A DNA stretch of 47,952 nt from Candidatus Woesebacteria bacterium RIFCSPLOWO2_01_FULL_39_23 (GCA_001793095.1 MGHG01000017.1:1-47952); one strand, 5' to 3'. Positions 1 to 47,952 are shown, counted from the first letter of the stretch. The notes: generated from the letters alone by a model not told the origin. Made by a program: numbers and translations.

Positions 1-86
1 GTTCCTTACAAAGAATTATTTTGGTTTTATTAAGCACATCCATATTTTACTCTGGAGTGCCGGATTTCTACGGAGAATACAGCGCA

Positions 87-118
87 AATTTGACTGTCGC
101 AGGTCAAATTCTTATACT
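87..118 (+). promoter_or_regulatory. Sigma70-type promoter overlapped by an inverted repeat
   Basis: A -35 box TTGACT (90-95) and a -10 box TATACT (113-118) lie 17 bases apart, close to the consensus. A perfect 8-base inverted repeat, AATTTGAC (87-94) and GTCAAATT (103-110), covers the -35 box and most of the spacer, the usual place for a repressor operator. The -10 box ends 11 bases before the ATG at 130 and no Shine-Dalgarno site lies between, so the mRNA is probably leaderless or nearly so. The operator role is inferred from position. Confidence 0.65.
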
Positions 119-129
119 TACGCATAACT

Positions 130-1698
130 ATGGGCGTTGAAAGACCTCGGGCTACTCTGATTCATCCTGACAGTAGAGGAAACTACGTTCAGTCAACGAT
201 TCCCAGAGAAAATTTGGGAATTGGTTACCTATCCTCGTATCTCCAAGCTAATGGTTTTGAAACTGAAATATACGACGCACGAATGGACAGGGATACCCCT
301 GAGGCCATAGCTCAGGAGATTCTGGAACGGGGTCTTCCTGCGATAGTCGGGCTTTCCTTGATTACTGTTGAGGGGGCAAGCTGGAGTGAAGATTTAGCCA
401 CTATCGTCAAGAAAGAAGGGCGGGGAAAGAATACCCCACATGTTACACTGGGCAATTATTTTCCTACTCTTCAACCAGAAAGGGCCTTAACAACTATTCC
501 TAGCGCTGATTCGGTGGTTCGTGGTGAAGGAGAATTAACCCTGCTTGATTTGGCTACCGGGGTGGTTTCAGGTAAAGATTGGCAAAATACGCAAGGAATT
601 ATTTACAGAGCTGATCAAGGCGTTCGAATAAATCCAAGAAGGGATAAAATACGAGACCTGGATCAGTTGCCGTATCCCGAACACTACGCTGCTAGGTATA
701 AGTTAACTGAATTCGCAATTGAAGGTTCCAGAGGTTGTTACTGTAGATGTTCTTTTTGTGCACTGGATCCCTTTACCGATGCAGATTCTCCTTCAACGAG
801 GTGGAGAGCCAGGACTCCAATAAGTATTGTGGGAGAAATTAAGGATACAAGAGCGAAGTATCCGAATATTGATCTGTACCGCTTTATTGACGCTGATTTT
901 ATCGGAGCTCCCAGGCATGCAGATAGAGTAAAAGAATTTGTTCGTGAGCTAAGGGATAGTCGACAAAACATCGGTTTTATTATTGATTCCAGGTCGAAGG
1001 AAGTAGTTAACGTGCCTAAAGACGTATGGCAAGATTTAAGGGATGTTGGGCTGAAGGAAGTTTATTTGGGTATAGAGACCGCTATTCCAGAGATCAAAAG
1101 GATGATGAGAAAGGGTGGCAGAGTTGAGGATGATAAAAGAGCTGTGGATACTTTGACAGACTTAGGGATTAATGTCCGTTTCGGTTGGATGATGGTTACT
1201 CCCTGGACCAGGGAAGAAGATGTTGAACAGAATGCTCAAGTTCTCCACGATTTGGGTTTTGCAAGGCTCGACAAATACTTTCAAGAAATGAATCTGATAC
1301 CAGGTACTGACGCAATGGAGCTGACTAAAAAAACTGCACAAATATGGCCTGACGCTGGTAATCCTGACTATTTTACTTACGAAGTACCAGCAAGAATTGA
1401 TAACCTGAGGAGGATTGGCAGGACTCTTACGAGGGAACATTTACCGTTTATGGAGAGATTTATGTTTTTACACAGGCAGGTTGAAAAGCAACTGGAAAGG
1501 GATACGACCTTTTCAGGAGCATTCCGAGATAGATTGAATGATCTTAACTTATATTTCTTTTTATCGGTTTTTACTGCCGCAAAAGAGCTTGGAGAAGGTG
1601 TAAGTGCTGAGGGGATTAATGATGCGGCTGCAAACTTAGCAAAAAGCTTTGAACACGAGGTTTTGCAATTGGAGCGGGAAATTGGAGAACAAAAGTAA
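130..1698 (+). CDS. B12-binding-domain radical SAM enzyme
   Basis: 522 residues. The first ~150 residues look like a cobalamin-binding Rossmann domain (start region with GIGYLSSYLQANGFETEIYD). A radical SAM core follows with the CxxxCxxC cluster motif at C203, C207 and C210, within GSRGCYCRCSFC. Family members use a [4Fe-4S] cluster and SAM to make a 5'-deoxyadenosyl radical; many with a B12 domain methylate unreactive carbons or rearrange rings. The substrate cannot be read from the sequence. It is the first gene of a run with 2-base gaps to the next two genes, so it very likely shares one mRNA with a second radical SAM enzyme and an NDK-like protein. Confidence 0.85.
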   Translation: MGVERPRATLIHPDSRGNYVQSTIPRENLGIGYLSSYLQANGFETEIYDARMDRDTPEAIAQEILERGLPAIVGLSLITVEGASWSEDLATIVKKEGRGKNTPHVTLGNYFPTLQPERALTTIPSADSVVRGEGELTLLDLATGVVSGKDWQNTQGIIYRADQGVRINPRRDKIRDLDQLPYPEHYAARYKLTEFAIEGSRGCYCRCSFCALDPFTDADSPSTRWRARTPISIVGEIKDTRAKYPNIDLYRFIDADFIGAPRHADRVKEFVRELRDSRQNIGFIIDSRSKEVVNVPKDVWQDLRDVGLKEVYLGIETAIPEIKRMMRKGGRVEDDKRAVDTLTDLGINVRFGWMMVTPWTREEDVEQNAQVLHDLGFARLDKYFQEMNLIPGTDAMELTKKTAQIWPDAGNPDYFTYEVPARIDNLRRIGRTLTREHLPFMERFMFLHRQVEKQLERDTTFSGAFRDRLNDLNLYFFLSVFTAAKELGEGVSAEGINDAAANLAKSFEHEVLQLEREIGEQK

Positions 1699-1700
1699 AT

Positions 1701-2894
1701 ATGTCAGAGAGATTTGTGTTACGAGACGAAGTTTTTGGCGGGACACTTTACGATAGAAGGCTGTTAAGACATACTTTTTTAACACGAGGAGAAATAGAAA
1801 GAGGTATTAGATCAAATGGTGATGTGGTTGAAAATTATGAGCATTGGCAAGCGGAAACGGGTAATCTGCCAAAAGATATTATTTATTCACCTGTAAGGGT
1901 CTACTTTGAAGCTACAAAAATGTGTAATCTACAATGTAAACACTGCTTTAATTCTTCTGGCTCTAGGGATAAGGATGAATTGACAACACAAGAAGTTTTT
2001 GAGTCGCTTCGTGGTATGAGACAAAATCATGTTTTTGACGTAAGGTTTACGGGCGGAGAGTTTACTTTAAGACCCGATTGGTTTGAAATCTTAGCATTGG
2101 CTAAAGAGCTGGGGTTTGCCGTTTCTTTGAATACGAACTGTGTTTACAGAGACAAGAGTGTGATAGACAGGCTTGCAGAATTAAATCTTGATCAGGTTAC
2201 AACAAGTATCGATGGTTCGAGAGAAAGACACGACGACATAAGAGGAGAGGGAAATTATGATAGGACGATGGAAACATTAAAGGAATTACACAGGAGAGGT
2301 GTAGTTTTGAGAACTAATACAGTGTTGACTGGAGAAAATGATGATGATATGGAAAATGTTATTCAGTCTGTTGGTGAATATATTAGCGAGATGAACTTCT
2401 TTCATATGAGATTAACTGGAAGAGCAAAAGAGATACAAGATGGTGCAATAACCTATAATCGGTTGCGTCAATTTAACGACCGTGCCATTGACATTGTCAG
2501 AAGGTATCCCGACATTAACATTATGTTTGGATCGTATGTTGCACGAATAAATTCAATAAGAATGAATGAACTTGGACTGAAAATAGGTGGACCAGATGGC
2601 TTCACAAGATTTAATTTGACACCCGATGGGTCAATGTATGCTGGTGGATATGCTCCATATATTGATTCTAAATTGAAATTAGGAAATATAAAGGAAGAAA
2701 GTTACAGTATGCTGAATGTCTGGAGATATTCGGAAAAGTTAAATGAATTCAGAGGCTTCAGTAACGAAGTGGTTGCAAGATGCCTGAGTTGTCCTGAACT
2801 TCTTGTTCATTGTGGAGGAATGAATGTTGAGATGGAACTTATAAAGTTAAATTCTATTCAAGGTAAAAATCCTTACTGCATTATGTTTGGATAG
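1701..2894 (+). CDS. SPASM/Twitch-type radical SAM enzyme
   Basis: 397 residues, starting 2 bases after the upstream stop. The radical SAM motif CNLQCKHC sits at C75, C79 and C82, followed by a GGE-type SAM-binding motif (FTGGEFTLR). The C-terminal region has a SPASM-like arrangement with TPDGSMYAGG, LGNI and CLSCPELLVHCGG, which suggests an auxiliary iron-sulfur cluster; the cysteine usually found just after the 'DG' segment is missing here. SPASM enzymes modify peptides, nucleosides or other small substrates. No obvious precursor peptide gene is visible nearby. I see no viperin-type motif (CNYxCGFCFH), so it should not be called viperin. Confidence 0.85.
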   Translation: MSERFVLRDEVFGGTLYDRRLLRHTFLTRGEIERGIRSNGDVVENYEHWQAETGNLPKDIIYSPVRVYFEATKMCNLQCKHCFNSSGSRDKDELTTQEVFESLRGMRQNHVFDVRFTGGEFTLRPDWFEILALAKELGFAVSLNTNCVYRDKSVIDRLAELNLDQVTTSIDGSRERHDDIRGEGNYDRTMETLKELHRRGVVLRTNTVLTGENDDDMENVIQSVGEYISEMNFFHMRLTGRAKEIQDGAITYNRLRQFNDRAIDIVRRYPDINIMFGSYVARINSIRMNELGLKIGGPDGFTRFNLTPDGSMYAGGYAPYIDSKLKLGNIKEESYSMLNVWRYSEKLNEFRGFSNEVVARCLSCPELLVHCGGMNVEMELIKLNSIQGKNPYCIMFG

Positions 2895-2896
2895 AT

Positions 2897-3673
2897 ATGG
2901 TATGCGAGCGCTGCGACGGTAAATCGGTATTTTTAAAACAACAAGCATTAGCTATTCTAGAGCAAAAAGGTCTTGAACCATCCGTGTTTGTTCGGGCAGA
3001 TTCAAGGACCCGCCTAGAACTTATCAGAGAACATTTCCATCTTGACGAGGTGTCTTCTATCGATACTCGAGAGATACTCCCCAATGCACCAAAGAACTTG
3101 GGATTGATAATAATCAAACCAGAAATGGTGCAGGCACAGTGTGTAATGGAACAATATTTGACAGGTCAAATTGGGGTAAAAATATTGTCTTCAACTGATT
3201 TTATCTATAAACCTCAAGAGTATTGGGCACTCCACGGTGCGGCACTTGCGGATTATCATGATCTGTTTCCCCATGGAGCACTTTTGTTTCTATTATTTGT
3301 GACAGCCCCTTCAAGGTTGGTTACTTTTGAACATTTTACGGCTTTGGAATACCAGGAAATTTTACGAAAGAAACACTCTGGTGTAAATGTTGAACCTCTC
3401 AGAGAGGGTGATGACTTGCAAGCTATCTTTACTAAATATTTTGTAAGAGGAGGACCAGATTCTATAAGAAAAACTGTGTGCGGACCAGAAATAGCAAGAA
3501 CTGGTCTTTTGTCTATGGATTCCAATTCATGTCCAGCAATATGTTGGGATTTTACTGGTTCATTTGGACAGAGAACAACAGATCAAAATGCAAGAACGTT
3601 TAATGGTATTCACAGCCCCAGGGATAGAAGTGAACTTTTGTTAGATCTTTCAGTTTTAAAACGCCTGTTGTAG
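2897..3673 (+). CDS. Divergent nucleoside diphosphate kinase-like protein
   Basis: 258 residues; ATG 2 bases after the upstream stop. The N-terminal ~65 residues hold a CxxC (MVCERCDG) and match nothing I recognise. From residue ~68 the protein follows the NDK fold: LGLIIIKPE with the phosphate-binding lysine K74, SIRKTVCG in the position of the GTIRGDF segment, and FNGIHSPRD near the C-terminus, where N236 and H239 match the NxxH active-site asparagine and phosphohistidine. The GSD that normally follows the histidine is SPR instead, and the middle is longer than in the ~140-residue family, so the substrate may not be an ordinary NDP. Its position behind two radical SAM genes suggests it phosphorylates their product or substrate; this is inference. 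Confidence 0.6.
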   Translation: MVCERCDGKSVFLKQQALAILEQKGLEPSVFVRADSRTRLELIREHFHLDEVSSIDTREILPNAPKNLGLIIIKPEMVQAQCVMEQYLTGQIGVKILSSTDFIYKPQEYWALHGAALADYHDLFPHGALLFLLFVTAPSRLVTFEHFTALEYQEILRKKHSGVNVEPLREGDDLQAIFTKYFVRGGPDSIRKTVCGPEIARTGLLSMDSNSCPAICWDFTGSFGQRTTDQNARTFNGIHSPRDRSELLLDLSVLKRLL

Positions 3674-3682
3674 CATAATTGT

Positions 3683-4180
3683 ATGAATAAATTAGTTCAA
3701 ACAAAGAAATTGTCGTACAGAGATAATGTTTCCTGTATTGTATTTAAAGGGGACAAATTTTTATTAGTTCAACAGATTAAATGGCCTGAAAATTTTTGGA
3801 AATTTCCTCAAGGAGGAGTTAATGGTGGAGAAACAGAAGAGCAGGCCGCCAAGCGGGAACTTTTAGAAGAGCTGGGTACTAACAAATTTAGATTTATAGG
3901 GAAGAGCATTCAGATAAACAAGTATGATTGGGATGATGAATCCGTTAAGCTGGCTGGTCATAGATGGCGTGGTCAGATTCAGAAATTTTTTCTGGTTGAA
4001 TGTTTGGGAGATGATAGGGATATAAAATTAAATGCTAATGAACTTCGTCGGTATAAATGGGTAAAGCTTAAAAATTTATTCGTCCACATAGATCACAACA
4101 ACAAAAATTATACTAATTATAAAAGCTCTATTGAAAAAATACTTCAGGAGTTTAATGATTGCTTTACTCAGAATGCCTAA
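3683..4180 (+). CDS. Nudix hydrolase, RppH/Ap4A-hydrolase-like
   Basis: 165 residues. A complete Nudix box (G-x5-E-x7-RE-x2-EE-x-G) spans residues ~44-66, with GGVNGGETEEQAAKRELLEE and preceding FWKFPQGG, which is the form seen in RppH and dinucleoside-polyphosphate hydrolases. The family hydrolyses a nucleoside diphosphate linked to another group, with Mg2+ bound by the box glutamates. It lies 9 bases after the NDK-like gene in the same direction and its 3' end overlaps the following methyltransferase gene. It may remove or process nucleotides for the cluster, or decap RNA; the sequence alone does not decide. Confidence 0.8.
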   Translation: MNKLVQTKKLSYRDNVSCIVFKGDKFLLVQQIKWPENFWKFPQGGVNGGETEEQAAKRELLEELGTNKFRFIGKSIQINKYDWDDESVKLAGHRWRGQIQKFFLVECLGDDRDIKLNANELRRYKWVKLKNLFVHIDHNNKNYTNYKSSIEKILQEFNDCFTQNA

Positions 4181-4787
4181 AGCCAAATTGACATTTAACT
4201 ACCTGAAACACACAAGCACAAATCCAGTTAGAAAGTGGACAATTAACTCGCTTTACAAGTCAATTTTCGAAATGTTAAAGAACATTAGCATTTCTTCTGT
4301 TTTGGATGCAGGTGGGGGTGAGGGGTTTACTTTGGATCGTTTTAAAAAAGCCAATATAGGTGAAAAGCTTGTATGTATCGACAACTCTCAAGAGGCAATT
4401 TCTCTTGGAAAGGAAATATTCTCTAATTTGGATTTAAGAATTGGAGATATTTACAAGTTGTCTTTCAGAGACAAAACCTTCGATTTAGTTATTTGTACTG
4501 AAGTTTTGGAGCACCTCACAACTCCTAGAAAGGCATTGAAGGAGATGATTAGGGTGTCAAAGAAATATTTGATTTTGTCGGTACCGAATGAGCCTATATT
4601 CAGTCTGAAAAACCTTGTAATTGGTCGAAATATTACTCGGTTTGGAAGTAGCAAGGGACATATTAATTGGTGGACAGCGAGGGCATTTGAGAAATTTGTT
4701 AAAAAGGAGAATGTAAAAATATTAAAAAGCAAACACCCCTTTCCATTTACGGTAGTTTTATTGAAGAAACTGAACTTTAAGAGCTAA
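4155..4787 (+). CDS. Class I SAM-dependent methyltransferase
   Basis: 210 residues from the ATG at 4155; a TTG at 4131 would give eight more. I prefer the ATG because AGGAG at 4146-4150 is a ribosome-binding site with suitable spacing. Motif I is VLDAGGGEGFTLDRF, the acidic loop follows as VCIDNSQEA, and VICTEVLEHL is the post-motif characteristic of the Methyltransf_11 type group. It overlaps the Nudix gene by 26 bases, so translation is probably coupled. It ends the co-directional cluster; the next two genes face the other way. The substrate is unknown, but small-molecule methylation in the same pathway as the radical SAM enzymes is a fair guess. Confidence 0.75.
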   Translation: MIALLRMPKAKLTFNYLKHTSTNPVRKWTINSLYKSIFEMLKNISISSVLDAGGGEGFTLDRFKKANIGEKLVCIDNSQEAISLGKEIFSNLDLRIGDIYKLSFRDKTFDLVICTEVLEHLTTPRKALKEMIRVSKKYLILSVPNEPIFSLKNLVIGRNITRFGSSKGHINWWTARAFEKFVKKENVKILKSKHPFPFTVVLLKKLNFKS

Positions 4788-4831
4788 AATCCGCGCAGAT
4801 TTAGACTTAATCAAGTATTTGTTATTAATAA

Positions 4832-5290
4832 TTAGTCTATTTCGCCCAGATATGAAGTTGGGAATTTAAATCCGTTCTTATGGTCTTTTATTAAAACTGT
4901 TACTAGTTTTTTAGGTCTGATGTCCAAGTTTTTTAGTTTATTAATATCAACCCATGTTTGCCAATGATTTCCATTGAACTCTTTATCTAAAACTCCCTCG
5001 ACTTCATTAAACTTATCGATGTCGCCTTTTATATATAACTCAAGACTGTGATCGTTAATTTCAGGTTTAATGTAGTCTCTTATATAAAGTATTTTTTCAA
5101 ATTTGAAATTAGCCTTACATTCTTCCTGTACCTCTCTGATGCACGCTTCTTTAATTGTTTCACCATATTCCATTTTGCCACCGATGAAAAAGTAAAAGTT
5201 TTCATCTTTGACGTAGGACATTAAGACCTTTCCTTTTTTGATGATAATAAGCCTTACTCTTGGTTTAATTTTATTATTAATATCATTCAT
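4832..5290 (-). CDS. Nudix hydrolase
   Basis: 152 residues from the ATG at 5290; a TTG at 5326 would add 12 residues and overlap the upstream gene. The Nudix box spans residues ~37-59 (GGKMEYGETIKEACIREVQEE), with the RE and EE pairs intact. The region before the box (VRLIIIKKGKVLMSYVKDENFYFFIGGKM) fits the general MutT-like fold. It is the second gene of a two-gene minus-strand unit, convergent with the methyltransferase gene across 44 bases. The substrate cannot be assigned; nucleotide sanitation or processing is the family role. Confidence 0.8.
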   Translation of the reverse strand: MNDINNKIKPRVRLIIIKKGKVLMSYVKDENFYFFIGGKMEYGETIKEACIREVQEECKANFKFEKILYIRDYIKPEINDHSLELYIKGDIDKFNEVEGVLDKEFNGNHWQTWVDINKLKNLDIRPKKLVTVLIKDHKNGFKFPTSYLGEID

Positions 5291-5294
5291 CTTA

Positions 5295-5528
5295 TTAAGA
5301 AAATCTTGGATCACAGTCTCTTTCAATTTCTTTTAGTTGTTGATCAGTTCTAATTGCCTTTAAGGCTTCTGATGGGGTTACTGCTGCAATTGGAATTAAT
5401 CCTTGACTTGCCCGTTCAGCAATTAATCTGTCGAATTTGGCAGTATCTGGAAGTATGTCCCACGCCAAACTTCCATCTTCTGCATTCCGAAACAAAATTG
5501 CCCGAGAACCACGTAAACTTTCAATCAT
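5295..5528 (-). CDS. Small protein of unknown function
   Basis: 77 residues from the ATG at 5528; a GTG at 5555 would add nine. I do not recognise a family. The protein is soluble and mixed in composition (IESLRGSRAILFRN, then PDTAKFDRLIAERASQGLIP and a charged C-terminus), with no signal peptide or membrane segment. Its stop is 4 bases before the start of the downstream Nudix gene, so the two are very likely one transcript. It could be a regulator or partner of that Nudix protein, but nothing in the sequence shows this. Confidence 0.5.
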   Translation of the reverse strand: MIESLRGSRAILFRNAEDGSLAWDILPDTAKFDRLIAERASQGLIPIAAVTPSEALKAIRTDQQLKEIERDCDPRFS

Positions 5529-5617
5529 ACTAATATTATTTACGAATTGTAACACAGGAATTTATTATTCCAAAATGATGTATTGAAGGCATAGACGGCC
5601 CAAGCCGAGTCTCAACA

Positions 5618-6016
5618 ATGATCATGTTATCTAGCGCTAAAGGTATTGATTAACACATGTCATTGCGTTTGTTGGAAACTGATAAGCTCGTGGGAAATAA
5701 AGAGAAAGCAGAAGGTTCTAAGTCAATTCAGACAAGAGTCCAAAAAGCCAGAGATATGCAAATTAAACGCTTTAAAGGTAGTAAATTTAAGTCAAACAGT
5801 GAGATGAGTTCAAAGGCAATTAAAGAATTCTGCAAATTATCTCCGGAATGTTATGCAATTCTTCGAAGTGCAGTTGCGTCAATGAACTTAACTGCCCGTT
5901 CTTACCATAAAGTTATTAAAGTTGCTCGAACAATTGCAGACTTGGAAGGTGTGGAAGTTATAACTACTACTCACATCGCCGAAGCACTTCAATATAGGCC
6001 GAAAGAAGAGGATTAA
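5618..6016 (+). pseudogene. comM: comM (YifB) 3'-terminal remnant
   Basis: The open frame at 5657-6016 (119 residues) is only the Mg-chelatase C-terminal domain of the ComM/YifB AAA+ protein: SIQTRVQKARDMQ, LTARSYHKVIKVARTIADLE and HIAEALQYR are hallmark segments. Intact ComM is ~500 residues and acts as a helicase in natural transformation. Homology continues upstream in frame across a TAA at 5651-5653 (GID-stop-HMSLRLLETDKL matches the usual RIDIHxxVxxLExxKL), so this is a truncated gene with an internal stop, not a small protein. The Walker A part is absent from the window. Two further copies of the last ~15-28 codons occur at 7142-7228 and 9840-9893. Confidence 0.75.
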
Positions 6017-6062
6017 TTTTCAAGTTTTGGATTATCTTAATCACTCCAGTTATAATCAAGAA

Positions 6063-6632
6063 ATGAAAAGCGTTTATTTTGCTACATCAAATTCCTGGAA
6101 ATTTAATTTGGCGAAAAGATTTTTTGAAAAACAAGGAATTGCGTTAAAGCAGTTCGATATAGATGTTCCGGAATCAAGAAGCGAGGAGGGAGAGATAATT
6201 GCCAAAGAAAAAGCTAACTTTGCCTTTGCAAAATTAAGAAAACCTTTATTTGTCCTGGATGGTTCCTTTCAAGTGCGAACTTTGAATAATTTCCCAAAAA
6301 CTTTTATAAAAATGTTTGATAAATACATTGGTGCGGAGGGATTATTAAAGTTGGTGCAGGATAAAGTAGATAGATATTGGGAATTATTAAACATACTTTG
6401 TTATAAAGATAATAAAAATGAAAAAGTATTTATCGGTGTCCAAAAAGGACAAGTAGTAAAAAAACTTACTCATAATAAAAAGGGGCTAATTAGAGACTTT
6501 GATAGGGTATTAGTTCCTGACGGATATGATAAGACCTTTGCGGAATTTAAGGATGAAGAAATTAAAGAATACGACAATAATGTCTGGCCGGAAGTTTTTG
6601 ACAAATTTATAGATTGGTACAAACAAAGATAA
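6063..6632 (+). CDS. HAM1/RdgB-like non-canonical NTP pyrophosphatase
   Basis: 189 residues from the ATG at 6063; a TTG at 6027 is possible but lacks a better signal. The N-terminus VYFATSNSWKFNLAKRFF matches the HAM1 signature (FATxNxxK), and the acidic centre FVLDGSFQV sits where the family binds metal; GYDKTFAEF matches the late segment before the conserved C-terminal helix. The family hydrolyses ITP, XTP and related NTPs to NMP and PPi, keeping altered purines out of DNA and RNA. The middle (RTLNNFPKTFIKMFDKYIG) is divergent, so the base specificity may differ. Its stop abuts the ATG of the next Nudix gene, a clear operon. Confidence 0.72.
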   Translation: MKSVYFATSNSWKFNLAKRFFEKQGIALKQFDIDVPESRSEEGEIIAKEKANFAFAKLRKPLFVLDGSFQVRTLNNFPKTFIKMFDKYIGAEGLLKLVQDKVDRYWELLNILCYKDNKNEKVFIGVQKGQVVKKLTHNKKGLIRDFDRVLVPDGYDKTFAEFKDEEIKEYDNNVWPEVFDKFIDWYKQR

Positions 6633-7064
6633 ATGAAAACAGTAATTCAAAAAATAATTGTCGCGGGGATTATTATATCTGGAGGAAAAGTTTTAATCAT
6701 CCAAAGAAGCTCGGATGAGGAAGTATTTCCTAATATTTGGGAAATACCCAGCGGAAAAAGAGAGTTTTTCGAAAAGTCCCAGGATGCTATTGTTCGTGAA
6801 GTTAAAGAAGAAACCGGAATTGATATTGAAGTTCTAATTCCTGTTGGCGTTTTTGAGTTTAAAGTTGAAAAAGAAAATGAAACAAGAGATTCGACCCAAA
6901 TATCTTTTCTTTGTAAACCAATAGGTAGCGTGGAAGTAAAATTAAGCGAAGAGCATCAAAATTTTGCGTGGGTTAAGGAAAACGAAATTGGTAAATATAA
7001 TTTAAGTGATGATATCAAAAAAATTGTTACGGAAACTTTCAATTTAGTAAATAAAGGTAATTAA
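6633..7064 (+). CDS. Nudix hydrolase, MutT-like
   Basis: 143 residues; the ATG follows the upstream TAA with no gap, so translation is coupled to the HAM1-like gene. The Nudix box lies at residues ~41-63 (GKREFFEKSQDAIVREVKEE followed by TG), and the preceding segment VLIIQRSSDEEVFPNIWEIPSG is typical of 8-oxo-dGTP-type MutT proteins. With HAM1 it would form a two-gene nucleotide-pool cleaning unit. It is the third Nudix gene in 3.4 kb. No promoter is obvious between the comM remnant and this pair apart from AT-rich DNA. Confidence 0.8.
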   Translation: MKTVIQKIIVAGIIISGGKVLIIQRSSDEEVFPNIWEIPSGKREFFEKSQDAIVREVKEETGIDIEVLIPVGVFEFKVEKENETRDSTQISFLCKPIGSVEVKLSEEHQNFAWVKENEIGKYNLSDDIKKIVTETFNLVNKGN

Positions 7065-7081
7065 TAAATTTCTTGAATCTG

Positions 7082-7134
7082 TATAAAGACTGCTCTATCG
7101 CTATATAACAATAGAGCAAGTTGAGGCTAAATAG
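7082..7134 (+). repeat. 53-bp perfect direct repeat, left copy
   Basis: Identical over all 53 bases to 11027-11079 in the same orientation. It contains an 8-base inverted repeat, TGCTCTAT and ATAGAGCA, around a 12-base loop, then GTTGAGGCTAAATAG. The copies bound a 3.9-kb segment holding two comM tail relics, the esterase/LPG-synthase pair and a membrane protein. It could be an attachment-like site, a small mobile element or a small RNA; no poly-T tract follows the hairpin, so a simple terminator is unlikely. Confidence 0.85.
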
Positions 7135-7141
7135 GTACTAG

Positions 7142-7228
7142 TTATTTAATTTGGGAGGAATTATAGAAATATCCACCACCCACATAGCCGAGGTACTCCA
7201 GTATAGATCAAAGGAATCAGAATTCTAA
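7142..7228 (+). pseudogene. Second comM 3'-end relic
   Basis: In frame this stretch reads LFNLGGIIEISTTHIAEVLQ then YRSKESEF and a stop. It aligns along 28 columns with the end of the larger comM remnant (IADLEGVEVITTTHIAEALQ then YRPKEED and a stop) but differs at many positions, so it is a diverged relative rather than a fresh duplicate. An in-frame TAG precedes it. It lies 7 bases after the left 53-bp repeat, and its end overlaps the 3' end of the opposing esterase gene. Confidence 0.7.
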
Positions 7229-8134
7229 ATATTTTCCTAAAAACTCAAGGGAAAATGAAATATTTCTTCTCCAAACTTCCCAGTCGTGCCAGCCGGACGT
7301 TATTTTAAATTCATGTTCGATTCCTTTTTGTCTCAGTATTTCATCCAGCTTCTGGTTTTGATTAATGTATCCCTTATTATCTTTTTCGCCGATATCAAAA
7401 TAGATGTAAGTTTTTGGGTTAAGCTCGCTATTTGGTAGGTATTCAAGAGGATTATTTGCAGAAAAATCATCGCTATTAATTAATTTCTTTGTAATCGATT
7501 CATTGTTTATAAAATAACCACTATGGCTGATTATTATGCCGAACTTGTCGTTATGGTGAAGACCAACGTTCATTGCTCCGTATGCGCCTGCTGATATACC
7601 GCCGATGGCCCGACTCTCTCTTTTATCTAAAGTTCTATAGGAAGCATCGATCTTTTCCATTAATTCCAGAATATAATCTTCAGCAAGTTGATTTATCTTT
7701 GTTGTTGCATTTAAATATTGGCTATCTTTTACAATAGGACCATTTCCATCCGGGAAAACCGCAATTAAGGCAGGCAATTTATTGCTGACTACTAATTCAT
7801 CCAGTTTATTTTGCAGATCGGCATTTATTAACCAGTCGATGTCCGAGCCCGGGAATCCGTGTAGCAGGTACAAAACCGGATATTGTTTGTCACTCTCTTC
7901 GAAATACACTTTGGGTAGGTATACCTTTGCCTCTTTTTGCAGTCCTGCATAAGAATTTGAGTTAAAGCTGAAGGTGTCTATTTTACTCTCGGAAGAATTT
8001 TTTCCGTAATTTCTTAGTTTATAGAAGGAATGTTGTAGTCCAGTAAATATAACCTCCCAGTGAAAAATGCCGTAGAGAAAAATGCTTAAAAAAAACAATA
8101 GTAAAAATTTTTTAGGTCCGGATATGACTACCAT
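7217..8134 (-). CDS. Membrane-anchored alpha/beta-hydrolase, esterase D family
   Basis: 305 residues from the ATG at 8134, whose first base overlaps the TGA of the upstream synthase gene (ATGA), a coupled start. Residues ~9-25 form a hydrophobic anchor or signal segment (FLLLFFLSIFLYGIFHW). The rest matches the PF00756 esterase family: YPVLYLLHGFPGSDIDW for the oxyanion region, the nucleophile S181 in GGISAGAYGA, and a late histidine in SGWHDWEVW. In several actinobacteria and enterococci a secreted hydrolase paired with an MprF-type synthase removes aminoacyl groups from phosphatidylglycerol; the same pairing is seen here, so an aminoacyl-lipid hydrolase is my preferred reading. Confidence 0.75.
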   Translation of the reverse strand: MVVISGPKKFLLLFFLSIFLYGIFHWEVIFTGLQHSFYKLRNYGKNSSESKIDTFSFNSNSYAGLQKEAKVYLPKVYFEESDKQYPVLYLLHGFPGSDIDWLINADLQNKLDELVVSNKLPALIAVFPDGNGPIVKDSQYLNATTKINQLAEDYILELMEKIDASYRTLDKRESRAIGGISAGAYGAMNVGLHHNDKFGIIISHSGYFINNESITKKLINSDDFSANNPLEYLPNSELNPKTYIYFDIGEKDNKGYINQNQKLDEILRQKGIEHEFKITSGWHDWEVWRRNISFSLEFLGKYLEF

Positions 8135-9825
8135 CAAGTATCTAACAGAAATTTCCTGGTATCTTTTTCAGTGAAATGTGCACGAACTAGGGAAAAGGTA
8201 ATCTTAGGTAGATCAGCAACATTTTTATATGCTAGATACTTGTGTTTCCATGAAGGATTAAACTTTTCTTTAAAGTTAAAAAGGTATTTATAACCGTAAA
8301 ATTGATTGAAATTATTGAAAAGATAACTTATTGCTTTGTCTATTAATTTTTCTTTTGGACCCACGTTGGCAAGCGGTGCCATACCCAAACTTACCTCTTG
8401 AAGTCCTAAATCTCTAAAATGCAATATTGTATTTGCAAGTGCTCCTTCGACTACGCCGTTAGGCGTTCCGCTTCCTCTTATCATTAAATCTAAAACCATT
8501 CCGTTTTGTTTTTTGTATGAATAAAAACTGAAAGCAGTTTGGATTTGGTTTTCACTAGAATAGACCACGAGAAGGTATGCCTTTGGCTCCAGAGGAAAGG
8601 GATAAAATCCCAAGGAAAAGGAAAGGGCGGGAGCCTTTTTGGCCTGCAACCAGCTTCTGTACAGTCTATCTACATCCTGTAAAACTGACCATGGGATTTG
8701 ATCCAGCTGATACCAAACCAGTTTCATCTCTAATTTCTTAATTCTATTAACTCCATACCTAACATCTTTCATCTCCGGCTTATCAATAGAAAAGTCAGAG
8801 GTATAAACTATTGCTTCTTCACCTACCTTCAGTAACTTTAAGCCGAGCTTTTTTAAAGAGACAGATGCTGTAGCAGTAATATTGTAGAAAGCGTAAATTA
8901 AACCCCTTGTTTCTATCCAATCTATAAATTCACGAAGTGTTAATAATTTATCTTTAGGCTCTCCTATTGGATCTCCCAAAACTACTGCAACGCCGCCTGC
9001 TACTTTGTAAGCCAGAAAGGAGGTTTTATTTTTGTTAAAAAAGTAAGATTTGTCGGCCATTAAACCGAAATAGCTTACTGAGTTTGTTGCATCTTGTAAC
9101 ATCATTTCTCTTGCTAAATTTTTTTGTTCGTCACTTGGTTTTTTCTTGTCTATAAGAGGCACGAAAAGTGCCGCAAAAATAAGACCGATGCTTATAATTC
9201 CAGAGGTAGAAATTGAGTCTTCGAACCAAACAGCATGGCGTGTTCGTGGAACCAAAATATCTGTCCCGACACCGAAGATACTATAAAAGTAATCGTTAGA
9301 AATGTTTGAAATTGTAACTGGGTTTGAAAATTGGCCTTGGAGTATATAAAAACCAAAAAATGAATAAACGAAAAGGAGGATCAAGATAATTCCTGACGTT
9401 TTTATACTTTCTAAAAGTCCGAATTTTGAGCTTTTGACCGTAAAAAGATTCTTGAAGAACACCAATATAGTTAAAATAAAAAGGAGCATTATACTTTCCT
9501 CGTAGTCAAGCCTTTTTATTAAGTGAAGGACAATTGAGAGCGCGATAAGGATAACGCTTAGCCACCAAGAGCGTTCTTTTCTTTGCCATAAACCTCTTGC
9601 TAAAAAGACCAGGAATATCCCGAAAATAATTACGAGTGTTCTTGAGAGATGAATTATTCCCAAAGGAAAAAGATCTTCCACTAACTCGATTCTTACTGGA
9701 AGTTTCAAGAATAAACTGGATGCAATATTTAACAAACCGGAAAGGAAAATAAGTACCGCGATGAAATGAGAAATATTTATATACATATGCCCCCATTCTC
9801 TTGTCAATTTAATTTTACTCTTCAT
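8134..9825 (-). CDS. MprF-like phosphatidylglycerol lysyltransferase
   Basis: 563 residues. The N-terminal ~235 residues contain about six hydrophobic helices; the C-terminal half is the DUF2156 tandem-GNAT domain of MprF/LysX proteins (MLQDATNSVSYFGLMADKSY near residue 240, GVAVVLGDPIGE, then EVSLGMAPLANVG and FYGYKYLFNFKEKFNPSWKH). The family transfers an aminoacyl group from tRNA to phosphatidylglycerol, reducing the negative charge of the membrane and raising resistance to cationic peptides. The amino acid cannot be told from sequence. It lacks the extra N-terminal flippase length of full MprF. It forms an operon with the esterase downstream. Confidence 0.85.
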   Translation of the reverse strand: MKSKIKLTREWGHMYINISHFIAVLIFLSGLLNIASSLFLKLPVRIELVEDLFPLGIIHLSRTLVIIFGIFLVFLARGLWQRKERSWWLSVILIALSIVLHLIKRLDYEESIMLLFILTILVFFKNLFTVKSSKFGLLESIKTSGIILILLFVYSFFGFYILQGQFSNPVTISNISNDYFYSIFGVGTDILVPRTRHAVWFEDSISTSGIISIGLIFAALFVPLIDKKKPSDEQKNLAREMMLQDATNSVSYFGLMADKSYFFNKNKTSFLAYKVAGGVAVVLGDPIGEPKDKLLTLREFIDWIETRGLIYAFYNITATASVSLKKLGLKLLKVGEEAIVYTSDFSIDKPEMKDVRYGVNRIKKLEMKLVWYQLDQIPWSVLQDVDRLYRSWLQAKKAPALSFSLGFYPFPLEPKAYLLVVYSSENQIQTAFSFYSYKKQNGMVLDLMIRGSGTPNGVVEGALANTILHFRDLGLQEVSLGMAPLANVGPKEKLIDKAISYLFNNFNQFYGYKYLFNFKEKFNPSWKHKYLAYKNVADLPKITFSLVRAHFTEKDTRKFLLDT

Positions 9826-9839
9826 TTCAAACTTTCATA

Positions 9840-9893
9840 GAAAAACATATAACAGAAGCCCTTGAGTACAGACCACAAGAGGAAGATTTGTGA
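9840..9893 (+). pseudogene. Third comM 3'-end relic
   Basis: In frame this reads EKHITEALEYRPQEEDL and a TGA stop, matching the comM C-terminus HIAEALQYRPKEED. It is shorter than the other two relics and differs from both, so the three do not descend from one recent duplication. It lies just upstream of the start of the minus-strand LPG-synthase gene and before the promoter of the 9973 gene. Confidence 0.6.
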
Positions 9894-9972
9894 AATACAT
9901 AATTTTTAATCAATAATTGTCGCTGAATTGGCGAAAATTGTTGTTTTTCAGAGGAAGAGCTAAAATTAATTA

Positions 9973-10947
9973 GTGGATGAAAAAATAAAGAAGTATATCG
10001 AAGATAATTTAGCTAAGGGTTTTACCAAAGAGGATATCCGAGGAAATCTATTAGCCTTTGGATTAAAAAGAGATGTCGTTGATAATACTTTCAAAGAACT
10101 TAATGCTATAGCCAGTAAGGAAAATCCACCGAAGGAAACTATACAACCACCCTCCGAAACAAAAGAAAGTGTTACTCCTCCGTCACAAGAAATTCCGGTA
10201 AAGACAGAACAGTCAGAAGTTAACTTACCTTCAAAAGGACGCGGTTTATCTTTAGTTATCTTATTATTCCTGATATTATCGGTAGGGTTAATAGTATTAG
10301 TCATTCCGAAATTAAATTTAACCTCTTCAAATAAACTAAGACGGTCATCGTCCGTATCCGAAGAATTAGAAAATAAATATATGCCGATTTGGCAGCAATT
10401 ATATTTAGAAGAAAATAAGATTGACGAAGAATATTTTAAAAAACATATTATTGCTAAAGAAGTTGATTTGAAAGTAAATCAACTGGGAGAAAATCTTTGG
10501 ATAACATACGAGTTTGAAATAGATTGGGTGACACTACAGTTTATAGATGGAATTCTGATTAAACCAATGGGAGCGGACCATTTTTATTCATTGGAAGAAT
10601 TGAAAGATGCGGCAAAACCTCCAACAGATAAACATCCCGAAGTCGGTGAACTTGTGGAAGGTGTTTATTATCAGATAAATCCAATAGTTAAAATTGACAG
10701 TATTATAACCAAAAAGGAAGCTGAAGCAAAATTAAAGTCCTGCGATCCTGAATTAAAACCAGCTCCTAGTCCCATTAAATTCGGCCGTTTCGAATTTAAA
10801 GAACATGCAGATTATAAAACAAGATTGTTGTATCGTGGGATGATGAACGCTCTATCAAAAACCAGCAAGATGAAAGTGGGCGAAGTAGATCTATCAACAG
10901 GTGAAGTTAGTTGTACAGAGACAACATCTCTTCTTCAAAATCTTTAA
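9973..10947 (+). CDS. Single-pass membrane protein of unknown function
   Basis: 324 residues, GTG start. A TAAAAT box at 9961-9966, with a weak TTGTTG 17 bases upstream, lies 6 bases before the GTG and there is no Shine-Dalgarno site, so a leaderless start is likely. The first ~43 residues form a small helical unit (KIKKYIEDNLAKGFTKEDI, LLAFGLKRDVVDNTF) like those at the N-termini of many CPR membrane proteins, then a proline-rich linker, a membrane helix at ~85-105 (SLVILLFLILSVGLIVLVI) and a ~200-residue probably extracellular domain with two cysteines (SCDPE, SCTET). I do not recognise the outer domain. Confidence 0.7.
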   Translation: MDEKIKKYIEDNLAKGFTKEDIRGNLLAFGLKRDVVDNTFKELNAIASKENPPKETIQPPSETKESVTPPSQEIPVKTEQSEVNLPSKGRGLSLVILLFLILSVGLIVLVIPKLNLTSSNKLRRSSSVSEELENKYMPIWQQLYLEENKIDEEYFKKHIIAKEVDLKVNQLGENLWITYEFEIDWVTLQFIDGILIKPMGADHFYSLEELKDAAKPPTDKHPEVGELVEGVYYQINPIVKIDSIITKKEAEAKLKSCDPELKPAPSPIKFGRFEFKEHADYKTRLLYRGMMNALSKTSKMKVGEVDLSTGEVSCTETTSLLQNL

Positions 10948-10963
10948 GACTAGATTCAGAATT

Positions 10964-10985
10964 CCCTGAGTTTCCGTACTCGGGG
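10964..10985 (+). terminator. Probable hairpin terminator
   Basis: CCCTGAGT (10964-10971) pairs with ACTCGGGG (10978-10985) around a 6-base loop, with one G-U pair as RNA. It follows the stop of the membrane-protein gene by 16 bases. There is no clean U-tract, so termination efficiency is uncertain. Confidence 0.4.
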
Positions 10986-11026
10986 AGACTTCACTTGTAA
11001 GAGTTTAATTTTAAGAATAAATACTT

Positions 11027-11079
11027 TATAAAGACTGCTCTATCGCTATATAACAATAGAGCAAGTTGAGGCTAAATAG
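11027..11079 (+). repeat. 53-bp perfect direct repeat, right copy
   Basis: Identical to 7082-7134, same orientation. It ends 8 bases before the 3' end of the minus-strand ksgA gene. Unlike the left copy it is not followed by a comM relic. The distance between copies is 3,945 bases. Confidence 0.85.
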
Positions 11080-11087
11080 ACGTAATC

Positions 11088-11933
11088 TTACTTAATCTGT
11101 TCCAGAGGTTGTTTTTTGTTCCAGAGGTTATTATTAAATTTTTCAGAAACAATTTCGTAGACGTCATGTTTAATTGGTTTGTTGTCCAAATGTATTTTGT
11201 CTATCCCGGAATCAGAAATTATTTTTCTAGCCTGGTTTTTTGTCACTAGTATTCCGTAAACTAGTTGATGGTACTTAATTAGTCCTTCCATAATTGAGTT
11301 TTTTACTAACTGACCTTCATGCTGGTAGATATACTGCCTTAAAAATAAGCCGAGATTTTTAGTTTGAATCGGGTCTGGAAGTTTCACAAGGTTAATGACA
11401 ACTGAATTTGTTCTCGGAGTTGGATAGAAGTTTCCTTTCCCGACGGTGAAGAGTACATCTACTTTAAAAAATGAACCAAAAATACCATGTTCTAGTTTTT
11501 TTAGAATTTTAAGGGGTACGACAAGGATAACTTTGTCATAGTTTAAAAATGTGAGGTTGTGTAAGAAAGGTTCGGCAAAAGAATATGGGAGATTCGATAC
11601 TACTTTATTATATGCCTTTTTATATGGCACCTTTCCGCCTAGTTGCACATAATTCCAGGCGTTTTCGAGATGTAATTCAATATTATCGGGGAGTTTAGTT
11701 AGAATAGGTTTAAATCTTTTATCTACCTCGAAGGCAATAACACGACCTGCTCGTTGTGCAATTTCTTTTGTGATGGTACCTAATCCGGCTCCGATCTCTA
11801 AAACCGTATCCTTTTTATTTAAATCGGCAAAATCAACAATTTTTACAATGACTTCTTCGTTTGTTAGAAAGAACTGATCCTTGAGGGGATTGGGTTGTAT
11901 ATTATATCTTTGCAATATTTCGCTAACTTGCAT
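11088..11933 (-). CDS. ksgA: 16S rRNA adenine dimethyltransferase
   Basis: 281 residues. SAM-binding motif I is VLEIGAGLGTITKEIAQRAG, followed by VIAFEVDKRF, and the catalytic adenine-binding motif is SNLPYSFAEPF, the NLPY form of the KsgA/Dim1/Erm family. KsgA dimethylates two adenines in 16S helix 45 during small-subunit maturation. The length fits KsgA; an Erm-type resistance enzyme is the alternative, less likely since a CPR genome would be expected to carry only the housekeeping copy. Upstream on the minus strand a TATAAT box (11940-11945) ends 6 bases before the ATG with no ribosome-binding site, suggesting a leaderless mRNA. Confidence 0.82.
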   Translation of the reverse strand: MQVSEILQRYNIQPNPLKDQFFLTNEEVIVKIVDFADLNKKDTVLEIGAGLGTITKEIAQRAGRVIAFEVDKRFKPILTKLPDNIELHLENAWNYVQLGGKVPYKKAYNKVVSNLPYSFAEPFLHNLTFLNYDKVILVVPLKILKKLEHGIFGSFFKVDVLFTVGKGNFYPTPRTNSVVINLVKLPDPIQTKNLGLFLRQYIYQHEGQLVKNSIMEGLIKYHQLVYGILVTKNQARKIISDSGIDKIHLDNKPIKHDVYEIVSEKFNNNLWNKKQPLEQIK

Positions 11934-11939
11934 ACGTAG

Positions 11940-11945
11940 ATTATA
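11940..11945 (-). promoter_or_regulatory. ksgA -10 box, probable leaderless start
   Basis: A perfect TATAAT on the minus strand ends 6 bases upstream of the ksgA ATG (11933). The -35 region is weak (CTGAAA at about 18 bases). No Shine-Dalgarno sequence fits between the box and the start. Confidence 0.55.
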
Positions 11946-12046
11946 GCTATCTCTCAGTTAATTTTCAGCTTTGAGAGTATAATCAAGCTTAGCGATGTAC
12001 TGAATTAATTTTAGTGTCATAAATACGAACATTACAGGTTATTTAT

Positions 12047-12112
12047 ATGAGAATACTAGTAGTTGAGGACGGACAGATTCAATCTTGCTGTAGCAAGATT
12101 TCATTGTTCTAA
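12047..12112 (+). pseudogene. Relic of a response-regulator 5' end
   Basis: An ATG at 12047 begins MRILVVEDGQIQ and runs to a stop after 21 residues. The first eight residues copy the start of the real gene 70 bases downstream (MRILIVEDE), with mostly synonymous differences in the DNA. After residue 9 the similarity stops at a short palindrome (12081-12100). This looks like the leftover head of a related gene rather than a functional leader peptide, although a short leader ORF cannot be excluded. Confidence 0.5.
12081..12100 (+). repeat. Perfect inverted repeat with 2-base loop
   Basis: AATCTTGCT (12081-12089) and AGCAAGATT (12092-12100) flank GT. It lies between the relic head and the true start of the response-regulator gene. 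A poly-T tract does not follow. It could be an operator, an attenuator or part of a small inserted palindrome. Confidence 0.6.
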
Positions 12113-12116
12113 TTTT

Positions 12117-12791
12117 ATGCGAATACTAATTGTAGAAGATGAACATAAAATTGCAAATTCAATTAAAAGAGGACTTATTCAGGAAGGTTTTGCTGTTGAT
12201 ATAGAGTATGACGGCACCGGTGGATATGATATGGCAACGAGTGAGGACTATGATGTCATTGTGCTTGATTTGATGTTGCCCGGCATGGACGGATTGACGC
12301 TATGCAGAAAATTGCGCGAGGGGAAAAATCACACACCCATTTTGATTCTTACCGCCAAAGGTGCACTCCAAGATAAAATTGGCGGACTTAATTACGGCGC
12401 CGACGATTATTTAGTCAAACCCTTTGCTTACGAGGAGCTTCTTGCCCGCGTTCGGGCTTTAACCAGAAGACCTCAGGACGGAGGCGAAACTATACTTAAA
12501 ATGAACGATCTTGAATTGGACAGTATTACGTATGAGGTCAAAAGAGATAATAAATCTATAAATTTGTCGCGCAAAGAATTTGCACTATTAGAATATTTAA
12601 TGAGGAATTCCGGAAAAATTTTAAATAAAGATCAGATAATTGCCCATGTTTGGGACTATGACGCGGATATCCTGCCTAATACCGTCGAAGTTTATATAGG
12701 CTACTTGAGAAAAAAAATTGATTTGGCCTTTCCTAAAAGCAAGTCATTAATTCAGACTATTAGGGGGTTTGGATACAAGATTTCAATATAG
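12117..12791 (+). CDS. OmpR/PhoB-family response regulator
   Basis: 224 residues from the ATG at 12117; a longer frame from 12063 adds 18 residues without family similarity. The receiver domain starts MRILIVEDEHK with the acidic pair, carries the phospho-acceptor Asp in DVIVLDLMLPG and the conserved Lys in ADDYLVKPF. The C-terminal winged helix is typical (SRKEFALLEYLMRN, VEVYIGYLRKKID, IQTIRGFGYKI). It should bind DNA when phosphorylated by the histidine kinase encoded 13 bases downstream. Genes for small secreted or stress proteins follow at 14093 and 14772 and are possible targets. Confidence 0.9.
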   Translation: MRILIVEDEHKIANSIKRGLIQEGFAVDIEYDGTGGYDMATSEDYDVIVLDLMLPGMDGLTLCRKLREGKNHTPILILTAKGALQDKIGGLNYGADDYLVKPFAYEELLARVRALTRRPQDGGETILKMNDLELDSITYEVKRDNKSINLSRKEFALLEYLMRNSGKILNKDQIIAHVWDYDADILPNTVEVYIGYLRKKIDLAFPKSKSLIQTIRGFGYKISI

Positions 12792-12804
12792 AGTAGCTAG
12801 TACA

Positions 12805-13851
12805 ATGTTCAAACATGCTCGGATTAAATTAACGCTATGGTATTTGGTAATAATAATGCTAGTGTCGGGGTTTTTCAGTCTTATCGTTTATCGTGGGTTT
12901 ACTAAAGAAATTGGCAGAGGATTACGTTTTCAAACAATGCACGCACTTCCCGGTACGAGTTTTTTTATTCCCGGTTCAAACGGCTATTCGAGAATTTTAC
13001 CATTCGTAATCTACCCCGAAGATACTGCTCCGGCTGAAATGGCCGAGATAATAAGTCTTGCAAAGCGGCGCTTTGCTTTACAGTTACTTATTATAAATAG
13101 TGGTATTTTTGTTCTGGCTGGGACTGCTGGGTATTTCCTTGCAGGTAAAACTCTGACTCCGATTGAATTAATGGTTGACGAGCAAAAACGTTTTGTAGCC
13201 GACGCCTCTCACGAGCTCAGAACGCCGTTAACATCAATGAAATCGGGGATCGAAGTTGTTTTGAGGGACAAAAAACTTGATCTAAGAGATGCAAAGAGTC
13301 AACTTAAAAGTAATTTGGAGGAGGTAGACAGGATGAAATATTTTACGGATAACCTATTGTCTCTTTCTAGATATGAGGCAAATGGCAACGATATGCTGAT
13401 AGAAGAAGTTGATTTAGCGGAGGCTGTAAATCAAGCAATTGAGAGGAACTTAGCTTTGGCGAAAGAGAAAAAAATCGAAATTAAGAAAAATTTAAAAGAA
13501 GTAAGTGTAAAAGGAAATCCCCAAAGTTTGGTGGAAATCATCTCCATCCTTATAAACAATGCCATAAAGTACTCTTCGAATAAAAAAGAGGTAAAGGTGA
13601 CAGTTAAGAAAGGTAAAAAACACGCTATTGTAGAAGTTGTAGATCAAGGAATTGGAATTTCAAAAAAAGATTTCCCTCACGTTTTTGATCGCTTTTATCG
13701 GGCTGATTCTTCAAGAAGTAAAAGTAAAGTTGACGGCTATGGCTTAGGTCTTTCTATCGCTAAGTCGATTGTCGATTTACATAAAGGTTCAATCTCTATT
13801 GAGAGTGAAGAAGGTAAAGGCTCAGTCTTCACGGTACGACTTCCGAAATAA
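12805..13851 (+). CDS. Membrane sensor histidine kinase
   Basis: 348 residues from the ATG at 12805; the TTG at 12769 would overlap the regulator gene. Two hydrophobic helices (about residues 9-29 and 88-110) bracket a short outer loop of ~55 residues, so the sensed signal is probably in the membrane or envelope. The HisKA box has H136 in VADASHELRTPLTS; the ATPase domain has the N box (ILINNAIKYSS), GIGIS and GYGLGLSIAKSIV. No HAMP or PAS domain is clear. It ends just before a series of strong hairpins. Confidence 0.9.
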   Translation: MFKHARIKLTLWYLVIIMLVSGFFSLIVYRGFTKEIGRGLRFQTMHALPGTSFFIPGSNGYSRILPFVIYPEDTAPAEMAEIISLAKRRFALQLLIINSGIFVLAGTAGYFLAGKTLTPIELMVDEQKRFVADASHELRTPLTSMKSGIEVVLRDKKLDLRDAKSQLKSNLEEVDRMKYFTDNLLSLSRYEANGNDMLIEEVDLAEAVNQAIERNLALAKEKKIEIKKNLKEVSVKGNPQSLVEIISILINNAIKYSSNKKEVKVTVKKGKKHAIVEVVDQGIGISKKDFPHVFDRFYRADSSRSKSKVDGYGLGLSIAKSIVDLHKGSISIESEEGKGSVFTVRLPK

Positions 13852-13853
13852 AC

Positions 13854-13950
13854 TACTATGGCCTAAAGGCTGTAGTATTCGCGCCTTTCAGGCTCGACAA
13901 GTTTGTCGCGTTCGATTCACCCCCGGCATAAATGCCGGGGTACTCTCGAA
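13854..13950 (+). repeat. Cluster of four palindromes
   Basis: Directly after the kinase stop come four stem-loops: 13854-13877 (10 pairs with two G-U, loop TAAA), GCCTTTCAGGC at 13883-13893, CGACAA-GT-TTGTCG at 13895-13908, and a nested one in which TCGCGTTCGA and TCGAATGCGA enclose CCCCGGCAT-AA-ATGCCGGGG (13921-13940). The last is far more GC-rich than its surroundings. They may terminate the kinase mRNA, but the arrangement looks more like stacked palindromic repeat elements. Confidence 0.6.
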
Positions 13951-14015
13951 TGCGATAGATTAAGCTTCTTCTCAGAATCTTCGTTTAAAGTACAAGAATT
14001 AATGGGAGAGTCCAA

Positions 14016-14088
14016 GTTAGATAGCGTAAGCGCATCTAACGGGATCCCGTGAAGTGCGCAAAGCGCTGCTTCACTGGGAGGAGGTGAT
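14016..14088 (+). promoter_or_regulatory. Structured 5' leader and strong ribosome-binding site
   Basis: GTTAGAT (14016-14022) pairs with ATCTAAC (14034-14040). Then GTGAAG (14049-14054) pairs with CTTCAC (14069-14074), with GCGC-AAA-GCGC inside, and CCC (14046-14048) can pair with GGG at the front of the Shine-Dalgarno stretch GGGAGGAGGTGAT (14076-14088). The start ATG is at 14093. A hairpin reaching the ribosome-binding site suggests control of translation; I do not recognise a known riboswitch. Confidence 0.45.
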
Positions 14089-14092
14089 AAAT

Positions 14093-14581
14093 ATGGATAA
14101 AAAAGTAAAGAAAATTGTTTTTCCAACTGCTTTGATTTTGGGAGTTATCCTCGTTGGGCTGTTAAGTATGTCTGCAGTTTCCGCACAAAACGCGGGTTAT
14201 TACCCGTCAATTGTCCAAAAAATTGCAGACAAATTTAATTTAAACGAAGCGGATGTCCAAGAAGTTTTTGATGACGAGAGGGATGAACATTATGCGGATA
14301 TAGAAGCCAGATGGTCAGAAAGACTTGATGATTTAGTTACCGACGGCAAAATTACTGCTGAACAAAAGCAGGCTATTGTAGATAAACACTCTGAAATGCA
14401 TGACAAAATGCAGGCATGGAAAAACTTAGACCCTGAAACCAGAAGAGAAAACATGGGTGCCTTGCGGGATGAGCTTAAAACATGGGCAGAAGAAAATAAT
14501 ATTGACATGCCTCTTATGGGCCCGATGGGACACGGGATGATGCAGGGATTCCGTGGCGGTTTTATGATGGATAGTAATTAG
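14093..14581 (+). CDS. Secreted DUF2680-like small protein
   Basis: 162 residues from the ATG at 14093, set by a near-perfect Shine-Dalgarno site. Residues ~1-32 are a signal peptide (KKVKK, a hydrophobic stretch, ending SAVSAQN). The mature part is acidic and helical: KIADKFNLNEADVQEVFDDE and ERLDDLVTDGKITAEQKQAI match the DUF2680 type, and the C-terminus is rich in Met, Gly and His (MGPMGHGMMQGFRGGFMMD). The Met/His tail could bind metal (copper is a common guess), but this is inference. Placed after a two-component system, it could be an envelope stress protein under its control. Confidence 0.7.
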   Translation: MDKKVKKIVFPTALILGVILVGLLSMSAVSAQNAGYYPSIVQKIADKFNLNEADVQEVFDDERDEHYADIEARWSERLDDLVTDGKITAEQKQAIVDKHSEMHDKMQAWKNLDPETRRENMGALRDELKTWAEENNIDMPLMGPMGHGMMQGFRGGFMMDSN

Positions 14582-14603
14582 TTGTTGTGCCAACATGCAA
14601 GGA

Positions 14604-14628
14604 AGCGGGAGGACTAGCTCCTCCCGCT
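14604..14628 (+). terminator. Strong GC-rich hairpin terminator
   Basis: AGCGGGAGGA (14604-14613) and TCCTCCCGCT (14619-14628) form a perfect 10-base stem with a 5-base loop, 23 bases after the stop at 14581. The following sequence (GACATTTTCCTT) has only a short T-run. A rho-independent terminator is the simplest reading. Confidence 0.7.
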
Positions 14629-14771
14629 GACATTTTCCTTACGAGCTTCTTACTTATCCTTGAAGCATTATTAATTTTATTAATGTTAAATATACAAAAC
14701 GGGAATTTTGGGTACTTTAATAGCACAATTGAGGTGCGAAAAGCTACCTTACTGTGAAAGGAGGTGAAAAA

Positions 14772-14951
14772 ATGCCGCAAGATATGAATAAGGGTCAAGG
14801 CAGGGGCTGGTTCGGAGACACAGAGGGTCATGCTAAAGCAGGTCGGAAGGGTGGTCGAGCACGGGGTAAAGCCAGAAAAGATAAAAGATCTAACTTAACA
14901 GACGAAGATAGAAATAGGGGAGAACTTGAGTCTCAAGACGAGTACATGTAG
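14772..14951 (+). CDS. KGG-repeat general stress protein (YciG/GsiB-like)
   Basis: 59 residues from the ATG at 14772, fixed by the strong site AAAGGAGGTGA just upstream; a GTG at 14754 lies before that site and is not used. The protein is very hydrophilic and glycine- and lysine-rich, with the KGG motif in GHAKAGRKGGRARGKARK. Proteins of this type are induced by general stress and desiccation and are thought to be disordered protectants. A hairpin terminator follows at 14962. The 3' end overlaps the convergent gene at 14890-15435. Confidence 0.75.
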   Translation: MPQDMNKGQGRGWFGDTEGHAKAGRKGGRARGKARKDKRSNLTDEDRNRGELESQDEYM

Positions 14952-15435
14952 CGGTTTCAGCGGGGCGGGGATTAATCTCCGCCCCGGCCAAGGGAATACT
15001 ATTGTAATTATAAATTTCTTCCAGAATGGCTATGGATTTCATACAAGCTTTATAGAAGATATCCTTGTTTTTCGTCGGTGAAAAGATAGTAATATTATAC
15101 GTTCCTATTTTTTCTAGATTCCAATTCCAAGTAGTCTCTCCGATATAATCTGCATTATTTTCCTTTTTTAGTGTTTCAAGTTTCAGATTTTCCAGTATTA
15201 GATGTTCGAAAAGATGGCCAACCTCGGTATTTTTTACTTCATTTTTAAAGGATAGCTGTGCATTATTGCAACAAAAATTGCCGAAAATTGTAGGTATTTT
15301 TTTTAATAGCACAGGTATTGTGCCTGATAGTATATCTGTGTGAATGGCCGGGTTTGTAATCTGTTGTAAGAGGAAAACCTTGTCTTTTTGTTGATCTATT
15401 TTCACACTAAAATTTCGGGAGCAATAATATTTCAT
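14890..15435 (-). CDS. Stand-alone cyanophycin-synthetase N-domain-like protein
   Basis: 181 residues from the ATG at 15435 (the open frame continues further without similarity). The segment EVGHLFEHLILENLKLE, then ADYIGETTWNWNLEKIGTYN and ITIF, followed by a C-terminal helix (KACMKSIAILEEIYN), resembles the N-terminal domain of cyanophycin synthetase (GHxxEHxxLEL ... G.T ... G.Y), without the ATP-grasp and Mur-ligase domains that make the polymer. The last ~35 residues run through the terminator hairpin and the antisense of the KGG gene and are probably not conserved. Function unknown; the similarity is recognised by eye only. Confidence 0.5.
   Translation of the reverse strand: MKYYCSRNFSVKIDQQKDKVFLLQQITNPAIHTDILSGTIPVLLKKIPTIFGNFCCNNAQLSFKNEVKNTEVGHLFEHLILENLKLETLKKENNADYIGETTWNWNLEKIGTYNITIFSPTKNKDIFYKACMKSIAILEEIYNYNSIPLAGAEINPRPAETATCTRLETQVLPYFYLRLLS
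14962..14985. terminator. GC-rich hairpin, bidirectional terminator position
   Basis: GGGGCGGGGA (14962-14971) pairs with TCTCCGCCCC (14976-14985) around TTAA, with one G-U pair. It follows the KGG-protein stop by 10 bases. It also falls inside the last codons of the opposing gene, whose C-terminal tail (AGAEINPRPAE) is simply the translation of this hairpin. Confidence 0.65.
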
Positions 15436-15461
15436 TATTCTTATCCTTTTCTTACTATGTC

Positions 15462-15557
15462 CAATCTTAAAGCTGCGGGAGAATCCGCAGATGAAGATTG
15501 CACGAGCGTTAGCGAGTACGCCGTAAGGCAACAGAGCCAAGAAAGCTACAGGTATAG
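15462..15557. repeat. Hairpin cluster upstream of the 14890-15435 gene
   Basis: CAATCTT (15462-15468) and AAGATTG (15494-15500) enclose CTGCGG-GAGAAT-CCGCAG, making a two-part stem. GCGTTAGCGAGTACGC, GCCGTAAGGC and a CTAC...GTAG pair follow. The words AGCGTTAGCG and AGCGAAGTG recall the GCGTAAGCGC and GCGCAAAGCGC loops at 14023-14066. These look like members of a dispersed family of small palindromes; a leader role for the minus-strand gene is also possible. Confidence 0.5.
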
Positions 15558-15649
15558 CGAAGTGTCACCCGTAGATTCTTACTAAGATCTTACAATTAAA
15601 AGGCTGATAGGAACCATTGTCAAGCAATTCGTGGCTAATTTGAGGAGCT

Positions 15650-16030
15650 CTAAGCAAAATGGTTTTCAATAACACTCCGAAGTTTGTCGATATCGATTGG
15701 TTTCTCAAGGTATGCGTTTGTGTTATATTCCTTCGCAATTTCCTTGATTTTATAAGAACCTGAAATAAGTATTATCGGGATTTTTGAGTGTGGGTTAATT
15801 TTTCTGATTTCGTTTAATAGTTCTGTTCCGTCTTTTTTCGGCATAATGATGTCAAGAAGAATAAGATCAGGCGGGCTTCTTTTTATTAAATCCAGGGCAA
15901 TTCGGGCATCGTCCAGTAACCTAACTTCATAACCGAATTCCTGGAGAACAATACCAAGAACTCCCAGAATCATTTCATCATCATCGATGACTAATATGTT
16001 TTTTTTATTTTTTTTCGTACTTTTCTGCAT
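15650..16030 (-). CDS. Single-domain CheY-like receiver
   Basis: 126 residues; a receiver domain with no output domain. It has the acidic pocket (VIDDDEMI), the phospho-acceptor Asp in LILLDIIMPKKDG, the switch Ser (ILISG) and the Lys in AYLEKPID. It lies 12 bases after the PAS histidine kinase gene on the same strand and so is likely phosphorylated by it. With no DNA-binding domain it must act through protein contact, for instance as a phosphate sink or as a partner in a phosphorelay with the divergent regulator at 17254. Confidence 0.85.
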   Translation of the reverse strand: MQKSTKKNKKNILVIDDDEMILGVLGIVLQEFGYEVRLLDDARIALDLIKRSPPDLILLDIIMPKKDGTELLNEIRKINPHSKIPIILISGSYKIKEIAKEYNTNAYLEKPIDIDKLRSVIENHFA

Positions 16031-16042
16031 GTTATATTGGTT

Positions 16043-17134
16043 TTACTTCTTTGGTAGTTTAACGATAAACTCTGCACCTTTGTTAACCTTACTGTTTAAA
16101 ATAATTTCTCCTCCATGTGATTTTATAATTGCCTGCGAGATATAAAGACCCATACCTAAACCTGAAGACTTTTTTCCTGTTTGTTTAGGTATTGTCCGAA
16201 AAAGTTTAAATATTTCATTCTGGTATTTTTTAGGTATCCCGACTCCATAATCCAGTACAGAAATGTATATGAAGTTCCGATCCTTCTCAGACTTAACGTT
16301 TATAATATTACCTTTGTGAGAATGCTCGACTGCGTTCGAAAGCAGGTTGATAATTACTTGGATGATTCTGTCTTCGTCACCAATGGTATTTATCCCAATT
16401 TTGCCGGTCCTTGTTATGTGGTGTGTTTTGGTGGTTAATAGGAAATCGGCAATCGTTTTATCTATTGTGTCGTCTGGGTTGAATTTTCTTATATTCAGTT
16501 CGAATTTACCGTTCGTTAAGCGAGTCAAGTCAAGATAGTCATTAATGATTTGGGTTAATCTGTCAGTTTGGGAGTCGATATTTGTGAGGTATTTATTGAT
16601 GTTGCTATCATTTTTAATATCTTCCTTCCTCAGTAAAAGCTGAGTATATGCCTTAATACTTGCTAAAGGATTTTTAAGCTCGTGGCTAACGACCCCTAGA
16701 AAAAGTTCCCGTCTTTTTTGTTCCTCAATGGTTGGTGTTATATCTTTGAAACTTTTTACCGCTAAAGGTGTTTTATTTTTAGATATTTTGACTGCTGATG
16801 CTCGGACGAGAAGCCATTTATCAGTACCGTTTTTTTTGTCGATGAAATGCAATACTTCCGAGACCTCTTCTAAGCCGGCAAATATTTTTGAAGCTGGTCG
16901 ATCCCTCAATGATATTCTTATTCCGTTATCGTCTATTATTTTATAGTTTCCGAATATGTGTTTAATATTTTCTCCGATTAATTCTTGTTCCGAATTATAA
17001 CCGAATATTTCGGCTGCAGATTTATTTGCATGTGTGATAAAGCCTTTTTTATTTTCAACGGTTATGCCAACAGGAATTTTCTTAAAGATAGTTTCGAGGA
17101 GATACGCAGAATTATTATTTGTAATGTTTTTCAT
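16043..17134 (-). CDS. Cytosolic PAS-domain histidine kinase
   Basis: 363 residues with no membrane helix. Residues ~10-135 form a PAS domain (TIFKKIPVGITVENKKGFIT, AAEIFGYNSEQELIGEN). The HisKA box has H151 in GVVSHELKNPLASIKA, and the ATPase domain has NLLSNAVEHS, DYGVGIPKKYQ and GLGMGLYISQAI. A soluble sensor of a small molecule, redox state or light fits the PAS domain, but no cofactor-binding residue can be named. It is in an operon with the lone receiver and divergent from a PhoB-type regulator, so the three may be one circuit. Confidence 0.88.
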   Translation of the reverse strand: MKNITNNNSAYLLETIFKKIPVGITVENKKGFITHANKSAAEIFGYNSEQELIGENIKHIFGNYKIIDDNGIRISLRDRPASKIFAGLEEVSEVLHFIDKKNGTDKWLLVRASAVKISKNKTPLAVKSFKDITPTIEEQKRRELFLGVVSHELKNPLASIKAYTQLLLRKEDIKNDSNINKYLTNIDSQTDRLTQIINDYLDLTRLTNGKFELNIRKFNPDDTIDKTIADFLLTTKTHHITRTGKIGINTIGDEDRIIQVIINLLSNAVEHSHKGNIINVKSEKDRNFIYISVLDYGVGIPKKYQNEIFKLFRTIPKQTGKKSSGLGMGLYISQAIIKSHGGEIILNSKVNKGAEFIVKLPKK

Positions 17135-17200
17135 AGATCTTCTTAATAAAGATAGCTATTCTAATTGTAGATAAATAAGTCTCTATATTACAAAAAGTTT

Positions 17201-17214
17201 TGCACTTTGGTGCA
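17201..17214. promoter_or_regulatory. Short inverted repeat in divergent promoter region
   Basis: TGCAC-TTTG-GTGCA (17201-17214) lies in the 119-base gap between the divergent PAS kinase and response-regulator genes. A TATAGA (17226) and a TAATGT 7 bases before the ATG at 17254 are possible -10 boxes. The palindrome is a candidate operator for autoregulation; the evidence is position only. Confidence 0.3.
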
Positions 17215-17253
17215 GGGAGAATGTTATAGATTTGTAATAGTAATGTAAAATAC

Positions 17254-17931
17254 ATGATCAATTCAATTCTTATTATCGAAGACGACGAAGGTATCAGGGC
17301 GTATCTGCGCGAAATTCTAACTGATCATATGTATTCGGTAAGCGCGACAGGAGATGGTATAAGCGGTTTACGTCTGGTAGAGAAAATTCAGCCCGATTTG
17401 GTATTACTTGATTTGATCTTGCCGGATATCGAAGGCGAAGAGGTATGTAGAAGAATTAAGAAATTACTTCCGGATACTGTAGTTATTATTTTAACTGCAA
17501 AAGATAAAACCCAGGATATCGTTCATGGCTTGGATCTTGGGGCTGATGATTATGTTTCAAAACCTTTTACCTCTGAGGAGCTGTTGGCAAGGATTAAGAC
17601 AAGATTAAGAGGAAAGATGATAGCTAATCCAACCGTTAAAGTTGAGGATTTAGTACTTAATCAAAAAACAATGGAGGTTCAAAAGGGCGGGCGGGATATT
17701 ATATTAACCCCTCAGGAATTTAAGCTACTTGAGTATCTTATGTTAAATAAAAATACTGTACTGACAAGAGAAAATATTTTAAATAAAGTTTGGAAATATT
17801 CTCCGGAAATCGAAAGCCGTGTAGTTGACGTTTATGTAGGTTATCTGAGGAAGAAAATCGATAAAGGCATGAATGATAAAATAATTCATTCAGTCCGGGG
17901 ATTTGGCTATATAATTAAGGAAACCAAATAG
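17254..17931 (+). CDS. OmpR/PhoB-family response regulator
   Basis: 225 residues. The receiver domain has SILIIEDDEG, the phospho-acceptor in LVLLDLILPD and K in ADDYVSKPF; the winged-helix output domain has LTPQEFKLLEYLML, VVDVYVGYLRKKID and IHSVRGFGYIIKE. It is divergent from, and probably paired with, the PAS histidine kinase at 16043-17134. It is a different protein from the regulator at 12117, sharing only the family pattern. No target can be named. Confidence 0.88.
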   Translation: MINSILIIEDDEGIRAYLREILTDHMYSVSATGDGISGLRLVEKIQPDLVLLDLILPDIEGEEVCRRIKKLLPDTVVIILTAKDKTQDIVHGLDLGADDYVSKPFTSEELLARIKTRLRGKMIANPTVKVEDLVLNQKTMEVQKGGRDIILTPQEFKLLEYLMLNKNTVLTRENILNKVWKYSPEIESRVVDVYVGYLRKKIDKGMNDKIIHSVRGFGYIIKETK

Positions 17932-17948
17932 AGCGGCTTCTTATCCCC

Positions 17949-18135
17949 CTTCGCAAAAAACCGCAATCGTGAGATTGAGGATGAAAGCGAAGAGTATTTC
18001 GCTTCGGAGGGATGTCATTCCCGACGAAGCGAGGGGAGAAGTCTTCGACCCTGAGGCTCAGACCCGAAGGGATACCCCGAGCGTCCTTCGACAAGCTTAG
18101 GATGGTGAGCAAAGTCGAACCATAAGCTCGGAGGA
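17949..18135. repeat. Palindrome-rich intergenic region with a TTCGAC element
   Basis: This gap between genes holds CTTCGC/GCGAAG (17949-17992), CAATC-GTGA-GATTG (17964-17977), AAGCGAA/TTCGCTT (17985-18004) and, at 18085-18122, TTCGAC and GTCGAA around AAGCTTAGGATGGTGAGCAAA. The last unit resembles the CTTCGACAAGCTCAGG palindromes scattered in many environmental bacterial genomes. The DNA is visibly more GC-rich than nearby genes. I see no gene here; a minus-strand frame of 75 codons is only the palindromes read through. Confidence 0.65.
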
Positions 18136-18176
18136 GATTCATTTAATTATTGTCATCACATATATTTAATGTAACT

Positions 18177-19247
18177 ATGAATTCCAGAATGCAACTAAGG
18201 TTAAGAAATCTGTTGATTGTAATAATACTATTAGCAGCTTTCGTAATACCTGCTTACTTATTTTTTAATAGCAAAACGGATGGGGATATCGTTTCTGTTT
18301 TTGAGAGTGTAACTGAAGTTTTTAATACGCCTACTCCATCAAACTTTGCTTTCCGGGAAATAACAATTCCGTACTTGAGGAACAAAAAGTATGAAAGCAG
18401 TTTGGGACAACTGACAAAAGTAGGTGAAAATCAAAATTACACAACTTACCTAACAAGCTATGTTTCTGACGGTCTAAAGATAAACGGACTCTTGACACGA
18501 CCTAAGGTACAAGACGTAGGGGACGGGTTGCCTGCGATTGTTTTCGTACATGGCTATATTCCGCCGGAAGAATACAGGACGACCCAAAATTATTCAGCTT
18601 ATGTTGATTATTTTGCAAAGAGCGGTTTTGTGGTATTTAAAATTGATCTCAGGGGACATGGCGATTCGGAAGGAGAAGCCGGGGGGGCTTATTATTCCGG
18701 TGATTATATTATTGACACCTTAAACGCCTATTCGGCGCTCCAGAAACTGGATTTTGTAAATCCGAAAAAAATTGGTCTTTGGGGTCATAGTATGGCAGGA
18801 AATATTGTCATGCGAACTTTGGCTTCTAGTCCCGATATTCCGGCAATAGTAATTTGGGCGGGAGCTGGATACACATACTCTGATTTACAGGCATATATGA
18901 TCCAGGATACGAGCTATCAGCCACCTCCTACAAATACCGTTAGAGCGAGAAAGAGACAGGAATTAAGGGAGGCTTATGGTACTTTTGACCCCAATCATTG
19001 GTTTTGGAAGCAGGTTCCGGCTACGAATTACTTAAGTGATATAAAAGGAGCGATTCAACTTAATCATGCAGTAAATGACAACGTCGTTAGCATAGAATAC
19101 AGTAGAAATCTTGATGCTCTATTGTATAAAACTACAATTCCGCACGAATTGCATGAATATCCGACTGGTGGTCATAATATTGAAGGGAATAACTTTACGC
19201 TCGCTATGAGAAACAGTGTGGAATTTTTCAAGAACTATTTGAGATAG
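18177..19247 (+). CDS. Membrane-anchored alpha/beta hydrolase (S9-peptidase-like)
   Basis: 356 residues from the ATG at 18177; an upstream TTG at 18150 adds nine. One N-terminal helix (NLLIVIILLAAFVIPAYLFF) anchors it outside the membrane. The hydrolase domain has AIVFVHGYIPPEEY for the oxyanion hole, KIDLRGHGDSEG, the nucleophile in LWGHSMAGNIV and a late His in YPTGGHNIEG, the usual Ser-Asp-His set. The fold class includes prolyl oligopeptidase-type peptidases and acyl esterases; the substrate is not clear. It stands alone, and its stop abuts that of the convergent broken gene. Confidence 0.8.
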   Translation: MNSRMQLRLRNLLIVIILLAAFVIPAYLFFNSKTDGDIVSVFESVTEVFNTPTPSNFAFREITIPYLRNKKYESSLGQLTKVGENQNYTTYLTSYVSDGLKINGLLTRPKVQDVGDGLPAIVFVHGYIPPEEYRTTQNYSAYVDYFAKSGFVVFKIDLRGHGDSEGEAGGAYYSGDYIIDTLNAYSALQKLDFVNPKKIGLWGHSMAGNIVMRTLASSPDIPAIVIWAGAGYTYSDLQAYMIQDTSYQPPPTNTVRARKRQELREAYGTFDPNHWFWKQVPATNYLSDIKGAIQLNHAVNDNVVSIEYSRNLDALLYKTTIPHELHEYPTGGHNIEGNNFTLAMRNSVEFFKNYLR

Positions 19248-19536
19248 TCACTTTCCCCATAGACTTTTTCTGAGTTCTCCAAATCTTTTGCCTAAAGCAA
19301 TTTCACTGTCAATTTCATCACCGGTTAAACCTAGTCTTTTAGCCGCCAGCATGAGGATTTTTTTCTTATTACTAGAGATAATTTAGATTTTTTTCAACAC
19401 TATCAATTCCCCACCAGTTGAGACGACCTTTTGTTTGAGAGACCAGGTCTATCCTAAGTTCATTTTTGAGTATTCTCTTCCCTAGTCTTTTGTGCACTGC
19501 TTGCGGGCTTTCATACCCCCCATTTTCTCTTTCCAT
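19248..19536 (-). pseudogene. Frameshifted small gene of unknown function
   Basis: The N-terminal part (ATG at 19536) reads MERENGGYESPQAVHKRLGK and on to NWWGIDSVEKNLNYL before a stop. In another frame the sequence continues without a start as ISSNKKKILMLAAKRLGL, TGDEIDSEIALGKRFGEL and RKSLWGK to a stop at 19248. Removing one base near 19378-19383 would join the two into one ~95-residue protein. It ends exactly where the convergent hydrolase gene ends, as a real gene would. It is either a pseudogene, a sequencing error or a frameshifting gene. I do not recognise the family. Confidence 0.5.
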
Positions 19537-19580
19537 GGAAGGATATATAGCATGCTTATCTTTAAATATGTAATTTTTGC

Positions 19581-19586
19581 TACAAT
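19581..19586 (+). promoter_or_regulatory. dtd -10 box, probable leaderless start
   Basis: TACAAT ends 6 bases before the dtd ATG, preceded by TGC (an extended -10 form). No Shine-Dalgarno site is present and the -35 is weak. The same gap holds the start of the divergent broken gene. Confidence 0.5.
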
Positions 19587-19592
19587 TCAAGT

Positions 19593-20039
19593 ATGCGACT
19601 TCTTATTCAAAGAGTTTCAAAATCATCAGTGCAGGTGAGAAATAAAGTAGTTGGGGAAATTGGTGTAGGATTATTAGTTTTAGTCGGTATAAAAGATGGC
19701 GATAATGCCGATGATGCGCGTTTTTTAGCAGAGAAGTTGTCAAAATTTAGAATAATGGCCGATGGGAATGGGAAGATGAATATATCGGTTAAAGATCTGA
19801 ATGCAGAGGTATTGGCTGTTTCCCAATTTACTTTATATGCCGACACATCAGGAGGTAATAGACCGTCATTTATTAAAGCTGCCGATCCTGCGGTCGCAAA
19901 GAAAATATATGAGCATTTTGTTGATAGACTTAAAAGTTTTGATATGCGGGTCGAAACTGGGAGTTTCGGTGACTATATGAAAATAGACGCGAAGCTTGAT
20001 GGACCGGTCACGATAATAATGGAAAGTAGTAATGGTTGA
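19593..20039 (+). CDS. dtd: D-aminoacyl-tRNA deacylase
   Basis: 148 residues, the normal Dtd length. It has the family segments MRLLIQRVSKSSVQV, LLVLVGIKDGD, the catalytic-site motif SQFTLYADTSGGNRPSF and, late, LDGPVTIIME, in place of the usual NDGPVT. Dtd removes D-amino acids (and glycine wrongly loaded on tRNA-Ala) from tRNA. The start has a -10 box 6 bases upstream. The stop is 2 bases before the ATG of the CAP-domain gene, so the two are probably co-transcribed. Confidence 0.92.
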   Translation: MRLLIQRVSKSSVQVRNKVVGEIGVGLLVLVGIKDGDNADDARFLAEKLSKFRIMADGNGKMNISVKDLNAEVLAVSQFTLYADTSGGNRPSFIKAADPAVAKKIYEHFVDRLKSFDMRVETGSFGDYMKIDAKLDGPVTIIMESSNG

Positions 20040-20041
20040 AT

Positions 20042-20683
20042 ATGGGCATAAAATTTAATTTAAGAAAGACAGCTGATATATTAGCTAAAACACTTCTACT
20101 TTCGGCTACTCTCGTGTTTATGGTTTTTTTCATTTCATTAATTTATTTTCTCGGATATTTGAATGGTTATACGAGTGAGGGCGAAAGCGAAGGTGTAACT
20201 AATTCTTCGACAAGTTATCTGGTAATTACACCTGTGCCGACTGAAGTTCCAGCAGCCACTTCGAAGCCTAAGGTAGTTACAGAAAAGAAATCCACCTACG
20301 GCATGTCTGTGGATTGGGGAGGACCCCAGCTTTGGGAAGCGGTTAATAAAAGAAGAACTGAGTTTGGAGTAAATCCATTAAGACTTAGAGAAGAAATTTG
20401 TACACTTGCATCGATTCGCCTGAACGAACTACTGACTCTGGGGAAGTTAGATGCTCATCAAGGTTTTACCAATTTAGCCGAGCGCAGGCCTGATTTAAAA
20501 TGGATTTTTGATGAGTTTGCGGTTATGGCAGAATTTCTGGCAGTTGGCGGGAAAACACCTCAGGAAACTGTAGGTTTATGGGAAAATACATTAGGCCACA
20601 AGCAACTCTTAACCGGCGGAGAATATGTTTGGGGATGTATTTACTCACAAAGCACCTTCGCCGTTGCCATAACTGCGTATTAA
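20042..20683 (+). CDS. Secreted CAP/SCP-domain protein
   Basis: 213 residues from the ATG at 20042. An N-terminal helix (ILAKTLLLSATLVFMVFFIS) anchors or exports it, then a Ser/Thr/Pro linker, then a CAP domain (PF00188): LWEAVNKRRTEFGVNPLRL, LASIRLNELLTLGKLDAHQG, ENTLGHKQLLTGGEYVWGC. CAP proteins such as YkwD are secreted and their job in bacteria is poorly known. A diverged copy of its last 17 codons lies at 22891-22944, beyond the thyX gene, which suggests that the DNA between was inserted here. Confidence 0.82.
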   Translation: MGIKFNLRKTADILAKTLLLSATLVFMVFFISLIYFLGYLNGYTSEGESEGVTNSSTSYLVITPVPTEVPAATSKPKVVTEKKSTYGMSVDWGGPQLWEAVNKRRTEFGVNPLRLREEICTLASIRLNELLTLGKLDAHQGFTNLAERRPDLKWIFDEFAVMAEFLAVGGKTPQETVGLWENTLGHKQLLTGGEYVWGCIYSQSTFAVAITAY

Positions 20684-20779
20684 ATAAGTTCTTCAAATTA
20701 ATTTATTACTTTGGTTGTGCTATTGTATTGAAACTTTGGACGTGCTATAAGTCTATTACTTTAGGAGGGGGTGAATTTT

Positions 20780-21151
20780 ATGACAAGATTTGTTGAAAGA
20801 GCAGAACAGTTGGTGGGTGACGTTAAAAAGAGACTTCCCAAAGTTAATGTAGAACGGGTTCGAAAAACTGTAAAAAAAGAACTATCGGGAGTTGAAGTAG
20901 TTGAGAACGAGGCAGGTTTAGTTAGATTTGAAAGAGGCCGGACTTATTATGAAGGTGAGATTGATGGTGTGCGAATTATAGCAGATGTTAGTACCAGAGA
21001 AGGTAAGTTTGAGATAAGGGTAAGTAGACCGACCGGTGAAGTTTTTACGGATGGATCACCAGTTAGAGAACGGCCTGTTGGGGTGTACGGACATAGAACT
21101 TGGGGTCTTGGGGAAATACCCGCCAAACTTCACAAAACAACTAGTTATTAA
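20780..21151 (+). CDS. Small basic protein of unknown function
   Basis: 123 residues; the ATG at 20780 is set by the strong site GGAGGGGGTGA. The N-terminal ~45 residues are a basic helical segment (RFVERAEQLVGDVKKRLPKV, then NVERVRKTVKKELSGV); the rest looks like a small beta domain (VRFERGRTYYEGEIDGVRII and following). No signal peptide, cysteine or known motif. It lies between the CAP gene and thyX, inside the segment bounded by CAP-gene tails. The strong ribosome-binding site suggests high expression. Confidence 0.6.
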   Translation: MTRFVERAEQLVGDVKKRLPKVNVERVRKTVKKELSGVEVVENEAGLVRFERGRTYYEGEIDGVRIIADVSTREGKFEIRVSRPTGEVFTDGSPVRERPVGVYGHRTWGLGEIPAKLHKTTSY

Positions 21152-21226
21152 TATTTAAAAACTTTAAGTTATTTATATGGGTAAGTACTTTTATAGTAAG
21201 GATATATTAGGACTGATTAATTAAAG

Positions 21227-22867
21227 ATGACTTCGGAAAACAGAAAAGACATTTCAGACTTGCAACAAGTTGAAGAAATACTCCAGGATTATAAGAGTTT
21301 GGGTGACAACTATGAGAATCCTCCAAGAGTTGAATTAGCTTTAATAACACAGAGTCCCCCTGATAAGGAAGGTGTAGGAGAACGTGATATTGCTGCTACA
21401 ACTGCGTACCAATGTTATAGCCCTGGTATAACTAAAATGAGAGTTAGGGAAGACGAACGGGCGCGAAAAGTAGCCGATAGTACGCTTGCAGCAGGACATC
21501 ATACGACAAGATTACATGCTAATTACACTTTTTTAATCGAAGGCACAAGCAGATCCTCGATACATGATGAGAGACATCAAGACCCTTTTTATAATACCGA
21601 ACAGCAGAGTCAACGGTATGTAGAAGCAAACGAGGGGAACTATATAGTACCTTCCGGATTAACTCCAGAACAAAGAAAGATTTATAAGGAGTCTGCGGAA
21701 TTTTCGAATAAAGCCTATTTTGAATTGTTAGAACCTTTAAGGAAAGGAGCAGGTATTAGAGTTCGTGATATGTACCCAGAAAAGGGATGGGTTGTAGAAG
21801 GTACTGCAAAGCGTTTAGAACAAAAGTCTAGAAAAATTTCACAAGAAGTAGCACGCTACGTTCTTCCGATTGCTCAGAAAACCACCTATTACCATACACT
21901 TTCGGCTCTGCAGCTGATCCGACATTTTCGTGCAAGCCAAATGCCTCACGTTACGGATGAGGGAAGGTTTACTGTTGCCGGTATGATTTCTGAGATAGCT
22001 AAGGTGGATCCCTCAATTCTGGAGGAATTGAGAAAGCCGATTAGTTTTGATATACCCAAGGAACCAATTAATCAACAGTATATTACACTCCATAAACAGG
22101 AGTTCGATGATGAATTAAATGGTAGGAATTCGAAGTTGTCGGATACTGTACCCAACATACGGCAAAGATTGGCTGACGGCTATAGGAATGTTAATGGTAT
22201 TCCTTCATCTGTTGTGTCCGACAGCCGGGTTTTAGAACGATTAATGGATCCCTCGCAAAATAAACTTCTGGCTGATGTGTATGATGTTGGAATGCTTGAT
22301 CCAACGACTGCCGCACTTAGACAGGTAAACCTAGCCTTTAAGACTAAATTATCACATACTGCCGACTCGCAAAGACAAAGACATAGAAGAACGCCCGGTG
22401 CGACCCCGCCAATAGAAACATCTTATGATGGTAAACCTGACTATATGACTCCGATGATTATTAAAGGGAATCCCGATTTAAATGAGAGATACCAACAGAT
22501 AATGGATGTTTCATATAAAAATGTTGAAAGAGCCTTAGACGCGGGGATACCTTCGAGTTCGGCTTTGTTATTGCTACCCAACGCTCACACGCTTCGTGTT
22601 GAAGAGAATGGAGATCTGTTTGATTGGATTCACAGGTGGAAACAAAGATTGTGTTATTTAGCCCAGGAAGAAATATTTTTTATTTCCGTGGAGCAGGTCG
22701 AGCAGGTGGGTAAACTAATTCCGGAAGCGAAGAATGTACTACTTGCACCGTGTGGCATAAGGCAGCACGCTGGAGTCAGACCAAGATGTCCCGAAGGAGA
22801 CAGGTGGTGTGGAAAGCCTGTTTATAACTGGGATTTAAAGGATTATTCAGATAATAGGCTTGTTTAA
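21227..22867 (+). CDS. thyX: FAD-dependent thymidylate synthase, tandem-domain form
   Basis: 546 residues, about twice the ordinary ThyX length. The first half carries the family signature region with R116 and H117 in ERHQDPFYNTEQQSQRY, preceded by LHANYTFLIEGTSR. The second half seems to be a second, degenerate ThyX domain: SQRQRHRRTPGATPPIE, then SALLLLPNAHTLRVEEN and WIHRWKQRLCYLAQEEI. It ends with a cysteine-bearing stretch (CGIRQHAGVRPRCPEG, RWCGK). ThyX makes dTMP from dUMP using FAD and methylene-tetrahydrofolate. Long ThyX proteins of this kind occur in CPR genomes. It stands in an apparently inserted segment. Confidence 0.85.
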   Translation: MTSENRKDISDLQQVEEILQDYKSLGDNYENPPRVELALITQSPPDKEGVGERDIAATTAYQCYSPGITKMRVREDERARKVADSTLAAGHHTTRLHANYTFLIEGTSRSSIHDERHQDPFYNTEQQSQRYVEANEGNYIVPSGLTPEQRKIYKESAEFSNKAYFELLEPLRKGAGIRVRDMYPEKGWVVEGTAKRLEQKSRKISQEVARYVLPIAQKTTYYHTLSALQLIRHFRASQMPHVTDEGRFTVAGMISEIAKVDPSILEELRKPISFDIPKEPINQQYITLHKQEFDDELNGRNSKLSDTVPNIRQRLADGYRNVNGIPSSVVSDSRVLERLMDPSQNKLLADVYDVGMLDPTTAALRQVNLAFKTKLSHTADSQRQRHRRTPGATPPIETSYDGKPDYMTPMIIKGNPDLNERYQQIMDVSYKNVERALDAGIPSSSALLLLPNAHTLRVEENGDLFDWIHRWKQRLCYLAQEEIFFISVEQVEQVGKLIPEAKNVLLAPCGIRQHAGVRPRCPEGDRWCGKPVYNWDLKDYSDNRLV

Positions 22868-22890
22868 TAGATCTTCAAAACTTACTACTA

Positions 22891-22944
22891 CTGGGTGGTA
22901 TTTACTCACAAAATACCTTCGCCGTTGCACTAACTGCGTATTGA
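22891..22944 (+). pseudogene. Duplicated 3' tail of the CAP-domain gene
   Basis: In frame this reads LGGIYSQNTFAVALTAY and stop, against GCIYSQSTFAVAITAY and stop at the end of the CAP gene (20683). The DNA matches at about 43 of 47 bases. No start or rest of the gene is present. It lies 23 bases after the thyX stop. Confidence 0.8.
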
Positions 22945-22969
22945 TCGGAAAATTTAAGCAGAAATAAAT

Positions 22970-23239
22970 TTAGCTGGTCGGAGCACCTTCCTCTTTTGCT
23001 CTTGCTTCGTTGACAATCAAATTTCTACCATCCAAATCTTTTCCGTTGAACATTTCAATGGCTTTTTTAGCTTCATCCTCGGTTGACATCTCAACAAAAC
23101 CAAACCCTTTTGATCTACCAGAGTATTTATCTGAAATAACTACTGCATCAACTACATTACCGGCGGCAGCAAAATGAGTTTTTAATTGGTCGGTAGCAAC
23201 AGTGTAAGGAAGATTCCCTACGTATAATTTTTTATTCAA
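22970..23239 (-). CDS. RRM-domain RNA-binding protein
   Basis: 89 residues made of one RNA-recognition motif: RNP2 is LYVGNLPY and RNP1 is KGFGFVEM, both with the aromatic residues that stack on RNA. The start is TTG at 23239, chosen because a very strong Shine-Dalgarno site (GGAGGGGGGTGA on the minus strand, 23246-23257) lies 6 bases upstream and no other start fits. Proteins of this type in cyanobacteria respond to cold and bind single-stranded RNA. The leader hairpin covers the ribosome-binding site, which suggests temperature or autogenous control. Confidence 0.88.
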   Translation of the reverse strand: MNKKLYVGNLPYTVATDQLKTHFAAAGNVVDAVVISDKYSGRSKGFGFVEMSTEDEAKKAIEMFNGKDLDGRNLIVNEARAKEEGAPTS

Positions 23240-23245
23240 TTTATT

Positions 23246-23297
23246 TCACCCCCCTCCGGGCCGTTGCCCATTGTGCCTCGGCTCTATGGGCCGGAGG
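23246..23297 (-). promoter_or_regulatory. Leader hairpin sequestering the RRM gene ribosome-binding site
   Basis: On the minus strand CCTCCGG (23297-23291) pairs with CCGGAGG (23259-23253), whose GGAGG is the front of the Shine-Dalgarno stretch. An inner stem, CCCAT with ATGGG (23290-23286 with 23271-23267), extends it. A stable hairpin would hide the site until melted or remodelled. This is visible pairing; the regulatory role is inferred. Confidence 0.55.
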
Positions 23298-23426
23298 CCT
23301 GACTGGAGACTTTCTTGAAGACCTGACAAGAGATTCGAAAACCCGAATACACTTACAAACGGTATCAAAGAATACTCCTTAATTTTCAACAAGTTATTAT
23401 ATCAGATTTAAAATAAACTCGCCATT

Positions 23427-24038
23427 TCAAGTACTATCTACCAATTGATTCTTGATTAAAAATTCCTTGAGTTTTTTATGGGAGCGGTATTTTCTTCCTA
23501 TTGATACAAAGAACCGATTAATATCACTCCAATATTTTTTCGGTAGGATTTTATTAAGTTTATCCTCCGTTTCTTTAGGAGTTTTAGTATTTACCCAACC
23601 TAGTAAATTGCTAATTCTATGAACATGCGTGTCGACGGCAATTGCAGGCTTGGAAAAGGCCCGATTTAAAACGAGGTTAGCAGTTTTTCGTCCGACACCC
23701 GGAAGCTGCATTAATTCTTCCTGAGAACGTGGAATTTCTCCTTCAAATTCCTCTAAAATCATTTTTGCGAGTATCTTTAAATTCTTGGCTTTAGTTTTAT
23801 AAAAACCGACGGGATATATTAAATTCCTAATTTCTGCCTGACTTAATTGACGTAATTTTTTTATATTCGGAGCTTTTTTAAACAGTCTTTTCGAGGACGT
23901 CAAAGTCACTTCATCTTTGGTTCTTGAAGAGAGAAGCGTGGAAACTAAAGTTTTATAAGGCTTATCGGCAAATACCTCAAGGGGTACGTGTGTATAGTTT
24001 CTTTTAAATACAAAAAATACTCTTTCGAAGTTTTTCAC
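23427..24038 (-). CDS. nth: Endonuclease III, lacking the iron-sulfur cluster
   Basis: 203 residues, GTG start. The helix-hairpin-helix and catalytic parts are intact: [13 protein letters not shown] with the catalytic lysine K118 and [12 protein letters not shown] with D136. The C-terminal [4Fe-4S] loop (four cysteines) of ordinary Nth is missing; the whole protein contains no cysteine and ends [16 protein letters not shown] and a short tail. Nth removes oxidised pyrimidines and cuts the abasic site. Cluster-less Nth proteins exist in other lineages, so it may be active. Confidence 0.88.
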
Positions 24039-24055
24039 TTTTTTTAAAAGAAGAC

Positions 24056-24077
24056 ACCACGGGTTTTATCCCGTGGT
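24056..24077. terminator. Hairpin between nth and the zinc-ribbon gene
   Basis: ACCACGGG (24056-24063) and CCCGTGGT (24070-24077) form a perfect 8-base stem around TTTTAT. On the minus strand it follows the zinc-ribbon gene and precedes nth, and the minus-strand sequence after it is AT-rich, so it would end that small gene's mRNA. Confidence 0.6.
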
Positions 24078-24122
24078 TCTTCGTCTTGTTGTTCAAGAGT
24101 GTCCGTAAACTAGCGGATTACT

Positions 24123-24257
24123 TTAACCACCAATCTTGAACATTGTTGTGCCGCAAACTTCACACTTCCCCTTTTTGGCTTTCTTTCCATTCTTCATTGT
24201 AACATCTACAATGTCTTTACCTTCTCTCTTTGCTCGGCACTTTACACAGTACATCAT
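24123..24257 (-). CDS. DUF5679-type zinc-ribbon protein
   Basis: 44 residues (MMYCVKCRAKREGK, then VTMKNGKKAKKGKCEVCGTT and MFKIGG). Two CxxC pairs, C4/C7 and C32/C35, make a zinc ribbon, and the spacing and the 'VTMKNG' and 'CGTxMF' segments match DUF5679. The start is set by a strong site (GGAAGGAGGTGAAG) just upstream. Function is unknown; such ribbons usually bind nucleic acid or protein. It is too short for most ORF thresholds and is easily missed. Confidence 0.85.
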   Translation of the reverse strand: MMYCVKCRAKREGKDIVDVTMKNGKKAKKGKCEVCGTTMFKIGG

Positions 24258-24305
24258 CAATCTTCACCTCCTTCCAGGTCGAGATTTTTGGCAGAAACCC
24301 CCGAC

Positions 24306-24587
24306 TTATGACCATAATAAGTATAACACCGTCTCTATGCCCAAAATGAGGCTGGCAACAATAAGACTTTTTAGCAAATCCTTTTTAATTAAGGCTATTT
24401 CTTTATAATTTACCGATTCTACGGATTTAATTCTTGGTGATGAGGATTTATGTTGATTAACTCCCTCTTGTTTATTTTGCCTATTGACACTAGCCTCAAG
24501 TCTTTCGTTTTTAGCTTCAGGTTGCCAAGAAATCTCAAAATTGTGTCGTGCGGATTCTTTTTGTTTTCGAGTTCTTCTTATCGCCAT
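24306..24587 (-). CDS. Small tail-anchored membrane protein
   Basis: 93 residues: a basic N-terminus (MAIRRTRKQKESARHNFEIS), a polar middle, and a C-terminal hydrophobic helix (LKSLIVASLILGIETVLYLL). The start 'MAIRRTRKQKE' is of a kind seen in short conserved CPR proteins, but I cannot name the family. No strong ribosome-binding site. It stands alone, with the zinc-ribbon gene downstream on the same strand. Confidence 0.6.
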   Translation of the reverse strand: MAIRRTRKQKESARHNFEISWQPEAKNERLEASVNRQNKQEGVNQHKSSSPRIKSVESVNYKEIALIKKDLLKSLIVASLILGIETVLYLLWS

Positions 24588-24708
24588 AAGGTAATTAACT
24601 TAATATCACAGCCGAGTTCGGATTTCAATCCCCCTCCGCATGTGATTTGAAACATGTTCCCTTTCTTGATATCCTCAAAGTGGCGTTAAAGTATCAATTT
24701 AGTTTCAT

Positions 24709-25158
24709 ATGACTAGTGTTCTTTTTATAATAATTATTATCTGGTTACTGGCTCTGTCCTTTTTGGGTCTAAGAATATATCTCTTTTTTCGAAAACTTTC
24801 CAAAGGTATTGATAGAGGAAATTTAATCGAAGCTATTCGGAGATTACTTGGTCACCACGAAACGCTGTCGATGGATGTCAAAGATATAAAAAGGGTACTT
24901 GGTAAAATTCTTGCTGATAACACTTATCATTTACAGAAATTCGGAATAGTCAGGTTCAACCCTTTTAAGGAGATGGGTGGGGACCATAGTTTTAGTATTG
25001 CGTTACTTGATGGCAATCATACAGGCTTTGTCATTACAGGGCTGCATACGAGAGAGAGAACTCGCGTGTATATTAAAAATGTAAAAAAGGGAACGCCCGA
25101 ACATGAGTTATCTAATGAGGAGAAGAGTGCTTTAAATAAGGCATTAAAAAAGGATTGA
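24709..25158 (+). CDS. DUF4446 family protein
   Basis: 149 residues. One N-terminal membrane helix (VLFIIIIIWLLALSFLGLRI), a helical stretch, then the DUF4446 core: GIVRFNPFKEMGGDHSFSIA, LLDGNHTGFVITGLHTRERT and RVYIKNVKKG, ending ELSNEEKSALNKAL. This family is common in Firmicutes and CPR, often near parAB or similar genes; its function is unknown. The protein would sit on the inner face of the membrane with its domain in the cytoplasm or just outside, depending on orientation. Confidence 0.8.
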   Translation: MTSVLFIIIIIWLLALSFLGLRIYLFFRKLSKGIDRGNLIEAIRRLLGHHETLSMDVKDIKRVLGKILADNTYHLQKFGIVRFNPFKEMGGDHSFSIALLDGNHTGFVITGLHTRERTRVYIKNVKKGTPEHELSNEEKSALNKALKKD

Positions 25159-25227
25159 TTTGAAAGCGCTTCTTGTAATAGGTTCCTTTTTCAGATTAAT
25201 ATATTGTTATCTGGTTATTTAAACAAC

Positions 25228-26415
25228 ATGCAAGTTAAATCAAAAAGTTTATTGGTTTTGGTTTCATTTTTAGGCCTGTATCTTTTAGCCACAGGTGTAT
25301 CCTGGGCGCTTTTTTCATATCTCAGGGAGGAACCCTCTGTCGGCAATATAAAAACCACACAAGAAGGGAGAGCGAAAATAGACCAAGGTCTACCGAAAAC
25401 TGAAGAGTGCCCTATAAACGGAGCGAAATATTCGAAACCTGAAAAAGCAATTTGGGAAACCCGTCGGCCTGTTGCCGCTATGATAGAAAACCATGCAGAC
25501 TCGCGTCCGCCTTCAGGTATATCAAAGGCTGATATTGTGTACGAAGCGGTAGCCGAGGGTGGCATAACAAGATTTTTATCGATATTTTATTGCGGAGCTT
25601 CAGCCGAAGATGTAAAAATTGCACCAGTCAGAAGTGCCCGTATTTATTTTATTGATTGGGCGTCAGAATACGGAAAGAATCCGATATTTATGCACGTTGG
25701 AGGTGCTAATGATTTCGGAGGAACTGGAGCTACCGCGAAAGACGCTAGGGCATTGGAGTCTCTTCAGAAAATAGGCTGGAGGGTTGCAGGTGGAAATGAT
25801 TTTGACACAACGTTTGACTCGGGATATCCGGTTTTTTGGAGGAATTATGAACGGCTTGATCATGCGGTAGCGACTGAACATACGATGATGGCATCTTTGG
25901 ACGCTGCGTATACCCAAGCGGAGAAACGGGGATTTGGTTATAAAGATACGGACGGAAATACGTGGAGTGAGGATTTTACTGCCTGGAAGTTTGGGGATGA
26001 TAGAGCCGTAACCGAGGATACGACCGATGAAATTGCATTCGGGTTCTGGGATAACAAACCCGACTATGACGTAAGTTGGAAGTATGATCAAGGAACTAAT
26101 TCCTACCTTAGATCTAACGGAGGTAAAAGCCATATTGACCTCACCACTCAAAAACAACTATCTGCTAAAAATGTGGTAATTCAGTTTGTCAAAGAGAAAG
26201 GACCTATTGACGCCAATATGCATATGTTTTATACAACCACAGGTAACGGTAACGCGCTGATTTTTCAAAATGGAGATGTGGTTGAAGGAAGCTGGGAGAA
26301 AAAAACTACGACTAACCGTACACGTTTCCTTGACGCATCCGGTAAGGAAATTAATTTTGTTAGAGGAAGTATTTGGATAGAAGCCGTTCCTACTGGAAAT
26401 AAAATTAGTTATTGA
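25228..26415 (+). CDS. DUF3048 (YerB-like) extracytoplasmic protein
   Basis: 395 residues from the ATG at 25228; a TTG at 25204 is less likely. An N-terminal helix (SLLVLVSFLGLYLLATGVSW) exports or anchors it. The DUF3048 domain follows: RRPVAAMIENHADSRPPSGI, ADIVYEAVAEGGITRFLSIF and APVRSARIYFIDWA, and the C-terminal partner domain has NVVIQFVKE, GNALIFQNGDVVEGSW and ITF-like strands near the end. The family (B. subtilis YerB) is thought to act at the cell surface. Repeated conserved aromatic and Asp residues suggest a ligand site, but the ligand is unknown. Confidence 0.85.
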   Translation: MQVKSKSLLVLVSFLGLYLLATGVSWALFSYLREEPSVGNIKTTQEGRAKIDQGLPKTEECPINGAKYSKPEKAIWETRRPVAAMIENHADSRPPSGISKADIVYEAVAEGGITRFLSIFYCGASAEDVKIAPVRSARIYFIDWASEYGKNPIFMHVGGANDFGGTGATAKDARALESLQKIGWRVAGGNDFDTTFDSGYPVFWRNYERLDHAVATEHTMMASLDAAYTQAEKRGFGYKDTDGNTWSEDFTAWKFGDDRAVTEDTTDEIAFGFWDNKPDYDVSWKYDQGTNSYLRSNGGKSHIDLTTQKQLSAKNVVIQFVKEKGPIDANMHMFYTTTGNGNALIFQNGDVVEGSWEKKTTTNRTRFLDASGKEINFVRGSIWIEAVPTGNKISY

Positions 26416-26470
26416 GTACAATTAGTAACCAAGCTGCCCTTCAGTGAAAAGTTAAGTAAAAATTATTCGA

Positions 26471-27055
26471 ATGGCCGAATTTTCTGACATCGTTACTTCA
26501 AAAGTAAGACTTAAAATTATCGAACTTTTCCTATCCAATCCAAAGGAAATGTATCACGTTCGTGGAATAACGCGGGAACTTAAAAGAGAAATTAACGCGG
26601 TTAGGCGTGAGCTTGAGAAATTAGAACATGCAGGAGTATTAAAAAAAGAAATTCGAGGGAACAGAGTTTACTATTATGTCAGGCTTGATTATCCATTCTT
26701 CGGAGATTTGCTCTCAATTGTCGCAAAATCGGTTGGACTGGGAAAAGAAATTATAGTTAACAAAACCAAAATTGGCAAGGTATCTTTTGTCATGTTTTCC
26801 GGTAGATTTGCCAGAAGAAAGGATAGAAAAAGGGAAGATTCCGTAGATATACTTGTGGTTGGCGAGGTTGTTCTACCTGAACTGGCAGCTCTGATTAGGC
26901 GTGAGGAGTCCAAGAGAGGTAAGGAAATAAACTATACAGTAATGAGCAGAGACGAATTGGATTTTAGGAAAAAACGCAGAGACCCATTCCTTCTTGGAAT
27001 TCTCGCGGGAAGTCGTGTTATGATAATAGGCGACGAAGAAGATTTAGTAGGTTAA
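26471..27055 (+). CDS. Winged-helix regulator with nucleotidyltransferase-like domain
   Basis: 194 residues. The N-terminal ~85 residues are an ArsR-like winged helix (TSKVRLKIIELFLSNPKEMY, VRRELEKLEHAGVLKKEI, GNRVYYYVRLDYP). The C-terminal part, from about residue 100, looks like a degenerate minimal nucleotidyltransferase fold (VSFVMFSGRFARRKDRKRED, then SVDILVVG), in which the usual GS-x-ARG and DxD motifs are only partly kept. This fusion is frequent in CPR and archaea. It lies just upstream of secD, 7 bases before it, but any link with secretion is unproven. Confidence 0.75.
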   Translation: MAEFSDIVTSKVRLKIIELFLSNPKEMYHVRGITRELKREINAVRRELEKLEHAGVLKKEIRGNRVYYYVRLDYPFFGDLLSIVAKSVGLGKEIIVNKTKIGKVSFVMFSGRFARRKDRKREDSVDILVVGEVVLPELAALIRREESKRGKEINYTVMSRDELDFRKKRRDPFLLGILAGSRVMIIGDEEDLVG

Positions 27056-27062
27056 AACCAGT

Positions 27063-28397
27063 ATGTTTTCCTCCCCCTTGAAAAAAGTGTTGGCAATATT
27101 GATTTTAGCGTTTTTAGCGCTTTATATCGATCTTCCAAAAAAAATACCAGTCAAGTTCAGTGCTGGCGGTATGAATATTAATAAAAATTTAGTGCGGGGG
27201 GATATTAATATTACAACAGAGCGCTTAACTATTAAGAAAAATTTTGATTTGGTTTTGGGATTGGATTTGGCAGGTGGCAGCCACCTTGTATTTGAAGCGG
27301 ATACTTCGAAGTTATCATTGGATAGAAAAAAAGAAGCAATCGATTCGGTTAGGGATGTAATTGAAAGGAGAGTTAACTTGTTTGGGGTAACTGAACCTAC
27401 TGTGCAAACTTCTTCGTTTGCCGGGTCCCAGAGGATAATTGTTGAGCTGCCGGGAATTAAAGATGTCGGTGGTGCAATATCTGTTATCGGTAAGACTGCC
27501 CAGCTTACCTTTGCTGAGCTGGGTGATGAGAATGATCAAGGTATTTTCCCAACAGAGCTGACTGGCGCGAATCTTGAAAGTGCAAGGGTGGAGTACGATC
27601 AAAACACGTCTAAACCGGTTGTAGGAATTAAGTTTGATGAAGAAGGCGCAAAAAAGTTTGAAGACCTGACCGAAAAAAATGTGGGAAAGCCACTTGCAAT
27701 TATTCTTGATACCGAGATTGTTTCAGCTCCGATTGTCCAGGAAAAAATTTCGGGCGGATCGGCTGTAATTAGCGGTAACTTTACAATTGAAGGAGCGAAG
27801 AATCTCGCAATACAGCTAAATGCAGGTGCGCTTCCCGTGTCGATAAAACTTGTTGAAGAGAGAACAGTCGGAGCAACACTCGGTCAGGATTCCGTACAAA
27901 GGTCAATAAGGGCAGGTTGTGCAGGGCTTTTAATGGTACTTCTTTTTATGGTGCTAATTTATGGAAAGATGGGATTTATCGCGGATATTGCATTAATAAT
28001 CTTTGGCCTCATGACATTAGCTTTATATAAAATTATTCCTGTTACGCTGACCTTACCAGGTATCGCCGGTTTTTTGCTGTCCGTTGGTATGGCAGTCGAC
28101 AGCAATATTTTAATCTTTGAAAGATTCAAAGAAGAAATCCAAAGACGACCGTTCGGAGATGCTCTTGAAGTTTCATTTGGCCGGGCGTGGGATTCAATAA
28201 GAGATGCCAATATTGCAACATTATTTACGGCTTTTGTTTTAGCGAATCCATTCGACTGGAAGTTCTTGCACACCTCAGGCCCTGTCAGAGGTTTTGCAAT
28301 TACCTTGGCATTAGGTATTGGAATAAGTCTTTTTACGGGTATTGTTGTAAGCAGAAATTTATTGAGAGTTTTGATAAGGGAGAGTGAAGGAGTGTAA
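27063..28397 (+). CDS. secD: Protein translocase subunit SecD
   Basis: 444 residues. The first helix (VLAILILAFLALYI) is followed by the periplasmic P1 region with LGLDLAGGSHLVFEAD, and five C-terminal helices carry GKMGFIADIALIIFGLMTLA, PGIAGFLLSVGMAVDSNILI and FERFKEEIQR. SecDF uses the proton gradient to pull exported proteins through SecYEG. The length is shorter than E. coli SecD (615 aa), as in many small genomes. It forms the secD-secF unit with the next gene, separated by a 64-base gap with a hairpin. Confidence 0.93.
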   Translation: MFSSPLKKVLAILILAFLALYIDLPKKIPVKFSAGGMNINKNLVRGDINITTERLTIKKNFDLVLGLDLAGGSHLVFEADTSKLSLDRKKEAIDSVRDVIERRVNLFGVTEPTVQTSSFAGSQRIIVELPGIKDVGGAISVIGKTAQLTFAELGDENDQGIFPTELTGANLESARVEYDQNTSKPVVGIKFDEEGAKKFEDLTEKNVGKPLAIILDTEIVSAPIVQEKISGGSAVISGNFTIEGAKNLAIQLNAGALPVSIKLVEERTVGATLGQDSVQRSIRAGCAGLLMVLLFMVLIYGKMGFIADIALIIFGLMTLALYKIIPVTLTLPGIAGFLLSVGMAVDSNILIFERFKEEIQRRPFGDALEVSFGRAWDSIRDANIATLFTAFVLANPFDWKFLHTSGPVRGFAITLALGIGISLFTGIVVSRNLLRVLIRESEGV

Positions 28398-28406
28398 GAG
28401 TTGAAA

Positions 28407-28427
28407 TGTATAAGTTAAATACTTATA
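28407..28427. repeat. Hairpin between secD and secF
   Basis: GTATAAGT (28407-28414) and ACTTATAC (28420-28427) pair around TAAAT; AGTGTAAGAG and CTCTTTTACACT outside it can extend the stem. It may set the ratio of SecD to SecF or simply mark the junction. Confidence 0.45.
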
Positions 28428-28461
28428 CTCTCAGGCTCTTTTACACTTCTACTCTTTTGTT

Positions 28462-29361
28462 ATGGATTGGATGAAATTTAAAAATATTTATTTTGCTATT
28501 TCAGGGATAGTTATTGCCCTTGGTGTCTTTAGTCTCATAAAATGGGGATTAACTTTTGGCGTCGATTTTTCGGGGGGTTCTGTAATCGAATATAGGTTAA
28601 AAAGTAGTGTAACTGAAACGGAATTGACAGAAACACTTAATAAAGAAGGGATTAATCTGACGTCTGTTCAAAATACAACCGGTTCTACTTATTTGTTCAG
28701 GCTTCCGCCGATTAGTGAAGAAACGAAAAATAAAATCGATGATGTTTTGAAAAAGAAATACAAAGAGGTGGATGGGTTGAGATTTGAAGTTGTCGGACCG
28801 ACAGTCGGGCCGGAACTGATTAAAAAAACAATTGTTGCACTTTTGGTATCTTCGTGTGCGATACTTTTTTGGGTAGCTTTTCAGTTTAAAAGTATTAAGT
28901 TTGGGGCGTCGGCAATCTTGGCAATGTTTCACGATAGCGTAGTATTAGTTGGAACTTATTCGCTTTTAGGACATTTTTATGGCGCTGAGGTAGATTTTCT
29001 TTTCGTAACGGCGGCTTTAACAATACTATCATTCTCGGTGCATGATACAATCGTTGTTTTCGATCGAGTCAGAGAAATAAATAAAAGATCAGGCCGTAAT
29101 CTTGGAGGATTAAAAGGAACTGTAAATATTGCCTTGACGGAAACTATGGTGAGATCTTTGAATAACTCCTTTACAATTTTATTTATGCTCCTTGCTTTAA
29201 TTCTTCTGGGCGGTACGACCATAAAATGGTTTGCCGTCGCACTATTTATTGGTACTGTATCGGGAACATATTCATCGCCTTTTGTAGCTGTTCCGATTCT
29301 TGTTACGTGGGATGAGGTAGCTTCCAAAATTAAACCCAAGAAGAACTTCTTTAAAAAGTAA
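28462..29361 (+). CDS. secF: Protein translocase subunit SecF
   Basis: 299 residues. It has the first helix (IYFAISGIVIALGVFSLIKW), the family motif GVDFSGGSVIEYRL, and the five C-terminal helices with ILAMFHDSVVLVGTYSLLGH, SFSVHDTIVVFDRVREINKR and SLNNSFTILFMLLALILLGG. Length is normal for SecF. It works with SecD in the membrane. The 3' end overlaps by 11 bases the convergent gene at 29351. Confidence 0.93.
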   Translation: MDWMKFKNIYFAISGIVIALGVFSLIKWGLTFGVDFSGGSVIEYRLKSSVTETELTETLNKEGINLTSVQNTTGSTYLFRLPPISEETKNKIDDVLKKKYKEVDGLRFEVVGPTVGPELIKKTIVALLVSSCAILFWVAFQFKSIKFGASAILAMFHDSVVLVGTYSLLGHFYGAEVDFLFVTAALTILSFSVHDTIVVFDRVREINKRSGRNLGGLKGTVNIALTETMVRSLNNSFTILFMLLALILLGGTTIKWFAVALFIGTVSGTYSSPFVAVPILVTWDEVASKIKPKKNFFKK

Positions 29362-29656
29362 ATGAGTAGAGAAGTTGGATAAAGCCCAACAGTGTTGCGA
29401 AAGCAAGTATACCGATTATGGTGATTAATATCGTTAAAATAATTGCTGAAATTTTACTAAAAGGCAGGAAAAGTTTTAATAGCGCAATCGGGATTACTAA
29501 AAGGATTGTATAAATTATTATTTTAATAAATAAGTTTATGTTTCCGGAGAAAAAACCTGGTGGTGTTTTGTCATAATATGGTTTCAAGTAGTCCGAGATT
29601 TTACTACTTAATAGAGCGTCTACGTGGCTAAAGAAGTCAATAATTTTAGTGGGCAT
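29351..29656 (-). CDS. Small membrane protein of unknown function
   Basis: 101 residues with two strong hydrophobic helices (IKIIIYTILLVIPIALLKLF and AIILTILITIIGILAFATLL) after a polar N-terminal ~45 residues. No conserved catalytic motif. It is convergent with secF and overlaps its end by 11 bases; the next gene on its strand (cca) ends before it begins on the other side. I do not recognise the family. Confidence 0.6.
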   Translation of the reverse strand: MPTKIIDFFSHVDALLSSKISDYLKPYYDKTPPGFFSGNINLFIKIIIYTILLVIPIALLKLFLPFSKISAIILTILITIIGILAFATLLGFIQLLYSFTF

Positions 29657-29735
29657 GTGCTAATAATTGTAGCATATGTTTTTGAAGTGTGAGTTTTGCT
29701 TCAATGATATATATCATTGAAGCGGGATAGTTTTT

Positions 29736-31181
29736 TTAATCCTCACTTAATCTTTGCAAAAGGGTATCTCTTTCATTAGGTAGTTTCTTTTTAACAACTT
29801 CGTCAAAAAGTTTTTTTAATATTTCTCCGACTTCCGGACCCGGCTGAATTTCCAATTCTTTCATTACGTCATTTCCGTTAATTTTAAGATCCCTAATAGA
29901 AAAAGGTTGTTTTTGAACCTCAATGAGGCGTTTCTTAAATTCTTCAAGTCTCCAAGAAGTTTGAGTCGCTCCGCCACCAAGTCGATCTCCAATACGCAAA
30001 TCCAGGATATTGGGAATATTTTCAATTCCGACATGTCTAATGAATCTCCTTATGGCTGAATCAGTTTGATGTTCATCGACGGTAAATTGATGATATCTGA
30101 CGAGTTTATAAAGTTTTTCTTTGTCTGTTTTAGAAAATCGAAGTCTGTCAGCAATCCGCGACGCAATTCTGGCGCTCACAATTTCATGATTATAGAAAGT
30201 AATTACTCCGCTTGCTAATTTTTTGTATGTTTGGGCCTTTCCAATGTCGTGGATTAATGTTGCAAAGCGCACAATCGGGTCCTCCGACGGGCAAAATTTA
30301 AGTGAAAGTAAAGAATGGGTGCCAACGTCATAAACATGGTGTCTTCCGGGGGATTTTTGTTCTACTCCGAAAGTTTTTTCCATTTCGGGGAGCAATACTC
30401 CCATCAAACCAACGTTCTTAAATAGCAGCATGCCTGCATATGGATGGGGGGATTTTAAGATTTTAAAAAGTTCGTCTCTCACTCTTTCTTTGGAAATGTT
30501 AACAATTTGCGCAGCATTAATTTTTATTGCCTGGCATGTATTTTCTTCAATTGTGAATCCCAACTCAGATGCTATTCGTATAGCGCGCATCATGCGGAGG
30601 GCGTCTTCTGAAAAACGTTCATTCGGGTCTCCCACTGCTCTGACTAACTTGTCTTTAAGATCTTTTTGGCCGTTATAAAGATCTATTAATTCAACCTTGG
30701 TGGTGTGTAATTTATGAGTAACCCCAGGCTGAGAACCACTGGTTTTTGAGAGCCTCCGGCTCGGACCACCGGTTCTGAGAACCTCCTGGTTCGTAGAAGA
30801 GCCTCCGGCTCGGAGAGCCATTGCATTCCAGGTAAAATCTCGTCGCTTCAGGTCTTCTTCTAAAGTTTGTCCCCATTCGACTTTATCAGGGCGCCTCGAA
30901 TCAGAATAACTATGTTCTGTCCTGAACGTTGTTATTTCATAAGGTCTTTCGCCTTCTATTTTATTTGGTATTCCAATTGTGCCGAAGATGTTGTCGTAAA
31001 ATGCATCGGGAAATATCTTTAGCATTTCGGGAGGTGTTGCGTTTGTTGTGAAGTCCCAATCATAAACCTGCTTATCCATTAAGATGTCTCGTACAGCTCC
31101 ACCGACTATATATATCTCATAATTATTTTCCTGAAATGTATCAAGAATATGAATTACCATTTCGGGTAATTGGACAAACAT
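29736..31181 (-). CDS. cca: CCA-adding tRNA nucleotidyltransferase with palindromic insertion
   Basis: 481 residues from the ATG at 31181, chosen because a TATAAT box ends 9 bases upstream; the open frame reaches 31259 without similarity. The head domain has YIVGGAVRDILMDKQVYDWD with the GG and DxD motifs, then RRDFTWNAMAL and RFSEDALRMMRAIRIASELG; an HD-like C-terminal domain has ATLIHDIGKAQTYKK. The enzyme builds or repairs the CCA end of tRNA. Residues ~124-160 (RAGGSSTNQEVLRTGGPSRR and on to GVTHK) have no place in the family and are encoded by a GC-rich palindromic stretch (30724-30820), yet the frame is open. Confidence 0.9.
   Translation of the reverse strand: MFVQLPEMVIHILDTFQENNYEIYIVGGAVRDILMDKQVYDWDFTTNATPPEMLKIFPDAFYDNIFGTIGIPNKIEGERPYEITTFRTEHSYSDSRRPDKVEWGQTLEEDLKRRDFTWNAMALRAGGSSTNQEVLRTGGPSRRLSKTSGSQPGVTHKLHTTKVELIDLYNGQKDLKDKLVRAVGDPNERFSEDALRMMRAIRIASELGFTIEENTCQAIKINAAQIVNISKERVRDELFKILKSPHPYAGMLLFKNVGLMGVLLPEMEKTFGVEQKSPGRHHVYDVGTHSLLSLKFCPSEDPIVRFATLIHDIGKAQTYKKLASGVITFYNHEIVSARIASRIADRLRFSKTDKEKLYKLVRYHQFTVDEHQTDSAIRRFIRHVGIENIPNILDLRIGDRLGGGATQTSWRLEEFKKRLIEVQKQPFSIRDLKINGNDVMKELEIQPGPEVGEILKKLFDEVVKKKLPNERDTLLQRLSED
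30724..30820. repeat. GC-rich palindromic element inside cca
   Basis: The stretch is a chain of short palindromes: AACC-ACT-GGTT, GAGCC-TCC-GGCTC (twice, in a 17-base direct repeat at 30749-30765 and 30798-30814), GGTTC-TGA-GAACC and GAACC-TCCT-GGTTC. Its base composition differs sharply from the rest of cca. AGCCTCCGGCTCGGAGAGCC at 30801-30820 matches the recJ element (31914-31923 region) at about 17 of 20 bases. It adds ~37 residues in frame. Confidence 0.75.
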
Positions 31182-31190
31182 GTTAGTATC

Positions 31191-31196
31191 ATTATA
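31191..31196 (-). promoter_or_regulatory. cca -10 box, probable leaderless start
   Basis: TATAAT on the minus strand ends 9 bases before the ATG at 31181; no ribosome-binding site or clear -35 box is visible. The divergent recJ start is at 31243. Confidence 0.5.
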
Positions 31197-31242
31197 CTTC
31201 AAAGTAGAATGATTCTTTGTTGAACTTTGGACGATTAAGGTT

Positions 31243-33036
31243 ATGAAAGTAAATAACACAAATCACTTCGGTATGCGTTATGAAAAATGGAAAATTTTGG
31301 GAAAATTAACAACAAGGAGTAACGGCCAAACGGAAGATGCAATAATAAATATCCTTCTGAGTAATCGAAACGTAGTAAGTAAAAAGGATAAAAACGAATT
31401 CTTTAAGCCTAAAAAACCAGATGATGTTACTTTAAAAGAATTTGGAGTGAGTAAGTCGGAGATAAATAAGGCTATTAAACGACTTACCTTGGCGTTAAAA
31501 AGGAAACAAAAAGTAATTATATATGGAGATTATGATGCGGATGGTATATGTGCCACAGCAATACTTTGGGAGTGTATGTACAAAATTGGATTTGATGTGG
31601 CTCCTTATATTCCGGATAGATTTTCCGAAGGATATGGTATTAATTCGGAGAGAATTAAAAATTTAAAATTAAAAAATAAAAATTTAAATTTGATTGTTAC
31701 TGTAGACAATGGGATAGTTGCAACGGAAGCAGTCAGGCTAGCACATGATTTAGGTATAGACGTAATTATTACAGATCACCACACACTAGGAAAAGAAAAA
31801 CCCCGGGCATACGCCATTGTTCACACAACTGAAATTTGCGGATCCGGTATTGCGTGGTTGCTCGCGCACGAATTAACAAGAAAACTCAAAACTCCTTCCA
31901 GGTCAGCTTCCGGCTCAGAGAGCTCTCCAGCTCGGGGAGAGACCCTCTCAGATCGGAGACATAACTCAAAACTCATAACTAATAACGGTCTTGACCTTTG
32001 TGCGATAGGGACAATTGCTGACCAAATGCCATTAATTGGTATCAATAGATCATTTGCAAAATATGGCATAGAAGCATTAAGAGTTACGAAAAGACCTGGT
32101 TTAATTGCTCTTTTCGAAATTGCAGGTGTAAAAGTGGGCTTAAGTGGCTGGCAGATCGGTAACTATGAAATTAATTATTTAATTGCCCCGAGAATTAATG
32201 CCATGGGACGTATGGAGAATGCGATTGACTCATTAAGACTTATTTGCACCAGCAATAAAGCTCGTGCAAGTGAGCTGGCTTCAATTTTAAATAGAACCAA
32301 TTTAGAGCGGCAAAGAGTGGTGGAGAATGTTGTCATCCATGCGAGAGAAATTGTTGCAAAGAACGGATTTGGTAATGTGATAATTGTTTCTCATGCATCT
32401 TATCATGAGGGAGTTATCGGACTTGCCGCTGGGAGACTCGTCGAGGAATTTCACAGACCTTCAATTGTAATATCTAAGGGCGAAAAGTTGTCCAAAGCTT
32501 CGGCACGCTCCATTCAGGGCTTTGATGTTATCAGGGTTATTAAAAGTATGAGTAAGATAATTGTCGGTGGTGGCGGGCACCCAATGGCAGCGGGTTTTAC
32601 TCTAAAAACGCTAAATATTGAAAAATTTAAAAAGCAGTTTGAAAGAAAAGCACGAACATTGCTCACGGCGGATATATTATCAAAGCGACTAAAAGCTGAT
32701 CTGGAGGTTCATTTGACTAATTTGAAGCCAACTCTATTTGACAAGCTTGAAAAGTTTGAACCGTCCGGAATTGGTAATCCGACTCCGACTTTTATGTCAA
32801 AGAAACTTAATTTGTTAAGTGTAAAAATGGTTGGAAATGGCGGTAAGCATGTCAAGTTGAGATTGGAGGCTCGTGGAGTTATATTAGACGCTATAGCTTT
32901 TGGATTTGGTGATTTTTTTTCTGATCTGAAAACCGGCAGTAAAATTGATGTTATCTATAATTTAGTCAGAAATGATTGGCATAATAATGTAAAAATGGAA
33001 CTAAGTATTCGAGACATGAGAATTAATAATAGTTAG
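31243..33036 (+). CDS. recJ: Single-stranded-DNA exonuclease RecJ
   Basis: 597 residues. DHH-family motifs are in order: VIIYGDYDADGICATAI (motif I), LIVTVDNGIVATEAV, IIITDHHTLGKE (the DHH motif), LCAIGTIADQMPL, and in the DHHA1 part SHASYHEGVIGLAAGRLVEE, GGGGHPMAAGFTL. RecJ degrades ssDNA 5'-3' in recombination and mismatch and base-excision repair. The start could also be the ATG at 31273. Residues ~217-240 are a Ser/Arg-rich stretch encoded by a GC-rich palindromic insertion bracketed by a 12-base direct repeat; it falls in a loop that varies in the family. Confidence 0.92.
   Translation: MKVNNTNHFGMRYEKWKILGKLTTRSNGQTEDAIINILLSNRNVVSKKDKNEFFKPKKPDDVTLKEFGVSKSEINKAIKRLTLALKRKQKVIIYGDYDADGICATAILWECMYKIGFDVAPYIPDRFSEGYGINSERIKNLKLKNKNLNLIVTVDNGIVATEAVRLAHDLGIDVIITDHHTLGKEKPRAYAIVHTTEICGSGIAWLLAHELTRKLKTPSRSASGSESSPARGETLSDRRHNSKLITNNGLDLCAIGTIADQMPLIGINRSFAKYGIEALRVTKRPGLIALFEIAGVKVGLSGWQIGNYEINYLIAPRINAMGRMENAIDSLRLICTSNKARASELASILNRTNLERQRVVENVVIHAREIVAKNGFGNVIIVSHASYHEGVIGLAAGRLVEEFHRPSIVISKGEKLSKASARSIQGFDVIRVIKSMSKIIVGGGGHPMAAGFTLKTLNIEKFKKQFERKARTLLTADILSKRLKADLEVHLTNLKPTLFDKLEKFEPSGIGNPTPTFMSKKLNLLSVKMVGNGGKHVKLRLEARGVILDAIAFGFGDFFSDLKTGSKIDVIYNLVRNDWHNNVKMELSIRDMRINNS
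31883..31974. repeat. Palindromic insertion in recJ with 12-bp direct repeats
   Basis: AACTCAAAACTC occurs at 31883-31894 and again at 31963-31974. Between them is a GC-rich block with AGCTTCCGGCTCAGAGAGCT (31911 area), the palindrome GAGAGCTCTC and CTCTCC/GGGGAGAG. The block is of the same family as the cca element. The direct repeats look like a target-site duplication or a slippage scar. Confidence 0.7.
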
Positions 33037-33048
33037 TAGTATAAAAAT

Positions 33049-34566
33049 ATGACTAATGGAAACAAAATAGACCTTGAGGGAGAGTATGGAGATGTTAAGA
33101 GTCTTCTTAGGCAGGTTTATCCTGATGGTGATTTGAAAAGACTTGATCGAGCTTGGGAATTTACAAAGCTTGCGCATACAGGGCAAAAAAGACTTACGGG
33201 TGAGCCTTATGCGCTGCATGAGCTGGCTACAGCAAGGATTTTGGCAGGCTGGAAAATGGATTTGGTGAGTATAACTTCGGGACTCTTACATGATGCGATA
33301 GAAGACGGTGGAGCAAAAAGAGAAGATATTGTAGCCGAGTTTGGAGAAGAGGTAGCCTTACTCGTCGATGGCGTCACGAAAATATCAAATCTTAAGTTAC
33401 GAGAGAGCAGGAATGAATTTTTTGTTGAAAACCTGAGAAAAATGTTCTTGGCTATGGCCAAGGATTTGCGGGTCGTTTTTATAAAGTTAGCAGACAGGTT
33501 GCATAATATGCAAACGCTATATGCCCTTCCTCAACAGAAGCAATTAAGAATTGCAAAAGAAACACTCGAAATTTTCGCTCCTCTCGCCGACCGACTGGGC
33601 ATGAGTGAGGTGGCCGGTGATATGAAAGATTTAGCTTTTCCTTATATTTATCCCGCTGAGTTTAAAGAAGTTCAAAAAGAATCGAAGCTTCACTATAAAG
33701 AAGTAACTAAGTTGATCAAAAAAATGAAACGGTCGCTCCTAGCAAAACTTGCGGATGAAGGCATGCGGGCAAATATTCAGGCAAGGGAAAAGCACTTGTA
33801 TTCGCTCTGGAGAAAACTGGAAAGACCTGAGATTAAGTGGGATTTCGAAAAGATTCACGACATTGTTGCCATGAGAATTTTGGTTGACACTGTTTCGGAG
33901 TGTTATACGGCTTTGGGGGTAGTTCATCGGTTTTATAAACCGGTACCCCATCTTGGAATATCCGATTTTATTGCCCAGCCTAAACCGAACGGCTACCGAT
34001 CGATTCACACCAAGGTGTTCGGACCTGGAGGAAAAATTGTCGAAGTTCAAATCCGAACTTGGGCAATGCATGACCAGGCAGAATACGGTTTGTCTGCTCA
34101 CTGGGCTTACGATGAGGCTAAGAAGAAAAAAGTGTCCGATGAATTTATGGAAAAAGTTGGGGCCGTTGCTCCTAAAGATAAACTTTCATGGGTAAGACAA
34201 CTCGTCGATTGGCAGAAGGAAATCAAAGACTCGGAAGAATATATGGAAGCAGTTAAATTTGATGCTTTAAATAATAGGATTTTTGTTTTTTCTCCGAAAG
34301 GGGATGTATACGAATTGCCTAAAAGCGCTACACCGGTTGATTATGCATTTGCCGTACATACTGATTTAGGTAAATATATTAAAAGTGCAAAGGTTAACGG
34401 AAAAATTGTACCTCTTAAGCATAATTTAAATAGCGGTGATATTGTTGAAATTGTGAAGAGTAAAAATCCCCACCCACCAAGTCCTTCCTGGCTTGATTTT
34501 GTCGTAACACTTGAAGCTAAGAAGGAGATTAACAGCTATTTAAGAACGACTGAGGAGAAAGTATAA
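33049..34566 (+). CDS. (p)ppGpp synthetase/hydrolase, RelA/SpoT family
   Basis: 505 residues. The HD hydrolase domain is complete (YALHELATARIL, SGLLHDAIEDGGAKRED, VVFIKLADRLHNMQTLYAL). The synthetase domain has DIVAMRILVDTVSECY, PKPNGYRSIHTKVFGPGG and VEVQIRTWAMHDQAEYGLSA. A TGS domain (IFVFSPKGDVYELPKSATPV) follows and the protein then ends; the zinc-finger and ACT domains of full-length Rel are absent, as usual in CPR. It should both make and break (p)ppGpp, but control through the ribosome may differ. It is followed 7 bases later by aspS. Confidence 0.92.
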   Translation: MTNGNKIDLEGEYGDVKSLLRQVYPDGDLKRLDRAWEFTKLAHTGQKRLTGEPYALHELATARILAGWKMDLVSITSGLLHDAIEDGGAKREDIVAEFGEEVALLVDGVTKISNLKLRESRNEFFVENLRKMFLAMAKDLRVVFIKLADRLHNMQTLYALPQQKQLRIAKETLEIFAPLADRLGMSEVAGDMKDLAFPYIYPAEFKEVQKESKLHYKEVTKLIKKMKRSLLAKLADEGMRANIQAREKHLYSLWRKLERPEIKWDFEKIHDIVAMRILVDTVSECYTALGVVHRFYKPVPHLGISDFIAQPKPNGYRSIHTKVFGPGGKIVEVQIRTWAMHDQAEYGLSAHWAYDEAKKKKVSDEFMEKVGAVAPKDKLSWVRQLVDWQKEIKDSEEYMEAVKFDALNNRIFVFSPKGDVYELPKSATPVDYAFAVHTDLGKYIKSAKVNGKIVPLKHNLNSGDIVEIVKSKNPHPPSPSWLDFVVTLEAKKEINSYLRTTEEKV

Positions 34567-34567
34567 T
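34562..34567 (+). promoter_or_regulatory. aspS -10-like box over the upstream stop
   Basis: TATAAT at 34562-34567 overlaps the stop of the relA/spoT gene and ends 6 bases before the aspS ATG. The upstream -35 region is weak (TTTAAG). It could give aspS its own leaderless transcript; a GAGGAG further upstream is badly spaced. Confidence 0.4.
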
Positions 34568-34573
34568 CAAGTT

Positions 34574-35884
34574 ATGCAAAGGACGTTAATCAAAGAAACG
34601 CTTGAAAAAGTCGGCGAGAAAGTTAAGCTGGCTGGTTGGGTTGAAAGGGTTCGTGACCACGGTAAAATTAGCTTTTTTGACCTACATGATTGTACTGGAA
34701 CTATGCAGTGTGTCGGAGAAAACTTACCCAAGTTATCTATGCTAAGCGCCGTTGAGGTACTAGGCATGATAAATAAGCGCCCCGAGAAAATGGTTAATCC
34801 AAAACTGGAAACGGGGAAAGTTGAACTTAGTGTTGAGAGTGTTATGGTGATTGCAAAAGCGGAAGAGCTCCCTTTCGATTTCGGAAAAGATGAATTGGAT
34901 TTGCAACTTCCGACTCTTTTGGACTTTCGAACGATAACGCTTCGACATCCAAAGATCGCAAACATATTCAAAGTGCAGGAGGCAGTTATCGAAGGATTCA
35001 GAAGAGCTTCAAAAAGTCTCGGATGTACCGAGGTTTTTGTTCCGACGATTTCAGCTTCATCAACCGAAGGCGGAGCAGAGGTTTTTAAAGTTAAGTATTA
35101 CGAAAGCGATGCTTTTCTTATTCAGAGTCCGCAACTTTATAAGCAGATGATGATTCCGGTTTACGAGCGGGTTTATCTGGTTTCTCATGCGTATAGAAGC
35201 GAACCTTCAGTTACTACTCGGCATCTTTCTGAATCTATCCAAATGGATTGTGAGCTTGGATTTGTAAAATTTGAAGAACTTTTGGATGCTCTTGAGTTTG
35301 TTGGGAAAGAGACTTTGGAGTATGTCGGTAAAAATTGTAAGAGTATATTGGAAGACTATGGTGTCCCCGAAATACAAGTTGGTAAAACTGTACCGCGATT
35401 AACTATGCGAGAAGCACAGAAAATAATATTTGACAGAACAGGTGTTGATCATACAAAGGAACCCGATCTTATGCCCGAGGATGAGAGGGAAATATGTAGA
35501 TGGGCGGCAGACGTTCATAAGTCAGACTTGGTTACAATAACACACTATCCGACAAAAAAGAGAGCTTTTTATACGATGCCCGATCCGAAGGATCCGGAGT
35601 ATTCATTGTCATACGATTTACTTTTCAGAGGAGTCGAGATTTTGAGTGGGTCGCAAAGAATAAGTGACTATCATGAGCTGGTAAAAGTTATTAAGGATAG
35701 GGGAATGAATCCCGAAAATTTTAAAATGTATTTACAGGCGTTTAAATATGGTATGCCTCCGGAAGGTGGATTTTCTTTCGGATTGGAGAGAATAACAATG
35801 CAAATTTTGGATCTTAAAAATATCAGAGAAGCCTCGCTTTTCCCTCGAGATATGGAGAGGATCGACTTTCGGCTTAATCAGTAG
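34574..35884 (+). CDS. aspS: Aspartyl-tRNA synthetase, archaeal/eukaryal type
   Basis: 436 residues. An OB-fold anticodon domain (VKLAGWVERVRDHGKISFFD) leads to a class II catalytic core with motif 2 near FRSE-like SHAYRSEPSVTTRHLSE and motif 3 in GGFSFGLERITMQIL. The 'STEGGAEVFKVKYYESDAFL' segment and the length lack the ~130-residue GAD insertion of bacterial AspRS, so this is the archaeal type. Enzymes of this form are often non-discriminating and also charge tRNA-Asn, which would need GatCAB; that gene set is not in the window. Confidence 0.9.
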   Translation: MQRTLIKETLEKVGEKVKLAGWVERVRDHGKISFFDLHDCTGTMQCVGENLPKLSMLSAVEVLGMINKRPEKMVNPKLETGKVELSVESVMVIAKAEELPFDFGKDELDLQLPTLLDFRTITLRHPKIANIFKVQEAVIEGFRRASKSLGCTEVFVPTISASSTEGGAEVFKVKYYESDAFLIQSPQLYKQMMIPVYERVYLVSHAYRSEPSVTTRHLSESIQMDCELGFVKFEELLDALEFVGKETLEYVGKNCKSILEDYGVPEIQVGKTVPRLTMREAQKIIFDRTGVDHTKEPDLMPEDEREICRWAADVHKSDLVTITHYPTKKRAFYTMPDPKDPEYSLSYDLLFRGVEILSGSQRISDYHELVKVIKDRGMNPENFKMYLQAFKYGMPPEGGFSFGLERITMQILDLKNIREASLFPRDMERIDFRLNQ

Positions 35885-35937
35885 ATACTAGAAATAGTTC
35901 ATTGAATAATATCGACAGATGAGATAATGTGATTGAT

Positions 35938-36933
35938 ATGAGAAAGTTTGGGCTGATGGTTCTTGCAAGAATTACTGGCGTAAGGTTCGATTTGATATCA
36001 TTTCTGATTTTTTCCTTTATTTATATATTGCTGTTTTGGTTGTCTGTCGATTTTTATTCCAGGAGCATGCCTCTTCAACGGCAAGTGTTGGTAAGCGCCA
36101 ATACTTTGGGAGCTGAAAGCGATGAATCTTCAAATTTTACAAGTATACAAGAGCCTATTTTATCGGAAATAGCCACACAGCCACTTATATATGCAAAATC
36201 TGCACTTGTCGTGGATTTAGGAACAGGCAAGGCACTTTATCAAAAAAATCCGGAAGATCCTGTGTTTCCGGCTTCAACAACGAAAATTATTACGGCAATG
36301 GTAACACTCGATAGTTATGACCTGGACCAAACAGTAATAGTTAGTAAAATTTCCGTCGACGGACAAAAAATGGGTCTTAAAATTGGCGAGAAGATATCCG
36401 TTGAGAATTTACTGTATGGTCTATTGGTTTATAGTGCCAACGATGCGGCTGAAGCTTTGGCGGCTAATTATCCGGGAGGAAGGGATATTTTTATTGCTGC
36501 TATGAATGTAAAGGCAAAAGAACTGGGATTAAGTGCTAGTTTATTTACAAATCCAACCGGTCTTGATCACATGGGTCAAGTAACAACTGCAACCGATTTA
36601 GTACGCGCTTCTGTTGTAGCGATGGAGAATCCGATATTTGCAAAAATTGTTGCTACAAAAGAGATAACCGTTAATAGTATTGATGGCGTGTATTCTCATA
36701 AACTTACAAATATTAATAAACTTCTGGGAGTAGTTGACGGAGTCTTGGGGGTTAAAACAGGATTTACCGAAGAAGCGAGGGAAAACTTGGTAACATATCT
36801 TGAGCGTGATGGCAGAAAGATAATGCTTGTTCTTCTGGGAAGTTCAGACAGATTCGGGGAAACTAAAAAACTTATCGTCTGGATATTTGAAAATTATCAT
36901 TGGGGAGTAGCAGTCGGAGATGTACTTCCATAA
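35938..36933 (+). CDS. dacA: D-alanyl-D-alanine carboxypeptidase (PBP5/S11 family)
   Basis: 331 residues from the ATG at 35938 (a GTG at 35929 is possible). A hydrophobic N-terminal segment (LISFLIFSFIYILLFWLSV) exports or anchors it. The three active-site motifs are present: SxxK as S113-T-T-K116 in FPASTTKIIT, SxN in YSANDAAEAL, and KTG in VLGVKTGFTEEARENLV. It trims the terminal D-Ala from peptidoglycan stem peptides, showing that the cell makes a wall. The C-terminal membrane-binding domain of PBP5 is absent. Its 3' end overlaps the convergent gene by 37 bases. Confidence 0.88.
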   Translation: MRKFGLMVLARITGVRFDLISFLIFSFIYILLFWLSVDFYSRSMPLQRQVLVSANTLGAESDESSNFTSIQEPILSEIATQPLIYAKSALVVDLGTGKALYQKNPEDPVFPASTTKIITAMVTLDSYDLDQTVIVSKISVDGQKMGLKIGEKISVENLLYGLLVYSANDAAEALAANYPGGRDIFIAAMNVKAKELGLSASLFTNPTGLDHMGQVTTATDLVRASVVAMENPIFAKIVATKEITVNSIDGVYSHKLTNINKLLGVVDGVLGVKTGFTEEARENLVTYLERDGRKIMLVLLGSSDRFGETKKLIVWIFENYHWGVAVGDVLP

Positions 36934-37967
36934 AATTCAGACGTCACAGCCGGAACATAAGCTGAAAAATCGTTGTCTCCCTCAAATACAACGACAGGTT
37001 GGTAAAATTCTGTGTATTGACCTGCGTCATAATAAGCAAGGTAGACTTTCCTTATAATGATATTTCCTTCATTATTGTCACCGAGATTCGCGATATAAGC
37101 CTTGCCGCTTTTTAAATCTTCCCAAGCATCGGAGGCAGTTTTAATTTGGTATGTGCCGTTTTTATTTTCGTCCAAAGCGAAATAATGATATTCAGCGGCG
37201 ATAATCTGGTCTCCCGGGTCTCTGGCGCCGGAAAACATAAACCAGACATTTGCCTGTTTAAATTTGGAGGTTACGCTGGGGAGGTCATGATAATTTTTTC
37301 TGTAAAGATTTACTTTCGTCAGGTTGGCATCAGAAAGCGAGCTTGCTTTTACAAATCGTCCTTCCTGAATTTTTACAAACTCGCTTGTTACCGGGCCGGT
37401 CAAATCTGCTGGCAGAATTCTTGCTCTCGAAAGAAACGCTTTTGCCCAAGTTGGGGCAACTTCAGCAGTCGGGGGAAGTGTTTGGATTACCTGAGGCTTG
37501 GAGCTTAGATCATAACTGACTGAAAAAATTCCGGTGACAATATTCAAATTCAGAGATACGGGCGATGTATTATGTCTGAAAAGGTAGACCGTTTCAACGA
37601 GTTCTCGTCCGTTTGGGTTAAAGCCTAATTGGGTAGCTTTTTGTTTAGCCGCGTCTAAGGATTTTATTGTTGAGATCGCTTTTGGCATAAAATAAACGGT
37701 AGCTTGTGTTGGAAATTTGGGTAGTTTACCGTCAGGTGTTTGCAGAGTAAATGTCAGGTTATCTGGGAATTTTGTTTCCTGAAAAGGTATTTGCGGTAAT
37801 TTACCGAAGGTAACAGTAGGGGGCGGAGGTGGTGCAGGATAATAATGTCTATAGATGCGTGTGACAGTATTAATCGTAAATTTGCCAATTATCAATAAAA
37901 TAGCAGCATAAATCGAGTAGCGAATGATTTTTCGTGATGTGATTGCGACCTTAGTTAATGAAGCCAT
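36897..37967 (-). CDS. Anchored extracellular protein of unknown function
   Basis: 356 residues from the ATG at 37967; the frame extends to 38018 only through a TAAATGA tandem repeat. One N-terminal helix (RYSIYAAILLIIGKFTINTV) is followed by a proline linker (YPAPPPPPTVTFGKLP) and a ~300-residue outer domain rich in beta-strand-like segments (TVYFMPKAISTIKSLDAAKQ, NLNIVTGIFSVSYDLS, VYLAYYDAGQYTEFYQPVVV), ending in a Ser/Thr-rich tail. The family is not one I can name; similar proteins are common in CPR genomes. It is convergent with dacA, overlapping by 37 bases. Confidence 0.65.
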   Translation of the reverse strand: MASLTKVAITSRKIIRYSIYAAILLIIGKFTINTVTRIYRHYYPAPPPPPTVTFGKLPQIPFQETKFPDNLTFTLQTPDGKLPKFPTQATVYFMPKAISTIKSLDAAKQKATQLGFNPNGRELVETVYLFRHNTSPVSLNLNIVTGIFSVSYDLSSKPQVIQTLPPTAEVAPTWAKAFLSRARILPADLTGPVTSEFVKIQEGRFVKASSLSDANLTKVNLYRKNYHDLPSVTSKFKQANVWFMFSGARDPGDQIIAAEYHYFALDENKNGTYQIKTASDAWEDLKSGKAYIANLGDNNEGNIIIRKVYLAYYDAGQYTEFYQPVVVFEGDNDFSAYVPAVTSEFYGSTSPTATPQ

Positions 37968-37970
37968 GAC

Positions 37971-38014
37971 TAAATGATAAATGATAAATGATAAAAAAGA
38001 AATGATAAATGATA
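37971..38014. repeat. Short tandem repeat TAAATGA
   Basis: Three exact copies of TAAATGA (37971-37991), a degenerate spacer with a poly-A run, and a further copy (38006-38012). It lies just upstream of the 36897-37967 gene start. No function is evident; slippage is a simple origin. Confidence 0.8.
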
Positions 38015-38066
38015 ACAAGAGTCATAAATGGTAGAATTCAATTAGAATAATTACACAAATTAACAT

Positions 38067-38087
38067 TGACAGGGGTTACCCCTGTCA
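38067..38087. repeat. TGACAGGGG palindrome, copy 1
   Basis: TGACAGGGG (38067-38075) and CCCCTGTCA (38079-38087) form a perfect 9-base stem around TTA, 12 bases upstream of gltX. A related unit is at 41459-41479. It resembles REP-like palindromes; TTGACA within it happens to look like a -35 box. Confidence 0.7.
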
Positions 38088-38099
38088 TAAAGAAGCAGT

Positions 38100-39446
38100 A
38101 TGACTGAGAAAAAAGTAAGAACTCGTTTCGCTCCAAGCCCAACCGGATCGATGCATATTGGAAATCTAAGAACGGCCTTTTATGCGTATGCTTTGTCGAA
38201 ACATGAAGGCGGAGATTTTATTCTACGCATAGAAGATACGGATAAGAAGCGTGAGGTTGAAGGTGGTGTGCAGGAAATAAAAAATATATTAACGATTTTC
38301 GGTATTAACTGGGATGAATATTATTTACAATCTGAGAGGCTTGATTTGTATAAAGTGGCAGCTGAAAAATTAGTTAAAGATGGACATGCTTTTTATTGTC
38401 AGTGCGAGGCTAAAAATGCAAAGCAAGAAGGGTTTTCTTCTCAACTTCGTGATTCCTGCCGAGACAAAAACTTTACATCCGGAGCAATAAAGTTAAAAGT
38501 GCCTGAGAACGAAATAATTAAGTTTAGGGACTTTGTATTAGGAGAAGAAATAGAATGGAAAACAGAAATTGTTTTTGATGCCACGCTTCTCAAGTCCGAT
38601 AAATTTCCTACTTATCACTTGGCAGTTGTTGTTGATGATCACGCAACTAGTGTATCGCACGTTTTAAGAGGCCATGATTGGTTGCCTTCAACTCCGATTC
38701 ATCTACTGGTTTATAAATACTTGGATTTTAAGATTCCTCAGATTGGTCACTTGACCGATATTTTGGATCCTGATGGGGGGAAACTTTCCAAAAGAAAGGG
38801 GAGTACTTCCGTAACTGGGTTATTAGAAGAAGGATATCTTCCTGAGGCGCTGTTCAACTTTGTAATTTTAGCAGGTTGGGCACCGAAAGATAATCGCGAG
38901 TTATTTAGTCTGGAGGATTTTGTTAACGTCTTTGACGCGAGTGGTTTTCAAAAATCTAATCCCATTTTTAATCGAGACAAGCTCGATTGGTTTAATGGAC
39001 AATATATTAGAAAAACGAATGACTCAGAACTCACAACTAGAATCTTAAAATTTTACAAAGAAAAATATCCCGAAGACTTAATAGAAAAAATTGTTCCCCT
39101 CATTAAAGATAGAATTACCAGGCTTTCGGATTTCGATACGCTTGCCGGATTTTTCTTTAAAGAATCAGAAGTAGATAAAAATTTATTAGGAGATAATTTT
39201 GACAAGCATTTGCATGCAGCATTGGAAACACTCTTGACTATTAAAGATTTTAATAATTCTCAAATGAATGACAAACTACTGGAAACGGTTAAAAACAATA
39301 ATTTCAAAACAGGGGATTTTTTCATGGATTTAAGGATAGCAATTACCGGTAAAAAGATGACTCCTCCCATTAATGAATCATTAGTAATTTTAGGTAAAGA
39401 AGAAACTTTAAAGAGAATCAAGCAAGTACTAAAATCGACAAACTAA
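38100..39446 (+). CDS. gltX: Glutamyl-tRNA synthetase
   Basis: 448 residues, normal length for bacterial GluRS. The HIGH signature is RFAPSPTGSMHIGNLRTAFY, then ILRIEDTDKKR, and the KMSKS loop is GGKLSKRKGSTSV. The catalytic Rossmann fold is followed by an all-helical anticodon-binding part of typical size. It charges tRNA-Glu; if the cell lacks GlnRS it may charge tRNA-Gln too. It has no visible promoter apart from the palindrome upstream. Confidence 0.94.
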   Translation: MTEKKVRTRFAPSPTGSMHIGNLRTAFYAYALSKHEGGDFILRIEDTDKKREVEGGVQEIKNILTIFGINWDEYYLQSERLDLYKVAAEKLVKDGHAFYCQCEAKNAKQEGFSSQLRDSCRDKNFTSGAIKLKVPENEIIKFRDFVLGEEIEWKTEIVFDATLLKSDKFPTYHLAVVVDDHATSVSHVLRGHDWLPSTPIHLLVYKYLDFKIPQIGHLTDILDPDGGKLSKRKGSTSVTGLLEEGYLPEALFNFVILAGWAPKDNRELFSLEDFVNVFDASGFQKSNPIFNRDKLDWFNGQYIRKTNDSELTTRILKFYKEKYPEDLIEKIVPLIKDRITRLSDFDTLAGFFFKESEVDKNLLGDNFDKHLHAALETLLTIKDFNNSQMNDKLLETVKNNNFKTGDFFMDLRIAITGKKMTPPINESLVILGKEETLKRIKQVLKSTN

Positions 39447-39481
39447 TTATTGACCATTAACTATTAACCATTAACTTTATT

Positions 39482-40450
39482 ATGGGACAGCTGCCTACAC
39501 AAACCTATCATACTATTGAAAAAGATCGGGCGAATTTTGACTATCTACGTAACAAGTTAAAAATAAAAAAACTTCAGGAAAGTGATAAGTTCCAAATAAG
39601 TTATCCTCTTGCCCATGAGTTTTTAAAAGGTAAGGGACTTGACTTGGGAAAGATTAGAGAACATTCGTCGAAACTTATTGGTGCTGCGGTTATGTCTGGA
39701 TCTCTACTTCTTACTCCGCCATCCTCTTTTAAATCACTTCCCGCGCCGCATGAAATTATTGAGAAGTTTAGGCAAAATACTAATCCCAATTTAAAATCAT
39801 CGCATGATCTAATAGTTGAAACTCTGGCCTCGGTAATTCCGAAACGGGCAAGACCTCTGTCACGCGTGGAGGAAAAATTAATCGAACAGGTATTTCAGAA
39901 TGTAATTGGCGTGACTGCAAGAGCAACATTAGAAGGCGAACATTTAAATACGACATACGGTTATATTGGAGCCGAACAGCATCTTCGTAGGTATCCAGGA
40001 GATAAAATTAGTGACCACGGAGAAGGAAAGGTTTTAAAAGAAGGTATAGCGCCTGGACTCGGAGCTTGGGGGTATTTTACTGGCTCGCGTGAAAGTCTTA
40101 GCGAAAGTGATATTGAAAGAGAAAAATGGTACGCTGTCGTTCAGACACTATATTTACCGGATTGGGATAGAAGACAACCATTTTTAAAAAGTTGGTATAA
40201 ATATAGAAAAGTATTAATAGTAAATACTAATAATGGGAACGCTGTTGTCGCGACGATAGCGGACTCCGGACCAGCGGCTTGGACGGGGAAGCATTATGGA
40301 GGAAGTCCCGAGGTAATGGCTTATCTTGGGGGAGAGAGGTATAAGAAGGGTCCGGTTATAGTATTTTTTGTAGACGATCCTGAAAATAAGATGCCGTTAG
40401 GACCGGTCGAGTATAATAATATGACCCTGGCAGGAGGCTTGTATGAGTAA
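39482..40450 (+). CDS. Protein of unknown function with possible beta-barrel C-terminus
   Basis: 322 residues. The N-terminal half is helical and polar, with one hydrophobic stretch (KLIGAAVMSGSLLLTPPSS, ~residues 62-80). The C-terminal ~100 residues (KVLIVNTNNGNAVVATIADS, GPAAWTGKHYGGSPEVMAYL, GPVIVFFVDDPE) suggest a double-psi beta-barrel of the RlpA/3D sort, in which an aspartate near 'IADSGP' would be catalytic; I am not sure of this. If right, a cell-wall lytic activity is likely. Its TAA overlaps the ATG of a relic gene head (tATGAGTAA) at 40443. Confidence 0.6.
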   Translation: MGQLPTQTYHTIEKDRANFDYLRNKLKIKKLQESDKFQISYPLAHEFLKGKGLDLGKIREHSSKLIGAAVMSGSLLLTPPSSFKSLPAPHEIIEKFRQNTNPNLKSSHDLIVETLASVIPKRARPLSRVEEKLIEQVFQNVIGVTARATLEGEHLNTTYGYIGAEQHLRRYPGDKISDHGEGKVLKEGIAPGLGAWGYFTGSRESLSESDIEREKWYAVVQTLYLPDWDRRQPFLKSWYKYRKVLIVNTNNGNAVVATIADSGPAAWTGKHYGGSPEVMAYLGGERYKKGPVIVFFVDDPENKMPLGPVEYNNMTLAGGLYE

Positions 40451-40466
40451 AATTTTCTACAGATGC
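40443..40466 (+). pseudogene. Relic 5' end of the 40504 gene
   Basis: ATGAGTAAAATTTTCTAC (MSKIFY) at 40443 nearly repeats ATGAGTAAGATTTTTTAC at 40504, the start of the next gene, 61 bases on. The TATGAGTAA that overlaps the upstream stop is duplicated too (17 of 19 bases match in all). A weak palindrome (ATGCGAT-TT-ATTGCAT) lies between. A leftover of recombination or of a tandem duplicate is likely. Confidence 0.55.
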
Positions 40467-40503
40467 GATTTATTGCATATGCCAAAAGATACAATAATTA
40501 AAT

Positions 40504-40836
40504 ATGAGTAAGATTTTTTACGATCACCTTATTATTTTAGAAGAAATTAAAGTATATATCAGTCGTGTGAGCAGTTCTCAGGAAGAAAAAGAGGAGCTTT
40601 GGAACTTAGTTGATGAAATAGTACATCACAGGATTTTTTCTATGGTACTCGATAAGTTACCGAAAGAACACCATGATAATTTTATGAATAAATTTTATAA
40701 AGCACCTCACGACGAGAGATTAATAAAATTTTTGAGTGAAAAGACCGGCGAGGATATTGAAAAAATAATCAAAGATGAGTCTGAAAACATAGCCCGCGAA
40801 CTTCGGCAACTGGTTAGTAGTAAAAATAAGCGTTAA
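40504..40836 (+). CDS. Small helical protein of unknown function
   Basis: 110 residues, almost wholly predicted helix and highly charged (EEIKVYISRVSSSQEEKEEL, WNLVDEIVHHRIFSMVLDKL, ENIARELRQLVSSKNKR). No signal peptide, cysteine or known motif. It starts 53 bases after the stop of the previous gene and ends 15 bases before the exonuclease gene on the same strand, so they may form one transcript. I do not recognise the family. Confidence 0.65.
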   Translation: MSKIFYDHLIILEEIKVYISRVSSSQEEKEELWNLVDEIVHHRIFSMVLDKLPKEHHDNFMNKFYKAPHDERLIKFLSEKTGEDIEKIIKDESENIARELRQLVSSKNKR

Positions 40837-40851
40837 CCTCAAACAATTTAC

Positions 40852-41457
40852 ATGATAACGGAAGTATTTTTTGACGTTGAAACTAAAAAATTATTCAGCG
40901 AGATTGACAAGTTTGATCCCGCTGACTTAGGTGTGTCGATCGTTTCACTCTATAGGAGGATATTGGATGAAAATTATATAGAGAAAGAGGGGAAATTAAT
41001 GAGTTTCTGGGAAGCGGATTTTCAAAAGCTTTGGCCAATATTTCAGGAAGCAAATCGCATTATTGGATTTAATTCAATAAATTTTGATGTTCCTGCATTG
41101 GAGCCTTACACAAACTTTCCGATAAAAAAACTACCCCACTTTGACATCATGGCCAAGGTCAAAGATGTTTTCGGGAGACGAATTAGCTTGGATTCAATTT
41201 CTAAAGAAACGCTCGGTCGGGAAAAGTCAGATATCGGAGTTAATGCCGTATTATATTGGCAAACGGGAGGAAAGGAAAACTTAAAAAAGCTTCAAAGGTA
41301 TTGTGATGACGATGTTATTATCACAAAAGAACTTTATGACTTTGTACTTAAAAATGGCTATCTGCACTTTAAAGACAAATGGAATACACAACGGCGGGTT
41401 GATCTGGATTTTTCCTACCCTAAAGAAAAATCCCAAAAGCAAATTGGTCTCTTTTGA
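40852..41457 (+). CDS. DEDD-type 3'-5' exonuclease (RNase H-like)
   Basis: 201 residues. The DEDD metal ligands are in place: D8 and E10 in FFDVETKKLF, D79 in NSINFDVPAL, and the final aspartate in QRYCDDDVIITKELYDFV. The layout fits the YprB/RNase H-like group, which trims RNA or DNA 3' ends. The motif 'LDSISKETLGREKSDI' matches the segment between ExoII and ExoIII in this group. It stands after the small helical gene, likely in one transcript. Whether the target is RNA or DNA cannot be decided. Confidence 0.8.
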   Translation: MITEVFFDVETKKLFSEIDKFDPADLGVSIVSLYRRILDENYIEKEGKLMSFWEADFQKLWPIFQEANRIIGFNSINFDVPALEPYTNFPIKKLPHFDIMAKVKDVFGRRISLDSISKETLGREKSDIGVNAVLYWQTGGKENLKKLQRYCDDDVIITKELYDFVLKNGYLHFKDKWNTQRRVDLDFSYPKEKSQKQIGLF

Positions 41458-41458
41458 T

Positions 41459-41479
41459 TGACAGGGTCTGACCCTGTCA
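41459..41479. repeat. TGACAGGG palindrome, copy 2
   Basis: TGACAGGGT (41459-41467) and ACCCTGTCA (41471-41479) form a perfect 9-base stem around CTG, between the stop of the exonuclease gene and the end of the convergent GH15 gene. It shares TTGACAGGG...CCCTGTCA with 38067-38087. A terminator for both genes is a possible side role. Confidence 0.7.
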
Positions 41480-41482
41480 AAT

Positions 41483-42538
41483 TTAGTGTCGTTGGTTCAT
41501 TTCGTAAAGAGCTACTATGAAAAGCGATTCGCTCCAGCCAAGCGGCGTATTTTCGTTATATTCGGGAGAATTCGAGAAATAAAGTTCCGGAAGACCAACG
41601 GGAGTGTCCTCTGCGATTAGATTTTTAATTAGTTCGTGTGATTTTTCGTGGTTTCCAAGTTTTTCGTAAATTATTGCTAACCACGATAGGCCGAAAGTCC
41701 ATTCCGCTTCTTCGCTTACTTGATCTTTATTTCTGTTATAGTAACGATCACCCTTGTATCTTATTATCCCGCGCTCTTTCAACAAGTGATATTCTACGTT
41801 TTGTAAGATAAGATCTCTCTGTTGGGGATTGACAACATTATAAGGCCAGATTAGAGAAAGTTGGGAAAGGTCAACAAACTTATTTTCCGATTCGCGGGGA
41901 AGTATTTCCGAAAGTGCAACCTCACCTTTATGTATTAAATTAATCGGAACTTCGACTTTGGGTAAACGGGAGATTGCTTTTAATCCTGCTACACACGCTC
42001 CGACTGAAGAAGCATGGACTTCTTCCCCTTCTTCCCACATGCCTGAATCCGGATCCCGCCAGTACTCAATTGACTCAAGATATCGGACCAATTTATTAAC
42101 AATTCTTATGTGGTCAGGAGTTTTTAATATTGACCGTTTTTGATTGAATTCAAGTTCGCCTATCCGAAACAAAATGCACCCGACTGCATCATTTTGTTTA
42201 TTGCCCCATTCCTCCCAAAACTCATCGAATGTTTCAGGGTTAAATCTTGCGTGTATGTATTCTTTAGCTGAGGTAGGTTTATTTTTTATTGCTTCGTCGA
42301 TTTTATGCTCATGTTTGAGAAGTAGTTTAAGAATTGAGTTATATGTTTTTTCTACGGTCTTCCAGTCACCTATAACTTCAAAAGCTAAAGTTTCATAAAA
42401 ATTATCTCTCAACCAGGATTTATCGTAGCCGGTTGTACTATTTTTGGCAGAGGCTGCAAAAAGACCGGTTTTATAACGCAGACTTCGGAGAATCTTAACA
42501 TGTTTGCCTATAAGTTCCTGGTAAGTAAGCCTGGCCAT
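41483..42538 (-). CDS. GH15-like glycoside hydrolase
   Basis: 351 residues; an (alpha/alpha)6 type sequence like glucoamylase and the GH15-related phosphorylase-kinase group: YDKSWLRDNFYETLAFEVIG near residue 40, FWEEWGNKQNDAVGCILFRI, MWEEGEEVHASSVGACVAGL and TPLGWSESLFIVALYE. The WEEGEE segment holds a likely catalytic Glu. The family removes glucose from alpha-glucans or trehalose. There is no signal peptide, so it would act inside the cell. The length is about half of full fungal-type GH15, as expected when only the catalytic part is present. Confidence 0.72.
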   Translation of the reverse strand: MARLTYQELIGKHVKILRSLRYKTGLFAASAKNSTTGYDKSWLRDNFYETLAFEVIGDWKTVEKTYNSILKLLLKHEHKIDEAIKNKPTSAKEYIHARFNPETFDEFWEEWGNKQNDAVGCILFRIGELEFNQKRSILKTPDHIRIVNKLVRYLESIEYWRDPDSGMWEEGEEVHASSVGACVAGLKAISRLPKVEVPINLIHKGEVALSEILPRESENKFVDLSQLSLIWPYNVVNPQQRDLILQNVEYHLLKERGIIRYKGDRYYNRNKDQVSEEAEWTFGLSWLAIIYEKLGNHEKSHELIKNLIAEDTPVGLPELYFSNSPEYNENTPLGWSESLFIVALYEMNQRH

Positions 42539-42578
42539 TATTAGTAAAATTATACAGCATCTAAAATGCTAGTGGAGA

Positions 42579-42933
42579 TTAGTTGGGTCTTGTAATCCTG
42601 CGCATGTTTCTTCTAATTAAGTGGTCTTTGTAAAAGCAGGGTATAGGAATTTTGGGTACTTTTATTTTAGTTCGCACATTATCCTTATGAGGTTTCTTAG
42701 TATGTGCAAAATCGAGTTGGGTTTCAATTTTTGTCATTAATTTAAGAATGCAGTCGATTATCAGGATGGTTTTTGTGGTTGGGTGAATGAAATATGGAAC
42801 TTGCTCGGTGATTGCCTTTGTCATAATAAGGTTTGTTGGGGTATCTTTCGTCTATTTCCGAACCTAAATCCTCTCCACCCAAACTTGCAGCAATTATTTG
42901 TTGTTTATTTGTTAACCTTTCAGGCGTTTTCAT
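42579..42933 (-). pseudogene. Small gene apparently split by a frameshift
   Basis: Two minus-strand frames overlap. The upstream one (ATG at 42933) reads MKTPERLTNKQQIIAASLGG, then EDLGSEIDERYPNKPYYD before turning into low-quality sequence; the downstream one (ATG at 42824) reads MTKAITEQVPYFIHPTTKTI, LIIDCILKLMTKIETQ and on to RRITRPN. The quality switches at about 42815-42825, so one protein of ~115 residues broken by a shift is my best reading, but two overlapping genes or a chance frame are possible. I do not recognise the family. Confidence 0.35.
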
Positions 42934-43057
42934 TTCTCAATATATTATAGGAGGGTAAATTAATTCAATACTTTTTATTTATCCTGAAAAGTTTTATGAT
43001 TTAATACTGACTGTTTCCTCTCGTTGATTTTTTTTAATTAAGAAGAAGGTGATAAAT

Positions 43058-43426
43058 ATGACCGGATATTATGGCAAGATTGAGGAATTGACCTTAAAAA
43101 ATACTAATTTCAGACAAGTTCTTTTTACCGGGAAATACACGCAACTTGTCTTAATGAGTTTAGCTCCGGGTGAGGAAATCGGACTTGAAGTTCACGATAA
43201 TGTCGATCAGTTTTTCAGATTCGAAGCGGGTGAGAGTAAAGTTGTTATAGGAACGGACGAGTTTACAGTAAAAGATGGCGATGTTGTCATTGTGCCGGCA
43301 GGATCGAAACACAATATAATTAATACATCGTCAGCCGACTTAAAACTATACACGCTTTATTCTCCGCCGAATCATCCTGATGGAACTGTTCACAAAACTA
43401 AAGAAGAAGCCGAAGCTGCAGAATAG
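43058..43426 (+). CDS. Cupin-domain protein
   Basis: 122 residues from the ATG at 43058; a GTG nine bases upstream lies inside the ribosome-binding site AGAAGGTGA and is not the start. The cupin motifs are APGEEIGLEVHDNVDQFFRF (motif 1, with one His, Glu and Gln as metal ligands) and VPAGSKHNIINTS (motif 2, with the second His). Proteins like this (e.g. small RmlC-like cupins) bind a metal and often a sugar or organic acid. The substrate is unknown. The C-terminus ends in an acidic tail. Confidence 0.85.
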   Translation: MTGYYGKIEELTLKNTNFRQVLFTGKYTQLVLMSLAPGEEIGLEVHDNVDQFFRFEAGESKVVIGTDEFTVKDGDVVIVPAGSKHNIINTSSADLKLYTLYSPPNHPDGTVHKTKEEAEAAE

Positions 43427-43431
43427 AGCAA

Positions 43432-43860
43432 TTACTGGATTGTAACTTTATATATTTTACTTTCAAGAGGAGAGTTTTTGTCCCACGGGTGAACATTATT
43501 AAAGGTAATCTCCGTATCGCCCGTTTTCAATACGCTAAATTCAAAGTTTTGCGTTCCGGATGATTTGTTTTGCTGAGTTTCTGCATTTGGGTAATATGTT
43601 GATTTAACTAAATTTATATAAGAATTATCGAACTTAACTTCCCATTGCAGACTTTCGCTCGGAGTTGTATCAAGAACAATAGAAAAATTTTTACTTTTGT
43701 CGATGAGGAGTATTTCTTCCGGTGATTCTACATTTACTTGAGTTTGTGGAGTGGGAGTAGTTTTTCTACTTTTTATAAAACTGTAAAATAATACTCCAGC
43801 AAAGAGGATCAATATTGCCCCAAGTGCAATAAATTTAGTATTTTTCTTTAAGGTGAACAC
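43432..43860 (-). CDS. Anchored chagasin-like protease inhibitor
   Basis: 142 residues, GTG start with a TATTAT box 6 bases upstream. Residues ~10-28 form a membrane helix (FIALGAILILFAGVLFYSFI); the rest faces outward. The outer domain follows the chagasin (I42) pattern: an L/DTTPSESLQW loop in place of NPTTGYxW, then INLVKSTYYP, SSGTQNFEFSVLKTGDTEI and NVHPWDK in place of the RPWE loop. Chagasins block papain-type cysteine proteases by inserting these three loops. The first loop is poorly kept, so activity is uncertain. It is convergent with the cupin gene and follows the thioredoxin-fold gene on its strand. Confidence 0.6.
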   Translation of the reverse strand: MFTLKKNTKFIALGAILILFAGVLFYSFIKSRKTTPTPQTQVNVESPEEILLIDKSKNFSIVLDTTPSESLQWEVKFDNSYINLVKSTYYPNAETQQNKSSGTQNFEFSVLKTGDTEITFNNVHPWDKNSPLESKIYKVTIQ

Positions 43861-43881
43861 TAACTAATAATATCACAACTC

Positions 43882-44862
43882 TCAACCGAAGGTAAAAGCA
43901 TATAGCTGGGTGTTATCTATAAATATAAGTTTTAGAGTGTGTTGTCCTGGATTGTGAAGGTTAATGAGTTCATAAAGTTTGTCTTTATCAACAAGTACAA
44001 GACCTTCTTTGACGTCTTTTCCCATTTCACCTCCTTTTAGTAGTTTACTGTCCAAATAGACTTGCACTTTACTTTTACTGCCTTTAGGTTTAGCAAAAGG
44101 CTTCATGACCAGGAACACTTTTAGAGCTTCAAATGCAAGAGTTAATGCGGCACCCGGATATGCAGTTGATCTCTCATTTTCGATGAGCCAGTTTCCTGCA
44201 AATGCAAAATGGTGCAAAGCTATTTGGTCAGGAAATTTATAAACCTTTTTAGTATTTAATGCAATTTGATCACCTGACGTAAAATAACCCATGCGCGAGT
44301 AGCCAATATAAAGCTCGGGAGTTCTTGATTTAATGTCATAGGTCGGATTATCGATTGGATCATGGATGATCTGTCCGGCGTCTCTCAGGAGTTTCTGTAT
44401 AACTTCTTCTGTTTCATCATAATCACCTTCACCAAAATGTGTATAGCGGATTACTCCATCCTTATCTACTAAGTACTTTGCAGGCCAGTAATGGTTATTG
44501 TATGCCTGCCAAGTCGCATAAGCATTATCCTGCATGGTTGGATATTTTAAGTCAAAGTCGGCGATCGCTTTTTTGACATTTTCGGGATTTTTCTCGAATT
44601 CGAACTCAGGCGTATGAACACCAATTATTACTAAGCCTTTGTCTTTGTATTTTTTATCCCAGTTACATAAATAAGGTAAGGTTCTTATGCAGTTGACGCA
44701 GGTATACGTCCAAAAATCAACCATAATAACCTTTCCCCGGAGTTCTTTCAATGTCAAAGATCTTGAGCCTGTCGAAAGATTAAACCACTTACCTCCCGGA
44801 ATGAGTTCCGGGGCTTTAATGTTATTAGTGTGTAATAAGGTAGAAAGATAATTTTTTGGCAT
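43882..44862 (-). CDS. DipZ-like thioredoxin-fold protein
   Basis: 326 residues. The N-terminal ~155 residues are a TlpA-type thioredoxin domain: LRGKVIMVDFWTYTCVNCIR with C55 and C58 as the redox pair, GVHTPEFEFEKN, and PAKYLVDKDGVIRYTHFGEG. The C-terminal ~160 residues match the carbohydrate-binding-like end of DipZ (PELYIGYSRMGYF, LIENERSTAYPGAALTLAFE, VYLDSKLLKGGE). No membrane helices or signal peptide are seen, unlike full DipZ. A thiol-disulfide role is expected. Bases 44762-44778 encode LSTGSRS with the CTTTCGACAGGCTCAAG palindrome half, perhaps an inserted repeat. Confidence 0.82.
   Translation of the reverse strand: MPKNYLSTLLHTNNIKAPELIPGGKWFNLSTGSRSLTLKELRGKVIMVDFWTYTCVNCIRTLPYLCNWDKKYKDKGLVIIGVHTPEFEFEKNPENVKKAIADFDLKYPTMQDNAYATWQAYNNHYWPAKYLVDKDGVIRYTHFGEGDYDETEEVIQKLLRDAGQIIHDPIDNPTYDIKSRTPELYIGYSRMGYFTSGDQIALNTKKVYKFPDQIALHHFAFAGNWLIENERSTAYPGAALTLAFEALKVFLVMKPFAKPKGSKSKVQVYLDSKLLKGGEMGKDVKEGLVLVDKDKLYELINLHNPGQHTLKLIFIDNTQLYAFTFG
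44762..44778. repeat. TTCGACAGGCTCA-type motif inside the DipZ-like gene
   Basis: The minus-strand sequence CTTTCGACAGGCTCAAG matches the half-palindrome type seen at 18085-18122 (CCTTCGACAAGCTTAGG). It codes for LSTGSRS in a variable loop of the protein. A chance match is possible; it is short. Confidence 0.4.
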
Positions 44863-45006
44863 GAAGCTAACTCCTAATATAAATTAATAAGAAGTTTCAT
44901 TCTGTGAGAATTTTACCATTGGTAGCAGATAGTAATATTTTTCACTGAATAAACGGGTAATAAATTTTATATTCTAGAAACTTACCGAATTTATGTTTTT
45001 CTGGTG

Positions 45007-45068
45007 AAGCCTCTGGCACTGGCTGCTGGTTCGGAAAACCATCCGGTTCGGAGAAGAGTCAGAGGCTT
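45007..45068 (+). repeat. GC-rich palindromic element upstream of the CHRD gene
   Basis: AAGCCTCTG (45007-45015) and CAGAGGCTT (45060-45068) are perfect 9-base arms, enclosing GGTTCGGAAAACC and CCGGTTCGGAGAAGAG, of the same style as the cca and recJ insertions (CCGGCTCGGAGAG). It ends directly before the ribosome-binding site GGGGAGGGGGTGA, so it forms the leader of the CHRD mRNA. Confidence 0.65.
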
Positions 45069-45084
45069 GGGGAGGGGGTGATAC

Positions 45085-45531
45085 ATGATGAATATTAAAA
45101 AATCGACAATAAGTGCTTTAGGGGCTACGATTGCTTTGGCTGCAACAGTATCTATTGTGTTGGCAGGCGGGAAACCATTTAATATATTAATGAATGGGGC
45201 ATCCGAGGTTCCCGGTCCCGGTGATCCTGACGGATCCGGAAATGCGCATATCACTTTGAATCAGGGTCAGGGAGAAGTCTGTTACAAACTTGAAGTTGCA
45301 AATATTACTTTACCAGCAATTGGTGCGCACATTCACGAAGCACCTGAGGGTGTCGCTGGACCGGTAATTATTCCTCTTACTGCTCCTGATGTGAATGGTG
45401 TTTCTGAGGGTTGCGTAGATAATCTGGAAAAAGACTTTGTCAAAGAAATCAGAGAAAATCCGGAGGAGTATTATGTTAATGTCCATACTAGTGACCATCC
45501 GGCTGGAGCAGTCAGGGGACAGTTGAAGTAA
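45085..45531 (+). CDS. Secreted CHRD-domain protein
   Basis: 148 residues; start set by GGAGGGGGTGA (a second ATG follows directly at 45088). A signal peptide (KKSTISALGATIALAATVSI ending VLAGG) is followed by a CHRD domain: GASEVPGPGDPDGSGNAHIT, GEVCYKLEVANITLPAIGAH with its histidine, and YYVNVHTSDHPAGAVRGQLK, the typical domain end. One disulfide is possible (CYKL and EGCVDN). CHRD domains occur in bacterial secreted proteins of unknown role. The strong ribosome-binding site and the structured leader suggest high, controlled expression. Confidence 0.88.
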   Translation: MMNIKKSTISALGATIALAATVSIVLAGGKPFNILMNGASEVPGPGDPDGSGNAHITLNQGQGEVCYKLEVANITLPAIGAHIHEAPEGVAGPVIIPLTAPDVNGVSEGCVDNLEKDFVKEIRENPEEYYVNVHTSDHPAGAVRGQLK

Positions 45532-45580
45532 TGAAGGTGCGGGTATTTTTGATATCAATGAATTGTCTTGGTTGGGGATA

Positions 45581-45690
45581 TTATGTTGAGGAAAGTGGGA
45601 TAGTAAACCAGAATTCGGAGCCCGTTTTCTCAACAGACGTAAAGCCAATTTTACCGCCAAATATGAATTCAAATTCTACTTCTCGCTCTG
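45581..45690 (-). pseudogene. Relic of a histidine-kinase 3' end
   Basis: On the minus strand the frame reads GGKIGFTSVEKTGSEFWFTI then PLSST and a stop at 45581, the classic end of a histidine-kinase ATPase domain (GGxIxxxSxxGxGSxFxFxLP). About 35 codons can be followed; the glycine-rich ATP-binding boxes that should precede it are absent. It differs from the two kinases in the window. The plus-strand frame over it is a shadow. Confidence 0.65.
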
Positions 45691-45768
45691 GTCTGTTGAA
45701 AAATACAACGTGCGTGTTGAACTGATTTTTTATGAGCTTGCCTTCTTTCCGATTCAGTTAAATATTTT

Positions 45769-46029
45769 TCAGCAATTTCGAATTTTGGAAATTAATGCTT
45801 CTTTTTTAGCCTTAGCCCATTTCTTAACCTGCCATTCTCTTTTCATTGCTAATTGCAATGTTGTAAACTCCTCACGGTAGACCAATGTAACAGGGCGTCT
45901 AATTTTGGTGTATTTGGCAGATCGAGATTTACTGGAATTATGTTCCTTAATTCTTTTTTGAATATCGTTTGTTTGTCCACAATAAAGTGATCCGTCTGAG
46001 CATCGAACAATGTAGAAGTCGTAAGCCAC
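45769..46029 (-). CDS. GIY-YIG endonuclease-domain protein
   Basis: 86 residues, GTG start with a TATAAT box (46038-46043) ending 8 bases upstream and no Shine-Dalgarno site. The whole protein is a GIY-YIG domain: DFYIVRCSDGSLYCGQT for the two strands, the Arg helix (IQKRIKEHNSS), KYTKIRRPVTLVYREEF with the catalytic Glu, and REWQVKKWAKAKKEALI. Single-domain proteins of this sort (UPF0213, YhbQ) are widespread and may process DNA ends or branched DNA; the true role is unknown. Confidence 0.87.
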   Translation of the reverse strand: MAYDFYIVRCSDGSLYCGQTNDIQKRIKEHNSSKSRSAKYTKIRRPVTLVYREEFTTLQLAMKREWQVKKWAKAKKEALISKIRNC

Positions 46030-46066
46030 CTTTTGACATTATATATAACAATAGCCTTTCAGCATA

Positions 46067-46088
46067 ATACAAGGCTATAGCCTTGTAT
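46067..46088. repeat. Perfect 22-bp palindrome
   Basis: ATACAAGGCTA (46067-46077) and TAGCCTTGTAT (46078-46088) are exact complements with no spacer. It lies in the 213-base gap between the divergent GIY-YIG and MNT genes. Such a symmetric site may bind a dimeric regulator of the toxin-antitoxin pair, or be a palindromic repeat. The rest of the gap holds the two promoters and no gene. Confidence 0.65.
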
Positions 46089-46203
46089 AAAATTGTAGAA
46101 GTCGAATTGACATTTGAGATAGTATGAACGGAGCTTGGACGAGTCAGACTCGGTAAAAAAAGGATGTCTCAAAAAGTAATGATATAGTTTGATGCAGTAA
46201 CGG

Positions 46204-46232
46204 TTGTCTTACAATCTCTATGTCTGTATACT
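46204..46232 (+). promoter_or_regulatory. Promoter of the MNT-HEPN operon
   Basis: TTGTCT (46204-46209) and TATACT (46227-46232) are 17 bases apart. The -10 box ends 10 bases before the ATG at 46243 and there is no ribosome-binding site, so the mRNA is probably leaderless. Confidence 0.55.
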
Positions 46233-46242
46233 CATAATTAAT

Positions 46243-46569
46243 ATGAATAGATTAGTGAATGAAACACAAAAAATCGTTAATAAAGTTGCAGACTATTGCA
46301 AACCGGATAAAATCATCCTTTTTGGTTCCCTTGCCCGAGGAGAAGAAAAAAGTGGTTCTGATATTGATCTGTTAATTATTAAAGACAGTAATAAAAAACG
46401 ACCCTTCAGAGTAAAAGAAGTATTTGAAGCAATAAGGGGTGTTGAACGGAACTTACAGCTTGATCCAATCGTTTATACACCTGATGAAATCAGTAAGCGT
46501 CTTGCTTTAGGAGATTATTTTATAAAAGAAATCCTTGAAGAAGGTAAAGTAATGAATGAATCAAAATAA
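46243..46569 (+). CDS. mntA: MNT-type nucleotidyltransferase antitoxin
   Basis: 108 residues from the ATG at 46243. The minimal-nucleotidyltransferase motif GSx10DxD is exact: G28, S29, D40 and D42 in FGSLARGEEKSGSDIDLL, with the third metal ligand D74 in LQLDPIVYT. In MntA-HepT systems the MNT protein neutralises the HEPN toxin by adding AMP to a tyrosine. The toxin gene follows and overlaps by 14 bases, the expected arrangement. The motif is complete, so the enzyme is probably active. Confidence 0.85.
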   Translation: MNRLVNETQKIVNKVADYCKPDKIILFGSLARGEEKSGSDIDLLIIKDSNKKRPFRVKEVFEAIRGVERNLQLDPIVYTPDEISKRLALGDYFIKEILEEGKVMNESK

Positions 46570-46942
46570 CAAGAGTCTTGCAAAAGAGTGGTTTGATTCA
46601 GCAGATAGTGATTTTCAGTATGCCCAATTAGGATTAAAAGAAGACAGAATATTTCCCCAAGTGGCTTTTTTATCTCAACAAATTGCTGAAAAGATTCTTA
46701 AGGGTTATTTAGTGTTAAATGATCGCAAACCTCCAAGATTTCATGAATTACCGAAAATTTTAGATGACTGTGTAAAAATTAATCAGGACTTAGAAAAACT
46801 CCGTGATGCATGTGAGTTATTAACCGGTTTTTACGTTGAAACCCGCTACCCGCCCGATATTCCTGAGTATACGAAAGGAGAAATATCAGAATCATTTGAA
46901 AAAGCCAAGTTTGTAAAGGAAACGAATAATACCTATTATTAA
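46556..46942 (+). CDS. HEPN-domain toxin (HepT-like)
   Basis: 128 residues. The HEPN fold is evident: WFDSADSDFQYAQLGL, FPQVAFLSQQIAEKILKGYL and LDDCVKINQDLEKLRD, ending KGEISESFEKAKFVKETN. An R-x5-H (R57...H63 in DRKPPRFHEL) is near the RNase-type R-x4-6-H motif, and a Tyr in TGFYVETRYPP could be the AMP acceptor. HEPN toxins of such pairs cut RNA. It is the second gene, translationally coupled to mntA. Family (PF05168) is clear; activity is inferred. Confidence 0.82.
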   Translation: MNQNNKSLAKEWFDSADSDFQYAQLGLKEDRIFPQVAFLSQQIAEKILKGYLVLNDRKPPRFHELPKILDDCVKINQDLEKLRDACELLTGFYVETRYPPDIPEYTKGEISESFEKAKFVKETNNTYY

Positions 46943-46994
46943 GTGGAGCGATACTTATAAAGTCATTTTCTTTCGGGATAGTCTGAGATTGCTT

Positions 46995-47258
46995 CTAAGT
47001 TGTTTCTTGTCCAAGAAAAATCTTTAATGTTCCACAGCGGGCATAAGAGTCATTGCATAATACAGAGACCTTGATTTTTCGGTTGCAAAGTGCAAATACT
47101 TCACCTTCTGTTTGATGTACTACATCAAGCTTTTCCGTTATTAGTTTTAATGCTTCATTAAATGATATCTCTGTCCTAGTCAAGTGCTTTACTATCTGAA
47201 CAATCGGACATTTATTTCCACACTTTCGAGAATACTGTGCCTCAAATTCTATAGCCAT
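46995..47258 (-). CDS. Cysteine-containing protein of unknown function
   Basis: 87 residues with five cysteines: C13 and C17 in SRKCGNKCPIV, and C58, C68 and C75 (ALCNRKI, VLCNDSY, RCGTLK). The spacing is not a standard zinc ribbon, but metal or cluster binding is plausible. No signal peptide or membrane helix. It lies between the toxin-antitoxin pair and an orphan regulator and faces away from the latter. I do not recognise the family. Confidence 0.5.
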   Translation of the reverse strand: MAIEFEAQYSRKCGNKCPIVQIVKHLTRTEISFNEALKLITEKLDVVHQTEGEVFALCNRKIKVSVLCNDSYARCGTLKIFLGQETT

Positions 47259-47284
47259 GGTGTAAATAAACTTTCAAATTATAT

Positions 47285-47321
47285 CACCCGTGGGGTGTCA
47301 ATTTGTATTACCCCACGGGTG
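47285..47321. repeat. 12-bp perfect inverted repeat
   Basis: CACCCGTGGGGT (47285-47296) and ACCCCACGGGTG (47310-47321) flank a 13-base AT-rich loop. It lies between the divergent 46995-47258 and 47381 genes and just upstream of the promoter of the latter. A stem of this length in DNA or RNA could be a terminator, an operator or a REP-like element. Confidence 0.7.
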
Positions 47322-47344
47322 CGGGATCATACCTATACATTCAA

Positions 47345-47373
47345 TTGACATATAAATGGTTAATTAATATACT
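47345..47373 (+). promoter_or_regulatory. Consensus sigma70 promoter, leaderless start
   Basis: TTGACA (47345-47350), a 17-base spacer, and TATACT (47368-47373). The ATG at 47381 begins 7 bases after the -10 box, so transcription should begin at or next to the start codon. There is no Shine-Dalgarno site. It is the clearest promoter in the window. Confidence 0.75.
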
Positions 47374-47380
47374 ATCGGAT

Positions 47381-47848
47381 ATGGCTTTTGAGAGATTTAT
47401 TAAAAGTTTAATTCAGAAAGAATCACAAGCTGGTCGTTATGGTCAGGCTGCTTTATGGAGTAATTTGGGTGATAAGCTACAAAAGCTTAAGGATGAAGGG
47501 CTTAATGATCCTGAATCCCTACCTAATTTTGATGAAGGAAAAAGACCTGAACATGATATTGAGGTGGATCGCAGAAAGAAATTAGCCGTTGTCGATGGTC
47601 GTCCGTGCAAATTATCAAAACAAACATTAAAACTATTAGATGTATTGTCTTCCGGTTCCGATGAAAATCCTGTTAATTTGGAAACAATTATGGAACGTAC
47701 TGGTTTTAAAAACGATAATTCTGCTCTGGTGTGGATCAGAAGATTAAGAGAAGATATTGAAACAAATCCGGACGTTCCTGAAATTTTAAGAAATGTAAGA
47801 GGGGTTGGTTATTATTTAAGGGCAGGTACTACCTTCAAAGATAAGTAA
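47381..47848 (+). CDS. Orphan winged-helix DNA-binding protein
   Basis: 155 residues from the ATG at 47381; upstream codons to 47303 have no similarity and lie over the promoter. The N-terminal ~55 residues are a helical segment (MAFERFIKSLIQKESQAGRY). The C-terminal ~90 are a PhoB/OmpR-type winged helix: CKLSKQTLKLLDVLSS, LETIMERTGFKNDN, ALVWIRRLREDIET and LRNVRGVGYYLRAG. There is no receiver domain, so it is not a usual two-component regulator. It may regulate its own gene from the adjacent inverted repeat. Confidence 0.8.
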   Translation: MAFERFIKSLIQKESQAGRYGQAALWSNLGDKLQKLKDEGLNDPESLPNFDEGKRPEHDIEVDRRKKLAVVDGRPCKLSKQTLKLLDVLSSGSDENPVNLETIMERTGFKNDNSALVWIRRLREDIETNPDVPEILRNVRGVGYYLRAGTTFKDK

Positions 47849-47885
47849 TAAAATCATATCGGTATGTTTCCGTAAATATCCGACA

Positions 47886-47952
47886 CTAAGGTCTCACCAA
47901 TGGTGGCTTCATACCCAGACTTATATGCGGTCTGTGGTAGTGGTATCTCTCA
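47886..47952 (-). mobile_element. Transposase C-terminus, running off the window
   Basis: On the minus strand the last 22 codons read ERYHYHRPHISLGMKPPLVR then P and TAG (47886-47888). This is the end pattern of IS3/IS481-type (rve) transposases (YNxxRPHxSLGxxxP). The gene continues beyond the window. No terminal inverted repeat can be checked here. Confidence 0.5.

Follow-up and report, generated by a model that had tools for sequence, protein, structure and literature searches.

Displaced comM 3' ends and the genes between them

The window analyzed here is the complete contig C17 (47,952 b) of Candidatus Woesebacteria bacterium RIFCSPLOWO2_01_FULL_39_23, whose draft genome amounts to 1.13 Mb in 18 contigs, with a completeness of 99% and a contamination of 1.7%. 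The window contains three 3' ends of comM, designated t1, t2 and t3 (Table 1). All are on the plus strand and they differ mutually in sequence, as had been predicted. For t1, comM homology runs from codon 454 at 5645 to the stop at 6014–6016, with an in-frame stop at 5651–5653; the remaining ORF (5657–6016, 119 aa) matches PF13335 (Mg_chelatase_C) at 113.5 bits, and over 5645–6016 the segment is 89% identical to the intact comM of the same genome. The two shorter ends were identified by tblastn of t1 against the window, and in a wider profile search (336 kb) t2 scored 20 bits (E 2e-4) and t3 10.2 bits (E 0.18). A fourth displaced comM end of this genome, tailA, lies on contig C15 (L012:18895–19296). 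Several long displaced ends have an ATG at the junction and an open frame (window 5645–6016; L012:18898; L048:13050; L051:9895), and their reading frames suggest that a free Mg_chelatase_C domain protein could be made from them.

Table 1. Features of the window, with positions counted from its first letter
Feature	Position	Strand	Remarks
Accessory block left of t1	1–5555		two radical SAM proteins, Nudix, methyltransferase, Nudix
Junction left of t1	5632–5653	+	element arm ..GCTAAAGGT and core region ATTGATTAA
t1, displaced comM 3' end	5645–6016	+	codons 454–576 and stop; whole Mg_chelatase_C domain; mobile type
P-prime 29-mer	5654–5682	+	CACATGTCATTGCGTTTGTTGGAAACTGA; encodes SLRLLETD type
HAM1-like NTP pyrophosphatase (cargo)	6063–6632	+	PF01725
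Nudix hydrolase (cargo)	6633–7064	+	PF00293, 61 bits
56-bp hairpin repeat abutting t2	7079–7134	+	second copy at 11024–11079, 98% identical
t2, short displaced comM 3' end	7148–7228	+	about 26 codons and stop; tblastn with t1, E 2e-6
Putative esterase (cargo)	7217–8137	-	PF00756, 94.5 bits; 3' end overlaps last codons of t2
MprF-like lysylphosphatidylglycerol synthase C-domain protein (cargo)	8134–9825	-	PF09924, 197.6 bits
t3, short displaced comM 3' end	9846–9893	+	15 codons and stop; tblastn with t1, E 1e-4
Response regulator and histidine kinase	12063–13851	+	76% and 59% identity to L049 (G009)
DTD (D-aminoacyl-tRNA deacylase)	19593–20039	+	TIGR00256, 171 bits; sole copy in genome

Two gene pairs lie between the tails, HAM1 with Nudix and esterase with lysylphosphatidylglycerol synthase, and Pfam matches bear out both assignments; the synthase also matches the bifunc_MprF model at 319 bits, which is below its cut-off. 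The HAM1 gene has a single close homologue in the order (74% identity, all others ≤34%), and that homologue lies in the comM island of G031, a member of another genus (L062:11159–11728). The Nudix gene at 4832–5326 has homologues (46–49%) in the comM islands of G009, G013 and G031. Because the response regulator–kinase block is common with G009, where it lies downstream of the comM island and belongs to the lineage's flank, the end of the recent island probably falls between t3 and 12063.

The 56-bp hairpin repeat, which has further diverged copies on C7, C4, C9 and C1 and matched no Rfam family, is probably not an attachment site, as it is dispersed across the genome and missing at the long displaced ends. 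A tRNA gene as integration site was also rejected, there being no tRNA genes in the window; an Rfam search of positions 1–20100 gave no match. Palindromic repeats of the type CTGAGC..AGTCGAAG were seen within or beside displaced comM ends at L062:4840–4939, L049 (reversed) 8567–8653 and L012:18940–18990, and in tailA such a repeat is even in frame.

The comM–DTD locus in relatives and in the source genome

The native order in related Woesebacteria is SOD-comM/DTD-CAP-nth: comM has SOD or a histidine-kinase region on its left, and DTD, a CAP-like protein and nth on its right. The distance from comM to DTD is 34 bp in G039, 243 bp in G001, 5.9 kb in G013, 6.2 kb in G041 and 7.7 kb in G031. G039 and G001 thus represent empty sites, with an uninterrupted comM adjoining DTD. 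In G013 and G024 the last displaced end is found about 50 bp before DTD. The congeners G041 and G013, with 91% amino acid identity in the 5' part of comM, carry wholly different cargo at the same site, including argG/argH in G013. An intact comM in relatives, with the cassettes absent or replaced by others, had been proposed as a check on the original prediction, and both states were found. Units in relatives measure about 3.5–6 kb and contain glycosyltransferases, radical SAM proteins, kinases, Nudix, MurA-like and argG/argH-like genes, the names having been assigned by reading the translations and not in all cases by profile. No recombinase was recognized among the translations of these units.

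In the source genome, C15 carries comM with its left neighbors; the window carries the genome's sole DTD, oriented like t1–t3. The C15 comM is intact and open (L012:2918–4654, 578 aa). Small metabolic genes (SDR, cupin, PNPOx, EamA transporter, deaminase, Nudix and GNAT) occupy part of the interval between it and tailA, which also holds the overlapping genes of a tyrosine and a large serine recombinase, a gene for a LexA-like repressor, and genes for an oligonucleotide cyclase and a membrane effector. The cyclase and effector (L012:16837–18817) form a CBASS-like defence pair beside the LexA-like regulator. tailA is 0.7 kb before the end of C15, and the contig ends in an apparent insertion sequence that is repeated at other contig ends. 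DTD would be the right border of the locus, and the window the right part of one comM–DTD island. In the simplest reading, the right end of C15 leads through an uncovered stretch to the left end of C17, which would place t1–t3 in one comM–DTD island and make the accessory block at 1–5555 a continuation of the island from C15. No overlap between the end of C15 and the start of C17 was found, and the join is not covered by sequence.

The entry point within comM

Among 115 genomes searched, six had more than one PF13335 match. The long displaced copies, which come from five genomes (t1, tailA, and copies in G041, G062, G020 and G031), start at codon 454–456 in six of six cases. Such a fixed crossover point is a mark of gene-restoring integrative islands. 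The original prediction had placed entry at the comM 3' end; the real entry point, codon 454–457, is about 120 codons upstream. The DNA to its left is not comM and contains a loosely shared motif (AAGG.AYTGAT..); to its right stands CAC, followed by comM. Aligned, the six junctions show a similar GG/GGA and AYTGAT..(G)CACAT, with element DNA left and comM right; to the left of the core, the element arm is a short stretch with loose conservation. In two displaced copies TAA or TAG immediately precedes CAC; therefore the exchange would take place at or after the His457 codon, and in t1 the exchange point would be the CAC at 5654–5656. A search for site symmetry by which to place the core yielded no clear palindrome.

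Immediately right of the entry point is a 29-mer, P-prime, which we propose from its distribution to be the element-borne half of the attachment site. At 0–1 mismatch P-prime occurs at six sites in four genera, all within comM or displaced copies of it and nowhere else in the family. CAYRTNTCATTGCGTTTGTTGGARACNGA follows the core in the intact comM of G000, G020 and G041, in t1, and in the displaced ends of G020 and G031. Among 84,980 species genomes scanned, P-prime was present only in three Woesebacteria records, corresponding to G041, G020 and G031, and a scan of viral contigs returned none; comM-like matches in phage records are <60% identical to t1.

The tree of the 3' part was built without the P-prime arm. 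The 3' parts of G000, t1, G020, G031 and G041 form one clade (99/97) in all bootstraps. The 5' parts of the same genomes need four changes in all bootstraps, a single clade is rejected (AU p = 0.0012), and the 5' part of G041 is sister to that of its congener G013 (100/99). At the nucleotide level, the 5' part is 69% identical between G000 and G020 and 74% between G041 and G013; the corresponding values for the 3' part are 83% and 56%. By these comparisons, comM in four genera has kept its own 5' part and received a shared, mobile 3' part. Ends of native type persist as displaced copies (tailA, and in G041 at L048:13044) that are about equally related to all other comM genes. The target gene is restored by element DNA, with the displaced fragment at the far border. 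The proposal that successive elements entered comM, each bringing its own version of the end, is supported by the empty sites, by the differing cargo of congeners and by the separate clustering of 3' ends and 5' parts. The further suggestion of a different donor for each tail stands in part, t1 being of mobile and tailA of native type; t2 and t3 are too short to be placed.

Short tails comprise t2, t3, three examples in G031 and one in G009. They keep the last 13–26 codons on the comM strand and end in the stop, 13 codons being about the limit of detection. The form 'AEALQYRPxEEDF-stop' recurs in the comM islands of relatives (L062, L049) and is also the form of t3; the control DNA (226 kb) yielded no short tails. 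These tails are probably the product of erosion, because one remnant in G031 (L062) holds P-prime, deletions and a tail of the last 15 codons, as if half-eroded.

Recombinases at and beyond the locus

It had been noted that no integrase is present. None was found in the cargo-only units, but the same island does have recombinases, on C15. The best NCBIfam model for the large serine recombinase is CcrC, that of SCC, at 87 bits versus a cut-off of 900. Its gene lies between comM and tailA, 3.8 kb from tailA, and is absent from the other units; it has no close relative in the family, and none was confirmed in viral contigs. The tyrosine recombinase (L012:12541–13446) is XerA/integrase-like and scores below the integron-integrase cut-offs. 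At least one serine recombinase was present in each of the nine genomes with displaced ends that were checked (9/9). The four P-prime genomes have no serine recombinase family in common, and no comM tail was found near the other serine recombinases fetched from them.

Other families of the class have serine recombinases beside comM 3' fragments, or a comM interrupted at codons ~368–434. Thus comM is a general target in the class, and is usually interrupted. In two families, in G038 (C1:462164–504261; L052, L105, L106) and G082 (C1:312073–351071; L107, L108), comM is split at codon ~368–381 by inserts of 37–40 kb. In both, the comM 5' half directly adjoins a tyrosine recombinase (356/360 aa) that is similar between the two, and the inserts contain similar large proteins; they look like related prophages. 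Single open frames in G093 (C9:824706–826796, L100; 788 aa) and G150 (C20, L101; 646 aa) span both a serine recombinase and a C-terminal fragment of comM, and look as though the recombinase gene had its attachment site at the 3' end.

Probable serial insertion and its alternatives

Serial, gene-restoring, site-specific insertion at comM is well supported by sequence comparison, which reveals a fixed breakpoint, empty sites, mobile 3' ends and differences in cargo. We assign a probability of roughly 0.8 to this reading, with a composite island of which the window is the right half. Entry would be site-specific at the codons for I-D-I/L-H (454–457), and the core would coincide with the His457 CAC or adjoin it. 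Each element would carry half an attachment site, a full replacement of codons 457–576 (Mg_chelatase_C) and cargo genes. Insertion would fuse the chromosomal comM 5' part to the element's 3' part, so that comM stays open, and the previous 3' part, truncated at codon 454, would be displaced downstream. Further insertions at this point would stack the units, the newest adjoining comM, and leave old gene ends like growth rings. t1 would be one displaced end, with t2 and t3 older ends shortened by deletion, partly where palindromic repeats spread. Most units lack a recombinase and would need the enzyme in trans, the C15 serine and tyrosine recombinases being candidates. A circular intermediate would have the element arm ..AAGGWAYTGAT.. 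joined to CACATATCATTGCG... A strict newest-first stack is opposed by one observation: tailA is of native type, yet t1, further right, is of mobile type.

In a variant of this scheme, the tyrosine recombinase and not the serine recombinase acts at codon 457, or a second enzyme, acting at the last 15 codons, joins the one at codon 457 and gives rise to the short tails. The tyrosine recombinase is a third, non-housekeeping copy in its genome, and tyrosine recombinases adjoin the split comM of G038 and G082. Further, five short tails keep just 13–15 codons, and three begin near the His codon at ~560, a clustering that is unexpected from plain erosion and that might reflect a second insertion site. 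In the other P-prime genomes, however, no ortholog of this enzyme stands out beyond Xer-type copies. The short tails often abut repeats, and the half-eroded L062 remnant also speaks for erosion. We consider the variant somewhat unlikely.

Homologous recombination following natural transformation, which the original prediction had allowed as the agent, would bring in comM fragments and neighboring genes of other lineages and leave duplicated ends. The mobile and native 3' ends do diverge like those of different lineages. Moreover, two copies in G062 are identical over codons 465–540 and different at the end, as from gene conversion or a single crossover, a pattern that suggests conversion or a second site. 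Transformation predicts crossovers anywhere in the gene, whereas the long copies share one starting codon in every case, and the unrelated DNA next to it carries a similar short motif. Random homologous crossovers fail to explain this fixed breakpoint and the non-comM arm, or the near invariance of the P-prime arm in a 3' part that otherwise drifts. Transformation is accordingly an improbable agent. An assembly or binning artefact joining tails from different strains or genomes, for which the 18-contig draft and the repeated insertion sequence at the end of C15 could be cited, is very improbable given that t1–t3 and DTD lie on a single contig that has the gene order of the family, that independently assembled genomes have the same arrangement, and that completeness is high and contamination low.

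Relation to known systems

Serial gene-restoring insertion has precedents. In Dehalococcoides, ssrA-specific islands lie in tandem downstream of one single-copy gene whose 3' end is restored, with displaced ends (20 bp) left behind; some carry a CcrB-like serine recombinase and 15 are without an integration module (PMC3146451). The comM islands are alike in the stacked restoration of one gene's 3' end, the displaced ends and the units without recombinase. They differ in that the target is a protein gene instead of an RNA gene, that ~120 codons, a whole domain, are exchanged, and that no conserved integration module lies beside the site. SCC cassettes are stacked at rlmH, which stays functional; they use a serine recombinase, and cargo-only pseudo-SCC elements exist. 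Stacking at a protein-coding gene that is kept functional is common to both systems. In SCC only the last few rlmH codons are involved, whereas elements enter comM 120 codons ahead of its end and bring diverged alleles as replacement segments. The Woesebacteria islands are not SCC: the target is comM codon 457 and not the rlmH 3' end, and ccrA/ccrB and ccrC are lacking, the C15 serine recombinase scoring far below the CcrC cut-off.

AbaR islands are transposon-type elements that break Acinetobacter comM in the middle. They share comM as an island site but show neither gene restoration nor displaced diverged ends, and the open comM on C15 does not have the interrupted, AbaR-like state. The arrays resemble integrons in that small cargo units lacking a recombinase of their own share a single point of entry; they differ in having no adjacent integron integrase above cut-off and in repeating a coding segment of comM instead of an attC hairpin. 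Genes of the comM/Mg chelatase family are among the leading targets of large serine recombinases, being that of 12.4% of the site-specific ones (PMC10083194) and also of sr1WO of phage WO (PMC9203015). Phage WO interrupts its target gene (PMC9203015), whereas the Woesebacteria islands restore comM. In the literature on islands in Patescibacteria/Microgenomates and on comM as an island site, mainly open-access, we found no report of such an arrangement, an absence that is weak evidence. In sum, the kind of island is known from Dehalococcoides and SCC, and what sets the present case apart is comM as the target, the exchange of a whole domain, and recurrence in CPR bacteria.

How streamlined CPR bacteria gain genes is little understood, and here insertions are layered at a single, defined point of entry, in a lineage whose metabolism is characteristically variable. 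comM, a favorite target of serine recombinases that is tied to DNA uptake, is kept whole by an element-borne replacement of the full domain and is not broken. The site, the half-site sequence and the candidate recombinases provide a specific basis for testing. More tentatively, the Woesebacteria may possess a cassette-capture system that is integron-like in effect, in which comM is the sole landing site, recombinase-less units with the fixed half-site and a C-terminal domain of comM circulate between genera, and a recombinase acting in trans adds units next to comM. Each insertion would then swap the C-terminal domain of the DNA-uptake helicase and, if this is true, such swaps would possibly retune transformation.
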